Shown here piece after piece: positions 1 through 53,537 of a DNA stretch of 53,537 nucleotides. The stretch comes from Lentibacillus juripiscarius JCM 12147 (GTDB lineage Bacteria; Bacillota; Bacilli; Bacillales_D; Amphibacillaceae): assembly GCA_001311805.1 (NCBI GenBank), contig BBCA01000019.1, positions 1-53,537 of the forward strand. Reading direction: 5' to 3'. The first letter of the stretch is position 1. Each line of letters begins with the position of its first letter. The notes under the pieces were generated by a model. It worked only from the letters and a program-made list of their open reading frames with translations. It made no database searches and was not told the origin of the DNA. A program made the position numbers and the translations under genes.

Positions 1-159
1 GGATTAATGTTAGGTCTAAATAGTGACAACTTTAGCGAGTTTATTTACGGCACCTCGCCCTTTTATCAGTGGTTTTTCCAGTTTATCAGCGATCCATCCT
101 CCCCCTTTATAGAAAAGCTTCATGCATATCCTGCCAACATATTGAAAAGCTATCGGTAG
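1..159 (+). CDS. C-terminal end of an unidentified protein (cut by window start)
   Basis: Frame 1 is open from the first base to a TAG at 157-159 and reads as ordinary protein sequence of about 52 residues, rich in aromatic residues (FYQWFFQF). It stops 14 bp before the start of the BCCT transporter, on the same strand, so the two could form an operon. I do not recognise the family. It could also be an accidental open frame, because only 159 bases are visible. Confidence 0.4.
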   Translation, partial: GLMLGLNSDNFSEFIYGTSPFYQWFFQFISDPSSPFIEKLHAYPANILKSYR

Positions 160-173
160 AAAGGATGAGCGTT

Positions 174-1873
174 ATGAACAAAGATTTAATCGATTGGCCT
201 ACATTTTTCGGGGCTCTCTTCCTTCTCCTAGCTGTTTCCATACCATTAGCAGTATTTCCGGATATAGGTAAAGAAGTTGTTAATTTAGCAAATGACTTTA
301 TGACGGGTAATTTTGGTGTATTATACCTCATATTTGGTCTTGCGGCATTTGCTTTCTTAGTATATGTTGCGTTCAGTAAAAATGGACACATCAAGCTTGG
401 GGATAAAGATGCTGAAAAAGAATTCGGCACGATTTCCTGGGCGGCGATGCTGTTTGCGGCTGGTATCGGCTCCAGTATTCTTTACTGGGGAATGATTGAG
501 TGGGCGTACTATTATCAGGGGCCACCGTTCGGCATTGAACCGGAGTCAACGGAAGCGATCAGCTATGCTCCGGCGTATGGCATTTTCCACTGGGGGCCGA
601 TTGCGTGGGCCATTTATACATTGCCAGCCCTGCCAATTGCTTATTTTTACTACGTGCGGAAAAACCGGTTTTGAAAATAAGTGAGGCGGTAAGACCGGTT
701 CTCGGAAAGCTGGTTGATACGCCGCTGGGAATTGTCATTGATGTTCTGTTCATGTTTGGTCTCATGGGTGGTGCTGGTACCACACTTGCACTCGGGACAC
801 CGATGATTGCTCAGGGTGTCCATGACATTACTGGGCTGCCGCCTAATCTGGCAACGAAAACAGTCATCATGCTGCTGTGTACAGCTATTTTTGCCGTCAG
901 TGCGTATTCCGGACTGCGCCGTGGTATTAAAGTTCTGAGTGATATCAACTTATGGCTGGCCATTTTTGTTCTTTCCTTCATTTTCATCTTTGGTCCAACC
1001 CTGTTCATTAGCGAAACGACTTTTACCAGTCTTGGCCTGATTATTGATGAGTTTTTCAAAATGGCGACGTGGCTGGAGCCTTTTGCTAACGTGGGCGGCT
1101 TTACCGAAACTGGTTTCCCTGAAGCCTGGACTGTTTTCTATTGGGCATGGTGGCTTGTGTACGCGCCATTTGTTGGACTGTTCGTCGCGCGTATTTCCCG
1201 CGGCCGTACTATTCAGGAGATGATTTTCGGCGCGATGCTGTATGGCACGCTTGGCTGTGTGCTGTTTTTCGGCATCATGGGGAACTTCGGACTGCATTTG
1301 CAGCTGACGGGCAGTTTCGATGTGGTTGGGTTTATGAATGAAAATGGCGCACCGGCTGCCATCATCGCTATCCTAAATCAGTTGCCAATGGCCGACTTTA
1401 TGGTGTCCGTCTTCACTATACTGGCGATCATCTTTCTGGCAACCACTTTCGATTCATCGTCGTATATCCTATCAGCGGTTGTTCAGCAGGAAGTGCAAAA
1501 AGAGCCTCTGCGCTGGAATCGGCTGTTCTGGGCGTTCACGCTATGCCTGATGCCGCTCGTTCTCATGTATGTAGGGGACCTGCAGACGCTTCAAACCGCA
1601 AGTATTGTCGCGGGCTTTCCCGTTCTGTTCATCATGGCGCTCCTGGCCTGGTCATTCATGAAAGCATCCAACGAGGACATACGCGCCTCTAAGGACTATG
1701 AACCGCCAACCATCTACATTAATCGCCGGGAAATTGTGCAGCGGATGCGCCAGCGGCAAAAGAAACGTTCAGCCCTGGAAGCTTTGGAGGACAAAGATCC
1801 AGAAAATAATGACACAGGGTACGGCGGTGCTCTCCTTGGTAGCCGCCTAAGTTACCTGCGTATGAAACGATAG
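174..1873 (+). CDS. BCCT family osmolyte transporter (one frameshift)
   Basis: Secondary transporter of the betaine/choline/carnitine family, expected to import compatible solutes by ion symport across the cytoplasmic membrane. The reconstructed protein of about 566 residues has many hydrophobic segments and BCCT-type stretches (WAAMLFAAGIGSSILYWG near residues 84-101; the Trp-rich WTVFYWAWWLVYAPFVGLFV in the second half). The ATG at 174 is preceded by AAAGGA and replaces longer in-frame starts. The frame breaks at the A5 run 660-664: one extra A restores VRKKPVLKISEAVRPVLG, so this is a single-base loss. The charged tail after the last membrane segment (about residue 515 on) is a common site of osmotic sensing in this family. 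The substrate cannot be told from sequence. Confidence 0.85.
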
Positions 1874-1900
1874 CGAATGAATATGAAAGGAGGTTTCATC

Positions 1901-3305
1901 ATGGAATGGCTTTCACTCGTCCCATTCGCGATTGTTATTGGGTTTTCAATGTGGTTGAAAAAAAATTCTGCCTGGACTTGTACTCGGGCTGCTTGCGGGG
2001 GCATTGCTCGTTGAATTCAGTGTGCTCGGCGGCTCCCAAGAGACTATTTCCTACATTGTCACAACGTTGTCCGATGAAAATAATATTAAAATCATTGCCT
2101 TTCTTTACTTGTTCGGCGGGCTTGTCGGTATGATGAACATCTCTGGTGGCATTAAAGGGTTCTCAGAGTGGATCGGGGCTAAAATTGACACCCAGCGCGG
2201 TCTGCTCGGGTTAATCTGGGCAACATTGCCATTCACGTTCATGATGCCGATGTTTCGGATTATGATGATTGGCCCGGTCGTCAAATCACTCATGAAGGAC
2301 CTGAACATGTCAAAGCGCAAAGTTGGCTTTACCATGGATGTCTCCACAAGCTCGGTCATCGTACTCATACCGGTGGCTACGGCCTTCGTCGGCTTTATGA
2401 TTTCACTGGTGGAAAGCGGCATCCAAAAGCACAATCTCGCGATGGATCCATATCAAATATTTTTGCTGAGCATCCTATTTAATTTCTATGCCATTATCAT
2501 GCTCGTCATTGGGCTTATTCGAACGTTCTGGTCCTCGTCGGAAAAACAAGGTACCAAAAAGAAAAAGGAAGATGACGAGAACTATCACCGTGCCGGGATT
2601 GAAAAAGAATTATCCATGGTTAAAGCCCAGCCGTGGAACTTGATTGTTCCGCTCTTCCTTTTGCTGGGACTGTCTTTGTTCCTTTTATGGCAGGATGGCG
2701 TTGCAAAAGGAGCTGATACCGTTTTCCAGGCTTTTTCCCAAGCGGACGCAACATTTGTCATGCTGTTGGCGGTATTCATTACGCTAATTGTGACGTTTGT
2801 ATTTTACATGATCCGCAAGCAGTCCTTGGAGGAAACGATTTTTCACTTTTATGATGGCGGGAACCAGCTCATGCAGGCGATTATTCTTCTTATTCTGGTA
2901 TGGTCGCTGTCATTGGTTGCGGAGGATCTTGGTTTTTCCAAGTTCATTAACGCCACGCTCGGTTCATTCCTGCCGAGCTTCACGATACCGGCCATTATTT
3001 TTGTGCTTGGGTCAATCGTCAGTTACTTCATCGGCTCATCCTGGGGTACATGGGGATTGTTCATGCCGCTCGGGATTGCGCTGGCTGTATCAACGGACGC
3101 TTCCATTCCACTGACGGTCGGTGCGGTGTTTGCCAGTGGTTCGTTCGGAGCGATGACATCACCACTCGGGGATACCACCATCACGACTGCCTCGATTCTG
3201 GAGATGCCGCTCGTGGACTATGCCCGCTACAAGCTGAAAATTTGTTCAGTCGGTGCAGCAATCGCTGTGGCAGCCTATCTTGCCGCTGGATACTTCCTGG
3301 CTTAA
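1901..3305 (+). CDS. NhaC-type Na+/H+ antiporter family protein (one frameshift)
   Basis: Polytopic membrane protein of about 467 residues, best read as an NhaC-family (COG1757) antiporter exchanging Na+ for H+ or a related organic ion. GSSWGTWGLFMPLGIAL near residues 375-391 and FGAMTSPLGDTT shortly after are typical of the family's C-terminal half. The start at 1901 has AAAGGAGG at 1886-1893. The first 20 codons are separated from the rest by an A8 run at 1958-1965; removing one A gives WLKKILPGLVLGLLAGALL in frame. It begins 27 bp after the BCCT gene on the same strand, so co-expression of osmolyte uptake and Na+ extrusion is plausible. Exact substrate is uncertain. Confidence 0.8.
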
Positions 3306-3366
3306 TTTTGGGGCTGTCTTGGATTGCCCGTGACTCTTTGGACGGCTTCCCACGAAAATTGTTTAT

Positions 3367-3411
3367 CCCCCACCTTCACGTTTCAGGTTTACCTACGTTT
3401 AAAGGTGGGGG
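3367..3411. repeat. Nested palindrome, hairpin-forming
   Basis: A 45-bp segment is palindromic in three nested steps: CCCCCACCTT (3367-3376) pairs with AAGGTGGGGG (3402-3411), ACGT (3378-3381) with ACGT (3395-3398), and AGGT with ACCT around a TT loop (3385-3394). No T-run follows on either strand, so it is not a standard terminator, although it lies 60 bp after the antiporter stop. Such structures occur at ends of IS200/IS605-type elements, but no transposase remnant is visible. Confidence 0.6.
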
Positions 3412-3434
3412 GATTACAGCCGTTCATGCGTCAT

Positions 3435-3472
3435 AAAAACCCCCGCCATTACTGTAAATGTCTTGGCGAGGG
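3435..3472 (-). terminator. Rho-independent terminator of the DUF421 gene
   Basis: On the minus strand CCCTCGCCA (3464-3472) pairs with TGGCGGGGG (3440-3448) and is followed by TTTTTA. The stem overlaps the last codons and stop of the DUF421 gene. Confidence 0.75.
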
Positions 3473-4114
3473 ATTTTGTGTTTCCTGTTCTTTTTCATCA
3501 TCGTCAATTTCTTTAAATATGTCTCGCTTCTGTTTCATTTCTTCCAGTTGCTGATTCAATTCGTTCAACTGATTCTGCAGCCGATTGATTTGCTGATTGG
3601 TGGACAACTGACTCAACATTTCCTCAACGGATTGCGACAACTGCTGAAATTCTTTCTTAGTTACAGGTTGCAACTCCTGTTTTAATGTATATCCAACCTG
3701 TCCGTTTGGCTCCAGTGTCGCCCACTCCACGTCGTCTATACTTTTAACATTATTCATCCGTAAATTCATTTCCAGCTGGTCCACTGTCATGCGTAATTTT
3801 TTCAGATTTTGTTCCTTTACGGTGCCATTTTCGACTAATACTTTGGATTTGCCAGTAATGATTTTTTCAAAAATGTTCCCTTTTACTTGAGCATATTCCA
3901 TTATGAATAGGGTAGCAATCAAAAGGGTCCCCACTGCGAGCGTCACCCAGATGTTTTTTCCGGATACCGGCTGGATCAGCAATGAACCGATTCCAATCAT
4001 AATAACTGTTTGCGGGAGGGTCATTTGCGAAATCGATTTTCTGCCGGCAAGCCTGAGCAAAAGTGTCCCGCCAACCACAATAATAATTGATTTCCATATC
4101 CAATCCAGTTCCAC
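3449..4114 (-). CDS. DUF421 domain membrane protein (YetF/YcaP-like)
   Basis: About 221 residues: three N-terminal membrane segments (roughly residues 4-75), then a soluble DUF421-type domain (MTVDQLEMNLRMNNVKSIDDVEWATLEPNG) and a long C-terminal coiled coil rich in Q, N, L and E. The family is widespread in Bacillus, membrane-bound and of unknown biochemical role. I take the GTG at 4114 as start because GAAAGGAG lies 9 nt upstream and the encoded MELDWIWKS begins just before the first membrane helix; an ATG at 4168 would add 18 residues without a good ribosome site. Monocistronic, with its own terminator. Confidence 0.8.
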   Translation of the reverse strand: MELDWIWKSIIIVVGGTLLLRLAGRKSISQMTLPQTVIMIGIGSLLIQPVSGKNIWVTLAVGTLLIATLFIMEYAQVKGNIFEKIITGKSKVLVENGTVKEQNLKKLRMTVDQLEMNLRMNNVKSIDDVEWATLEPNGQVGYTLKQELQPVTKKEFQQLSQSVEEMLSQLSTNQQINRLQNQLNELNQQLEEMKQKRDIFKEIDDDEKEQETQNPSPRHLQ

Positions 4115-4224
4115 TTCATCAAACTCCTTTCTATAGTTAGTTTGATTGGAATCGAGCGGCTTATACATGAAAACTCAGCCCTGCCCACTTCTAAGGTCGT
4201 CCATAATCAACACCTTCCAATGTT

Positions 4225-4257
4225 AAAAAAACTGCCCTGACGCATATGACAGGGCAG
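4225..4257 (-). terminator. Terminator of the parM-parR operon
   Basis: CAGGGCAG (4250-4257) pairs with CTGCCCTG (4232-4239) on the minus strand, followed by seven Ts (4225-4231), 17 bp after the parR stop. Confidence 0.85.
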
Positions 4258-4273
4258 CTTTGTTCAGCCTCAT

Positions 4274-4804
4274 TCACTTATTCATTTTGGAGAAAAAGTC
4301 GGCGAGCGGGGACTCTTCTTCTTGTGGTTCTTCTGTATCCGGCTCATGCATGTCCTCAAGCTGATTCATATCAACACCATCCAAATCCGGCTTGTCCTCG
4401 GAAGGCGGGTCTGGCGGCATCATCTGCTCGAGTTCCAACTCTGGTTCCACTTGAGTATTTGGCTGGTTGCTGTTCAGCGTGGCCAATATCGACGTTGCCC
4501 GGACTGGATCCTGCATGAGCTGATACACAATATTACCAATCAGCGCTTCAGAATGTTCATGCTTCAACCAATTTTTCTGCTCTTTGGTAAGCTGACGGGG
4601 AAGCGGGACCGTTACCGATTCGCGCTCCCGTGTGAACGTTTCATGAACACCCTTCAGCACATATTGGGCAATTTGGCTGGAAAAATTACGGCGCTCGGTT
4701 TCTTTCAGCTTTTGCAGCTGCTTTAAAAGGTAATCGGGTGTATCGGACGGAATCCGAAATGTGATTGATTGCCCCCGTTCAATATTCTTTTTCGACTGTT
4801 GCAT
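4274..4804 (-). CDS. ParR-like ribbon-helix-helix adaptor of the actin-type partition system
   Basis: A 176-residue protein with an N-terminal segment (SITFRIPSDTPDYLLKQLQK, residues 14-33, then a helix ending QIAQYVLKGV) that fits a ribbon-helix-helix DNA-binding fold, a middle helical region, and an acidic Pro/Glu-rich tail ending SPLADFFSKMNK. It starts 9 bp after the parM stop with AAGGTGAT upstream, so it is very likely translated from the same message. By analogy with plasmid R1, ParR binds centromere repeats and its C-terminal peptide caps ParM filaments; the isolated C-terminal motif after an acidic linker fits that design. The ParR call rests on position and the RHH pattern, not on a recognised homolog. 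Confidence 0.7.
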   Translation of the reverse strand: MQQSKKNIERGQSITFRIPSDTPDYLLKQLQKLKETERRNFSSQIAQYVLKGVHETFTRERESVTVPLPRQLTKEQKNWLKHEHSEALIGNIVYQLMQDPVRATSILATLNSNQPNTQVEPELELEQMMPPDPPSEDKPDLDGVDMNQLEDMHEPDTEEPQEEESPLADFFSKMNK

Positions 4805-4813
4805 ACAATCACC

Positions 4814-5983
4814 TTACGCTTCGTCCGCTGCGGCTTGTTCCTTTACTTCCGCCGGGGCGCTTTTGTTCACAACATCCATAATCAGCTTATAATAGGCGTT
4901 GGCCATCATCCAGATACTTTCGTGTTCATCTTCAAAAAAGTCGATATTAAAGCCATCCAGTTATTGTTGAGTGCTTTCAGATAATCCTTCAGCACCGCCG
5001 AACCGCCGCCGACAAAATAGCAGATTTCCGACTGTGAATTCTTTTGCCATACATTGCGCAAGTGCCGGTATTCTTTTTAGCAAGCTCCAGCAAAATCCGA
5101 TCGGTAATGTCGTGGACGTTGGTCCGGCTGCCTTTCACCATAATATGATGCCGGTCGTTTTTCCTTGTAATAATATCCACAACATCACGGCGGCTGTCCA
5201 GTTCAACCCCGTGTTTGGTCCGAATTTCATCACGGATTTCCTCAAGCGATTCTGCAACACCAAGCGGGAAGCCCTGTGCCTTGTCATCATCCACATTCCG
5301 ATTCTTTATAACCGCAATATCGGTTGACAGGCCACCGATATCCTGAATCAAAATTTGCTGGTCAATCAACTCTTTGTTAATCACATTGAGATCGTTGTCC
5401 ATAATTAAATTAACATAGGCAGCAAACCCTTCCGGATATACCTTTACTTCATCAAATTTAATATTCACCTTTTTGCCCTGGTATTGTGGTGTCACTAGAA
5501 ATTCAACCTGGTGCACGACCCGAGCAGCTGAGACCGGTAACCGACATCCTTGCCTTCCTTCACTTCACGGAGCGGCAGGCCTGTTCCTAATGTATAGTTT
5601 GCATCGATGACATCATTTTTACCTTTACCGAATGAATTGCTGCTGACTGCATCCAAAGCTATGGAAGTAAACAGCATCACCAATGTCTGGTCTTCCTCCG
5701 ATTTACTGCTGCCAGGATCAAGCTCCGTGGAGTTATTCGCCTTCGTTGCCAGATTACCGACACGATAAACCGCATTGTTCTCCTCCAGGGCAGGGGAGTG
5801 GATCCGAATGTGCAGATTATCAACTGGATCCTTTTCATCCAGATCTTCTATGCCAATTACCGGCCGATCCTCCATATCACGCGCAATTACATTTGGTATG
5901 TAATAAGATTGTTCCATTTTCCCAAAGTTTGCTTTCACGGCATCATTTCCAACATCAACAGCGGCGACTCTTCCTTGTGTCAT
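4814..5983 (-). CDS. parM: ParM/StbA-family actin-like ATPase (three frameshifts)
   Basis: Filament-forming actin-like ATPase that pushes DNA copies apart during segregation. Reconstructed length about 390 residues. Actin-fold motifs are visible: phosphate-1 loop AAVDVGNDAVKANFG at the N-terminus, phosphate-2 motif IQDIGGLSTDIAV in the middle, and adenosine motif YFVGGGSAVLKDYL near the C-terminus. Start ATG at 5983 has AGAGGAG 10 nt upstream. Single-base losses interrupt it near 5510 (before HQVEFLVTPQY), in the A5 run near 5078 (one more A gives LAKKEYRHLRNVWQKNSQ) and near 4962 (one more G gives NNWMGFNIDFFEDE). The gene precedes parR directly and follows the TGTRTAC repeat cluster, matching a parMRC locus. 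Related genes occur mainly on plasmids; flanking genes here are ordinary chromosomal ones. Confidence 0.85.
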
Positions 5984-6103
5984 ATGTCTAATTCTCCTCT
6001 CATGAAAATGACTTACAATCTGTTGTTCAAATAGATCAGAAAGATAATTTTACAACGTCCTTATATCAAGATTAATAGATTTCAGCAATATGTGCAATCA
6101 AAC

Positions 6104-6244
6104 TTTGTATGCATTCTTTTTGTATACTTGTATACAAATACGCAACGCCTTTGTATCAATATGTATACTTGTTTGTGTACAAGAAAACGGATTTGTTTTC
6201 CCTGTGTGTACAAATTGTGTATATGTGTACAGAATTGTGTATAG
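6104..6244. repeat. Cluster of TGTRTAC repeats upstream of parM (candidate parC centromere)
   Basis: An AT-rich 140-bp stretch contains about ten variants of TTGTRTAY, several as inverted pairs: TTTGTAT (6104), TTTTTGTATAC (6117), TTGTATACAAAT (6129), TTTGTATC (6150), ATGTATACTTG (6161), TTTGTGTACAAG (6172), TGTGTGTACAAA (6203), TTGTGTATA (6215), ATGTGTACAG (6223) and TTGTGTATAG (6235). It lies 120-260 bp upstream of the parM start in an otherwise gene-free region, exactly where ParR would bind in an actin-type partition locus. It may also act as the operon operator. Confidence 0.65.
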
Positions 6245-6321
6245 GTATAATTTGGTAGATAAATAGGACGTTTTCTACTAAAGAAACAAATTTATAGGAC
6301 TTCCCCCTATCGCTGAAAGCA

Positions 6322-6359
6322 TAAAAAACACATGAGAAATCAAGTAAGATCTCATGTGT
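6322..6359 (-). terminator. Terminator of rlmN
   Basis: Perfect 10-bp stem: ACACATGAGA (6350-6359 read on the minus strand) pairs with TCTCATGTGT (6328-6337), followed on the minus strand by TTTTTTAT. It starts 44 bp after the rlmN stop. Confidence 0.85.
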
Positions 6360-6402
6360 ATGGTTGATAAAATTTAACCTATTCGATTTTGACCCTTTAA
6401 TC

Positions 6403-7488
6403 TTATACTGCATTCTCTTTTTTAACTTGTTTACTCCGGAGCTGGCCACATGCAGCGTCGATGTCTGCACCGTTTTCCCAACGCACACCGCACTGAATGC
6501 CATTTTCACGCAGTGCCTCATAAAATGCCTGAATCGTTGATGAGTCACTGCGCTGATACTGGTCATGCTCGCTGACGGTGTTGTATGGAATCAAATTCAC
6601 ATAGGATAGATGTTTTTTGTCCGCCAGCAATTCAACAAGCTCTTCCGCGTCTTCCTTATGATCATTGACATCCTTCAACATGATGTACTCATACGTAATA
6701 CGACGATTGACATTTTCCAAGTAATAGTCAACAGCCTTCATCAGCTTTTCAATCGGAAAGGCCCGGTTTATCTTCATAATCGACGTCCGCAACTCGTTAT
6801 TCGGTGCATGCAAAGAAATCGCCAAATTCACCTGTGTACCGGTATCCGCCCATTCGTAGATTTTATGCGCAAGTCCACTCGTGGATACGGTAATATGGCG
6901 GGCACCGATATTAAGTCCCGCATCATCGTTTACAACATGGATAAAGTCCATCAAATTGTTAAAGTTATCAAATGGCTCGCCGATTCCCATAACGACGATG
7001 TGGCTGACGCGCTCGTCGTTTCCTTTGATGTCCATATCTTTTTGCACGTTCATGATTTGCTCAACAATTTCACTGCTGTCCAGGTCACGATTTTTCCGGA
7101 GCAGCCCGCTAGCACAGAACGAACAGCCGATATTACAGCCGACCTGGGTCGTCACGCAGACGGAAAGACCATAGTTAAATCGCATCAGCACTGTCTCAAT
7201 TAAGTTCCCGTCCGACATCCGGAACAGATACTTAATCGTGCCATCCTCTGATTCCTGCTTTACTTCTACCTTCATTGTATGCAGGGCGAAATTTTCTTCA
7301 AGCAGGGCAATGGTTTCCTTGTTGACATTTTTCATATCAGAAAATTGATTGATGCGCTTTTTGTATAGCCAGTTCCACACCTGATCAACACGGAAACGGC
7401 GCTGGCCATGGTTTGTGAGCCAGTCTTGCAATTGTTCATATGTTAAGCCGTAAATGGATTTTTGCTCATGTGTATCCCTCATTTCCAA
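6403..7488 (-). CDS. rlmN: 23S rRNA (adenine(2503)-C(2))-methyltransferase RlmN
   Basis: Radical-SAM enzyme that methylates C2 of A2503 in 23S rRNA and A37 of some tRNAs. Counting from a TTG at 7497 (364 residues), the iron-sulfur motif CNIGCSFC has its three cysteines at 121, 125 and 128, inside [17 protein letters not shown], and the second catalytic cysteine is in [12 protein letters not shown] near the C-terminus. SAM-binding stretches [10 protein letters not shown] and ISLHAPNN are present. Starts at 7497 (TTG), 7488 (TTG) or 7482 (ATG) are possible; AGGTGA at 7498-7503 best serves the TTG at 7488. A promoter and a terminator flank it, so it is monocistronic. The frame is intact. Confidence 0.95.
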
Positions 7489-7503
7489 ACGTTCCAATCA
7501 CCT

Positions 7504-7532
7504 ATTGTACTATAATACGGCATGCGTGGCAA
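7504..7532 (-). promoter_or_regulatory. Probable sigma-A promoter of rlmN
   Basis: On the minus strand TTGCCA (7527-7532), a 17-bp spacer and TACAAT (7504-7509) lie directly upstream of the rlmN ribosome binding site. Confidence 0.6.
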
Positions 7533-7652
7533 TGTGGCAAAGAAAAAGCCCGTTACAGGCTGCTGCAATGCCCCTCCCCCAGACAGCAAGCAAAATATTG
7601 GCATTAAGACAGCATCTGGTCGTATTATTTCCGATAAGGAGTGAATAAAAAC

Positions 7653-8653
7653 ATGACAGCGAAAACTTTTAACGATATTCCATTATCCGTTCTGGATCTT
7701 GCACCTGTCCTTGAGGGCAGCACACCGGAACAGTCGTTCAAAAATAGTGTGGAGTTAGCGAAAAACGTGGAACAATTCGGGTTCAACCGCTATTGGCTGG
7801 CTGAGCATCATAACATGCCGGGAATTGCCAGTTCGGCAACGTCGGTGCTGATCGGCCACATTGCCGGGGCAACCAGCACAATGCGGGTTGGCTCAGGTGG
7901 CGTGATGCTGCCGAACCACGCAGCACTCGTTATCGCAGAACAATTCGGAACGCTTGCGACACTATACCCAGAACGAATTGATCTCGGGCTTGGGCGCGCC
8001 CTGGTACCGATCAAGCAACCGCCTATGCATTGCGGCGCACATTGAACCAGCGTGTCGAGGACTTTCCTAACCAGGTAGAGGAACTCGAAGATTACTTTGC
8101 CGGCACTGCAGGCGTGCATGCCGTTCCTGGTGAGGGGCTGAACATTCCAATCTGGCTGCTTGGATCAAGCGGTTTCAGTGCCCAGCTTTCCGCACAAAAG
8201 GGATTGCCATTTTCATTTGCAAGCCACTTTGCCCCAGACAACACGGTTGCCGCGCTGAATCTGTACCGCGACAATTTCCAGCCGTCCGATGTCATGAATG
8301 AACCATACGCGATGATTGGGGTCAACATCATTGCTGCGGACACGGATGAAGAAGCCAGACACCTGGCAACAACCCAGCAGCAGCAACTCCTAAGCATCCG
8401 GCGCGGACAGCCGATGAAGCTGCAGCCGCCAATCGAAAATACCGATGAGGTTTGGACCGAAATGGAAAAAGCAGTTGTTGAACAGTCGGCAAACTCTCCG
8501 TATACGCTGATCGGCAGCAAAGAAACAATTAAAGAAGGCCTGGAGCAGCTGATTGAGGAAACCGAAGCCGACGAAATGATCATCAACTCACAAATTTATG
8601 ATCTAAAGGCTCGCATCCGCTCCTATGAGATTGTCGGAGAAATAATGGACTAG
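7653..8653 (+). CDS. LLM-class flavin-dependent oxidoreductase (one frameshift)
   Basis: Luciferase-like FMN-dependent monooxygenase of about 333 residues, a TIM-barrel family acting on unknown substrates. Motifs of the MsnO8-type LLM subfamily are visible: [20 protein letters not shown] near the N-terminus, [20 protein letters not shown], then [20 protein letters not shown], and [20 protein letters not shown], which spans the frame break. One C is missing near 7999-8001; adding it joins the two halves perfectly. ATG at 7653 follows AAGGAG. A rho-independent terminator follows. Confidence 0.88.
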
Positions 8654-8669
8654 GACGGTGCTTTTATTC

Positions 8670-8718
8670 CATAAAACAGCTGCTTGCCGCCAGAGTGCGC
8701 GCAGTGGCTGTTTTTTTA
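8670..8718 (+). terminator. Terminator of the LLM oxidoreductase gene
   Basis: AAAACAGC-TGC pairs with GCAGTGGCTGTTTT with a small bulge, followed by a run of Ts, about 15-60 bp after the stop codon. Confidence 0.65.
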
Positions 8719-8727
8719 TGCTTAAAT

Positions 8728-8808
8728 TTGTGAACTTTAGCATTATAATTGTGAACTTTAGGCAAAGTCAATGTGAACTTTAGCATTTTCCTTGTGAACT
8801 TTAGCATT
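8728..8808 (+). repeat. 21-bp array A: four TTGTGAACTTTAGCATT units
   Basis: GTGAACTTTA recurs at 8730, 8751, 8773 and 8794, that is, with steps of 21, 22 and 21 bp. Three of the four copies extend to GTGAACTTTAGCATT. The array sits between two convergent genes, past the terminator of the left one and before the terminator of the right one, so it is probably outside both transcripts. It has the same spacing as arrays B-F but a different head sequence. Confidence 0.85.
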
Positions 8809-8827
8809 TCACCTAAAATCATACAAA

Positions 8828-8853
8828 AGCCACAACCCATTCGGATTGTGGCT
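8828..8853 (-). terminator. Terminator of the WrbA-type gene
   Basis: AGCCACAAT (8845-8853 read on the minus strand) pairs with TTGTGGCT (8828-8835), followed by TTTTGTA on the minus strand, just after the stop codon at 8868. Confidence 0.8.
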
Positions 8854-8867
8854 CTATCCCTTACCCA

Positions 8868-9476
8868 TTAGCTGCCTGCTGTAACACGAGATGCGATATC
8901 AACGGTGCGTTTTGCCTGATGTTTAACAGCGCCTTCCACATCCTCCACCATGTTGCCGTCCTGATCGACGGAAACGCTAGTGCCGTACGGATTGCCGCCA
9001 GCCCCAAAAACGGACTGATCGGAATAGCCGGGTGTCGCAATGATGGCACCCCAATGCATCATGGAAGTATATAACGCAAGCAATGTCGCCTCCTGACCAC
9101 CATGCGGATTTTGCGCCGAGGTCATGCCGCTGACAACTTTATTAACCGTTTTGCCGGATCCCCAAAGCCCACCTTGCATATCAAGGAATTGCTTCATTTG
9201 AGCAGGCAGGTTGCCAAATCGGGTCGGGGCGCTGAAAATAATCGCATCGGCCCATTCAAGGTCATCAGATGAAGCTTCAGGTACGTCTTTTGTCGCTTCA
9301 TAATGGGCTTTCCATGCCGGATTGGATTCCATCGCCTCTTCTGGTGCAAGTTCCGGCACCTTCACCAGTTTCGTCTCTGCCCCAGCTTCTTTAGCGGCTT
9401 GTTCCGCCCATTGTGCCATTTGGTAGTTTGTTCCTGTTGAACTGTAATAAACAATTGCAGCATTTACGTTTGCCAT
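8868..9476 (-). CDS. NAD(P)H:quinone oxidoreductase, WrbA type
   Basis: Flavodoxin-fold FMN enzyme that reduces quinones by two electrons, limiting semiquinone and oxidative stress. The 202-residue length fits WrbA. The FMN phosphate loop SSTGTNYQMA is at residues 12-21. The family signatures SAPTRFGNLPAQMKQFLD and the SGMTSAQNPHGGQEATL loop (FMN isoalloxazine and active-site region) follow in order, and GAIIATPGYSD is near residue 145. ATG at 9476 has AAAGGAG upstream. Frame intact; monocistronic. Confidence 0.92.
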   Translation of the reverse strand: MANVNAAIVYYSSTGTNYQMAQWAEQAAKEAGAETKLVKVPELAPEEAMESNPAWKAHYEATKDVPEASSDDLEWADAIIFSAPTRFGNLPAQMKQFLDMQGGLWGSGKTVNKVVSGMTSAQNPHGGQEATLLALYTSMMHWGAIIATPGYSDQSVFGAGGNPYGTSVSVDQDGNMVEDVEGAVKHQAKRTVDIASRVTAGS

Positions 9477-9723
9477 GTTCTCGGACTCCTTTTATGAATG
9501 TTATCGAAAAACCCTATTATCGTCTTATAGCATTCCCAATTTCTACTGTTTAATTTACGGGATGAATGGATTAAGTGAGGACTGGTTCCCCATTTAATCG
9601 GCGATTTCCACATTTTCATCAGTCATTCTGCCATTGCCCCCCTTCCAAGGTGCGTTTTCATTTTGCCAAACAATATAAATTGATATAGTGGATATAGCAC
9701 ACAAATGAGGGGAGAGATTCTGT

Positions 9724-10176
9724 ATGGATATTTTGTACAAGCAGTTTGAAATTGCGCGCAATGGACTTTTGCGGGAATTAAATAATGCAGATGAGGGGGA
9801 AGTTGATGTACAGCCGGAAGGATTCAACAACAACATCCACTGGCATGCCGGACACGTGCTGACCGTTGCCGAGCAATTTTTGTTCGGGTTCCCGGATAAT
9901 TCCAGCCATCTTCCGCAAGACTATAAAGAATTGTTTGGAAATGGGTCATCCCCTGCCAACTGGCCTGCTAATGTGCCAAGCGTCCAGGAACTGACCGAAC
10001 AGCTTCAACAGCAGCTGGAACGCATGAAGCAAATACCAAGGGAAAAATTTGATGAAAAACTGGCTCAGCCGTTTCTTGGCGCAGAAACATTCGGTGAGCT
10101 GGCGGCGGTGGCCGTGATTCATGAAACAAACCATGCCGGCCGGATCAATTCCATGAAAAAAGCCGTCAATAAATAA
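9724..10176 (+). CDS. DinB family protein
   Basis: A 150-residue four-helix-bundle protein of the DinB/YfiT-like superfamily. Putative metal-binding histidines occur in NIHWHAGHVL (about residues 38-47) and VIHETNHAGRI (about residues 133-143), the pattern expected for a metal site in this superfamily, which includes thiol S-transferases. ATG at 9724 follows GAGGGGAGAG. The substrate is unknown. It converges on the CoA-transferase gene and shares its bidirectional terminator. Confidence 0.85.
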   Translation: MDILYKQFEIARNGLLRELNNADEGEVDVQPEGFNNNIHWHAGHVLTVAEQFLFGFPDNSSHLPQDYKELFGNGSSPANWPANVPSVQELTEQLQQQLERMKQIPREKFDEKLAQPFLGAETFGELAAVAVIHETNHAGRINSMKKAVNK

Positions 10177-10201
10177 AGTCTCATCAATTCACTTATAGTC
10201 G

Positions 10202-10232
10202 AAAAAACCACGCATCCCCAGCGTGGTTTTTC
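10202..10232. terminator. Bidirectional terminator
   Basis: AACCACGC (10206-10213) and GCGTGGTT (10221-10228) form a stem flanked by A6 on the left and T5 on the right, so it can stop transcripts from the DinB gene (+) and the CoA-transferase gene (-). Confidence 0.85.
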
Positions 10233-10276
10233 CTATTCTATGAACATTCACAAGCAGTGCAAATCCCCGAATCTCT

Positions 10277-11789
10277 TTAAACCGTTTCCAGAACGCGCTC
10301 GCGCATGGTGCCGTGTTCGGCAAAGTTGTGTGCCAGGAAAACGCTTTTTCCAGGACATGCGGTGTCTGGCCGCCGCGTTCAATTGCTTCCCGATAATAAT
10401 TCCACAACTGCTCCCGGTACATCGGGTGGGCGCAGTTTTCAATAATTTGCGGTACACGCTCTCTTGGCGCCAGCCCGCGCAGGTCAGCATAACCCTGCTC
10501 CGTGACAACGACATCCACATCATGTTCCGTGTGATCGATATGGGAGGCGTACGGAACGATGCTGGAAATGTCTCCACCTTTGGCAATCGATTTCGTAACA
10601 AAGATGGCCAGCTTGGCGTTACGGGCAAAGTCACCAGAGCCACCAATGCCATTCATCATCTTCGTACCGGACACATGCGTGGAATTGATGTTTCCATAAA
10701 TGTCAAACTCCAGCGCTGTGTTAATAGAAATCAGTCCGAGCCGTCGGATGATCTCCGGATGGTTGGAAATTTCCTGCGGACGCATTACCAGTTTATCGCG
10801 GTAGTTTTCAAACTGCGAAAAGACTTTTTCCATCTTGTCTTCGGACAGGGTGATCGAGCAGCAGGAAGCAAAGTCAACTTTGCCGGCGTCAATCAGGTCA
10901 AAAACAGCATCCTGCAGTACTTCTGAATAAACCTGGAGATGCTCAAACTCCGAATCAACCATGCCGTGCAGTACTGCGTTCGCAACGGAACCGATACCAG
11001 ATTGAATCGGTGCAAGCTGTTCGGTCAGCCGGCCGGACTTCACTTCGTCCCTCAGAAATTCAAGCAAGTGATCAGCCATCATTTTTGTTTCTTCATCAGG
11101 CTGGGTAATCGTTGATGGCGAATCTTTTTGCTCGGTGAATACAATCCCCTTAATTTTCGCTGGGTCGACTTTAATGCCTGACTCGCCAATCCGGTCTTCC
11201 GGCTTAGTCAAAGGGATTGGCTGGCGCTCGCCCTGTTTTGCAGGGCTATACAAATCGTGCACCCCTTCCAAAAGTTCTGGCTGGGCGGTGTTAATTTCAA
11301 CGATAATATTTTCTGCATTCTCAGCAAAAACGAGTGAATTGCCAATGGAGGTTGACGGAATAATGGTGCCGTCCTCCTTTATCGAAATCGCTTCCAAAAT
11401 AGCGTAATCAATTGTCTCAATCACATTGTGCCGAATCCACTCTGACGTATGTGATAAATGATGATCGACAAATAAGTGTTCACCCTGATTGATTTTTTTG
11501 CGCATGACGGGATCCGCCTGGAATGGAAGACGTTATTGATAATCCCGGCCTCGGCAAACATTTTATCGATATCGGAGCCAAGTGATGCCCCTGTGAATAC
11601 GTTTACTTTAAATGCTTCGTTTTCAGATCTATTTACAAGTGCAGTTGGCACCGCCTTCACGTCACCGGCACGTGTAAAACCGCTCATTCCCAATGTCATG
11701 CCATCCTTGATCCATGAGGCAGCATCTTCTGCTGAAACAACACGGTCATGGAGGCGTTCGTCATGAATACGATCCACATGAGCTGTCAT
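10277..11789 (-). CDS. Acetyl-CoA hydrolase/succinate CoA-transferase family protein (two frameshifts)
   Basis: Class I CoA-transferase (Cat1/ScpC/AarC type), likely moving CoA between succinate or propionate and acetate. About 505 residues. Family stretches: GMTLGMSGFTRAGDVKAVP near the N-terminus; FVDHHLSHTSEW; IQSGIGSVANAVL; STHVSGTKMMNGIGGSGDFA (CoA-binding glycine loop); VVTEQGYADLRGLAPRERV. One lost A at 11533-11534 (minus strand) hides IINKRLPFQADPVMRKK. A lost T at 10322-10324 hides the true end, FAEHGTMRERVLETV and then TAA at 10277, instead of a spurious tail ending at 10189. Start ATG at 11789 has AAAGGGG upstream. Confidence 0.88.
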
Positions 11790-11973
11790 GTTGAAACCCC
11801 TTTCTTACATGTTTTAAAACTATTCTACCGTAACAGCCAGGGGTTATTGGCATTTTATGAAGGGAATAGCAATTTTTCACGCTGGGAGAGGGCATTTGAT
11901 GGGTGAAACAGAAGAAAAATGCAAAAGGCAGATATTTTGTGACTGAATGTGAATTTGTATGGTTTTGGCCGCA

Positions 11974-12345
11974 CGGGTTGATATTCGGGGGCTACTACGG
12001 TCGATTCTTCTGCTTCTCCGGTTGATATTCGGTGGCTCCGGTCGATTCCTTTGTTTCTCCGGTCGATTCTTCTGTTTTCCGGTCGATATCGGGCGCTCCG
12101 GTTGATTCTTCTGCTCCTCCGGTTGATATTCGGGGGCTCCGGTCGATTCTTCTGTTTCCGGTTGATATTCGGGTGGTTCCGGTCGATTCTTCTGTTTCTC
12201 CGGTTGATATTCGGGTGGTTCCGGTCGATTCTTCTGCTTCTCCGGTCGATATTCGGGGGCTCCGGTCGATTCTTCTGCTTCTCCGGTCGATATCGGGCGC
12301 CTTCGGTTGATATACACTCCCGAGCGATTGATATCCAGAATGCTC
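11974..12345 (+). repeat. 21-bp array B: about 18 CGGTYGAT units
   Basis: Eighteen consecutive units of 19-25 bp (mostly 20-21) begin with CGGTTGAT or CGGTCGAT. Two tail types mostly alternate: ATTCGGGGGCTC and TCTTCTGCTTCTC, so the higher-order repeat is about 41-42 bp. It fills most of the 629-bp gap between the start of the CoA-transferase gene and the end of the LytTR gene, both on the minus strand. The array is open in several frames on both strands because the unit contains no stop codons, but unit lengths of 19-21 bp shift the frame repeatedly and there is no ribosome binding site. Confidence 0.9.
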
Positions 12346-12418
12346 AGGCTGCCACTCCCACCATCCACGCCGACCGCACATACCAGCCGGCAGCAGCTCA
12401 CAACAGCCGCCCAGCCCG

Positions 12419-13063
12419 CTAAAACCCGAGCAGCTTCCGAAAGTAGCTCGAATACGACTGGCTGACCGGGACTTGGCCGCCATTATCCATTGCCAGCAGA
12501 AATGTCGAGTGGGTGTCCGGGTAAATATCTGTAATATGGTGCACATTAACAATAAACGACCGATGACAGCGGATAAATGTCTCCCGTGGCAGTGAGTATT
12601 CATAGTCCTGCAGCGCGCGTTTTGTTGTGCCGGCAAATTCCTTTGCGAACACGTAAGTTTTCCGGTCTTTTGCTTCCAGATAGACTACATCATGAAATGG
12701 GATTGGTTTCCACCCGTCTGCCGTTTTGACCGTGACCACGGATTTGCCTTCTGTCATTACCGGGTAAATCGCGGTAACGCACCCTTGCAATATTCCGTCT
12801 TGGTGAAACGGGACAGCCATTCCGTGATACGGTACGCCGAACACACTGCGATCAATGAATTCGGACACTTTTTGCCCTGAATGTAATGCTTTATGTGCAA
12901 TCGTTCCTTCAATAACCGGGTCCCCCGGCGCTATTTTTAAATCAATTCGTTTGCTCGGCCGGTAATAGATATATTCCGCTGTATCGGAAACAGCGATGGA
13001 TATTTCATCTGAAAAAAGTTCCCCGACGACATCAAATAGGGAACCGAACGTTAAACGATCCAT
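12419..13063 (-). CDS. LytTR-domain transcriptional regulator
   Basis: A 214-residue DNA-binding regulator. The C-terminal about 100 residues form a LytTR domain (DVVYLEAKDRKTYVFAKE, then PRETFIRCHRSFIVNVHHI and VPVSQSYSSYFRKLL). The N-terminal about 110 residues (SIAVSDTAEYIYYRPSKRID and onward to VTAIYP) look like a small sensor domain of PAS/GAF-like size; no ligand can be assigned. There is no receiver domain, so it is probably a one-component regulator. ATG at 13063 has GGAAAGGTG 9 nt upstream; an in-frame GTG at 13075 lies inside that ribosome site. It is divergent from the NADH dehydrogenase gene with 145 bp between them, so that gene is a likely target. Confidence 0.85.
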   Translation of the reverse strand: MDRLTFGSLFDVVGELFSDEISIAVSDTAEYIYYRPSKRIDLKIAPGDPVIEGTIAHKALHSGQKVSEFIDRSVFGVPYHGMAVPFHQDGILQGCVTAIYPVMTEGKSVVTVKTADGWKPIPFHDVVYLEAKDRKTYVFAKEFAGTTKRALQDYEYSLPRETFIRCHRSFIVNVHHITDIYPDTHSTFLLAMDNGGQVPVSQSYSSYFRKLLGF

Positions 13064-13208
13064 GTGACAAGACACCTTTCCTGCAATGTTCTAATGCTAC
13101 TGTATCATTGCCGGAAATAAAACAACAATTCCTATGTTTCCCTAGTTTTCCATCGGCAGTTTTGGTAATCTTAACAGTAAGAGCAATCATACATAAGGAG
13201 TTTTCGTC

Positions 13209-14270
13209 ATGAAGAATATCGTTGTCCTTGGCGGTGGCTATGGCGGCGTCAATATCATCCAAAACCTGATTGAGCAGGACCTGCCGGAAGATGTGCATTT
13301 TACGGTGATTGACCGCAATCCATACCACTCCATTAAAACAGAATTTTACACGATTGCGGCGGGCACATCCGCTGATACAAATGTGCGCATGGATTTCCCG
13401 GAACATGATAAAATCAGTTACATTTTTGCAGAAGTCAAACACATTGATGCTGAAAACAGGCAAATTCTTTTCCAAGATCGCAGTGAGCCTGCTGCATACG
13501 ATTATTTAATCATTGGCTTGGGTTGTGAGGATAATTACCATGGTGTGGAAGGGGCTGCGGAGTACACCGAAAGCATTCAGACATTTCATGGTGCGCGTCA
13601 CGCGGGAATGGCGGTCGGCAATCTGAAGGCGTACGGGAAAGCCACTATTGTCGGTGCGGGCCTCAGCGGCATTGAAGTTGCAGCGGAAATTCACGAAAGC
13701 AGGCCAGATCTGAATATCCGCCTTCTGGACCGGGGTACATCGGTTCTAAAGGCATTTGACCGCAAGATTCAAAACTATGTGGAAGACTGGTTCATGAAAA
13801 ATGATGTAGAAGTGCTGCACGAGGCAAACGTCGAATATGTTGAAAAAGACGGCGTTTGCAACAATGGTGTTTGCTATGTGAACGATGTCACTATCTGGAC
13901 GGCTGGTGTACGCCCGAACAAACTGGTGCGCGAGTTGCCGTATAAAAAAGATGAGCAGGACAAAATAGTTGTCAATAACTTTTACCAGGTGCCCAAGGAT
14001 CCGCAAGTGTATGTCGTCGGTGACTGCGCTTCTTCGGAGCATTCCCCGAGTGCCCAGCTCGCCCGGCAGCAGGGAGAGCAAATCGCGGATGTCCTTTATG
14101 CAGTCCTAAAAGGAGAAGAACCGAAAGAGCCTGGCAAGCTCAAACTAAAAGGAACACTCGGATCGCTTGGCAGTTCAGAAGGATTCGGCGAGATGATGTC
14201 CCAGTCGGTCGTCGGCTATATTCCGCGGCTGGCCAAATCCGGGGTACTGTGGCTGAACAAACGGCACTAA
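13209..14270 (+). CDS. NAD(P)/FAD-dependent oxidoreductase, YumB-like type II NADH dehydrogenase
   Basis: Peripheral membrane flavoprotein passing electrons from NADH to quinone without proton pumping. The 353 residues contain the FAD-binding loop VLGGGYGGVN (residues 6-15), the NAD-binding loop ATIVGAGLSGIEVAAEI in the middle, the segment TIWTAGVRPN, and the FAD-contact motif VYVVGDCAS. Length and domain order match the Bacillus YumB/YutJ group rather than the longer Ndh (YjlD). ATG at 13209 is preceded by AAGGAG. Frame intact, own terminator. The divergent LytTR gene may control it. Confidence 0.88.
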   Translation: MKNIVVLGGGYGGVNIIQNLIEQDLPEDVHFTVIDRNPYHSIKTEFYTIAAGTSADTNVRMDFPEHDKISYIFAEVKHIDAENRQILFQDRSEPAAYDYLIIGLGCEDNYHGVEGAAEYTESIQTFHGARHAGMAVGNLKAYGKATIVGAGLSGIEVAAEIHESRPDLNIRLLDRGTSVLKAFDRKIQNYVEDWFMKNDVEVLHEANVEYVEKDGVCNNGVCYVNDVTIWTAGVRPNKLVRELPYKKDEQDKIVVNNFYQVPKDPQVYVVGDCASSEHSPSAQLARQQGEQIADVLYAVLKGEEPKEPGKLKLKGTLGSLGSSEGFGEMMSQSVVGYIPRLAKSGVLWLNKRH

Positions 14271-14315
14271 GAACGAACCGCTAGCATACAATCGTAAAAT
14301 CAAAAGCAATTCATT

Positions 14316-14347
14316 TCGGGCAGTCGCTAAAAGACCGCCCGATTTTT
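14316..14347 (+). terminator. Terminator of the NADH dehydrogenase gene
   Basis: TCGGGCAGTC (14316-14325) pairs with GACCGCCCGA (14333-14342) with one mismatch, followed by TTTTT. It lies between two convergent genes. Confidence 0.8.
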
Positions 14348-14350
14348 GCT

Positions 14351-14668
14351 TTACGAAACTGCCTTCAGCCCAACCACCCCAACAATAATCGCAGCAAGAC
14401 TTACAATTCGGGACAGGCTTCTCGATTCCCCGAAAAAAAGCATATTCACCAATACCGCACCAGCCGTACCAATGCCAACCCATACTGCATAGGCAACACT
14501 TACCGGCAAGTATGCAAAAGCCTGATAAAGCATTGCTACGGAGGTGCATAACCCGCCTACGTAAAGAACGCCATTTTTGAATGACTTGTTTTGACTCAAT
14601 AATTTCAGACCAATAACGCCACTTATTTCGAACATCGATGCCAGTAATATAAAAATCCACCCCATCAA
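14351..14668 (-). CDS. Small multidrug resistance (SMR) protein, subunit 2 (YkkD-like)
   Basis: Four-helix SMR exporter subunit, 105 residues. The essential membrane glutamate is Glu14 in SMFEISGVIGLKLL, and the family motif PVSVAYAVWVGIGTAGAVLVNMLFF (helix 2-3 region) is complete. Its start overlaps the end of the upstream SMR gene by 4 bp (ATGA), which indicates translational coupling; paired SMR genes of this kind form heterodimers in B. subtilis (YkkCD, EbrAB). Substrates in this family are cationic drugs or guanidinium. The TetR gene upstream probably controls both. Confidence 0.9.
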   Translation of the reverse strand: MMGWIFILLASMFEISGVIGLKLLSQNKSFKNGVLYVGGLCTSVAMLYQAFAYLPVSVAYAVWVGIGTAGAVLVNMLFFGESRSLSRIVSLAAIIVGVVGLKAVS

Positions 14669-15011
14669 TAAGAACCTCCTTCCGCACGTTTCTCGCCCGC
14701 ACGATCGGCAATTTTCAGCCCGATTACTCCGGCCATCAGAAGCATGATGAAAAACATTTTAATCACATTCAGACTGCCATTAAATAAAAAGACATCCATC
14801 AATGCCGTTCCCACTGTGCCTGCTGCCGCAAAAATGGCGTAAACAGTTCCGGTAGGCAATACTTCACAAGCCTTCCGGAGACATTCCAGGTCCAGTAACA
14901 TCACAAGCACAATTAGAATCCAGTGCCACCAATGGAAGCAATATTAAAACCGAGCACCCAGCACAGCTCCAGCAGGCAGACGAGTATAAGGTAGATCCAT
15001 GATTTATTCAT
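14665..15011 (-). CDS. SMR protein, subunit 1 (YkkC-like; one frameshift)
   Basis: Partner SMR subunit of about 115 residues. The N-terminal part reads MNKSWIYLILVCLLELCWVLG with the conserved glutamate at position 15; one C is missing near 14934, after which the frame continues ILIVLVMLLDLECLRKACEV and PTGTVYAIFAAAGTVGTALMD. ATG at 15011 has GAGGTG 9 nt upstream; a downstream-only reading starting at 14910 would lose the first helix and the glutamate. It lies between tetR and subunit 2, with a TetR-type operator directly upstream. No guanidine riboswitch is visible. Confidence 0.82.
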
Positions 15012-15032
15012 TGCTAACAGCACCTCTTTCCG

Positions 15033-15049
15033 TGACTGACATTCAGTCA
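15033..15049. promoter_or_regulatory. Operator palindrome TGACTGA-CAT-TCAGTCA
   Basis: Perfect 7-bp inverted repeat with a 3-bp centre, between the tetR stop and the SMR operon start. A near copy lies upstream of tetR at 15676-15692. Such paired 17-bp palindromes are typical of TetR-family operators. Confidence 0.75.
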
Positions 15050-15082
15050 TTTTTGCGTAAATGAGCAAGGGACATCACACCA

Positions 15083-15654
15083 TTAAAGTCCCAGCGCATG
15101 CCCAGCAAATTTCAACACTTCTTTTTTCTTTAATTCAGCAGTCTTTTCATCCTGATGACTGTACATATACGTTTGTTCTGCTGCTTCTTCAATTAGTCCA
15201 ATCAAAATCTCTGCTGTACGCTGCGGGTGCAGGGAGTCCCGGATAACTCCATCCGCTTTCGCCTTTTCAAGCTGATTGCCGAGCCATGCATAATAAGATT
15301 CATAAATCGTCTCCCACTCTTGCATATACTCGGCTGATGCGAGTCCCGCATAAATTAGCGCGAACACATCCCGGTACTCTTTCGTCATGTCAAACACAAT
15401 ATCGACAACCACCTCCAGCTTCTGGGAAAATGGTAATCCCTCATGCACATGTTTCTGAATCTCCTGCAGTATCTTTTCCGTCATAACTTCTGCGATGGAA
15501 AGCATGACCGCAAGTTTGGAGGAAAATATAAATAAAAGGTACCCTGCGCAATGCCTGCTCCTTTGACAATGTCCGAAACCTTGGCCTTTTCCATACCTTT
15601 CTCACGAAAAACGTTAATGGCGGATTGAATAATTTTTTCTTTTTTATTGTCCAT
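15083..15654 (-). CDS. TetR/AcrR family regulator (one frameshift)
   Basis: About 191 residues. The N-terminal DNA-binding domain is MDNKKEKIIQSAINVFREKG followed by the helix-turn-helix AKVSDIVKGAGIAQGTFYLYF; one T is missing in the run at 15523-15526, after which SSKLAVMLSIAEVMTEKIL leads into the helical ligand-binding domain. ATG at 15654 has GGAGAG upstream. It is the first gene of a minus-strand cluster with the SMR pair, and matching palindromes precede both tetR and the SMR genes, so it probably represses itself and the exporters until a substrate binds. Confidence 0.85.
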
Positions 15655-15675
15655 TTAAAAGTCTCTCCAATATCA

Positions 15676-15692
15676 TGACTGACTCTCATTCA
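15676..15692. promoter_or_regulatory. Second operator palindrome TGACTGA-CTC-TCATTCA
   Basis: Same half-site as at 15033-15049, with one mismatch in the right arm, about 20 bp upstream of the tetR start. Likely the autoregulatory site. Confidence 0.65.
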
Positions 15693-15780
15693 TTCTACGT
15701 TAACTCATCACTGCTGTCAAATTTAGGGATGCCTTTTATTTCTAGTTCTGTTCACATAATGATATAATTAATGCAAAATC

Positions 15781-15803
15781 TATAAGTGCTTATAAGTGCT
15801 TAT
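15781..15803 (+). repeat. Tandem 10-bp repeat TATAAGTGCT in a leader
   Basis: TATAAGTGCT occurs twice head to tail (15781-15800) about 80 bp upstream of the first DUF1538 gene. The purpose is unknown; it could be an operator or a chance duplication. Confidence 0.35.
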
Positions 15804-15876
15804 CTTCTCATTTTGCCTTTCTCTTGCAAGATAATTTCTTCCTGTTCGAGTCACCAACTGCTTCTGGGGGTTTTTC

Positions 15877-16569
15877 ATGGACAACATTAATGAAACAGTA
15901 TTGGAAGTCATTTATTCTATTTTACCGATTGCCGTTGTCATAACGGTGCTGCAATTTACGATCATCTGGCTGCCAATGGAGGCATTTGTGCAGTTTTTGA
16001 TTGGCGTTGTATTTGTCGGAATCGGACTCATCCTTTTTTTTACTCGGCGTCAATGTCGGACTGCTACCGGTTGGGGAAATGATCGGTTCCGCTCTGACGA
16101 AAACGAAAATGCTGTGGGTTATCGTATTGTTCGGGTTTTGCTGGGGGCGGTTGTGACAATCGCAGAACCGGATGTCCGGGTGCTTTCCTCGCAAATTGAT
16201 GAAGTCTCAGGTGGTGCGATTCCACAGAGTACCCTTATTCTCGCTGTTGCGCTTGGGGTCGGAATTTTCGTCGGACTAGCCATGCTGCGGATCATCTTCA
16301 ACATCAGCATTGTCTATCTGCTGGCTGGCGGGTATGGGCTAATCTTTTTGATTGCAGCGTTCACCCCGTCGCAATTTGTGCCCATTTCCTTTGATGCGGG
16401 CGGTGTGACAACCGGCCCGCTGACAGTCCCATTTGTGCTGGCACTGGGGGTCGGTGTTGCCACGGTGATCAGGGGTAAATCAGCGTCAAGTGACGGGTTC
16501 GGCCTTGTCGGACTTGCCTCCATTGGCCCGATTTTGTCCGTGCTGATTCTGGGAGTGATATACGGATGA
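15877..16569 (+). CDS. DUF1538 membrane protein, first copy (two compensating frameshifts)
   Basis: Polytopic membrane protein of 230 residues from the DUF1538 family, of unknown function. The stretch AVVTIAEPDVRVLSSQIDEVSGGAIP and the later PISFDAGGVTTGPLTVPFV are family-type motifs. Residues about 55-87 are frameshifted: an extra T in the T8 run 16034-16041 and a missing T at 16136-16139 cancel out. Corrected, the segment reads GLILFLLGVNVGLLPVGEMI and continues as membrane sequence, so the open frame is misleading there. It overlaps the second copy by ATGA. The neighbouring tandem-PII gene suggests a PII-controlled transporter. Confidence 0.82.
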   Translation: MDNINETVLEVIYSILPIAVVITVLQFTIIWLPMEAFVQFLIGVVFVGIGLILFFTRRQCRTATGWGNDRFRSDENENAVGYRIVRVLLGAVVTIAEPDVRVLSSQIDEVSGGAIPQSTLILAVALGVGIFVGLAMLRIIFNISIVYLLAGGYGLIFLIAAFTPSQFVPISFDAGGVTTGPLTVPFVLALGVGVATVIRGKSASSDGFGLVGLASIGPILSVLILGVIYG

Positions 16570-17333
16570 ACCTGCAAATATTTGAGGGCTTTGGCCAGAC
16601 GATGCAGGAGGTGGCCATTGCTTTACTGCCCCTGGCCATCCTGTTTGCGATTTTTCATTTTGTCTTTTTAAAACTGCCACTTCGGAAATTATTGGATATT
16701 GGCATTGGCTTTGTCCTGACATTCGCCGGTCTGTCCTTGTTCCTGCAAGGTGTTCACATTGGCTTCATGCCATTTGGAGAAAAATGGGTGGCGTTTTAGG
16801 CGGTCTGTCCTACCGTTGGGTTTTAATTCCGATTGGCTTTGTAATTGGTTTTTGCCATTTATGCTGAACCCGCCGTCGCTGTCATGGTCGAGCAGGCCGA
16901 GAAAGTTTCCGGCGGTTATATACCGGAAAAACTCCTGCTGTACACACTGTCAATCGGTGTCGGCATATCGGTAGCACTTTCCATGGTTCGTTTAATTTAT
17001 GGCTTTTCCCTATGGTATTTTATCATTCCGGGTTATATAATAGCATTTGTTATGATACGCTATGCACCAAAGACATTTACCTCCATCGCCTTTGATTCTG
17101 GTGGCGTGTCAACCGGACCAATGACCGCAACGTTTGTCCTGGCTATGTTCACCGGCATCGCCAGCCAAATTGAAGGCCGTGATCCGCTCCTGGACGGGTT
17201 TGGAATGGTTGCAATGGTTGCGCTGGCCCCTATATTATCAGTACTAACGCTCGGAATATTGTTCAGCAGAAAGGAGAAAGGTCAGTATGCCAGTGACGAT
17301 TCAAGGGCAAAAGCTCATCATCACGATCGTTAA
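16566..17333 (+). CDS. DUF1538 membrane protein, second copy (two frameshifts)
   Basis: Second DUF1538 protein, about 256 residues, translationally coupled to the first through an ATGA overlap. An A is missing at about 16780-16783 and an extra T lies at about 16850-16854; corrected, the sequence runs FMPFGEKMGGVLGGLSYRW, then GFAIYAEPAVAVMVEQAEKV, paralleling the AEPDVRVL segment of copy one. Its later half repeats the motif SIAFDSGGVSTGPMTATFV, matching SFDAGGVTTGPLTVPFV in copy one. The two proteins therefore look like halves of one heterodimeric or pseudo-symmetric complex. The C-terminal tail overlaps the PII gene by 47 bp in another frame, or an unseen indel hides an earlier stop. Confidence 0.8.
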
Positions 17334-18048
17334 AAAGATAAGGCTAAAAAGGTGGTTCAGGCTTCCCGAAACGCCGGTGCTCAGGGTGGAACCACCCTTT
17401 TTGGGGACGGATTCCGGCTTAATGAAAAAAGCGTATTCTGGGTATACCGGTTGAACGCGAAAGAGCCGTCATACTGACACTTGTATCTGACGAGATTTTT
17501 GAGGATGTGAAGGAGGCCATCATTGCTTCCGTCCATTTGGATAAACCAAGACAGGGCATTGGCTTTGTGATCGACACAAAGCACATTTCTGGCATTCACC
17601 ACTTGCTCGGATGGAATGGAGAAAGTGCCGAAACGGCCAAAGAGGGGGCAGCTGTCACAATGAATGAGCAAAAAGAGTTATACGATTTAATCATTACGAT
17701 CGTCAACAGAGGCGATTCAGAAAAGTAATCGATGCAACCAGAAAGGGTGGCGCTGAAGGCGGAACAATCCTGCACGGGCGGGGAACTGGTGTCCATGAAA
17801 AAGCTAAGCTGTTCAATATTATGATCGAACCGGAAAAGGAAATGGTGCTGACCCTGATTGAAAAGGACAAAACGAAACAAGTGCTGCAAACAATTAACGA
17901 AGATGCAGAGCTGAAAAAGCCGGGCAAGGGAATCGCCTTCGTTCTGGAAGTGGATAGCACCGTCGGAATCAGCCATGAAATGAATGAAAAAGTGCGTGAA
18001 GAATATAAGAAGCAAAAGAAGAAAAAGAAAGAGAAGAAGGAAGAGTGA
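17287..18048 (+). CDS. Tandem PII-like signalling protein (three frameshifts)
   Basis: Reconstructed protein of about 254 residues with two PII-type domains in one chain. Domain 1 begins KLIITIVKKDKAKKVVQASR and contains GGTTLFGDGFRL, PVERERAVILTLVSDEIF and KPRQGIGFVID; domain 2 begins ELYDLIITIVNRGDSEKVID and contains GGAEGGTILHGRG and KPGKGIAFVLEVDSTVGI. Lost bases near 17335, in the A6 run near 17425 and near 17726 break the frame. PII proteins sense nitrogen, energy or carbon metabolites and gate transporters or enzymes. ATG at 17287 has AAGGAGAAAGG upstream. The C-terminus is a lysine/glutamate run ending in the terminator stem. Neither half keeps the classical PII T-loop tyrosine region. 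Confidence 0.78.
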
Positions 18049-18070
18049 TGGGGGCTCTTCCTTCTTTTTG
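18034..18070 (+). terminator. Terminator of the DUF1538-PII operon
   Basis: Perfect 12-bp stem AAGAAGGAAGAG (18034-18045) with CTCTTCCTTCTT (18055-18066), then TTT. The left arm is inside the last codons of the PII gene. Confidence 0.9.
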
Positions 18071-18110
18071 TGTGAAGTGGTTCTAGAATCCGGACTCGCC
18101 AGCGCCCTCG

Positions 18111-18596
18111 CTACTTTTTCGAAGTAAATGAGGCTGGCATTACAGCTGCAGTTACCACAGCCTTGGCACAGACGGTGTCCCCTGCATACACTTCTGTATG
18201 AACTTGAAACTTTTTCGGATGAATTTCCTCCGGTACACCGACTGCCCGAAGTGTCACGTCCTGTGGTGTCGGCTTCATGAAATCCACTTGCAATGATGCC
18301 GTCACAAATCTAGGTGGCTCCGCTCCATCCCCGGGTTCATGCCCGTTCTTCCGGTGCAGGGCCAACGACGCTGAGCCGGTTCCATGGCAGTCAATCAACG
18401 AGGCAATCAAGCCCCCGTACACAAAACCGGGTATCGCCGTATGCTCCGGTTTCGGCGTATACATGGTCAGCGTCTTTCCCCCATCCCAGCCGGTACGAAA
18501 CTGATAACCATCCTGATTAAGACGTCCGCACCCATAGCAATGGGCAAAATCATCCGGGTAATCATCCTGGATAGCAAGTTCGATTTGATTCGTCAT
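18111..18596 (-). CDS. PaaI/YbgC-type hotdog thioesterase
   Basis: Hotdog-fold protein of 161 residues, expected to hydrolyse acyl-CoA thioesters. Segments HCYGCGRLNQDGYQF near the N-terminus, PGFVYGGLIASLIDCHGTGSA (catalytic helix region) and TASLQVDFMKPTPQDVTLRA fit the family. ATG at 18596 has AGGGAGGGAG upstream and replaces the longer reading from 18620. The HCYGCG motif with two cysteines is typical of this Bacillus subgroup. Native substrate unknown. Confidence 0.85.
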   Translation of the reverse strand: MTNQIELAIQDDYPDDFAHCYGCGRLNQDGYQFRTGWDGGKTLTMYTPKPEHTAIPGFVYGGLIASLIDCHGTGSASLALHRKNGHEPGDGAEPPRFVTASLQVDFMKPTPQDVTLRAVGVPEEIHPKKFQVHTEVYAGDTVCAKAVVTAAVMPASFTSKK

Positions 18597-18737
18597 TGTA
18601 TCTCCCTCCCTTGTAAACACAGTATACCATGATAGCGATTACAACGGTGGTGTCAGCAGGCAGATTGTTTTTATCGGCACGAGTTACACACGCTTATCTG
18701 CCAATTTACCAATGCCGGCGCTCTCCGAATAGAATGT

Positions 18738-18770
18738 AAAAAGAGCCCGGAATCACCAGTCTCCGGGCTT
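18738..18770 (-). terminator. Terminator of the SDR-MarR-SDR operon
   Basis: AGCCCGGA (18763-18770 on the minus strand) pairs with TCCGGGCT (18744-18751), followed by CTTTTTA on the minus strand, just after the SDR stop at 18782. Confidence 0.85.
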
Positions 18771-18781
18771 TGCTCAGGCTA

Positions 18782-19587
18782 TTATTGCTGTTGTTGCATA
18801 AACGCATTAAAGTCGGACATGGTTGGATTCCCAATATAGTGCCCGCCTTCAATCTGCAGTGTCTGTCCGGTCATAAACTTCGACTCATCTGAGGCAAGAA
18901 ATAGCACAGCATTACCAATGTCCTCTGGTTCCCCGTGATAAGGAAGGGCATTGAACTTTTCAAAAATGCCCAACACTTCTTCCGGCATATTATTTTGGCC
19001 GCTGGTGTCAAGATAAGCCCTGGTGCAACCGCATTACAGCGAATATGGTCTTTGCCATATTGTACAGCGATATAGCGGGTCAAATTGACAACTCCGGCTT
19101 TAGAAGCACCATATGCCGAGCGAATGGAATCACCAGCAAATCCAGCCATGGAAGCAGTGTTTATGATGGATCCGCCACCATCTTTTTTCATATACGGAAT
19201 GGCATACCGGCTTCCGAGCAGCACACTTTTTAAATTAACATTCATCAAACGGTCCCATTCTTCCAAGTCCATATTGACGACATCGAGATCTTTTTGCAAA
19301 TTCGTCAGTCCAACATTATTATAGAGTACATTAAGGGTCCCATACTGCTGAACGGTGAAGTCGACCGCCTCTTTAATTGACTCTTCCTTTGCGGCATCTA
19401 AAAACAGACCACTTGCTTCTCCGCCATCCCTCTTGATGCTGGCAGCAGCCTCTTTTGCACCTTCCTCATTAAAATCTCCAATGACTACTTTTGCTCCCTC
19501 TTTTGCCAGCAATGTTGCTGCTGAGAGGCCAATTCCCGAAGCACCACCAGTTATCAGTGCAACTTTATCATTTACTCGTCCCATCAT
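18782..19587 (-). CDS. SDR family oxidoreductase (one frameshift)
   Basis: Classical short-chain dehydrogenase of about 269 residues: cofactor loop TGGASGIG near residues 13-20, NNVG structural motif, catalytic tyrosine/lysine in YGASK, and VAPGLILTPA. One A is missing in the run 18993-18996; restoring it continues AKNNMPEEVLGIFEKFNALP and the usual C-terminal FLASDESKFMTGQTLQIEGG. The tail after this (NPTMSDFNAFMQQQQ) is longer than usual. Two adjacent ATGs, at 19587 and 19584, follow AGGGAG. Third gene of an operon with a MarR regulator and another SDR; substrate unknown. Confidence 0.88.
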
Positions 19588-19599
19588 TCAGATCTCCCT

Positions 19600-20022
19600 T
19601 CATTTCTCAAGCTGGTTCAGTAATTTTTCATAAATGGTCCGGAATTGCTTAATTTCGTCTTCCGTCAACGTTTCAAATAGATCCTGACGCAATGCTTGTC
19701 CTGTTTGCTGGGCGTCCGCAAGTGCTTGCTGCCCCGCTTCGTTAATAGCTAGAAGCACCTTTCGCCGATCCTGTTCATCATATGTTCGGACGGCATATCC
19801 CTCATCAATCAGCTTATTCGCAACATTGGTCATCGCACCCGGTGTGTAGCCAAGTTCCCTGGCAACTGCAGATGGCTTACAGGAACCTTTCTGGTGCAGC
19901 TGAGATAAGACAAGGATAGAAGAAATGCCAATGTTATGGTTATAGGCTTCATGGAAACGGATGATGGATTCATTGGTAAATCGCTCGACCGATCGGATGA
20001 GATAAAAGATAGAATCGTCCAT
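19600..20022 (-). CDS. MarR family transcriptional regulator
   Basis: A 140-residue winged helix-turn-helix regulator. The recognition region KPSAVARELGYTPGAMTNVANKLIDEGY and wing YDEQDRRKVLLAINEAGQ are clear. It lies between two SDR genes (10 bp after one, 12 bp before the other) and probably controls this operon in response to an aromatic or lipophilic ligand, as MarR proteins usually do. Confidence 0.9.
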   Translation of the reverse strand: MDDSIFYLIRSVERFTNESIIRFHEAYNHNIGISSILVLSQLHQKGSCKPSAVARELGYTPGAMTNVANKLIDEGYAVRTYDEQDRRKVLLAINEAGQQALADAQQTGQALRQDLFETLTEDEIKQFRTIYEKLLNQLEK

Positions 20023-20031
20023 CCAATCACC

Positions 20032-20784
20032 TCAAAACTTCACAGTGCCGCCGTCCACATTCAGCGTCTGCCCGGTAATATAGTTAGAGTCGTCACTTGC
20101 AAGGAACAAAGCGGCACGGCCAATATCTTCTTCCAGTTCACCAAAGCGCTGCATAGGGATTTTGTTTACGACTTCCTGGTAATACTCGGGCTCTTCTTTC
20201 GCCCACTGCTGCACGCCTGGTGAGTTGGCAATCGGTGCAATCAGATTGACATTGATGCCGTCCTTGCCAAATTCATTGGCAGCAACCCTGGTAATGGCAC
20301 GGATTGCTTCTTTTGCCGCAGCATAGGCAGCCTGGCTTGCATGCCCCTGAATCCCTGCGCCTGATGCAAAATTAATGATTTTGCCTTTCGTTTCCCGCAA
20401 ATGAGGAACCGCTGCCTGCATCAGATAAAACGTCGGATAAAAGCCGGTATTAAATGACAAATCCATGTCTTCCTGCGTTGTCTCCAAGAATGGCTTGTTT
20501 TTCGATGCGTGGGCGTTATTGACGAGAATATCAAGCTTTCCGTACTGACTTACAACGTCGCCAACGATCCCTTTTAATTTGTCGTGTTCAGCCAAATTGG
20601 CCTGAATGAAGGACGACTCCGGCTGATATTGCTGCAGTTCCTTGACAACTTCCTGACCAGCTTCTTCATTCAAGTCCACAATGACCACGTTGGCGCCTTC
20701 TTTGACAAAAGCCATCGCCATGCCTTTGCCGATGCCTCCTGCGCCACCAGTAATAATCGCTGTTTTATCCTGCAATCTGCCCAT
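20032..20784 (-). CDS. SDR family oxidoreductase, FabG-like
   Basis: Classical SDR of 250 residues, intact. NAD(P) loop TGGAGGIGKG near residue 12, NNAH structural motif, catalytic serine in NFASGAG, catalytic YAAAK, and the C-terminal FLASDDSNYITGQTLNVDGG. ATG at 20784 follows AAGGAG with 8-nt spacing; the open frame extends upstream to 20922 without a ribosome site. First gene of the SDR-marR-SDR operon. The reaction is unknown; the regulator pairing suggests catabolic or detoxifying use rather than fatty-acid synthesis. Confidence 0.9.
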   Translation of the reverse strand: MGRLQDKTAIITGGAGGIGKGMAMAFVKEGANVVIVDLNEEAGQEVVKELQQYQPESSFIQANLAEHDKLKGIVGDVVSQYGKLDILVNNAHASKNKPFLETTQEDMDLSFNTGFYPTFYLMQAAVPHLRETKGKIINFASGAGIQGHASQAAYAAAKEAIRAITRVAANEFGKDGINVNLIAPIANSPGVQQWAKEEPEYYQEVVNKIPMQRFGELEEDIGRAALFLASDDSNYITGQTLNVDGGTVKF

Positions 20785-20888
20785 ATAACTCACTCCTTGA
20801 TTAGATTCTATATTTATTTTAACACTAAAATATTCAATGGTTAAATGCCGAATAATGAATAACTGTATACACGGACTGGCAACATCAG

Positions 20889-21961
20889 TTACCGCTTGCC
20901 GTTGTACCTGCCTGCCAGCCATTTGAAGAAAAACGGGACAAACAACATAATGACGAGCAGCCGGAAAAGCTGATAACTAGTCACGACGGAAACATTCCCA
21001 CCAACGGCCGCAGCTGTCAGCCCCATTTCCACCATGCCGCCTGGTGCGGTGCTGAGAAAGGCCGTACTGTAGGTCAGTTTATACAAAGCAGCCAGGCCAT
21101 AGCCAAGCCCGAATCCGAATAGGACTAGAACAACAATTGTCACAAATGTATACACCATTATTTTTTTCCAGTTTGGCAGTTCCCGTGGTTTCATTTGCAG
21201 GCCGATATGCACGCCAATAAACAGCTGGGCAAGGTCAATGAAACTGACAGGCAGTGCCGGGGCAGGGAGCCCTGTGACATTCAGCACAATCGTCAGCACC
21301 ATCGGGCCGAGCAATAATGCAGCCGGTACCCGCAGCCGACCAAATAACCAAGCACCAGCGACCATAAGCAGCGGGTATAGCACATAGGTGTATACCGGAA
21401 GTCTTAGCCAGCCCGCACCTGAGCCACTATCACCCGCAGCTGAAGCCATAGCACCGGGGTCGCCACCAACCAGATAGACCGTTACAATCGGCACCGCAAT
21501 AACAATCACCATCACACGCATCGTCTGCAGAAACGTGATAATGGTCGGGTTCAGCCCTTTTATTTCATCAAGCAGCGCCATAATTTGGGACAGCCCCCCA
21601 GGCACACTCCCAATCATACAGCTCGGCAAATCAAGTCCCGTCAATTTGGAAAAGACGGCTCCCATCAATAAACTGAACATGATGGTCAGTACCGTTACCG
21701 CTATCATCGACGGAACATGGTCCCCCATCTCCACCAGTGTTTCTTTTGTAAACGATGTACCAATCAAATAACCGAGCAGCACCATGGCAATTTTCCGGAA
21801 CAAAAACGGCCAGTGCAACTCCCGCTGTGTACTGACGCTCCACACCGCCACGGTTACGAGTGAACCGATAAGCCATGGGAGCGGAATATGTATTAGAGAA
21901 AAATCGCAACGCCTACCAGCGCTACCAGTAGTGTCTCCAAAAACGCACGCCACTTAAACAC
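20889..21961 (-). CDS. AbrB-family membrane transporter (one frameshift)
   Basis: Polytopic protein of about 358 residues from the AbrB membrane duplication family (PF05145), sometimes mislabelled ammonia monooxygenase; it is thought to be a permease or regulator. Duplicated segments LIGSLVTVAVW/LGYLIGTSF and LLLGPMVLTIVLNVTGLPAP, with GSVPGGLSQIMALLDE and STAPGGMVEMGLTAAAVGG as paired motifs, are diagnostic. A T is missing in the run 21899-21903, joining VALVGVAIF to SLIHIPLPWLIG. GTG at 21961 lies 9 nt after AGGAG; an ATG at 21970 is too close to it. Confidence 0.85.
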
Positions 21962-22000
21962 CTTGTTCATCTCCTCTGTGAATGTACCCTGCTGAATAAC

Positions 22001-22027
22001 AAAGAACCATCATGGTGATGGTTCTTT
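22001..22027 (-). terminator. Perfect hairpin after hutH, weak terminator
   Basis: AAAGAACCATCA (22001-22012) and TGATGGTTCTTT (22016-22027) form a 12-bp stem with a 3-bp loop, 113 bp after the hutH stop and 40 bp before the AbrB-family gene. The T-tract on the minus strand is weak (GTTATT), so it might also be an operator or attenuator. Confidence 0.5.
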
Positions 22028-22139
22028 GCCATATTATAGAGGAAAAGATAGGATTTGTTAAAATTGCTCCATCGGTAAATAAGATTATATATAGAAAAAC
22101 ATGATTCACTGAAACAAGTTAACGAACATACCATTTTCG

Positions 22140-23628
22140 TCATGCATGCTTGCTAAACGGGGTTAAAACTTCTTCAACTGCTTTTATATCTTTAGAAAAA
22201 ACACGGTCATTTGTTATACTCGGAACAACATCCCGAAGTTTTTCCCATAACTCTTGTAATTTAGGAGCTGATTTTTCAGATCCTTTGTATCCAACCGCCT
22301 GTAACGCACAAATACATTCAATCGAAAGGACTTTGCGGGAATTTTGTACAATTGATCCCGCGTGTCTAGCGGCAGTCGTACCCATACTTACATGGTCCTC
22401 TTGGTTTGCTGATGAAGGAATGGAATCGACGCTTGCAGGGTGTGCTAATGTTTTATTTTCCGAAACCAAAGATGCTGCGGTATATTGCATGATCATTGCG
22501 CCTGATTGCAAACCGGGTTTGGGACTTAAGAACGGAGGCAGATCATTAAGCTGCGGGTTAACTAACCGTTCAACACGGCGCTCAGATATATTTGCCAGTT
22601 CTGCTATAGCAATTTTTAAGAAGTCCATTGCAAAAGCTATTGGCTGACCGTGAAAATTACCTCCAGATATAACCAAGTTACCGTCATCAAAAATAAGCGG
22701 GTTATCCGTAGCGGCATTCGCTTCAATTTCCAGTTTCTCTTTTACATAATCAAGCGTTTGCCATGTTGCACCATGAACTTGTGGAATACAACGAATCGAA
22801 TAGGCATCCTGAACACGTTTTTCGCCTTGTCGTGTAATTAATTGGCTGCCTTCCAGCCAATCGTTCATTCTTTCTGCCACTTGTTCCTGTTGCTTAAATC
22901 CTCTTGCTTGATGAACAACCGGATGAAATGCATCAATGATACCTTCCAGTCCCTCCGTGGTTAGTGCTGCAATCCACTCACTGTCATATGCAAGTTGCTC
23001 GGCTTCTATATAGTTAATAACACCCATTGCAGTCATAGCTTGCGTACCATTAATCAGTGCCAAGCCTTCCTTCGCCTTTAATGTTATTGGTTCAACGGCT
23101 TTCGCATCTAACACTTGTTTGGCATCGACCGGTTGACCATCATCAAAAACGCTTCCTTCTCCAATTAATACAAGTGCCAAGTGTGCCAGGGGGGCTAAGT
23201 CTCCTGACGCCCCCAATGATCCTTGCTGCGGAATAACCGGATGAACCTGTCTGTTGATCAGTTCTTTCAACAGTTCAACCACGTCTGAGCGAACTCCTGA
23301 ATATCCTTTTAAAAGAGCATTAAGCCGAAGTACCATCATTGCTCTTGAAACTACTTCCGGAAAAAAGTCACCAACACCACATGCATGCGAGCGTATTAAG
23401 TTAAGCTGCAAATCCTCCACGTCTTCTTCATTGATAATGACGTCACTGAATTTGCCGAAGCCAGTGTTAATCCCATACACTGTTTTTATTGGATACAATT
23501 GCTTCAACAGCCAGCCGGCTATTTTGAACATCATGCATACTCTTTTCCGAAATTATAACTTCTTCCATGTCAATACAGATTCTTTTTAATTGATCTATCG
23601 TTAGTGAATGACCCATTAATTCAATCAT
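22140..23628 (-). CDS. hutH: Histidine ammonia-lyase (one frameshift)
   Basis: First enzyme of histidine degradation, releasing ammonia to give urocanate. About 496 residues. The self-forming MIO cofactor tripeptide Ala-Ser-Gly is in [40 protein letters not shown] and [13 protein letters not shown] are further family signatures. The N-terminal 50 residues ([18 protein letters not shown] and on to VEAIVSN) are in another frame: one T of 23483-23487 (A on the coding strand) is missing. ATG at 23628 follows GGGAGG and overlaps the hutI stop as ATGA. Its sequence looks more AT-rich than hutI and hutU. Confidence 0.93.
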
Positions 23629-24908
23629 TTACTATTCCTCCCACGGTGAAGTCCAACTACTAGCTCCCCTCCCTTAACTACGCCATCAACATGATTCATC
23701 CCATAGTTGTACGACAGCATCAGATAGTTCGGCACATCAAATATAGCTATGTCAGCCTGTTTTCCTACCTCCAGGCTGCCGATTGTGTCAGCGCGGCCGA
23801 TGGCATGGGCTGCATTAATCGTTGTTGCGGTCAATACTTCTTCCGGTGTCATGCCCATCTTCAGGCAGCCCAGATTCATGATGAACTGCAGGGACAGTGT
23901 CGGCGATGAGCCTGGATTGGCGTCGGTGGACAGTGCGACAGGCACACCGCCGTCGATCATTTTCCGTGCATTGGCATATTCCGCCATCAGGAAAAACGCC
24001 GTTCCCGGAAGCAGAACACCCATCACATCGTTAGCAGCCATTTTGCGAATGCCTTCGTCAGACGCCTTCAAAAGATGATCGGCTGAAATGGCACCGACTT
24101 CTGCAGCCAGCTCAGCACCGCCATATGGTTCAATTTCATCAGCATGGATTTTTGGAGTAAGCCCGTATTCCTTACCGGCTTCCAATATCCGTCTTGACTG
24201 GTCCGGTGTGAAAACGCCACGCTCGCAGAATACATCGTTAAAGTCGGCAAGCTTTCGCCGGGCCACTTCCGGAATCATCTCTTCAATCACCCGGCTGACA
24301 AATGGTTCCGGGTTATCCCGCTCATCAACAGGAACAGCATGCGCACCCATAAACGTGGAGACGATATCCATGGCATGATCCTTGTTCAGCTTAGCGGCGA
24401 CTTCCAATTGCTTCAATTCATGCTCAAGGGACAGGCCATAACCGCTTTTGGCCTCCACCGTTGTTACTCCGTACTGAAAAAAGGTATCGAGACGCTGCTT
24501 TGACTCCTCATACAGCTGGTCAAAATCGGCCTCCCGTGTCGCGCGAGTTGTCGCATGGATGCCGCCCCCGGCATTCATAATCTCCATATATGACTTACCT
24601 TTCAGCCGCATCGCATACTCATTTTCCCTGGTCCCGGCATGAACAAGATGGGTGTGCGGATCAATCAGGCCAGGTGTAACGGTTTTCCCTGTGGCATCCA
24701 GCACCTCAGCTTCGGCTAGCACGTTTCCATATTCTTGTGTAAGCTCTTCCAGTGTGCCCACTGCCAAAATTCTTCCATCCTGAATAAGCACACTGCCATG
24801 TTCAATGATGTTCAATTCCTGCATGGCTTTCTGTCTGGCCGGCTTCTCTGTATGGCCGGCCATCGTCACTACCTGTGCAGCATTTTTTATATGAAGTGTT
24901 TTTCCCAT
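23625..24908 (-). CDS. hutI: Imidazolonepropionase
   Basis: Third step of histidine degradation: opens imidazolonepropionate to N-formimidoyl-glutamate. A 427-residue amidohydrolase, intact. Metal ligands lie in the N-terminal DPHTHLVHAGTR motif, FMGAHAVP, KIHADEIEP and STDANPGSSPT, in the family order. AAAGGAG precedes the ATG at 24908. The gene starts 1 bp after the hutU stop and its own stop overlaps the hutH start, so hutU-I-H are tightly coupled. Confidence 0.96.
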   Translation of the reverse strand: MGKTLHIKNAAQVVTMAGHTEKPARQKAMQELNIIEHGSVLIQDGRILAVGTLEELTQEYGNVLAEAEVLDATGKTVTPGLIDPHTHLVHAGTRENEYAMRLKGKSYMEIMNAGGGIHATTRATREADFDQLYEESKQRLDTFFQYGVTTVEAKSGYGLSLEHELKQLEVAAKLNKDHAMDIVSTFMGAHAVPVDERDNPEPFVSRVIEEMIPEVARRKLADFNDVFCERGVFTPDQSRRILEAGKEYGLTPKIHADEIEPYGGAELAAEVGAISADHLLKASDEGIRKMAANDVMGVLLPGTAFFLMAEYANARKMIDGGVPVALSTDANPGSSPTLSLQFIMNLGCLKMGMTPEEVLTATTINAAHAIGRADTIGSLEVGKQADIAIFDVPNYLMLSYNYGMNHVDGVVKGGELVVGLHRGRNSK

Positions 24909-24909
24909 G

Positions 24910-26585
24910 TTAAGCCTCTCCTTTGTTGTTCAGCATTGGAATTTGGACGCCTTTATCGCGTGCGGTCTCCTCTGCCAGTTCATAACCTGCATCCACATGC
25001 CGTGCGACTCCCATGCCTGGGTCAGTCGTCAGCACCCGCTCCAGCCGCGCTTCTGCGTCTTTTGAGCCGTCTGCAACAATGACCATTCCAGCGTGCAGCG
25101 AGTAACCCATGCCGACACCGCCGCCATGGTGGACACTCACCCAGCTGGCTCCGCCGACACTGTTAATTAGGGCGTTCAAAATCGGCCAGTCGGCTACCGC
25201 ATCACTGCCGTCTTTCATGCCTTCTGTTTCACGATTTGGTGATGCGACCGACCCGGAATCTAGATGGTCACGGCCGATTACAATTGGTGCTTTCAATTCA
25301 CCACTTGCAACCATGTCATTGATGATTTTGCCGAACCGGGCGCGCTCCCCGTAGCCGAGCCAGCAGATTCGTGACGGCAGCCCTTGAAAGCTGATTTTTT
25401 CCCGGGCCATACGGATCCAGTTGCAAAGGGATTCATTATAGCTGAACTCCCGCAAAATTACTTCATCGGTCTTATAAATATCTTCTGGATCACCAGACAG
25501 CGCCACCCAGCGGAACGGTCCTTTGCCTTCGCAAAATTGTGGCCGGATATATGCCGGCACAAAGCCAGGAAAATCAAACGCGTTATTGACGCCTTCATCT
25601 TTGGCAACCTGGCGAATGTTGTTACCATAATCAAACGTAATGGCGCCTTTTTGCTGCATCGTTAGCATCGCCTCCACGTGCCGGGCAATGCTCTTGCGTG
25701 ACAGTGTTGTATAATTTGCTGGATTCTTCTTCCGTAATTCCGCGCCCGCCTCCAATGTCATTTCAGCCGGAACATAGCCATTTTCGGGTCATGAGCTGAT
25801 GTCTGATCGGTAAGCACATCAGGGATAAACCCTTTTTCAATCATGCCCGGCAGCAGTTCTGCTGCATTGCCGAGCAGCCCGATCGAGAGTGCCTTGCCCG
25901 CGTTACGTGCTTCCCGTGCCAGTCGCAGCGCGTGGTCCAAATCATCTGCCTGTGTGTCGAGATACTTGGTCTCCAGACGTCGGTCAATCCGGTGCTGATC
26001 AACTTCCACGGCAATGCAGACACCGTCATTCAGCGTGACTGCGAGCGGCTGTGCACCGCCCATGCCGCCAAGCCCAGCTGTCAGTGTAATGGTGCCTTTC
26101 AAACTGCCGCCAAAATGCTGTCGCGCACACTCCGCGAATGTTTCATACGTTCCCTGGACGATGCCCTGGCTGCCAATGTAAATCCAGCTGCCCGCTGTCA
26201 TCTGGCCGTACATCATCAGTCCTTTCTGATCAAGCTCATTGAATTGATCCCAATTTGCCCATGCCGGAACCAGGTTGGAATTGGCAATTAACACTTTCGG
26301 CGCATCCTTGTGCGTCCGGAATACCGCGACCGGTTTACCGGACTGCACGAGGAGTGTCTCGTCATTTTCGAGCCGCTTCAGTTCCCGAACAATTACCCCA
26401 AAGCTTTCCCAGTTCCGAGCTGCTTTTCCAATGCCACCATACACAACCAGCTCATCCGGGTTTTCCGCTACGTCCGGATTCAGGTTATTGTGCAGCATTC
26501 GAAGTGCCGCTTCCTGCAGCCACCCTTTCGTATTTAATTCTGTTCCGTGGTATTGCTCGACCGGTCCTTTTGTTTTTTCCGCCAT
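24910..26585 (-). CDS. hutU: Urocanate hydratase (one frameshift)
   Basis: Second step of histidine degradation: hydrates urocanate to imidazolonepropionate using a tightly bound NAD+. About 559 residues. NAD-binding loop [34 protein letters not shown] and [20 protein letters not shown] (active-site region) are characteristic. One A is missing in the run 25781-25784; restoring it joins [22 protein letters not shown] at 26585 follows GGGGGAG; the open frame further upstream belongs to other sequence. Second gene of the hut operon. Confidence 0.95.
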
Positions 26586-26606
26586 GTCATCATCTCCCCC
26601 TTTCAT

Positions 26607-26623
26607 ATATAAAACGCTTTCAA
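26607..26623 (-). promoter_or_regulatory. Candidate CcpA-binding cre site before hutU
   Basis: The minus strand reads TTGAAAGCGTTTTATAT, close to the Bacillus cre consensus WTGNAARCGNWWWCAWW, with mismatches in the right arm. It lies in the 40-bp gap between hutG and hutU, so carbon catabolite control of hutUIH by a roadblock or an internal promoter is possible. Confidence 0.5.
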
Positions 26624-26625
26624 AT

Positions 26626-27573
26626 TTATTTACGAAACGCCCGCATTGTTTCGGCAACCAGATTGGCAGCGAGTCTGACTGTTTTGTCGCTTTCATCCAC
26701 AAGCGGGTTCACTTCCGAAATATCAAAACTGATTACATTGCTTTTTCCCGCCACATAGGTTAATAGTCTTTTCACTGTTTTCGGGTCCAACCCCAATGGT
26801 GACGGTGCACTCACGCCCGGTGCTGCAGATGCTGTAATCGAGTCGGTGCAAAGTGTCATGATTACTGCATCATGCCGTTTCGAAAAGTCATCAATCACCG
26901 CAAACGTATCTTGGAATTCATTCGATGCGATATCTTTTTCCAAAATATACTCACAACCTAATTTCCGGGCGATCGCAAACAATGACTGTGTATTGCCGAA
27001 CTCCTGAATACCAAGGCACAAATAGCCGGCTTTATCATCCTTCTCCAAAATCTGCCTGAACATCGTGCCGGACGATGGCTCCGGATCATGCCGCATATCA
27101 AAATGCGCATCAATGTTGATGATTCCTATCGTTTTGTCAGGACCGATATATTCCCTTGCACCAAGATAATGGCCGTACAATGTTTCATGTCCGCCACCGA
27201 GGATGATTGGCGTTGTCCTTTTGCTCAACATTTTTGATACATGCCGGCCCAGTTCCGCCTGTGCTTCCTCAAGTGCATGCCCCTCGCAGCATACATTACC
27301 GGTGTCAACTGGCACGATACCCTTATCCAGGTTATACGGCAGTTTTGCTAATTGTTGCCGAATTGCATCAGGCCCCCGTGCTGCACCTCGTCGGCCTTTA
27401 TTCCTTCTGACACCTTCATCACTGGCGAATCCAACAATGCCAAACGCATGTTTATTTGCCTCCAGTTCATCCAAATTCTTCACCGAAACGACCTGATGAA
27501 AACGAAAACCAGCCGGATCGGAGGCATCATCAACTCTGCCAGTCCAAAGCTGTTGATCTGTCGTCTCAAACAT
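26626..27573 (-). CDS. hutG: Formimidoylglutamase
   Basis: Last step of the pathway: hydrolyses N-formimidoyl-L-glutamate to glutamate and formamide. A 315-residue ureohydrolase (arginase family) with manganese-binding motifs GGGHE and NIDAHFDMR and the later [28 protein letters not shown] lies between them. ATG at 27573 follows GAGGTG. Here hutG is the first gene of the operon, whereas in B. subtilis the order is hutPHUIG. The promoter region is shared with the divergent LysR gene. Confidence 0.93.
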
Positions 27574-27582
27574 AACAAACAC

Positions 27583-27709
27583 CTCAATTGATATGCCTTT
27601 ATATTTCTGAAAATAATAACTTTGGTTAATATTATAATTTAACTATGGTATAATGACCAATACTTATTACTTATGTTTCGATAGATTTTATCTATGGGGG
27701 GGACCTGGA
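27583..27709. promoter_or_regulatory. Divergent promoter region between hutG and lysR
   Basis: A 127-bp AT-rich gap between divergent starts. It holds TATGGTATAAT (27643-27653), a plausible minus-10 for the LysR gene, and dyad-rich AT sequence (TTAATATTATAATTTAA, 27627-27643) where a LysR protein could bind. No HutP-type leader with a terminator and UAG repeats is visible. Confidence 0.45.
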
Positions 27710-28596
27710 TTGGAATTCCGCCAGCTGCTCTACTTCATCACGCTTGCCGATGAGAAAAATTACACCCGCGCCGCCAGCACTCTGCATATCGCACAGCCTT
27801 CTCTAAGTGCTGCTATCAAGAAGCTTGAACAGGAATTGGAATTGTCCCTAATGGACCGATCTTCCCGCGGGTTCCGCCTGACCAGTGAAGGAGAAATTCT
27901 TTATCAGGAAGCAAAAAACTGATCCATCACTATGAGCATGTCTCATTTGAAATGGACCGGCTCAAGCAGCAGGGACCGCTCGAACTGTCCATCGGCCTGA
28001 TTGAGTCATCGATGTTTTTCGTCTCGGGCATTCTCACCCAATTCAAGCAGGAGTACAACGATGTGCGCATTCGCCTGCTGGAAACGCTGAGCCTTTCCGA
28101 TGTCGAGCAGGCGCTGAACAATTTCGATATCCATCTAGCTATCACCAATCAGTACATACACAAAGACGATATCGAAACCATTCCCATTTATGAAGAACGT
28201 CTAGTTGCGCTGCTTCCGCCGGGCCATAGGCTTAACGAACAGAAGACACTGGCTATCTGTGATTTGGACGGGGAAAATTTTATTGTCTGCAAGGAAGGGT
28301 TTCAGACACGGCGGGATATCCTGAATGCTTTCAGCAAATCGGGCATCAAGCCTAACATCCAGTTTGAAATTGAGCGTTTCGAAACAGGCTCAAGCCTTGT
28401 CGAAGACGGTCTCGGCATTACCGTTGTGCCGGAAAACTATATTCGTTATGCCAACAACGCCCGCTGCACCAGCAAAGCAATTGAAGGGGCAGGCATTTCA
28501 CGCACTGTTTATCTTGCGTATGACAAAAACCGCTATCTGCCGCCGATTGTGGAGCGATTTATGGAGTTGGTGAAAGCGTCTTTCCGGGCAGATTGA
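27710..28596 (+). CDS. LysR family regulator, probable hut operon regulator (one frameshift)
   Basis: About 296 residues: N-terminal winged helix-turn-helix (MEFRQLLYFITLADEKNYTR, then AASTLHIAQPSLSAAIKKLE) and a C-terminal effector-binding domain ending VERFMELVKASF. An A is missing in the A6 run 27913-27918; adding one joins EAKKLIHHYEHVSFEMDRL. The TTG at 27710 follows a run of Gs and starts the usual LysR N-terminus. Divergent orientation to hutG is the standard arrangement for a LysR regulator and its target, so it may replace HutP in sensing histidine or urocanate (inference). Confidence 0.85.
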
Positions 28597-28665
28597 CTTT
28601 TGTCCTAAAAATAGGGACCAGGAACGGATAGAGTGTTATTATGAAGCAAAAATTATTTTAGCTAC

Positions 28666-28692
28666 AAACAGGCAATGTCCTGCCTGTTTCCT
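28666..28692 (+). terminator. Terminator of the LysR gene
   Basis: AAACAGGCA (28666-28674) pairs with TGCCTGTTT (28681-28689). The T-tract is short and interrupted. Confidence 0.6.
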
Positions 28693-28699
28693 GTTATTA

Positions 28700-28879
28700 T
28701 CTTTTTGACGCTTTTCAGTTGTAATAAAAGAATTTATTAGTAACTCTTCATAAGGTTCATGATTTAACAAGAGAAATTGGAGATAAAAATAATTGGCTTG
28801 TTATAACGAAGCCGATTAGCTATATTAAAACGCTAATACGGAAATATAATGAAATAAAGAACAGGAAGAGGCGATTGAA
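28700..28879 (+). other. AT-rich gap with an open but unassigned reading frame
   Basis: From about 28749 a frame reads VHDLTREIGDKNNWLVITKP and remains open up to the following gene, without a start codon or ribosome site. It may be the tail of a decayed gene. Nothing else is seen here apart from the ribosome site AGGAAGAGG of the next gene. Confidence 0.25.
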
Positions 28880-29389
28880 ATGGATGTAAGATACCCAATT
28901 GGTAAATTACAAGTTCCCGAAAAGGTAACATTTGATACTATTCAAGAATGGTTAAGGCAAATCGAAACGTACACGATTCGATTAAGAGAAACGGTTGACT
29001 CATTAAGTGATGAGGAATTAAGCAAAACTTACCGTGATGGTAGCTGGACAGTTCGCGGGCTTGTTCATCATATTGCTGACTCTCAGTTGAATATGTATCA
29101 ACGTTTGAAGCTGGCTTTAACAGACGAGAGACCAACAGTACCACCTTTTGACGAAGAAAAGTGGGCTATTCAACCGGATACAGAGCTTCCCGTAGATTGT
29201 TCTATAAAAATGTTGGAAGGTATAAATGAACGCATCGTGTCTTTAGGTCAGCGTTTAAATGAAGAGCAATTGGATCGAACTTTTGTTCATCAGATAACTG
29301 GTAACATAACAGTTGCAACAAAGATTGCAAAATTAGCTTGGCATGAAGAGCATCACTTAGCCCATATAAAAATCGCATTATCAAAATAG
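28880..29389 (+). CDS. YfiT-like DinB-superfamily protein (putative bacillithiol transferase)
   Basis: A 169-residue protein closely resembling B. subtilis YfiT: YPIGKLQVPE at the start, DGSWTVRGLVHHIADSQLNM (metal-ligand histidines of motif 1), YQRLKLALTDERPTVPPFDE, and WHEEHHLAHI near the end, supplying the remaining histidines of a nickel or zinc site. The family was first called metal-dependent hydrolases and contains bacillithiol S-transferases that detoxify electrophiles. AGGAAGAGG precedes the ATG. The gene looks more AT-rich than its neighbours, suggesting later acquisition. Frame intact. Confidence 0.88.
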   Translation: MDVRYPIGKLQVPEKVTFDTIQEWLRQIETYTIRLRETVDSLSDEELSKTYRDGSWTVRGLVHHIADSQLNMYQRLKLALTDERPTVPPFDEEKWAIQPDTELPVDCSIKMLEGINERIVSLGQRLNEEQLDRTFVHQITGNITVATKIAKLAWHEEHHLAHIKIALSK

Positions 29390-29461
29390 CATAATATGTA
29401 AGGAATTGGCTTATCAAAACTTGATAAGACAATTGTTTGAAATGGGGAAAGAAAACACTTT

Positions 29462-29493
29462 AAAAAACGCTCAGAATATATCTGAGCGTTTTT
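29462..29493. terminator. Bidirectional terminator
   Basis: AAACGCTCAGA (29464-29474) pairs with TCTGAGCGTTT (29481-29491), with A- and T-runs on both sides, between the convergent YfiT-like and SDR genes. Confidence 0.9.
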
Positions 29494-29515
29494 GTTTGCT
29501 GCTTATATTGTTCAT

Positions 29516-30236
29516 TTAAAACGGATTCGTCGCCCACTGCAGTGATTGTTTGATAAAAATGCGCGGATGCAATTTCAGCTGGGACACCATGTATTCGGCC
29601 ATATCCTCCGGCTGCATATATTTCTCTTTATCATTCTTTTCGGGGTCATCGCCATACATCATTTCCGTTGCTACCATGCTCGGATTCAATGTGAACACAC
29701 GGATATTATGCGGCCGAACTTCCTGCATAAGTGCCTCAGACATTCCTTGAACAGCGAATTTGGACGCACTGTACGATGTCGATCCGGCTGTTCCTTTCAG
29801 CCCGTTACTGGACGAAATAGTGATGATATCCCCTTGATCTTTTTCAATCATCTGCGGTAGAACAGCCCGAGTGACATGGTATGTGCCAAAACATTCACTT
29901 CGAGTGTGTGCTTCCAGTCTTTCGGATCAAGGTCCAGAAAACTTCCTTTCAAACCGATTCCAGCATTGTTGATAAGAATATCAGCGGGGCCAACGTTTGT
30001 CGGAGTTCGGAAACGGCCTGCTCCACTTTATCCATATCGGCAATATCACAGACGGCATAACTTGCTTGCACACCCTGTGCTTCAACTTCCTCCGCTACAG
30101 TCTGCAGTTTGCTCTCCGTCCGGGCAATCAACCCAACATGGACACCTTCACGCGCCAATTCAAGTGCCGTCGCTCTTCCAATCCCACTCCCGGCGCCAGT
30201 TATGTACGCTACTTTTCCTTGTATATCCTGTCCCAT
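29516..30236 (-). CDS. SDR family oxidoreductase, 3-ketoacyl-ACP reductase-like (two frameshifts)
   Basis: About 241 residues: cofactor loop [19 protein letters not shown] near residue 13, then (in a second frame) [20 protein letters not shown], and (third frame) [30 protein letters not shown] and catalytic YSASK. A base is missing near 29995 (giving [14 protein letters not shown]) and a T near 29888 (giving EVNVFGTYHV). ATG at 30236 follows AAGGAG. The arrangement fits the FabG-like SDRs used for general carbonyl reduction; substrate unknown. Confidence 0.85.
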
Positions 30237-30413
30237 TCCAAACCACTCCTTATCAAAATATTCCTATTGTTCACTTTAAAGTTTCCTGAAATGATATTCA
30301 ATCATGACGGCTCAGCAACAAAAACATTAGAAAACTTTTTCTTTTGATGACACTTTTCGCTCTCCGCAAACGATTATAGCTATGAACCACTATATTGAAG
30401 GAGGAACATACAT

Positions 30414-31318
30414 ATGAACTATATTAAACAGATTAACGTGTTTTACAGTCAGCTTGAGATTCGCCCGCTGTCGCCATCTGCCATTTCCCTCTGGCACGCA
30501 CTCATGCACATCAACAACAAAGCAGGCTGGAAAGAAACGTTTACCGTTGCGGGAATGGTTCTGCGCCTAAAATCCGGTCTGAACGAAAGCTCCTTTAAAC
30601 GTGCCCGAAGTGAACTAAAGAAAAATGGCTGCATTACATACATACCAGGCCGGGGAAACCAAGCTCCAAGCTATCAGCTCACCTGCCTTTGCTCCACAAT
30701 GGACCACAGTGCAAACGGGTTTGCGGACGGAAGAAGTGACCACGTTATGAACCACACGACGGACCACAATGCGGACCACGCAACGGACCAGATGATGGCC
30801 CACACTTCGGACCACTTTACGGACCATGGCACGGACTACACGGCGGACCTTGCCGCGGCCCCATTAGTTAAACAGAAACATAAAAAGAAACATAAACAAA
30901 ACCAAATGAAACAACTGCAGAAGCTATTATTTTTTACGAGAAACAGATTGGGGCCGTGCCACCATTAATCAGAAATTCCATCATGAATTGGATTGACGAT
31001 GTTGGCGACCTGCTCGTCCTAGAAGCGATGAAACGGGCATGGAAGCGCAACAAACCAAGCTGGAAATATATCCGGGGTATTTTGCAAGCATGGGTAAATG
31101 CCGGCATTCAGACCGTAGAGGCAGCCCAGGCTGAGGAAATGGTGTTTCACCACAAGCAGACATCCTTCCGCAAAAATGCAGCACCCGAAGAAGTAATTCC
31201 TGACTGGTTCAAGAAGCGGAAAAAGAATCCGTCAAAGCAAAAGACACAAGTGCCTACACCAGAAGAAACAGCAGAAACCGAGCGGCTGCTCACCCATTTT
31301 CGAGCAAAAACCAAGTAA
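30414..31318 (+). CDS. DnaD-domain protein with a tetrapeptide-repeat linker (one frameshift)
   Basis: About 302 residues. The N-terminal winged-helix part (YIKQINVFYSQLEIRPLSPS to LKKNGCITYIPGRGNQAPSY) resembles replisome-organizer/DnaD N-domains. The C-terminal part reads EAIIFYEKQIGAVPPLIRN, then MNWIDDVGDLLVLEAMKRAW and PSWKYIRGILQAWVNAGIQT, a DnaD domain (PF07261). Between them lies a linker of ten four-residue repeats (xDHx). One A is missing at 30909-30911. GAAGGAGG precedes the ATG. DnaD proteins remodel DNA and help load the helicase; this family is common in phages and mobile elements, but no other phage gene is nearby. Confidence 0.8.
30735..30854 (+). repeat. 12-bp coding repeat in the DnaD-like gene
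   Basis: Ten in-frame 12-bp units with consensus ACGGACCACNNN encode SDHV-MNHT-TDHN-ADHA-TDQM-MAHT-SDHF-TDHG-TDYT-ADLA. The linker is rich in Asp and His. The unit is exact in length in all ten copies, so the reading frame is kept, unlike in the intergenic arrays. Confidence 0.85.
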
Positions 31319-31385
31319 ATGCAGTGGTTATCTTTTTTCTTGCCCTATGGTTATGGCGACGGGGTGGATGTCTGGTGGGTGGGCA

Positions 31386-31761
31386 CGGGGTGATTTTCTT
31401 TGGCATTCGGTTGATTCTCGCCACAAACCGGGTGATTTTCCCTGCCATTCGGTTGATTCTCGCCACAAACCGGTTGATTTTCTCTGCCATTCGGTTGATT
31501 CTTGCCCAGACCGGTTGATTTTCTCTGGCATCCGGTTGATTCTTGCCGCAAACCGGTTGATTTTCCCCGACGTCCGGTTGATTCTCGGCGCAAACCGGTT
31601 GATTCTCCCTGGCATCCGGTTGATTCTTGCCACAAACCGGTTGATTCTCCCTGGCATTCAGTCGATTCTCGCCCAAAACGGTTGATTTCCCCCGACGTCC
31701 AGTTGATTCTCGCCCAAACCGGTTGATTTCCCCCGGCATCCGGTTGATTCTTGCCACAAAA
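31386..31761 (+). repeat. 21-bp array C: 18 CGGTTGAT units
   Basis: Eighteen consecutive units, fourteen of exactly 21 bp and the rest 20 or 22, begin CGGTTGAT (variants CGGGTGAT, CAGTTGAT, CAGTCGAT). Tails alternate between TTTCCCTGGCATY-type and TCTTGCCACAAAC-type, giving a 42-bp dimer repeat; both tail types are well conserved. It fills most of the 571-bp gap between the DnaD-like gene and the pentapeptide gene (both on +). Long open frames exist on both strands in three phases but have no starts with ribosome sites. Confidence 0.92.
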
Positions 31762-31889
31762 CACGATAACCCAGCAACGGCAAAAGTTTCTAATTCACAA
31801 AATCTGCCACTGCAATCCCGGCAATCATAACAAACTGCTGTACGACAGCCCCAGTATCGCCTATAATTTGGACAAAAGGGGGAAACACC

Positions 31890-32534
31890 ATGGCTAAGAA
31901 ACAACGACACATCCAAAAGCCGGATTTGCCGGAACAGCTGGAAAAGATGACCTTAAACGAACTTACCGATGAGGACTTTTGTGAAATGGGATCCATTCAA
32001 GAAACAGCCAGTAGTCCTGTACAGGCCGAACGCGTTCGATTCGATCAGATGCATTTTCAGAATGTGCGTTTGAACGATGCTGCACTGCCTTTTTCCCACT
32101 GGCTTGATGTCCTGTTCGAAAACTGCGACCTTTCCGGCGCTAGACTGCAGGGTGCACGGTTTAATCGTGTCGAGTTCAGAAATTGTAAACTGGCTGGAGC
32201 TGACCTGGACCGGGCCATCATGCAGGATGTCACATGGACAGGCTGCGAGGCCCCGTATCTCTTGTGCAATGAGAGTGAGCTCCGGGATGTCTATTTTGAC
32301 CACTGTTTAATAAAAGGCGCCAACTTCATACATGCGTCCGCTGACCATTTGCAGCTGGGCACATCAGATATTGACGATGTCCAGTTTTCCGGCACTTCAT
32401 TAGCCAATGTGGATTTGAGCCGCTGTACGTTCACGCAAATCCACCTTAATGAAGCAGACTTGCGTGGTTCCGTCATCGCACCAGAGCAGGCAGCCGGTTT
32501 TATTGGGTTATTTGGAATAAATGTCAAAGATTAA
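31890..32534 (+). CDS. Pentapeptide repeat protein
   Basis: A 214-residue protein whose central and C-terminal parts consist of pentapeptide repeats of the A(D/N)LXX type: CDLSGARLQGARFNRVEFRN, then CKLAGADLDRAIM, GANFIHA, VDLSRCTF and ADLRGSVI. It forms a right-handed quadrilateral beta-helix. Some relatives (Qnr, MfpA) mimic DNA and protect gyrase; most, including chromosomal Bacillus ones, have no known role. ATG at 31890 follows AAAGGGGG. Frame intact. Confidence 0.88.
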   Translation: MAKKQRHIQKPDLPEQLEKMTLNELTDEDFCEMGSIQETASSPVQAERVRFDQMHFQNVRLNDAALPFSHWLDVLFENCDLSGARLQGARFNRVEFRNCKLAGADLDRAIMQDVTWTGCEAPYLLCNESELRDVYFDHCLIKGANFIHASADHLQLGTSDIDDVQFSGTSLANVDLSRCTFTQIHLNEADLRGSVIAPEQAAGFIGLFGINVKD

Positions 32535-32666
32535 TAGAGGGTGATTCGTTATTCCTCTTCCCTAACACTAAAACCGTTTGTAAAACTCGGCGGCCGCCTC
32601 CTCTTATAGCAAATGCTGAAGCGTTTCTTACATGGTCATCCATAAATTTTGACGTTACAAGAATTA

Positions 32667-32840
32667 TCAAATAACCGGATAGTACGGTTCATATCGTGGA
32701 TGAGTATAGTACGGCGGCCTCGGTCCAATTATCGGAACAGACCATGTAGAAGGGTTCTCATCATACAGCATCTCTGTTTTCCCTTCCGCACGGTCAATCA
32801 GTAAATAGTTCACTTCGGGATTGTAGTAGTAAGCAAACAT
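32667..32840 (-). CDS. Small protein of unknown function, 57 residues
   Basis: A complete small open frame: ATG at 32838-32840, TGA at 32667-32669, reading MFAYYYNPEVNYLLIDRAEG near the start and PIIGPRPPYYTHPRYEPYYP at the end. The Tyr/Pro-rich tail and the balanced composition look like a genuine coat- or surface-type small protein. A purine-rich stretch AAAGGAAAA lies 7 nt upstream. It stands alone in the 454-bp gap between the pentapeptide gene and the next SDR gene. I do not recognise the family. Confidence 0.65.
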   Translation of the reverse strand: MFAYYYNPEVNYLLIDRAEGKTEMLYDENPSTWSVPIIGPRPPYYTHPRYEPYYPVI

Positions 32841-32988
32841 AACACTATTTTCCTTTCCTTATTTGACTTGGTACTTCCCAGTCTATTCATTTTGTGCATC
32901 ACGAGCCTGTATCACCAGGCACAACAGCCGCCTATTTGGCATAACGTAATCCTGCACATAATACTTTGACAGGAGGCCAAATCAGTTT

Positions 32989-33909
32989 ATGTCTGAAAAC
33001 AATAACCCAAACAAGCAACCGTATCCGTTATATCCCAATTACGGAAAAATCACACGCTATGAAGATATTGCCCTCACGGTTCCCGAGCAACGCCAGTACC
33101 GGCAGCCTGGAATAGAACGGCTCATGGTGCCACAACCGATTGTGGAAAACCCCAATGAAAATGGAAGCGGAAAATTACAGGGAAAAGTTGCCCTCATCAC
33201 AGGTGGTGACAGCGGAATGGGGGCCGCAGCTGCGATTGCATTTGCCAAAGAAGGAGCAGACGTTGCAATTGCCTACCTGGATGAGCATGAAGATGCCAAC
33301 CGGACAAAGCAGCGTGTAGAAGAACTGGGCAAGCGCTGTCTGCTGCTACCGGGTGATCTCCGTGAAAACAGCAGTGCATTGCCATCGTCGAAAAGACCGT
33401 GGAAACATTTGGCGAGCTGCATATCCTGTGTAACCATGTCGGCATTCAATTCCAGCAGTTAAGTCTTGAAGATATTACTGACGAGCAATTCGATGATACG
33501 TTTAAAGTGAATATCTACTCGCACTTCTACACAACCCGTGCAGCTCTCGCCTATTTGGAAGCAGGCAGTTCCATCATCAACACCACCTCTGTCGTTGCAT
33601 TTGAGGGAAATGACCAGTTAATTGATTACACCGCGACAAAAGGGGCCAACGTTGGCTTCACCCGTGCCCTCGCCAACAGTCTTGTGGAAAAAGGAATCCG
33701 CGTTAATGCCATCGCCCCCCGGCCGCATTTGGACACCCCTCATTCCGGCAAGCTTTTCTGCTGACCAAATACCACTGGCTCCCAACCCGATGGATCGTCA
33801 GGGACAGCCATTTGAAGTGGCCCCAACGTTTGTCTACCTGGCCTCTGATGATTCACGCTTTGTCACCGGGCAGGTGCTGCATGTGAATGGCGGCCAGGTG
33901 CTTGCTTAA
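32989..33909 (+). CDS. SDR family oxidoreductase, YdaD/YhdF-like (two frameshifts)
   Basis: About 307 residues with the N-terminal extension typical of Bacillus general-stress SDRs ([20 protein letters not shown], then [15 protein letters not shown]) before the cofactor loop [19 protein letters not shown]. Later motifs: LCNHVG, catalytic YTATK, RVNAIAPG, and [13 protein letters not shown] [20 protein letters not shown]. An A is missing in 33365-33368 (giving [17 protein letters not shown]) and an extra C lies in 33715-33720 (giving [20 protein letters not shown]). ATG at 32989 follows AGGAGG. Relatives in B. subtilis are SigB-controlled; no clear SigB promoter is seen here. Confidence 0.85.
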
Positions 33910-33918
33910 GAACTGGAT

Positions 33919-33950
33919 TGGCGTGATTGCTACGAGGGTGAATCACGCCA
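33919..33950 (+). terminator. Hairpin after the YdaD-like SDR gene
   Basis: TGGCGTGATT (33919-33928) and AATCACGCCA (33941-33950) form a perfect 10-bp stem, 10 bp after the stop; the following T-tract is poor. Confidence 0.55.
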
Positions 33951-34035
33951 TTAGTTCATTAGTCCAAGAAGACATTCGCGAAAATGGCTTGCTAGGAAAA
34001 TGAGAACTATACTACTACCGATACCAAGCAAACCA

Positions 34036-34166
34036 TTAGCTCCAATGCTTGAAGATGCTGACTATTCCTCTTGCCACCAATTTAATAGATTCAATCAAAA
34101 GTTCAGGAACGTAGGAAAGCACTTCAAGCAGCCAATCCCATTTCCTTTTCTTTTGTTTCTTGTCAC
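34036..34166 (-). CDS. Small basic/hydrophobic protein, about 43 residues (one frameshift)
   Basis: A minus-strand frame reads KQKKRKWDWLLEVLSYVPEL and LIESIKLVARGIVSIFKHWS before a TAA at 34036. The basic N-terminus followed by an amphipathic or membrane helix looks genuine. A GTG at 34166 lies 7 nt after AGGGGG but needs one extra A in the following AAA run to be in frame, which agrees with the indel pattern elsewhere. Unknown function; it could instead be a remnant. Confidence 0.4.
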
Positions 34167-34273
34167 CTGCTTACCCCCTACTGTTATTTCAACAGTGCCG
34201 GCAACCCATTCGTTGAAATGTTACCAGCATTATCGATATCCCTATAATTTGCTCGCACCCGTCAGAAACGTGC

Positions 34274-35044
34274 CTAACTATCATAGTACGGAGGCGTTTC
34301 ATCCCATTTCAAATCACGGGCAGTTAAAGAATGCCGGTCAACCTCATATGTGATTTCATACGAGCCTCTTTCCTTACCTTTCTGCCATGTTTCCGTTAAG
34401 GTCACCAAATATGTTTCACTCCCGATTTCCTCTGCAGAAGTTTCCCGCACAACATGATAACCATCAATGGTCTCTTCCCTTTTGCCAATTTCTTCAGAGA
34501 ATAAATCAGCAGCGGTCCCATTACTTTCCGTTACGCGCTCGACAGCATCCTGTGCTGTAAACGGCGGCAAAGGTTCCGATATCCATTGGAAATAACCCCA
34601 GAACAAGCCGCAAACGAGGATTGGAACCAGATAAAAGGGCCACAACCTTTCTCGTTTCTTCATTCTTCTGTACAGCCATTTATCAATGAACGCATAGAAA
34701 ACAGCAGCCGCCATGCCATACAGTGCCAGCCGCGGATCCTGAAATAACAAACCATTTGCTGAGCCAAAGATGCCGTGCAATAAAATATAAATCCAGGCCC
34801 TCCTGATAAACCCTTTTTGCTGCAAAAATTCAATTCCAGCAGAAACAAAATTCCCATAAATCAAGATAATGGCACCTGCGTAAACACCGTATACTGATAG
34901 CCAGCCTAAGAAATTGGCTCCCAATTCATAAGCTGGTTCCTGCTTTGTGGTATTTACCGTCAGGAAAGCAAGAATTATTGAAGTAACAATTGTTACAATA
35001 AACGTTGCGGTTATTTTTCTTTTTAAAAGATTTCCGATATCCAT
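34274..35044 (-). CDS. Conserved membrane protein of unknown function
   Basis: A 256-residue protein with about five membrane segments (residues 11-29, 45-65, 80-100, 105-125, 138-155) and a soluble C-terminal domain of about 95 residues (AQDAVERVTESNGTAADLFS to EVDRHSLTARDLKWDE) that resembles small extracytoplasmic domains attached to membrane proteins. I do not recognise the family. The frame is intact. It heads a group of four minus-strand membrane/lipoprotein genes, separated by gaps long enough for independent transcription. Confidence 0.75.
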   Translation of the reverse strand: MDIGNLLKRKITATFIVTIVTSIILAFLTVNTTKQEPAYELGANFLGWLSVYGVYAGAIILIYGNFVSAGIEFLQQKGFIRRAWIYILLHGIFGSANGLLFQDPRLALYGMAAAVFYAFIDKWLYRRMKKRERLWPFYLVPILVCGLFWGYFQWISEPLPPFTAQDAVERVTESNGTAADLFSEEIGKREETIDGYHVVRETSAEEIGSETYLVTLTETWQKGKERGSYEITYEVDRHSLTARDLKWDETPPYYDS

Positions 35045-35146
35045 GAAATCACCCTAAGATAAAACAGTGACGAAAGTTTCCCTCTGATTATTAAGCTATT
35101 GGCAAAAATGATTTGTTAGTATCAGCTCGTTGAATAAAACACCTCC

Positions 35147-35566
35147 CTAGTTGTTCTGCCTGACATACGTGCCGCCGATGAAGTCGTGAATTGCTCTGTT
35201 ATCGCTTCTGAAGATTATCATGAAAACACTTACGACATTCGATATCCCTATTGTTACATACGCTAAAAGAAACTTCCCCAAACTTCTCTTAAAACCATAT
35301 TCTTCAACGTTAATTCGCCACCATCCATACGGTTGACATTAATTTTAAAAAAGACGTTTGCCAATTATGTAACCACTCCATAACAGGGGCACCAATGTTA
35401 AATACAACGTGTAACTGACGTGCCAACCCCAGCTTCTGGTCCAGTCAAATGATATATCATCGCCCATTACCCAGAAGATTACCAGCGTGGCAGGCACAGT
35501 TAAAATCAAAAAATCAAATAAGTCTGCCATTAATCTGACACCGAAACGTGCGGGTTTACGCTTCAT
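35147..35566 (-). CDS. RDD family membrane protein (two frameshifts)
   Basis: About 139 residues. The first frame gives KPARFGVRLMADLFDFLILT (the R and D residues that name the RDD domain) up to GYIIGKRLF; removing one A of 35347-35352 continues KINVNRMDGGELTLKNMVLR and, with one more G at 35276-35279, KFLLAYVTIGISNVVSVFMI and RAIHDFIGGTYV, the typical RDD C-terminus. Two membrane helices plus a third in the last part. RDD proteins are small membrane proteins, some implicated in Na+/H+ exchange in halophiles; the role here is unknown. ATG at 35566 follows AAGGAG. Confidence 0.78.
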
Positions 35567-35613
35567 TGCTTTTTCACTCCTTACCTGGCGTGATGCCGCA
35601 TACCTATTGTTAT

Positions 35614-36241
35614 TTAGCCAGAGACTTCTTCTCTCTTTTCTGTTTTCAATTTCAGCAGCAGTACTGTTTTGTCATTTTTTATCATCTGTTCCAGTTCGTT
35701 TTCCTTCTGAAAATCATAAAGCTTGATGGAACCTTTTTTCTGATGCCCGCCGATATACGGCCAATATATTGGTTTTTCCCAGTTCCAATTCTACTTTTCC
35801 ATCACCTATGGCATATCCTCCTGATCTGGGCAAATTCGTATTAATACTTTGCTTTATTTTCTTAGGTTTTTGGGATACTCCAGGTGCATACAGAAAAATG
35901 GATGAATGTTCGTTGTCGGGATTAATGATGCCAAACCCAAGATGCCCTTCTTTAACCTTTTTAGGACTCAACCCATAGGAAATTTGAGTCAAAGGCTGAG
36001 GATCCTTTTGTCCGTCACGGTATCTTTCCACCCACATGCGGACCCATCTTTTATCCGCATCAGGCAGGTAAAAATTGAAATCATACAATACTCCAATACC
36101 TAAGTCTTTAAACGTTGTTTCATAAGTTGAATTCGGATTTGCCGTGATTGTCGCAACCTGATTATTTGCGTTCGTACACCCGGCACCTAGAAGCAGCAAA
36201 ATGACCATAGATATTACACTGTATAGTTTCAAGGAATTCAC
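35614..36241 (-). CDS. Predicted lipoprotein of unknown function (one frameshift)
   Basis: About 209 residues with a signal peptide and lipobox (MVILLLLGAGC, lipidated Cys at 22), so it should be anchored outside the membrane. The body (TYETTFKDLGIGVLYDFNFY, WVRMWVERYRDGQKDPQPLT, LGFGIINPDNEHSSIFLYAP) is not recognised. The simple reading stops at 35714; removing one A of 35734-35739 extends it with KGSIKLYDFQKENELEQMIK to a TAA at 35614, which also fills an otherwise empty stretch. Monocistronic by spacing. Confidence 0.7.
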
Positions 36242-36245
36242 CCCT

Positions 36246-36305
36246 TTAAGATCAACACATCGTTCCGGGATATCAACGGATGATGGTCAAACATCAACAC
36301 ATCCA
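36246..36305 (-). repeat. 21-bp array F: three GTTGAT units on the minus strand
   Basis: ATCAAC (GTTGAT on the minus strand) recurs at 36251, 36272 and 36293, with exact 21-bp steps, in the 72-bp gap between the lipoprotein and the DUF4181-type gene. Tails are variable. It has the same head and period as arrays B-D but the opposite orientation. Confidence 0.65.
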
Positions 36306-36313
36306 CCTTCTCG

Positions 36314-37105
36314 TTAATCTGTCCCCGGCGTGCTCCAATCTATCTTATCACTTTTCACCAGTGACTCGATGGTTTGTAAATGATCGGTCTCACTGACAAT
36401 TCTGTATCGGCTGGCGCGGCCTTCTGAAATACTTATGTAATGGTTACCGACATAAACAACAAGGTCCTCGGTCTTATAATAATCTTCCGCCTTCTTGTTC
36501 TTCGTAACAATGCTTATATAGTATTTTCTTTCCTCTAAGAAACCGTCATCTTTCTTTAGTTCCATTTCCGAAAAATCCTGTAAGATACGATCAATCGTTT
36601 CATCATCGTTGATAGTCGCACGCTTCTTTATCGTCTCCGCCATTCCGGCGTTGTTCAACTCATTAACTCGAATCGAAATGCGTCTGATTTCCGTTTCTTC
36701 ATGGAGCTGATCCGAAACGACTTCCTGAAACGTCGTATACTTCATCAAGTCACTGATGAAAAAGATTGCCAGAACGCCAATAACACTCATGGCCATTAAC
36801 ATAAGTGGAATTAAAAATTGTTTTGACCCTTTTAAATACTTCCACTCCATGAATGACTGAATGCCGTAAATCACAATCAGTGTGCACACTAAAAGCCACA
36901 TGACCGCAAAATGATTGTCTAAACCGATTACCGTTCCCATAATGGCAAGACTGATGAAAACACATAAAAAAATGATCCAACGGTGATGTTTCTCCCCATC
37001 TGTTTCAGAAATCTTTTTTCTTCTCTCACCAAACAGCCATCTACTTAATGAAAAATTCAATATAGCAAGACAAATAGTCAAAAGCATAAACGTTGGTATC
37101 ACCAA
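36314..37105 (-). CDS. DUF4181-like membrane protein
   Basis: A 263-residue protein. The first 120 residues carry about four membrane helices in the pattern of the DUF4181 family (FSLSRWLFGERRKKISETDG, then HRWIIFLCVFISLAIMGTVI and VMWLLVCTLIVIYGIQSFME). The rest is a soluble extracytoplasmic-looking domain (RINDDETIDRILQDFSEMEL-like segment, YYISIVTKNKKAEDYYKTED). The family assignment is from general resemblance, and the function is unknown. Frame intact; it lies between arrays F and D. Confidence 0.65.
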   Translation of the reverse strand: MVIPTFMLLTICLAILNFSLSRWLFGERRKKISETDGEKHHRWIIFLCVFISLAIMGTVIGLDNHFAVMWLLVCTLIVIYGIQSFMEWKYLKGSKQFLIPLMLMAMSVIGVLAIFFISDLMKYTTFQEVVSDQLHEETEIRRISIRVNELNNAGMAETIKKRATINDDETIDRILQDFSEMELKKDDGFLEERKYYISIVTKNKKAEDYYKTEDLVVYVGNHYISISEGRASRYRIVSETDHLQTIESLVKSDKIDWSTPGTD

Positions 37106-37170
37106 ATCCCCCCTTCCCCTCTTGTTGACCCTATAGATATTTGTGCATTCAGAATGTTAATATTTGGCGA

Positions 37171-37296
37171 CGGGTTGATATTTTCTGTAAACCGGTTGAT
37201 TTTCCATGTAAGGCGGTTGATATCCCGCCGCGACCGGTTGATATCCACCGCTAACCAGTTAATATCCTTTTAAACCGGTTGATATTTCCGTGTGCT
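37171..37296 (+). repeat. 21-bp array D: six CGGTTGATAT units
   Basis: Six units of 20-22 bp begin CGGGTTGATAT, CGGTTGATTT, CGGTTGATAT (twice), CAGTTAATAT and CGGTTGATAT, starting at 37171. A degenerate seventh (TTAATATTTGGCGA) precedes. Tails differ more than in arrays B and C (TTTCTGTAAAC, TTCCATGTAAGG, CCCGCCGCGAC, CCACCGCTAAC). It lies between the flotillin terminator and the start of the DUF4181-like gene. Confidence 0.88.
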
Positions 37297-37344
37297 CTGT
37301 CATCCCCCCCAAGGCAACACCTTCAACATGGCAACACAACGAAC

Positions 37345-37387
37345 TTGAAAAAAGCAGGCGCCATTTCCCGGGAAATAGCGCCTGCTT
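37345..37387 (-). terminator. Terminator of floT
   Basis: AGCAGGCGC pairs with GCGCCTGCT around a second inverted repeat, TTTCCCGGGAAA, in the loop; followed on the minus strand by TTTTTTCAAG. It begins about 60 bp after the stop codon. Confidence 0.85.
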
Positions 37388-37446
37388 GCTGTCTGATCGA
37401 CTCACACGGACATCGGGCTCACCACTAGCTAACCCCGGAAATCCGT

Positions 37447-38954
37447 TCATGTGTTGTCACGATCGGTGTTCGCTTCCTTTCCGGAAACACCCTCGTCTGT
37501 TGATGATGCCGCCTCGCTTGGGCCTTGGGCTGCTGAGGCCTCTTGATAATACTTTTGCTTTTGAGAACCGAAGTGATCAGCGTTACCCCGGGATACATAG
37601 CTTTCCAGCATTGCCTTCAGGTCCATGCCAGTCGTTTCTTTCAGAGATTCCTGAATGCCGAGCATCGTTGACGTTACGTTGTTGGCCACTTTTGATGAGC
37701 CACCCTGTGAGTCACTGCCACCCATGTCAATCACTTTCAAATCTTGAATTTGAGAAATTGGGGCAGCCACTTTTTCAGCATACTCCGGCAAGACGTTGAT
37801 GAGCATTTCGACAATAGCGGCCTCGCCGTATTTCTCCATCGCCTCGGCCATGCGTTCTTTGGATTCGGCTTCGGCAATACCCCGCTGACGGATAACCTCT
37901 GCTTCGGACTCACCTTTGATGCGTTCTTTTTCTGCATCTGCTTCAGCCGCTTTCGTCGTTTTATAGGCTTCCGCATCAGCAATCGAGCGGCGGCGTTTGT
38001 TTTCTTCTTCCTCCAGTTCAACCGCGCGCTGCTTCTCGATGTATTGCACTTTCAATTCCTCATCTTTTACCTGCTGGGCTAGTTTTTGCCGTTCGAGTTC
38101 ACCCGCTTGTTCCGCATTCGCTTTGGCCCGGTTCGTTTCTTTCTGGAATTCAGCTTCCTTGATGTCTTTTTCCTTCTTGGACTGGGCGACCGCAGTCAGG
38201 CGCCGATTCTCTTCATCCTGTGCTTCCTGATCATTTTGCGCCTGATAAATGCGTGTTTCCTTTTCCGCATCAGATTCAGCCTGATTAGCTACCTTCTGCA
38301 CTTCCGCAATGTGCGGACGACCCAGTGCATCAATATAGCCATTTTCGGTGTCGACGTCTTCTACATCATTCAGCGCAAACGATGTGATTTCAAAGCCCAT
38401 GCCTTTAAGGTCTGCCTCAGCAATCTTCTTCACCTGCGTATTGACTTCCTTAAAATCGTTATAGATTTTTTCAATCGAAAGTGAGGCAATAATCGCACGC
38501 AAATGTCCGTTTAAGACATCCCTTAATTCGGATTCACGTTCGTTTTGCTTTTTCCCGAGAAATTTCTCAGCAAAGTTGGCCATAATTTCCAGTTCGCTGC
38601 CAATACTGATGACGGCCGTACTGACCACTCGTACCGGAATCCCTTCCTTGGTGTACGCTTTTTCTGAATCGACCTGCAACTGGAAGGATGTCAGATCAAT
38701 CGGTGTCGCCGTCTGAAACATGCGCAGACGATACCCACCGCCGCGAATGATCTTAACCGAGCGCCCATTCTCATCCTGGAATACATTCCGTTCTTGCTCC
38801 GGATCACCAAGCTTCGGTCCAGTGACAATGAGCGCTTCATTCGAGCTAGCAGTTTTATAGCGAAGTCTGAAGATAATAAATGCGATTATCCCGACAACTA
38901 GCGCTACAACACCAATGATTGCCAATATCATTAAATTAGTGCGTCTTGAAACAT
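37447..38954 (-). CDS. floT: Flotillin family protein FloT
   Basis: Membrane-associated scaffold of functional membrane microdomains. About 502 residues: one N-terminal membrane helix (ILAIIGVVALVVGIIAFIIF), SPFH domain (GPKLGDPEQERNVFQDENGR, RGGGYRL, TPIDLTSFQLQVDSEKAYTK, GHLRAIIASLSIEKIYND), a long Glu/Ala-rich coiled coil (SKKEKDIKEAEFQKETNRAK onward), and the C-terminal LPEYAEKVAAPISQIQDLKV-IDMGG motif. The main open frame starts at an ATG at 38931 with no ribosome site; an ATG at 38954 lies 12 nt after GAGGGAG and joins in frame if one T is missing near 38935. No NfeD-type partner gene is adjacent. Confidence 0.93.
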
Positions 38955-39282
38955 ATTAAAAACCCACTCCCTCATAAAATTTGTGAATCCACCCATCGGC
39001 CAAAAGCACCGCACCTATGTAGAATGGTTCTATCGTACTATACGATTACTCCCCCGTAAAGTTTCAATATTTGTTTAATTTCATCTTAAAATAACTATTA
39101 TATTTGGGTGGCAAATCTTTCGTTCAGGTGAATTTGAACCCCACTATACTACCCTTATTCAATTGCGATACCATGTAGAATCAGAAAAAGGAGGGACAGG
39201 TTTATTGAACCTGCTTACCCTCCTTATTTTACGAAACAGTCCCCATTATCTTGGGAGCCGTAATTTTTTGTTTGCTAAACCA
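38955..39282. other. Intergenic gap
   Basis: Holds the upstream region of floT and the terminator of the antiporter gene at 39185-39225. No open frame with a ribosome site, no repeat array and no RNA structure beyond that terminator were seen. Confidence 0.5.
39185..39225 (-). terminator. Terminator of the CPA1 antiporter gene
   Basis: AAGGAGGG (39188-39195) and CCCTCCTT (39218-39225) pair, with an inner AGGTT/AACCT pair; the minus strand continues TTTTTCTG. Confidence 0.75.
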
Positions 39283-40800
39283 TCATACTTGAGGATATCC
39301 ATAAGTCACATTCTCATCCTGCCAAATAATCCTTTCTTCTTTGGCTTTTCCTTCTTTTTTTTCTTCCCTAAAAAAGACCTCTCTGACTTTATGCCGTTTT
39401 TCTTTCTCACTAAGCACAAATAACGTATCACCGGCTTCAATCGAGGTATCCCCGCTCGGGGTGATTAAATCTTCGTCCCTGACAATGCCAATAACCAATG
39501 TATCACTTGGCAGAGTAATGTCCGTCAGCGTTGAATGAACGGCCGGTGCCGCTTTACCAATTGGCAGTTTAATAATCTCAGAATTCGTATTGCCCAGGTT
39601 AATCATTTCGAAACCGCTTGGGTCAAAATCATCGCCTTCTTCTGTCAAGCCTAACTTCGATGCCAGCGGAGACAACGTACTGCCTTGGACAAGCGCAGAA
39701 ATAAGCACCACGAAAAGACCGCGTTAAAGATCACATAAGCATGTTCGACATCCGCTATAATTGGATAAGTAGCCAAAACAATTGGAACCGCACCTTTCAG
39801 CCCTGTCCAGGATAGAAAGATCTGTTCTTTTACATTGTGTTTGAAAAAAACCATACATAAAACAGTTGCGATAGGTCTGGCAATGAACATAAGAATGATG
39901 GATAGAAGAATCCCTTGCCAGCCAACTTCTATTAAATCACTTGGGAAGACGAGCAGACCAAGGAAGATGAACATGATGATCTGCATCATCCACGCAAACC
40001 CTTCATTAAAACGGACAATCGAGAATTTATGCATTAAATCACTATTTCCAATTAGAATCGCCATCACATAAACAGCCAAAAATCCACTTCCGCCTAAATA
40101 GTCGGTCACACCATATGTTAAAATAGCGCTTCCCAACGCCAAAAGCGGATACATACCGGATACGTCCAGCTGGATTTTATTAATTAACAGCACACTTAAT
40201 CTGCCAAACACCAGCCCAAAGACTAGACCGAATCCCATTTGAACAAAAAGCCGCCAACAGCCATCCAAATGGTGCTGTCCGGAACTTGAATCATTTCAAT
40301 GAATGCCACCGTTAAAAAGACCGCCATCGGATCGTTCGTCCCGGATTCAGCCTCCAATGTAGCCGTCAGCCTTTTATTAATATTTTTATTCCCTAAAACA
40401 GAGAAAACCGCTGCAGCGTCCGTTGATCCAACAATCGCCCCAAACAACATCCCTTCCAGCATACTCAGGTTAAGGATATAAATAGCCGCAAATCCGGTAA
40501 TTACAGAGGTTATTAATACCCCGACAGTCGCTAATATACCCGCTGGAGCAAGTACCGGACGCATTTTATTCCACTTAGTCTGTGTACCACCCTCAAATAG
40601 AATGATAATAAGCGCCAATATACCAATAAACTGGGTAAGCTCCACATTCTCAAAGTAAATAATTTCATTGAGCAGCATTCCGACAAACAGGAATAAACAA
40701 GCGAAGGCAACCCTAAACGAGCTGAGAATTTCGTCGTAAGCACGCCAACAAGAAGCATCAATGCAAATAATAGTACAAATGAAGTAACGTCAGTACTCAT
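39283..40800 (-). CDS. CPA1-type cation/H+ antiporter with TrkA-C domain, NhaP2-like (three frameshifts)
   Basis: About 506 residues: a membrane domain of some 12 helices and a C-terminal cytoplasmic TrkA-C domain (SEIIKLPIGKAAPAVHSTLT to IEAGDTLFVLSEKEKRHKVR). Antiporter motifs: ALIIILFEGGTQTKWNKMRP, GAIVGSTDAAAVFSVLGNKN, LEAESGTNDPMAVFLTVAFI (catalytic ND pair) and SWTGLKGAVPIVLATYP. Missing Ts near 40697, 40253 and 39718 split it. NhaP2/CvrA-type proteins expel K+ or Na+, and the TrkA-C domain suggests nucleotide or cyclic-di-AMP control (known in related Firmicutes transporters; inference here). Start ATG at 40800. Confidence 0.88.
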
Positions 40801-40903
40801 GTAGCAAATCCTTTCAAGATTATTCTCTCTTTATTTTACCGTTTTTCGTGGTTGATAACAAAATTGCGACCCTTACAAAAACTCATACTTTCTGACGTTG
40901 AAA

Positions 40904-40945
40904 CAAAAAGACAGCTGTCCTTCCTAAGTTTGGACGGCTGTCTTT
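40904..40945 (-). terminator. Terminator of the yjzC region
   Basis: AAAGACAGCTGTCC (40907-40920) and GGACGGCTGTCTTT (40932-40945) form a stem with one mismatch; the minus strand continues TTTTTGTTTC. Confidence 0.8.
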
Positions 40946-41022
40946 AGACTTTTTGTATTATCGCGGCTTGTGCTGGCGTTTTATCCAGCAGCCTGTTCGC
41001 TTAAAAATACTGCACTATTCTG

Positions 41023-41232
41023 TTATTGTTGGCGTCCCTGCACGCCTGGCTTCGACAAATCCCGTTTATTCACCCAAACACGATCCTGGTTTCAGGTTTT
41101 GGGAATTTTTTCTCCGGCTTCCATCTCAATTTGCTGTGGTTCCTCTACATTACTGCCTGTTTCCCCTACTTCAATATAAACGCCACTGTTTGGCGCCTTG
41201 TCACCGGAAATAAATCGTGATTGTTCACCCAT
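41023..41232 (-). CDS. yjzC: YjzC family small protein with an in-frame TGA
   Basis: A small protein of the YjzC family: MGEQSRFISGDKAPNSGVYI, EVGETGSNVEEPQQIEMEAG and EKIPKT, then TGA at 41092-41094. After the TGA the same frame continues NQDRVWVNKRDLSKPGVQGR, stopping at 41023; the DRVW stretch matches the end expected in YjzC relatives (TNxNRxW). So either the protein ends early at 46 residues or the TGA is a sequencing/point error for a sense codon. ATG at 41232 follows AAGGAG with 8-nt spacing. Function unknown. Confidence 0.75.
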
Positions 41233-41399
41233 GAGTATCACTCCTTCCACATTTATTTTTATTTTGGCTGATATCCCAAATACTATAACCGTTATGAGGA
41301 AAAACCGCATATCTCGAAACGCAGCCCAGAACCGGCGGTAAATGTATTTTTGTCAGCATGTTATGATACTAAGGTAAATCATTAAAGTGGGTGACCTGC

Positions 41400-42294
41400 T
41401 TGGATATTAAACATTTGCATTATTTTTTAGAAGTAAGCCATACCGAAAGTTTCACACAAGCAGCTGAGAACCTTTATATTACACAGTCGGCACTCAGCCG
41501 TGTTATCAAGACATTAGAAGATGACTTGGGGGTTCCGCTGTTTCACCGGTCAAAAAGGAAAGTAACACTGACGGAAGCTGGGACAGTACTGCAGAAACAC
41601 GCATTAACGATTAAACAGCAAATGACAGAACTGGAAAAGGAAATGGATCAACTACGCACATTAAAAACGGGGCATATTCGGATTGGTTTGCCGACGGTTG
41701 TCAACTCCTTTTTCTTTTCACAATTAATTGCCGACTTTCATCAGGACTACCCGGGAGTTACGTTTTAATTTAGAAGAAAATGGATCAAAAGTTATTGAGG
41801 AAAAAGTTTGGAACGGGATGCTGGACTGTGGTGTTGTTGTTTTGAATGATCATCCAACCGTGGATTACTACACTTTTATTGAGGACCAATTACACCTTGT
41901 TGTTTCAAGTGAGCACCCCCTGTCGTTAAAATCACAAGTACAATTAAAAGACGTAAAAGAAGAGTCGTTTTATCATGTTTAATCAGGACTTCGAGTCAAG
42001 AAACATTATTATTCAAGCGTGTAAAAGGCAAGGGTTCGAACCTAAAATTGTTTCTGAAACGTCGCAAATTGATTTTTGGAGGAAATGGTCGCAACCAATT
42101 TGGGAATAACACTCTTACCCGAAACGACAAGCCGAAACTTCACGAAGGATATAAGCGTGATTCCTGTAACACACCCACGTCTTGACTGGAATTTAGCCTT
42201 TATATGGAAAAAAGATGCCAACTTGTCATTAATCAGCAAGCAACAATTTATTTCATTTACCAAAAATAAATTAATACAACACAAACAGACCTAA
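41400..42294 (+). CDS. LysR family regulator (three frameshifts)
   Basis: About 297 residues. N-terminal helix-turn-helix: MDIKHLHYFLEVSHTESFTQ, AAENLYITQSALSRVIKTLE, DDLGVPLFHRSKRKVTLTEA. Effector domain: HIRIGLPTVVNSFFFSQLIA, then NLEENGSKVIEEKVWNGMLD, FNQDFESRNIIIQACKRQGF and EEMVATNLGITLLPETTSRN. Extra Ts in T4 runs near 41764 and 41970 and one missing base near 42077 split it. TTG at 41400 gives the standard LysR start; GTG at 41391 is an alternative. Neighbours on both sides have their own promoters, so the target is unclear. Confidence 0.85.
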
Positions 42295-42320
42295 TTCTGG
42301 AAGGCTCAAGATTAGGTCTG
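42286..42320 (+). terminator. Terminator of the LysR gene
   Basis: CAGACCTAAT (42286-42295) pairs perfectly with ATTAGGTCTG (42311-42320). The left arm contains the stop codon. Confidence 0.75.
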
Positions 42321-42441
42321 TACTCGTTTTCATGCATTAGCCTTATCCTAACCATACTGAATCGGAATTGTACTTTACCCATTAGTCGGGATTATAATTT
42401 TGTATGTGCTGTTGATAGAGAAACGTTCGAGGTGAAACGAA

Positions 42442-42956
42442 ATGGAATCTAAATTAATGAAAGATACACGGGTAGTACAAACCGACCAAGTATTAATAAA
42501 TGACCTAAATAATTATCACTCCCTGTTTGGCGGAGTCTTAATGAAGAAAATGGATGCATGTGCAACATTGGCAGCCAGAAGGCATTCACGTATCAAAGAA
42601 TGTGTGACAGCATCAACGGACTCCGTTCACTTTATAACGCCAATTCGTCAGTCAGATTCAGTATGTATTGAAGCATTCGTCACCTATACCGGAAAAAGTT
42701 CAATGGAGATTTTCTGTAAAGTCATTGCCGAAGAACTTGAAACAGGTGAAAGACGAATTGCCGCAACAGCATTTTTAACGTTTGTTGCAATCGGACCTGA
42801 CAAAAACCAGCCCAGGTACCAAAGGTGATACCAGAAACGGATGAAGAAATATATCTTTATGAAACCAGCAGTGAACGCGTAGAAATAAAAGAGTTAAAAA
42901 GACAGCAAAATAAAGACTTGATTTCTTCATTATCAATCGAAAAACCATGGGATTAA
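42442..42956 (+). CDS. YkhA-like acyl-CoA thioesterase (one frameshift)
   Basis: Hotdog-fold acyl-CoA hydrolase of about 171 residues, similar in length and order to B. subtilis YkhA. Motifs: NDLNNYHSLFGGVLMKKMDA (catalytic Asn/Asp region), CATLAARRHSRIKECVTAST, DSVHFITPIRQSDSVCIEAF, TAFLTFVAI. A base is missing near 42808; corrected, the tail runs PAQVPKVIPETDEEIYLYET and ends EKPWD. ATG at 42442 follows GAGGTG. The next gene follows 11 bp downstream on the same strand. Confidence 0.87.
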
Positions 42957-42967
42957 GGAGAGGTAGT

Positions 42968-43338
42968 ATGCTTATTTCAGCAACCATTCATGAGCTGCAA
43001 AATGTCAGGCATGCCATCGAAAACCTGAAAGAAAATGAACCTGTACAATATCAGCAATTTAAAAATATCATTAGCCTTACACGTCAGTTGCAATACAGCT
43101 TTCAATATTTAGGCTGTTTAGTTATGGATGACGACCCAAGCGAGTTTGAGCAACATGTACAAAACGGTTACGTGCTGTCCATATACAAAAGCGAAATAAA
43201 AAGTTAAAAGAACATCAACGTATGGACGCGGTACAAAAGCTGTTGGCAAACTATAAGGATGTAAGCTATGATCGCATCTGTAAGTTGGCTTTAGGAGAAG
43301 AACCGGAAATGTTAATAGGACCAATGGTTGTAAAGTGA
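42968..43338 (+). CDS. Protein of unknown function (one frameshift)
   Basis: About 124 residues, mostly helical: MLISATIHELQNVRHAIENL, EPVQYQQFKNIISLTRQLQY, then after one missing A near 43200, KLKEHQRMDAVQKLLANYKD and YDRICKLALGEEPEMLIGP. I do not recognise the family. AGGAGAGG precedes the ATG at 42968, and the 11-bp spacing to the thioesterase gene suggests one transcript. Confidence 0.65.
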
Positions 43339-43439
43339 AGGATTAGGTGCTGAAGAAGCATGCTCGCCAATGTTGCGTAAAAACTGTTATCGTAAACTTT
43401 AAAAAAGATGGCCCTAGTTTAGGCTGTCCCCTTGAAGAA

Positions 43440-43600
43440 CAATACAACGCATTTACCTGTCTGACAAACTCCTTCATCACTCCCGGCAAATCTGGCCAAG
43501 CGTGTCCGGATACCAGATTGCCATCGGTGTGGAGGGGTCCCCCAATGTAAGTCGAGCCCGCCGCTTCCACTTCCGATTTGCAGGCAATATAGGCCGTCAT
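43440..43600 (-). pseudogene. C-terminal fragment of a DJ-1/PfpI family protein
   Basis: A minus-strand frame reads VEAAGSTYIGGPLHTDGNLV, SGHAWPDLPGVMKEFVRQVN, which matches the C-terminal end of class I glutamine amidotransferase-like PfpI proteins (their G-TY-D..V.DGN..TGR...D.P.F..EF pattern). About 45 residues remain out of an expected 170-230; the N-terminal nucleophile-elbow cysteine and everything before it are absent from the window. There is no ribosome site. A gene remnant. Confidence 0.65.
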
Positions 43601-43623
43601 TTTGCGTCATTAAAAATTATAAT

Positions 43624-43655
43624 AAAAAGCTCCGTTAATTAACGAAGCTTTTTAT
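43624..43655. terminator. Bidirectional terminator
   Basis: AAAAAGCTCCGTT (43628-43640) pairs with AACGAAGCTTTTT (43645-43657 region) with one mismatch around AATT. It serves the helicase gene on the minus strand. Confidence 0.7.
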
Positions 43656-43662
43656 TTTCACA

Positions 43663-46600
43663 CTACAATACATTCTTATTCGCTTTCGATACAAACATCG
43701 GCGGCATCTCGCGACGTAAACGCCAAACAAAATTCATTGGTTTACTTCCCGAATGTTGCACATAATCAGCAGTCCCAAGAAACATATAAGGTGACGTATA
43801 CCCGTTTTCTTTCTTATATTCCCGGACAAATAGCATAATTTGGTGGTTATTTACTCGATGATGAATATAGCGCTTAGCTGTTTTGCTCGTTGGCGTCACG
43901 GTGCTCTGAGTTTGCCAGTGGAATAATTGTTCATTCATCGCATAATCTTTATACAATGTTGATGGTGAAAAATCCTTTTCCGATTTATTTAACGTTATGA
44001 AAAACGCATCTGTACTTTTTTCCTTGAAATGTTTAACGCCCTCTTGGAAATTCGGGGCTTTATCCTTATTATAGTGATCCATCGCCGCCATTATCTGGTT
44101 AATATTATAACTCGCATGAACACGTAATGGGGATGGATAGTCCAAATCATGCATAACTCCATTGCCGTTAAATGTTGCCGGTTATAATCCAGGATTTGCA
44201 GTATTTCTTCCTTTATTTCGGGCACACTTACAACATAGTTAATCCCTGCTTCAATGGAATCAAATCCCTCTTCATGTGGTGCTTTCTGATAGAATGAGTA
44301 GTAAAACATATTGGCCATTAGGCTTTCCTCTTCACTACGCACTACAAAATCAGTCAAATAGCGTAAATAAAAATCAAGCAACGTCTTTGAATTTAAGTAA
44401 AAGAAGTTAGACAACCGTTTTGTGACCATTTTTCATCCTGAAAGTAAAAGTCTTCTTTAATGCCAGCCTCTACTAGCATTCGACTGAATGAACGATTACC
44501 ACTCCTGCCATAAAAGTCATAAATAGACAATTGGTAGTACGTTAAAAAGTTATTCAAGGATAACGGCTGATCAGAATTAAAATGAAAATCCTTTAACTTT
44601 TGAATTATATGACTGCGACGGTTGTTCAATTGTTTCACATTCCGCAAAACATAGTCTTTTGCCTGTTTTTCCATCACAATAAAAGAGCCTCGGGGCAATG
44701 AACTAAAGCCGTTCTCCACATAATGCTTGATCGAATGTTTTGTTTTACCAACAAGTGCACGGAATTTTTCTTCAAAATTGTAATTTTATGTGCCTGTCCA
44801 ATAAAGTCAAGTACCGTTAAACACTCCTTCCCTTCATGTAACCGCAATCCACGTCCGAGTTGTTGTAAAAATACCGTTAAACTTTCCGTTGGACGCAAAA
44901 ACAACGTCGTATTGACAGCTGGTATATCGACACCTTCATTATATAAATCAGCGACAAAATAAATTTAATAGCGCCTGATTCTAATTCTTTCTGGGCCGTT
45001 TCTCTCGTTTCCTTATCTGAATCGCCATGCAAGGCTATGGATGGGACACCTTGTTGATTGAAAAATTCTTCCATAAACTGGGCGTGTTTAACGCCGACGC
45101 AAAAGCCTAGACCCTTTACATCATCTAAATCTGCGACATATGCTTTAACGCTTTTTAAAATTTGCTTTGCACGCATCGTATCGCCTGTGTATACATTTTC
45201 CAATTCTCGTACATCATAGCCACGATTCCGCCATGTTACTTGTGATAGATCAACACTATCCGTTACACAAAAATATTGAAACGGACTTAATAACTTCTGA
45301 TCAACCGCTTCCGTCAAGCGCATTTCGGCAGCAATTCGATCATCAAAGTACGGTAGAACGCTTTTCCCGTCCATTCGTTCTGGTGTCGCTGTTAAACCAA
45401 GCAATACTTTTGGGTGATAGTATTGAAGCAATTTTTGATAGGAATTAGCTGCAGCATGATGAAACTCATCCACAATAATAAAGTCATAGTAATCAGGCGA
45501 TGTATTTTCATACAACTTACGGCTATTAAAGCTTTGAATACTGATAAATAAATGCTCAATACTATCTGGTTGAAGTGTACCGACCAATAAATCACCAAAA
45601 TTCAAATCCTGCATAATTGCCCGAAACGTATCAAGGCTCTGCTTCAAAATTTCTTCGCGATGGGCAACAAACAGGAGTCTTTGTGGTTTTCCTTTTTCTT
45701 GTACAAAAACGCTTGTAATCAAATGCTGATATAACCGTTTTGCCAACCCCTGTCGCGGCAACTAGCAAATTGTTATATTTACCGTGGACTTTCCGTTCAA
45801 CATCCAGGTTCTCAAGAATCTCTTTTTGAAAATAATATGGCTTTATCTCAAATGAAAAATGAAGTGGCTGCTTATCTCGTTCTTTTTTTATTTAAACTGG
45901 TTTTTAAATGCTCGTGGTCTGCTACTTTGTCACAATGAAAGGCTTCAAATTCATCGTTATTCCAATACGTTTCAAAGGTGTGATCAACTTTTTGCATTAC
46001 ATCAAATGAATCTTTTTCCGTAATCTTAATATTCCATTCCAAACCCGATGTCAACGCTGGATTGGATAAATTTGAGGATCCAATATAAGCCGTGCTGAAA
46101 TTCGTATCGCGTTTAAACGTATAGGCTTTAGCATGAAGTCTCGTTCGATCCACATCATACGAGATCTTAATCTCTGTGTTCGGTAATTGGCTTAATTCCA
46201 TAATGGCCTTGTAATCGGTCGCTTGCATATAAGAAGTCGTAATGATGCGAAGCCTGCCACCTTTTTTCTCAGTAAACTCTCTTAATTCTGACATGATACC
46301 ACGGATACCGCTCCATTTAATAAATGACACAAGCATGTCAATTTGATCGGAGGATAAAATCTCATTTCTAAGCTCGTTCATCATATTAGGTTCTGCTTTC
46401 GAGCCAGTAAACAAGGAACTTTCAGAAATAGGTGTTACTGGGCGGACAGGGTTTTCATCTTTAACACTGCGAACATGATTTAGTTTGGAATAAATCGATG
46501 TTAGAATTTCACCTTCTTGATCCAATTCCAAACGTTTGAAATCATCTTCAGGCAGTAACTCACTAAGTTTATGAATGAGGGCATTACTCGCCTGGATTTG

Positions 46601-46848
46601 CTTTAACAGCGCCCCTTGATCATCTTTTTATCATGTTTATCTCGTATGTAAAATAAAGCTTTTCGGGTCACCTCGGAGATATAAAAAGCCAGTTTCTTAC
46701 TTGCTTCTTCCACATCAAGCGATTCCTTGCCAATTTCATAATGATCAGCTTCCAATTTTTCTAATTCCTGTTTTAGTTCCTTCGTTATCACTTCTTCATA
46801 TATACCTTCTTGAAACAAGCGATCACTTCCTTTAATACTCATTGTCAT
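43663..46848 (-). CDS. PLD-nuclease/DEAD-box helicase/DUF3427 protein (seven frameshifts)
   Basis: About 1060 residues in the reconstruction. N-terminal helical region (residues 1-120), phospholipase-D-type domain with RLHAKAYTF and STAYIGSSNLSNPALTSGLE, helicase core with Walker A VAATGVGKTVISAFD, RLLFVAHREEIL, DEAH-type box VDEFHH, LTATPERMDG, FVADLYNEGVDIPAVNT and QQLGRGLRL, then a C-terminal DUF3427 region. Frame breaks lie near 46612, 45887, 45735, 44965, 44780, 44420 and 44157, nearly all in A/T runs. Such proteins are predicted nucleic-acid remodelling or defence enzymes; the biochemical role is not established to my knowledge. ATG 46848 or TTG 46818 (after AAAGGAAG) may be the start. 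It follows the Nudix gene by 9 bp. Confidence 0.85.
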
Positions 46849-46857
46849 AGGGTAATT

Positions 46858-47258
46858 TTAAGTGGGGGAGATAATCTTCCTAATCTTTTCTATCGCTGGT
46901 AGATCCGCTGGTGCCCAGTCCAATGTTTGCAAATCGTTTGGCACTATCCATTTTAGCTTATTGTGTTCGGTTCTAACCGGTATGCCGTCAAGCAGATGAC
47001 AAAATAAGTTGAAAGATGCACAATGCCAAAGTCGTATTCGTAAACGGTATGCTCAACCTGTTCACCAACCTCTATTTGACAATGCATCTCCTCTTCTATC
47101 TCACGTTGCAATGCATCCCCAGGTGTTTCACCCTGTTCGATCTTCCCACCAGGAAACTCCCATTTATATGGTAATGACTTGGATGGTCCCCTCTGAGCAC
47201 ATAAAATTTTATTGTTATCCGTAATGACTGCTCCAACAACATGTATATTTTTCTTCAT
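46858..47258 (-). CDS. Nudix hydrolase, MutT/NTP-pyrophosphatase-like (one frameshift)
   Basis: About 133 residues. The complete Nudix box GGKIEQGETPGDALQREIEEEM (split here only for naming: GGKIEQGE...REIEEEM) is at residues 38-59 and should bind Mg2+ to hydrolyse nucleoside triphosphates such as oxidised or methylated dNTPs. One base is missing near 46983; corrected, the tail continues GIPVRTEHNKLKWIVPNDLQ, TLDWAPADLPAIEKIRKIIS. The start ATG at 47258 follows AGGAGG-like AGGATCC. Adjacent to the DUF3427 helicase on the same strand with a 9-bp gap, so probably an operon. Confidence 0.87.
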
Positions 47259-47473
47259 TGGATCCTCCTATAAAGTTTACTACCTCTTATAATAATGACT
47301 TTTCTAGTAGATTTCGACCATAACGTTTTTAATTCTGTATGGGAAAAGAATCTTGCCTTTTTTACCTGAGTGATTTAAAGGGCAAATGGTATTAGGAAAT
47401 GTTAAAATAGTTTGAACACAATAATTACTTTGAGTTGTTTTAGATTTTTGAAACCTAGAGGGGGTTACTGGCA

Positions 47474-47707
47474 ATGGAATCTAAAAGTAAAATGTTAAAT
47501 AATGAAGAGCCTATCCTGATTACTCGATGGTACATAGAAGACATCAAAAGTACCTTTGAAAAACTAGGAATTGAAGCGAGCGAGGAGAATCTCTTGAAAG
47601 CTGCAGAAGAAGTAAAATTGTATTTTTCAGGTGTTCTTGTACCATACGGAAATGAAATTCTTGAAATTATGTTGAGCAATTTATTCGAGGAGACAAACGT
47701 TGATTAA
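47474..47707 (+). CDS. Small protein of unknown function, 77 residues
   Basis: An intact small gene: MESKSKMLNNEEPILITRWY, IEDIKSTFEKLGIEASEENL, LKAAEEVKLYFSGVLVPYGN. It is acidic and mostly helical. GAGGGGG precedes the ATG at 47474. I do not recognise the family. It is divergent from the Nudix-helicase operon. Confidence 0.7.
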   Translation: MESKSKMLNNEEPILITRWYIEDIKSTFEKLGIEASEENLLKAAEEVKLYFSGVLVPYGNEILEIMLSNLFEETNVD

Positions 47708-47829
47708 GTATAGGATTAGTATTTTTCGCTCTCACATAAACATGAAACATCCCATAGGTTCAGGTGCCCTGCTTGCAATTTTGCAAAATCGGTTGCACGT
47801 ATAACAAAACGCTTGATTGATACGAATGT

Positions 47830-48039
47830 ATTGGAGAGGAAGCAGTGATGTTTAATAGCAGTATGGGAAGGAGTGCGGCTATGTTCTCCAGGGTATGCTC
47901 ACCGTCGTACTGGATAACGAGGAGATTCATTTGGAGAAAGGGGACAGCATATCCTTCAACAGCCTGATTCCGCACCGTTATGTCAATTTCACGATAAACG
48001 TCCATTTCTGTATGGGCAAGGACACCAACGGCTTTTTAA
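47830..48039 (+). pseudogene. Cupin-domain remnant of an XRE/cupin regulator
   Basis: From 47871 a frame reads ECGYVLQGMLTVVLDNEEIH, LEKGDSISFNSLIPHRYVNF, the C-terminal cupin domain found in XRE-type regulators, then after one or two frame changes TSISVWARTPTAF and TAA at 48037, which is the expected family ending. The N-terminal helix-turn-helix is absent: upstream sequence (47710-47860) holds no recognisable coding sequence. A truncated gene. Confidence 0.65.
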
Positions 48040-48117
48040 GCATTCTCTTACCTCGCATAAATCGGCGTTTATAAAGACGTCATTTTGAACCAATGACAAA
48101 ACAATGGGGTGATCAAA

Positions 48118-49341
48118 TTGGAAACATCATTGATAGCACCAGATAATACGTGGGCGCTTTGGGCTTTTCTGACAGGCTGGGCAGCTATCAGCATTTATTT
48201 GGAGCAGAGGTACGCATGGGCATCGAAAATCTCCGGGGCCATCATCGCTTTAATCGGGGCCATGGCACTGGCAAACTTGAACATTATCCCGGTTGAATCC
48301 AGTGTTTATGACGCCGTCTGGAATTATGTCGTGCCACTGGCGATTCCACTTCTGTTATTCCAGGCCAACATTAAAAAGATTTGGCAGGAAAGCGGGCGAA
48401 TGCTGACTATTTTTCTATTAAGTGCAATTGGCACCGTGGCCGGAACAATTATTTCATTTATGCTGCTGAAAGATGTCATTCCACACTTGGACAAATTGGT
48501 GCTATGATGGCCGGTTCCTATACTGGAGGCGGAGTGAATTTTGCCGCTATGTCGGCCAAGTTCGAAGCACCAGGTGAACTCGTTTCAGCGACAGTTGTTG
48601 CAGACAACGCTATGATGGCACTATTTTTCTTTGTCCTTATGGCAATTCCGGCTATTTCCTTCTTCCGGTCCAAATTTAAAACGCCGCACATGGAAGAAGT
48701 GGAAGCGGGCGTCTCCGGTGATGAAGACGAAACACAGGCAGCTTCATTCTGGAAACGCAAGGAAATTTCATTAAAAGATATTGCTACAAGTGTTGCCACT
48801 GCCTTTATTCTTGTTGCAGTGTCCTTCCACCTGGCTGATTTTTTGCAGGAATTATCCCGAGTGGTGAGGATGTAAATATTTTTTATCAGGTACTGGGTGG
48901 TATTATCGGTGATCAGTACCTCATGCTGACGACGCTTACCGTCATAGTGGTGCTTTTATTCCCGAACTATTTCGAGAATATCCAGGGAACGCAAGAGATT
49001 GGGACGTCTTAATTTACTTGTTTTTCGTTGTTATTGGTGTTCCAGCATCGCTATCATTAGTTGTTACAACAGCACCACTTTTGCTCGTCTTTGTACTGAT
49101 CATTGTGCTGATGAATTTACTTTTCTCCCTTGTGCTTGGGAAACTGTTTAAATTCAACCTCGAAGAAGTGGTGCTTGCAAGTAACGCAAACCTTGGCGGC
49201 CCGACGACTGCTGCGGCGATGGCAATTGCCAAAGGCTGGAACAAACTTATCGTGCCCATTCTTCTGGTTGGCACACTCGGCTATATTATTGGCAACTATA
49301 TCGGAACCGGTCTTGGCATGTGGTTCCAAAATCTTATATAG
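48118..49341 (+). CDS. DUF819 family membrane protein, YjcL-like (three frameshifts)
   Basis: About 408 residues and some ten membrane segments. Family stretches: METSLIAPDNTWALWAFLTG, VWNYVVPLAIPLLLFQANIK, GAMMAGSYTGGGVNFAAMSA (probable substrate-site glycine-rich motif), SATVVADNAMMALFFFVLMA, GGIIGDQYLMLTTLTVIVVL and ASNANLGGPTTAAAMAIAKG, a second copy of the glycine-rich motif. Missing bases near 48489, 48842 and 49003 split it. Start TTG at 48118 after GGGGTGAT. The inverted repeated design is that of a secondary transporter; substrate unknown. Confidence 0.85.
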
Positions 49342-49361
49342 ACGGTTAAATGAGTCATCAC

Positions 49362-49400
49362 GAGTGCTCCGGATTGCTTCCCGTCCGGGCGCTCTTTTTT
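49362..49400 (+). terminator. Terminator of the DUF819 gene
   Basis: GAGTGCTCCGGA (49362-49373) pairs with TCCGGGCGCTC (49384-49394) with a mismatch, followed by six Ts. Confidence 0.8.
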
Positions 49401-49445
49401 AATCTGCTGATGTTACGTAAATTTTCATAGTCAGAGCAGTCACCG

Positions 49446-50666
49446 TCATTTCACAATATGCACCTTCCTAATCATGCGTCCTTCTATTTTAAGCACTTTA
49501 AACGTCAGGTTGTTGCGCTCCAGTACCTCGCCCTCTTTGGGAAAATCAATAAATTCTTTTAATAGGTATCCGGCAAGGACATCCTCTTCTTCTGGAATGT
49601 CTGTACGGAATACGGAATTCAGCCGCCTTAGTGGTATTTTGCCATCACAGATCATTTCGGTTTCCGTCATCTTTTCAATGATTGCCTCGTTCTCAGAGTC
49701 CATTTCATCTTCAATTTCCAGGCCGATCATGGCTTCAATGACATCTTCATGTGTCAGGATGCCTTCTGTTCCGCCATACTCGTCCAATACAATAGTCATA
49801 TGTTTTTTCTCTTTTGTCATTTTGCGGAAGACCCACTCAATCGGGTGAAATTCGTACACAATCATGGGATCCATATAACTGAAGGCTTCCAATGATTTAT
49901 CCCGCTCTTCTGACCATGACAGCAAATATTTGGAATGAAAGATAGCTACAATATCGTCTATATCCTCATTATAAACGGGATAACGTGTATACGGGTTCTG
50001 GATCACAACGTCCCGTACTTCCTCAAATGAAGCTGTAATGGGAAGTGCGGTTATGTCGACCCGCGGTGTTTTTATGACGTCTCTTACTTTTAAGTTGTAA
50101 AAATCGAGCACCCCTTTAATACGGTGGGACTCGGCCTGGTTGAATGTCCCTTCCGAATCGGCAATATCGACCATCGCACGCAGGTCTTCTTTCGATATCG
50201 ATTCATCATCTAATTCACCTTTCGCCAGTGCTCTTGTAATAAACCCTGTCAGCCAATTAAGTACGATGGTTATCGGCTTGAATACAATGATGAAGAATCG
50301 AATAACAGGATAGATAATGGGTGAGATACGATCGGGAAATGCCGCTGCCACTGATTTAGGAATAACCTCAGAGAAAACAAGGATCGTCACGGTCAAAAAA
50401 GCCGAAGCGATCCCCACATTAAAGTCGTATTGAATCGCCAGTGTTGTCACAAGCGTGGGGAGCAGAATGTTGGCTATGTTATTTCCAATTAAATCGTTGT
50501 GATAAATTCGCTTGGCTTTGAAACTAAATCCAGCAGTTTTTTCCGCCTTTTTATCATTATGTTTTGCCTTCGTTTGCAGTTTCAGTTTATTGGTGGCTGT
50601 CAGTGCCGTTTCGCTTCCTGAAAAGAATAGCGATGCAACTAATAATATAATGATTGCAATGATCAC
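49446..50666 (-). CDS. CNNM/hemolysin-C family CBS-domain protein
   Basis: A 406-residue intact protein with three parts: DUF21/CNNM membrane domain (residues 1-170; SGSETALTATNKLKLQTKAK at its start), a CBS pair (residues about 185-305; PRVDITALPITASFEEVRDV and VLDEYGGTEGILTHEDVIEA) and a C-terminal CorC/HlyC domain ending FKVLKIEGRMIRKVHIV. Family members are Mg2+ efflux or Mg2+/Co2+-related transporters, controlled by nucleotide or Mg2+ binding to the CBS pair. GTG at 50666 follows AAGGAGG. Bacillus has several paralogs; the specific ion is not determinable. Confidence 0.9.
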   Translation of the reverse strand: MIIAIIILLVASLFFSGSETALTATNKLKLQTKAKHNDKKAEKTAGFSFKAKRIYHNDLIGNNIANILLPTLVTTLAIQYDFNVGIASAFLTVTILVFSEVIPKSVAAAFPDRISPIIYPVIRFFIIVFKPITIVLNWLTGFITRALAKGELDDESISKEDLRAMVDIADSEGTFNQAESHRIKGVLDFYNLKVRDVIKTPRVDITALPITASFEEVRDVVIQNPYTRYPVYNEDIDDIVAIFHSKYLLSWSEERDKSLEAFSYMDPMIVYEFHPIEWVFRKMTKEKKHMTIVLDEYGGTEGILTHEDVIEAMIGLEIEDEMDSENEAIIEKMTETEMICDGKIPLRRLNSVFRTDIPEEEDVLAGYLLKEFIDFPKEGEVLERNNLTFKVLKIEGRMIRKVHIVK

Positions 50667-50762
50667 AAGCTATATCCTCCTTAGCCATGGCAGGTTGTAT
50701 TACTGTATATATAAGTATTTTTGACACATGGGAAATTTTTAACCCACTCCTGTGCATAATAA

Positions 50763-50786
50763 AAAGGAGAGGATACCCTCTCCTTT
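50763..50786 (-). terminator. Terminator of sodF
   Basis: AAAGGAGAGG (50763-50772) and CCTCTCCTTT (50777-50786) form a perfect 10-bp stem; the minus strand continues TTATTATG. Confidence 0.85.
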
Positions 50787-50812
50787 GGCACCGATCAACC
50801 TATCAGCATGTA

Positions 50813-51886
50813 TTAATACGGCGTCCACTGAACATACTGTGCCTGCTGGAACCGCTGATTGACGTCATCCCAATTCACGACGTTCCACCACGCGTCAATA
50901 TAGTCTTTGCGGTTCGTCTGATATTGCAAATAATAGGCATGCTCCCACACATCCAGCACTAATAATGGAATGATATCCTGCTGAGACAGATTTTGATGTT
51001 TTTCGGCCTGCAGTATTTCTGTCCGGTGTGATCGAGGTGACCAGACAAGCATGGCCCAGCCAACCGACTGAACTTTTTCAGCAGCATGGGAGAAGTGCTC
51101 TTTAAACTTGTCAAAGCTTCCGAATGTGCGTTTGATTTCTTTGGCAATGGTGCCATCTGGTTTTCCCCCGCCATTCGGGCACATATTATGCCAGAAAATG
51201 GTGTGAAGATAGTGTCCGGCACCATTAAAGGCCGCTTCGTTTTCCCAGTGCCTGATTAGGGAGAAGTCACCACGCTTTCTGGCTTTTTCCATTTCTTTTT
51301 CGGCTTTGTTAAGGCCTTCCACATAGCCTTTATGATGTTTATCATGGTGCAGCCTCATAATTTCTTCACTAATGTGCGGCTCAAGTGCATTGTAATCATA
51401 TGGCAGCGGCGGGAGTTTATGCTGGCCGATTGGCACGGTCTGGGATGCTTTCCGGTCGTCATCGTCCAGCTCCTCTTCCTCGCCTGCTTCCCATTCGTCG
51501 TATTCCGCCTCCACATCGGTATCTGATGAGTCTCGTTCGATTTCCACATTGCCGTCTGCCGCTTCCTCTATTGCGTTTCCGACAGTCTGAATCCCGCGGG
51601 TAAATTCAGTGAATTGCTCCCTTAACGATTCAGCTTCCGCCTGCAGCGAATCAACATCTTCCATCTCATCATCTTGCGTTTCATCCCGGTCAAGCTGGGA
51701 TCGATAACTATTCGCCCGTTCCCGCAGCTGGCTGAATTCGCCCAACCAGCCATCTATGTCCGCCTTTACATCTGATGTAAAACCCTCATTCTGTTTAAAT
51801 GAAATAATCGATTCCTCACACCGCTCCGCCCAGTCATTCAGCTGCTGCAGCCAATTGATTTTCTGTGATTCTGGCATATCGAACAT
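50813..51886 (-). CDS. sodF: Iron/manganese superoxide dismutase with a long acidic N-terminal extension
   Basis: Converts superoxide to oxygen and hydrogen peroxide. Of 357 residues, the C-terminal about 200 (from HKLPPLPYDYNALEPHISEE) are a Fe/Mn-SOD: metal ligands are the His in MRLHHDKHHKGYVEGL, the His in GHYLHTIFWHNMCPNGG, and Asp and His in VLDVWEHAYYLQY. The first about 155 residues are an extra helical domain ending in an acidic run (EYDEWEAGEEEELDDDDRKA). B. subtilis SodF also has an extension, but this one is longer. AAGGAGG lies 3 nt before ATG 51886 and 12 nt before ATG 51877. Frame intact. Confidence 0.9.
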   Translation of the reverse strand: MFDMPESQKINWLQQLNDWAERCEESIISFKQNEGFTSDVKADIDGWLGEFSQLRERANSYRSQLDRDETQDDEMEDVDSLQAEAESLREQFTEFTRGIQTVGNAIEEAADGNVEIERDSSDTDVEAEYDEWEAGEEEELDDDDRKASQTVPIGQHKLPPLPYDYNALEPHISEEIMRLHHDKHHKGYVEGLNKAEKEMEKARKRGDFSLIRHWENEAAFNGAGHYLHTIFWHNMCPNGGGKPDGTIAKEIKRTFGSFDKFKEHFSHAAEKVQSVGWAMLVWSPRSHRTEILQAEKHQNLSQQDIIPLLVLDVWEHAYYLQYQTNRKDYIDAWWNVVNWDDVNQRFQQAQYVQWTPY

Positions 51887-51987
51887 GAACCTCCTTCATA
51901 TAATCAAACACTCCGTGGTAGCCTATGCCGCAATGCCTAATTTTGTCACACCTGCTAGCTGGGCGGGCATGAGTGGAAGACTTATAC

Positions 51988-52034
51988 ATAAAAAACGGCC
52001 GGGGGATGGCATTGGTTCGCCGCGCCCGACCGCT
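51988..52034 (-). terminator. Terminator of the large membrane-protein gene
   Basis: On the minus strand CGGTCGGG pairs with CCCGGCCG and is followed by TTTTTTATG, about 30-70 bp after the stop at 52062. Confidence 0.7.
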
Positions 52035-52061
52035 TCTTCATGTTTATTTTCAAAGGGGCAC

Positions 52062-53199
52062 TTAGTCTTCTACATCGTCGCCATAATACTCCATTTGCTC
52101 GTACCGCTGTTGCTGCCGGTAGCCATACGTGATGTTCCGAACCATTGAGTCATTCTCCAGACCAGAGCCGATAGCGCCTGCCACTGTTGCCACGGAGGTG
52201 ACCAGCCAGGCCAGCTGCAAATAGTGCCGGAAACTCACTTGTTCTTCCAGCCCGGTAACAGAGGCATATAAATCCGGCGGTACAAAAAGGCAACTGCCGC
52301 AAAGAAAAGAATATAGAGCATACAGTAATAGACGGCAACCGACACCCCTAGCGTCATAACAGTCGCGGCATTATACAGCATACGCAACTTCCGTTCACTT
52401 TTGTAACTCGGTTTTTCCCATAGATTATGGGCAACAATCACCCAGATAATCATGCCGAAGATAGCAGCCAGCATCAGCACGACAAACCGTATTGATCCAT
52501 ATGCCACACTCAGCTTCCACAGGGTTGGGAAAATCAAACCGTATGCCCCGGTCGCAAACGCAACGGCAACAACATTTTTAAACGCAGGAATGATCGACAA
52601 GGGTTTGTTAGCATACGCCATTCCCAATAGGAGTCTTGTCCGCCCATATATCCGGGGCCTGAGCACAAACAGAACATCCGCCTTCACCTTGTCGTTTGGG
52701 TGGGATGCTTTGCGAATCGGAGAAAAATAAAACCGCCGCTTCAGCAGATGGCCTTCATTCGAAGCTGCAGTCCCTTCGTTCGTGCTCTCCGGATAGCCGT
52801 TCACTTTATAATACAGTTCACTTACCATTTGGATAATTGCCTTTTTCACACGTTTATAAAGCGGAAAGAATCCAAATGCCGGTATGGATACTTGTGCAAC
52901 CCCGGTGTCCTCATTCACGTCACCCAGCACAATATCTTTTTGGGAAAACATTGGCAAGTCGGTCAGACAAACCGTATAATCCCAGTTTTCCTTCTGTTTA
53001 ATGGCTGCAGCCCGTTGCATATTTTATCGATATTCTCGGCTGCTCCCGTGAGCGGGTCATAATACAGCCGAATCTTCCACTCAATCGCACGGTTAATATT
53101 ATCCGAAAATGCTTGCGGCAGCTCATCCGCCAATCGTTCAGCCATATCTGCCGGTAATTCGGGAGCTGGAATCAGCCCAACAACCATTGATTCTTCCAT
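52062..53199 (-). CDS. Conserved membrane protein of unknown function (two frameshifts)
   Basis: About 380 residues. The N-terminal soluble domain of about 200 residues (MEESMVVGLIPAPELPADMA, EWKIRLYYDPLTGAAENIDK, WDYTVCLTDLPMFSQKDIVL) is followed by about five membrane helices (VVAVAFATGAYGLIFPTLWK, VVLMLAAIFGMIIWVIVAHN, AVYYCMLYILFFAAVAFLYR, LAWLVTSVATVAGAIGSGLE) and a polar tail ending YYGDDVED. A missing A near 53022 and an indel near 52265 split it; the last part follows from the shifted frame to a TAA at 52062. ATG at 53199 follows GGGGAGG. I do not recognise the family. Confidence 0.7.
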
Positions 53200-53396
53200 G
53201 AAAGAACCACCTCCCCACTGCTTCGGAATGATCGGAGACAACTATTCTATTACCTATATCGTAATCCGAAAAACTAGCAAATTGAATTTCGAGTAGAAAT
53301 CTTTACGGACCACAGTAATTAAGGTAGGATTTATAACAAGACAATTTATAAATTTTTAAATATTTTATGCAAGGAGTTCGTGCAGGTCTTTGTGGG

Positions 53397-53537
53397 AGCG
53401 CGCGACTTTCCCGGTTCGCGCGACTTTGGCCCGGGCGCTCGATTTGAAACGGCTCTCGCTCGATTTGAGACGGCTCTCGCTCGATTTGAGGCGGTTCTCG
53501 CTCGAGTTGCGGCTGCTCTCGCTCGAGTTGCGGCTGC
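53397..53537 (+). repeat. 21-bp array E: CGCTCGATTTGA units (runs off the window)
   Basis: Seven units with the GA core at 53404, 53422, 53441, 53462, 53483, 53504 and 53525: steps of 18, 19, 21, 21, 21 and 21 bp. Heads change along the array, from CGCGCGACTTT (two) through CGCTCGATTTGA (three) to CGCTCGAGTTGCGGCTGCTC (two). Strongly GC-rich compared with the AT-rich sequence at its left. The array continues past the window end. It lies upstream of the membrane-protein gene, about 200 bp from its start. Confidence 0.88.

Follow-up and report, generated by a model that had tools for sequence, protein, structure and literature searches.

Tandem repeats with a unit of 20-21 nt were described by Subirana and Messeguer (IJMS 2021, PMC8161180), who counted 781 of them in 176 Bacillus genomes. 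According to the part of that paper available to us, the repeats are in general non-coding and combine a constant length with a variable sequence, in which a short signal is found for each species; the signal of the 21-nt example from B. weihaiensis is TCGCGG, and not the GGTYGAT discussed below. The same text reports several families per genome, a patchy distribution among Bacillus and an occurrence in other bacteria, and calls the families species-specific, without sequence conservation, B. simplex and B. muralis excepted; partial conservation between strains is given for a 52-nt class. The authors remark on the two helical turns of the unit; having found no obvious function for the repeats, they put forward a nucleoid protein or small RNAs. 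It is the only paper on such arrays among those listed by our literature searches, and we do not claim the head GGTTGATA/GGTYGAT to be absent from print.

The window (the whole stretch of 53,537 nucleotides analysed here) holds arrays that belong to this kind of repeat. They share with it the 20-21 nt unit (19-23 bp in array B), the non-coding character, the presence of several families and the retention of a short signal, in this case GGTYGAT. A first-pass annotation of the window had regarded its arrays as an element not yet described, which does not hold in view of the 20-21 nt non-coding tandem repeats in the accessible text of PMC8161180. We propose from the sequence data that they are DNA binding arrays, with the heads placed on one face of the helix, for a putative oligomerising protein of probably structural function, and give this reading a probability of roughly 0.6.

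Arrays of the window and of a syntenic relative

The window is a piece of Bacillaceae chromosome with hut genes, flotillin and others, several of these names having been assigned by inspection of translations only. The arrays and the genes discussed with them are collected in Table 1.

Table 1. Arrays of the window and associated genes; positions refer to the window.
Feature	Position	Strand	Description
ParR-like protein gene	4274-4804	-	follows the actin gene; apparent ribbon-helix-helix
ParM/Alp7A-like actin gene	4989-5983	-	overlapping ORFs 5495-5983 (ALP_N) and 4989-5516 (Alp7A C-terminal); apparent frameshift
Array A	8728-8809	+	head TTGTGAACTTTAG in about 4 units of 21 bp; flanking ORFs convergent
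Array B	11976-12325	+	17 exact GGTYGAT heads; units of 19-23 bp; alternating tails
LytTR-domain gene	12419-13075	-	array B lies 3' of it
DnaB_2-domain (DnaD-like) gene	30414-31318	+	adjoins array C on the left; its two ORFs overlap and differ in frame
Array C	31387-31761	+	head CGGTTGAT in 18 units of 20-21 bp; 42-bp dimer of alternating tails
Pentapeptide-repeat protein gene	31890-32534	+	right neighbour of array C; Pentapeptide_4, 8.8e-43
Array D	37173-37297	+	five exact GGTTGAT heads in six registers of 20-21 bp
Array E	53436-53530	+	4.5 units of 21 bp; near the window end

Fifteen units of array C measure 21 bp and three measure 20 bp, the length of the last unit being set by convention. 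The heads read exactly GGTYGAT in 14 of the 18 units, and the deviant ones are GGGTGAT (two), AGTCGAT and AGTTGAT. Neighbouring heads are identical at 0.93 of their positions, while the mean identity of tails amounts to 0.42 for units one, three or five apart and to 0.78, 0.72 and 0.78 for units two, four and six apart. The 18 units, the 21-bp period of two helical turns and the two alternating tails that the first-pass annotation had described are thus borne out, and the two-unit periodicity of the tails supports its proposal that a dimer was amplified. Tandem Repeats Finder scores the array at 481 with a 42-bp unit and at 533 with a 125-bp unit. One hundred order-1 Markov randomisations of the window yielded 21 rows at a score of at least 50, none at 100 or above and a maximum of 65; array C is real, with nothing close to it in randomised sequence. 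A CRISPR array has long constant repeats and unique spacers, whereas the constant part here is 7-8 bp long and the tails, of 12-14 bp, recur within array C, in agreement with the first reading of the window.

Coding by array C was considered for two reverse-strand ORFs that cross it (31290-31916 and 31351-31764) and was rejected, as the mixture of 20- and 21-bp units would shift the frame. Hairpins between tails were likewise rejected: some tails of array C appear complementary by eye (TGGCA, TGCCA), with no general excess over random pairs. On the left side of the array, a match to DnaB_2 (PF07261, 5.7e-14) lies in the second ORF of the neighbouring gene (30956-31318), and the first ORF (30414-30968) is without a Pfam match; the DnaD-like identity is our own reading of the DnaB_2 match. 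Degenerate 12/36-bp repeats, translated as repeated T-D-H motifs, occur in this first ORF at 30738-30849.

At least five further arrays with heads differing between arrays had been reported for the window. Four of these were located (A, B, D and E) and the one designated F was not; the heads of A and E do differ, but GGTYGAT is common to B, C and D. The heads of array E follow CGCTCGA[TG]TT, with five copies at 53436-53520 (each CGCTCGATTT or CGCTCGAGTT), and are preceded by two GCGCGACTTT words at 53400 and 53418, which correspond to a second head class of relatives. Array E may extend beyond the end of the window.

A syntenic relative (G050), whose aligned blocks are mostly 70-82% identical to the window at the DNA level, differs in its arrays. 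The site of array B is empty there (about 75 bp against about 460 in the window), and no such array is found at the places corresponding to A and D. Between the DnaD-like and pentapeptide genes, in the spacer that holds array C in the window, the relative carries a shorter array, of about 21 bp and with the head CGCGCGAGTTT. Conversely, a 34-unit, 21-bp array of GCTATTCCGTCGATGTGCAAC in the relative (L235 4231-4939, G050:C1) has no counterpart at the corresponding place of the window. Judged from this alignment, array turnover around the window is fast and position poorly conserved.

A palindrome, ATTTCCCGGGAAAT, which we take to be a Noc binding site, lies at 37363-37376 in a terminator-like stem adjoining array D, and a similar one is found beside the array of locus L302. 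A link between arrays and Noc sites was rejected, the motif being present within 300 bp of 0/13, 0/26, 0/41, 0/29 and 1/3 arrays in five groups; L302 is outside these groups, and its one motif was seen by eye.

Spread of the heads and constraint on head and tail

Three phased CGGTYGAT heads were found in at least 119 stretches in contigs of species genomes. Among the matches listed, Oceanobacillus halophilus, Virgibacillus, Lentibacillus and Rossellomorea have several stretches or matches each, and the stretches from other phyla are mostly single matches. For the family and the order, as defined by the taxonomy of the genome collection, we searched the pattern GGTTGAT-GGTYGAT-GGTYGAT with spacers N{12,14}, and used the same pattern read backward as control. 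Of the 159 family genomes, 21 contain it, with up to 424 matches in one genome (O. halophilus 424, V. oceani 395, control 0 in both), against two with the control (G056 with two matches, G106 with one). Among 397 genomes sampled from the order of Rossellomorea, 25 contain the pattern, seven of these with a single match, and the control is found in three (G056 two matches, G321 three, G525 one); the two sets overlap, with G055, G056 and G065 among the positives of both. A second head, GCGCGANTTT, is phased likewise in 9/159 genomes (control 0), and the heads searched are two of several. Because 138 of the 159 family genomes lack the head pattern, the function must be dispensable or served by other heads. 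The dispersed family predicted from the window is present in related Bacillales, and a genome scan without excess arrays, named beforehand as the outcome that would speak against it, turned out the other way when relatives were compared with the backward-read control.

In a sample of 800 kb (40 stretches) from G064, we counted 54 non-overlapping tandem repeats, 28 of which have a period of 20-21 bp or a multiple of it; they were not sorted for coding and fall mostly into two head classes. Several sequence families of one length thus coexist in a genome, as they do in the window with the differing heads of A, C and E. Two arrays of G064:C1 about 190 kb apart (L188 15446-15764 and L189 8808-9145) have nearly the same 40-41 bp two-unit consensus, which suggests copying between sites. 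Another array of this contig (L183 17402-18952) is spaced at 66 bp (TRF period 198), its repeat, TTTCTCTATACCAAAAACTGAGATAGTACCAAAAC, measuring about 35 bp, and is likely to be a CRISPR array of the ordinary kind. In L173, a 21-bp repeat next to a DUF4181 gene reads as an open frame from ATG and was left aside.

The relation of head to tail was followed within one genome, G063, in 20 stretches that comprise most of its listed loci and contain 26 runs of exact heads with 143 spacings. The spacing is 21 bp in 111 cases and 20 bp in 32, the counting accepting only these two values by design. Neighbouring tails are 0.35 identical, against 0.34 for random pairs and 0.29 for shuffled letters, with a weak two-unit signal (0.46). 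Since these arrays had been found by their exact heads, we also inspected places outside the retrieval. Two units past the end of a run a head with at least six of seven matches is present in 17/52 cases, and three units past in 9/52; the controls gave 2/52 at 30-32 bp, 2/52 at 50-52 bp, 0/52 at 205-207 bp and 1/52 at 1000-1002 bp. Head and spacing are thus retained in this genome although the tails are close to random. Such arrays can be missed by repeat finders: of the 26 in G063, Tandem Repeats Finder covers nine at score 50, compared with 33/41 in loci L336-L375, 13/13 in the G064 sample and 12/12 in O. halophilus (ten loci).

For a comparison between genomes, forty pieces around arrays in 14 genomes, together with locus L034, gave nine orthologous sets whose flanks align across two to four genomes. 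The sets were picked by eye from a BLAST table, pieces without a partner were left out, and one set has two genomes of the same species name. Over 20 genome pairs, the six fixed head positions had changed in 20/621 cases and the Y position in 13/104, against 279/1352 for tails and 1382/5539 for flanks. No insertion was seen within a head in these pairs, and the 45 fixed head positions that fall in gaps mostly belong to whole missing units. Because both members of a pair had been retrieved by an exact triple, the count was repeated outside the retrieval triples, with 7/198 changes in heads (3.5%) and 97/436 in tails (22%; Fisher p 1.2e-10, although pairs of the same set are not independent). 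When only the first pair of each set is taken, heads changed at a lower rate than tails in eight of nine, the ninth having 0 against 0; among all 20 pairs one is level, L374/L375, with no change in heads or tails. From one head to the next, the tail positions changed in 6, 12, 16, 26, 28, 35, 37, 24, 28, 17, 10, 13 and 19% of cases, a profile that gives a footprint reaching about three bases beyond the head in either direction, with the middle of the tail freest. In one set, four genomes have all kept a first head that deviates, GGTCGGT.

Strong matches between flanking proteins mark shared loci, and we read the widespread matches of low identity as common protein families. By eye, a clear unit-by-unit correspondence was seen in one of seven pairs with strong matches (L021/L326); in the other six, the arrays are common in place or neighbour and not in each unit.

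These rates bear on the possibility that the arrays are neutral minisatellites, in which slippage and unequal recombination would amplify any 20-21 bp unit and the shared head would reflect common descent. Homogeneous arrays, the two-unit periodicity of tails, a unit number that varies between orthologous arrays (8 against 12 in L352/L355) and the gain or loss of sites between the window and its relative are what such a process would leave behind, and the published class is called species-specific in the accessible text (PMC8161180). There is also one exception among the 20 pairs, L336/L344, in which the heads are no slower than the tails (2/36 and 3/78). However, in orthologous arrays the head changes about six times more slowly than the tail, which also holds when the ascertained units are set apart; heads and phase are kept where tails are random, and the same heptamer is present in many genera. 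We therefore regard a purely neutral origin as unlikely. Slippage nevertheless explains much of the bulk of the amplified arrays of O. halophilus, G064 and the window, because there the tails are alike as well.

Placement of the arrays and candidate binders

No gene call extends across any of 29 arrays (the window together with the G063 loci), after the exclusion beforehand of ORFs that consist mostly of array. This agrees with the view that the arrays hold no supported gene, and translation, the second outcome named in advance as contrary evidence, did not come true in the relatives, where arrays are intergenic. Sorted by head strand, the contexts of the 29 arrays are ++ 10, +- 8, -- 8 and -+ 3; a wider set that overlaps them gave ++ 14, -- 14, +- 17 and -+ 7, and the order set ++ 8, -- 6, +- 20 and -+ 4, with two open. 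Convergent gaps make up 36/87 of those with arrays and 97/553 of control gaps (p 2.8e-6), divergent ones 8/87 and 107/553 (p 0.02), as counted with crude, home-made ORF calls, with orthologous loci taken separately and controls mostly from G064. The convergent share is 3/10 against 60/355 in G064, 8/24 against 12/83 in G063 and 19/36 in L336-L375, so that the enrichment is strongest in one subset, which contributes 19 of the 36. A terminator-like site lies between the gene 3' end and the array in 51/92 cases, compared with 92/384 control ends, as judged by a home-made detector and with operon-internal gaps included among the controls. The arrays are intergenic, indifferent to the direction of transcription, enriched between convergent genes and often located beyond a terminator-like site.

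Replication polarity was rejected as a rule, the arrays of G064 and G063 being found in both orientations within a replichore. In the window, arrays B, C and D are all on the + strand, where the GC skew is mostly negative. In G051, arrays are on the - strand up to 0.82 Mb and on the + strand from 2.19 Mb. The region 1.35-2.385 Mb of G063:C1 has no match to the GGTYGAT array, and the GC skew changes sign there, as at a terminus; this gap, with a p of 0.004 to 0.04 depending on how clusters are merged, is a hint of terminus depletion from one genome.

To our knowledge, no protein is known to bind the GGTYGAT head, and none of three candidates, a ParR-like protein, LytTR and RemA, is both necessary and discriminating; the first two are not required. 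We consider it improbable that the arrays serve a universal protein of ring-shaped or LytTR type such as RemA, which is proposed to wrap DNA. LytTR sites are direct repeats about 21-22 bp apart with a core of GTT, and array B adjoins a LytTR gene, but the C tolerated in GGTYGAT breaks that core, and G087 has arrays (seven matches) with no LytTR match, the other 20 array genomes having LytTR matches. RemA is found in 158/159 genomes, a near-universal presence that does not explain arrays in a minority and by itself speaks neither for RemA as the binder nor decisively against it. The available part of the RemA literature describes the protein as LytTR-related and proposes that it wraps repetitive DNA; the footprints reported in the same text are AT-rich protections of 7 bp with gaps of 3 bp, and hence a period of about 10 bp (PMC8481266).

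An element acting at the RNA level, with arrays transcribed and heads working as a sponge, small RNA or structured RNA, appears quite improbable. Transcription of the 52-nt repeats of B. coagulans is reported from published RNA-seq in the accessible texts (PMC8161180, PMC8625621) and speaks for this idea. Against it, heads in tandem gene contexts are evenly oriented, 14 pointing with and 14 against transcription in the wider set and 8 and 6 in the order set; a terminator-like site precedes the array at about half of the facing gene ends, and the window has no Rfam family at gathering score. Complementarity between neighbouring tails does not exceed that of random pairs in G063 (2.92 against 3.13), the window (2.62 against 2.77), O. 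halophilus (2.73 against 2.73) or the pooled loci of G058, G097 and G099 (2.85 against 3.32), and a slight excess is seen in G064 (2.85 against 2.62) and V. oceani (2.46 against 2.31).

A chromosomal actin of the ParM/Alp7A type and an adjoining, apparently ribbon-helix-helix ParR-like protein are encoded in the window at 4274-5983, the latter without a confident match in Pfam or any match in the PDB. Plasmid ParR proteins bind tandem repeats of about 20 bp, and the ParR-like protein is present in 73/159 related genomes, namely in 17 of the 21 with arrays and in 56 of the remaining 138 (Fisher p 7e-4, phylogeny not corrected). That the arrays are dispersed centromere-like sites of this pair is nevertheless highly improbable, given four array genomes (G051, G099, G105 and G106) without a ParR-like match at E 1e-3, 56 genomes with the protein but no match to the GGTYGAT pattern, and repeats of another sequence upstream of the actin operon. 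These repeats, at 6150-6250, consist of TGTGTACA/TGTATA words with two 20-bp copies at 6205-6243, and are possibly the actin gene's own centromere or operator.

The proposed binding arrays and known systems

We return to the reading that the arrays bind an oligomerising protein. A directional heptamer selected at a fixed two-turn phase, regardless of the direction of transcription, points to a cooperative DNA-binding protein, and the cooperative binding suggested by the first-pass annotation stands as the best explanation of the retained head and phase and the indifference to orientation. The head, GGTYGAT with a weaker constraint on about three bases to either side, would be the site for one protein subunit. 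With heads every 20-21 bp, or two helical turns, neighbouring subunits would share one helix face and could bind cooperatively in one direction, the tails serving mostly as spacers. New units would arise by tandem duplication, often two at once, and this amplification would account for homogeneous arrays such as C and B; selection would then keep head and phase while the tails drift. A structural or topological role (nucleoid, supercoiling, insulation) is more likely than promoter control, because the arrays are intergenic, indifferent to direction, favour convergent junctions and often lie beyond a terminator-like site. Speaking against the binding reading are the family genomes that lack the pattern, the poor conservation of position around the window and the pair L336/L344. 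More tentatively, and with the odds somewhat against so broad a statement, a hitherto unrecognised architectural DNA-binding protein across the order Bacillales might read GGTYGAT at two-turn phase, in some lineages together with or replaced by GCGCGANTTT, and coat or wrap tens of intergenic arrays per chromosome, preferring convergent junctions and places outside the terminus region, with head and phase under selection and the rest drifting. If this were true, such bacterial satellites would be nucleoid-organising sites and not junk.

Several known systems resemble parts of this arrangement. The REP/BIME elements of enterobacteria are palindromes of 35-40 bp, dispersed between genes with a preference for gene 3' ends, for which the binding of architectural or topological proteins has been proposed. 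The present arrays are likewise dispersed, intergenic and biased towards gene 3' ends, but their heads are short, directional direct repeats, non-palindromic by inspection, and their tails have no general complementarity. Plasmid iterons and the ParR/parC system also consist of direct repeats about two turns apart, with a conserved core and a looser remainder, bound on one face. They form, however, one site per replicon beside its gene, whereas the richest genomes here have tens of arrays per chromosome, and a ParR-like protein does not strictly track them. Direct repeats with helical phasing are shared with LytTR and RemA regions too; the latter, in the part of their description available, have a period of about 10 bp and lie upstream of promoters, and LytTR has no match in one array-bearing genome.

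The nearest relatives remain the 20-21 nt repeats of Bacillus. Their families are reported as species-specific, whereas one heptamer is found here across genera (21/159 and 25/397 genomes, some of them in both sets); in addition, the tails of the present arrays need not repeat, and orthologous arrays reveal constraint on the head. Relative to the accessible text of PMC8161180, a head shared across genera, non-repeating tails, head constraint and a placement that is free of orientation and favours convergent junctions are new. Because the published repeats looked species-specific, the nucleoid-protein and small-RNA hypotheses had no shared sequence to work with. An order-wide heptamer with a phylogenetic footprint and a fixed helical phase provides a defined bait, and an argument for DNA over RNA.
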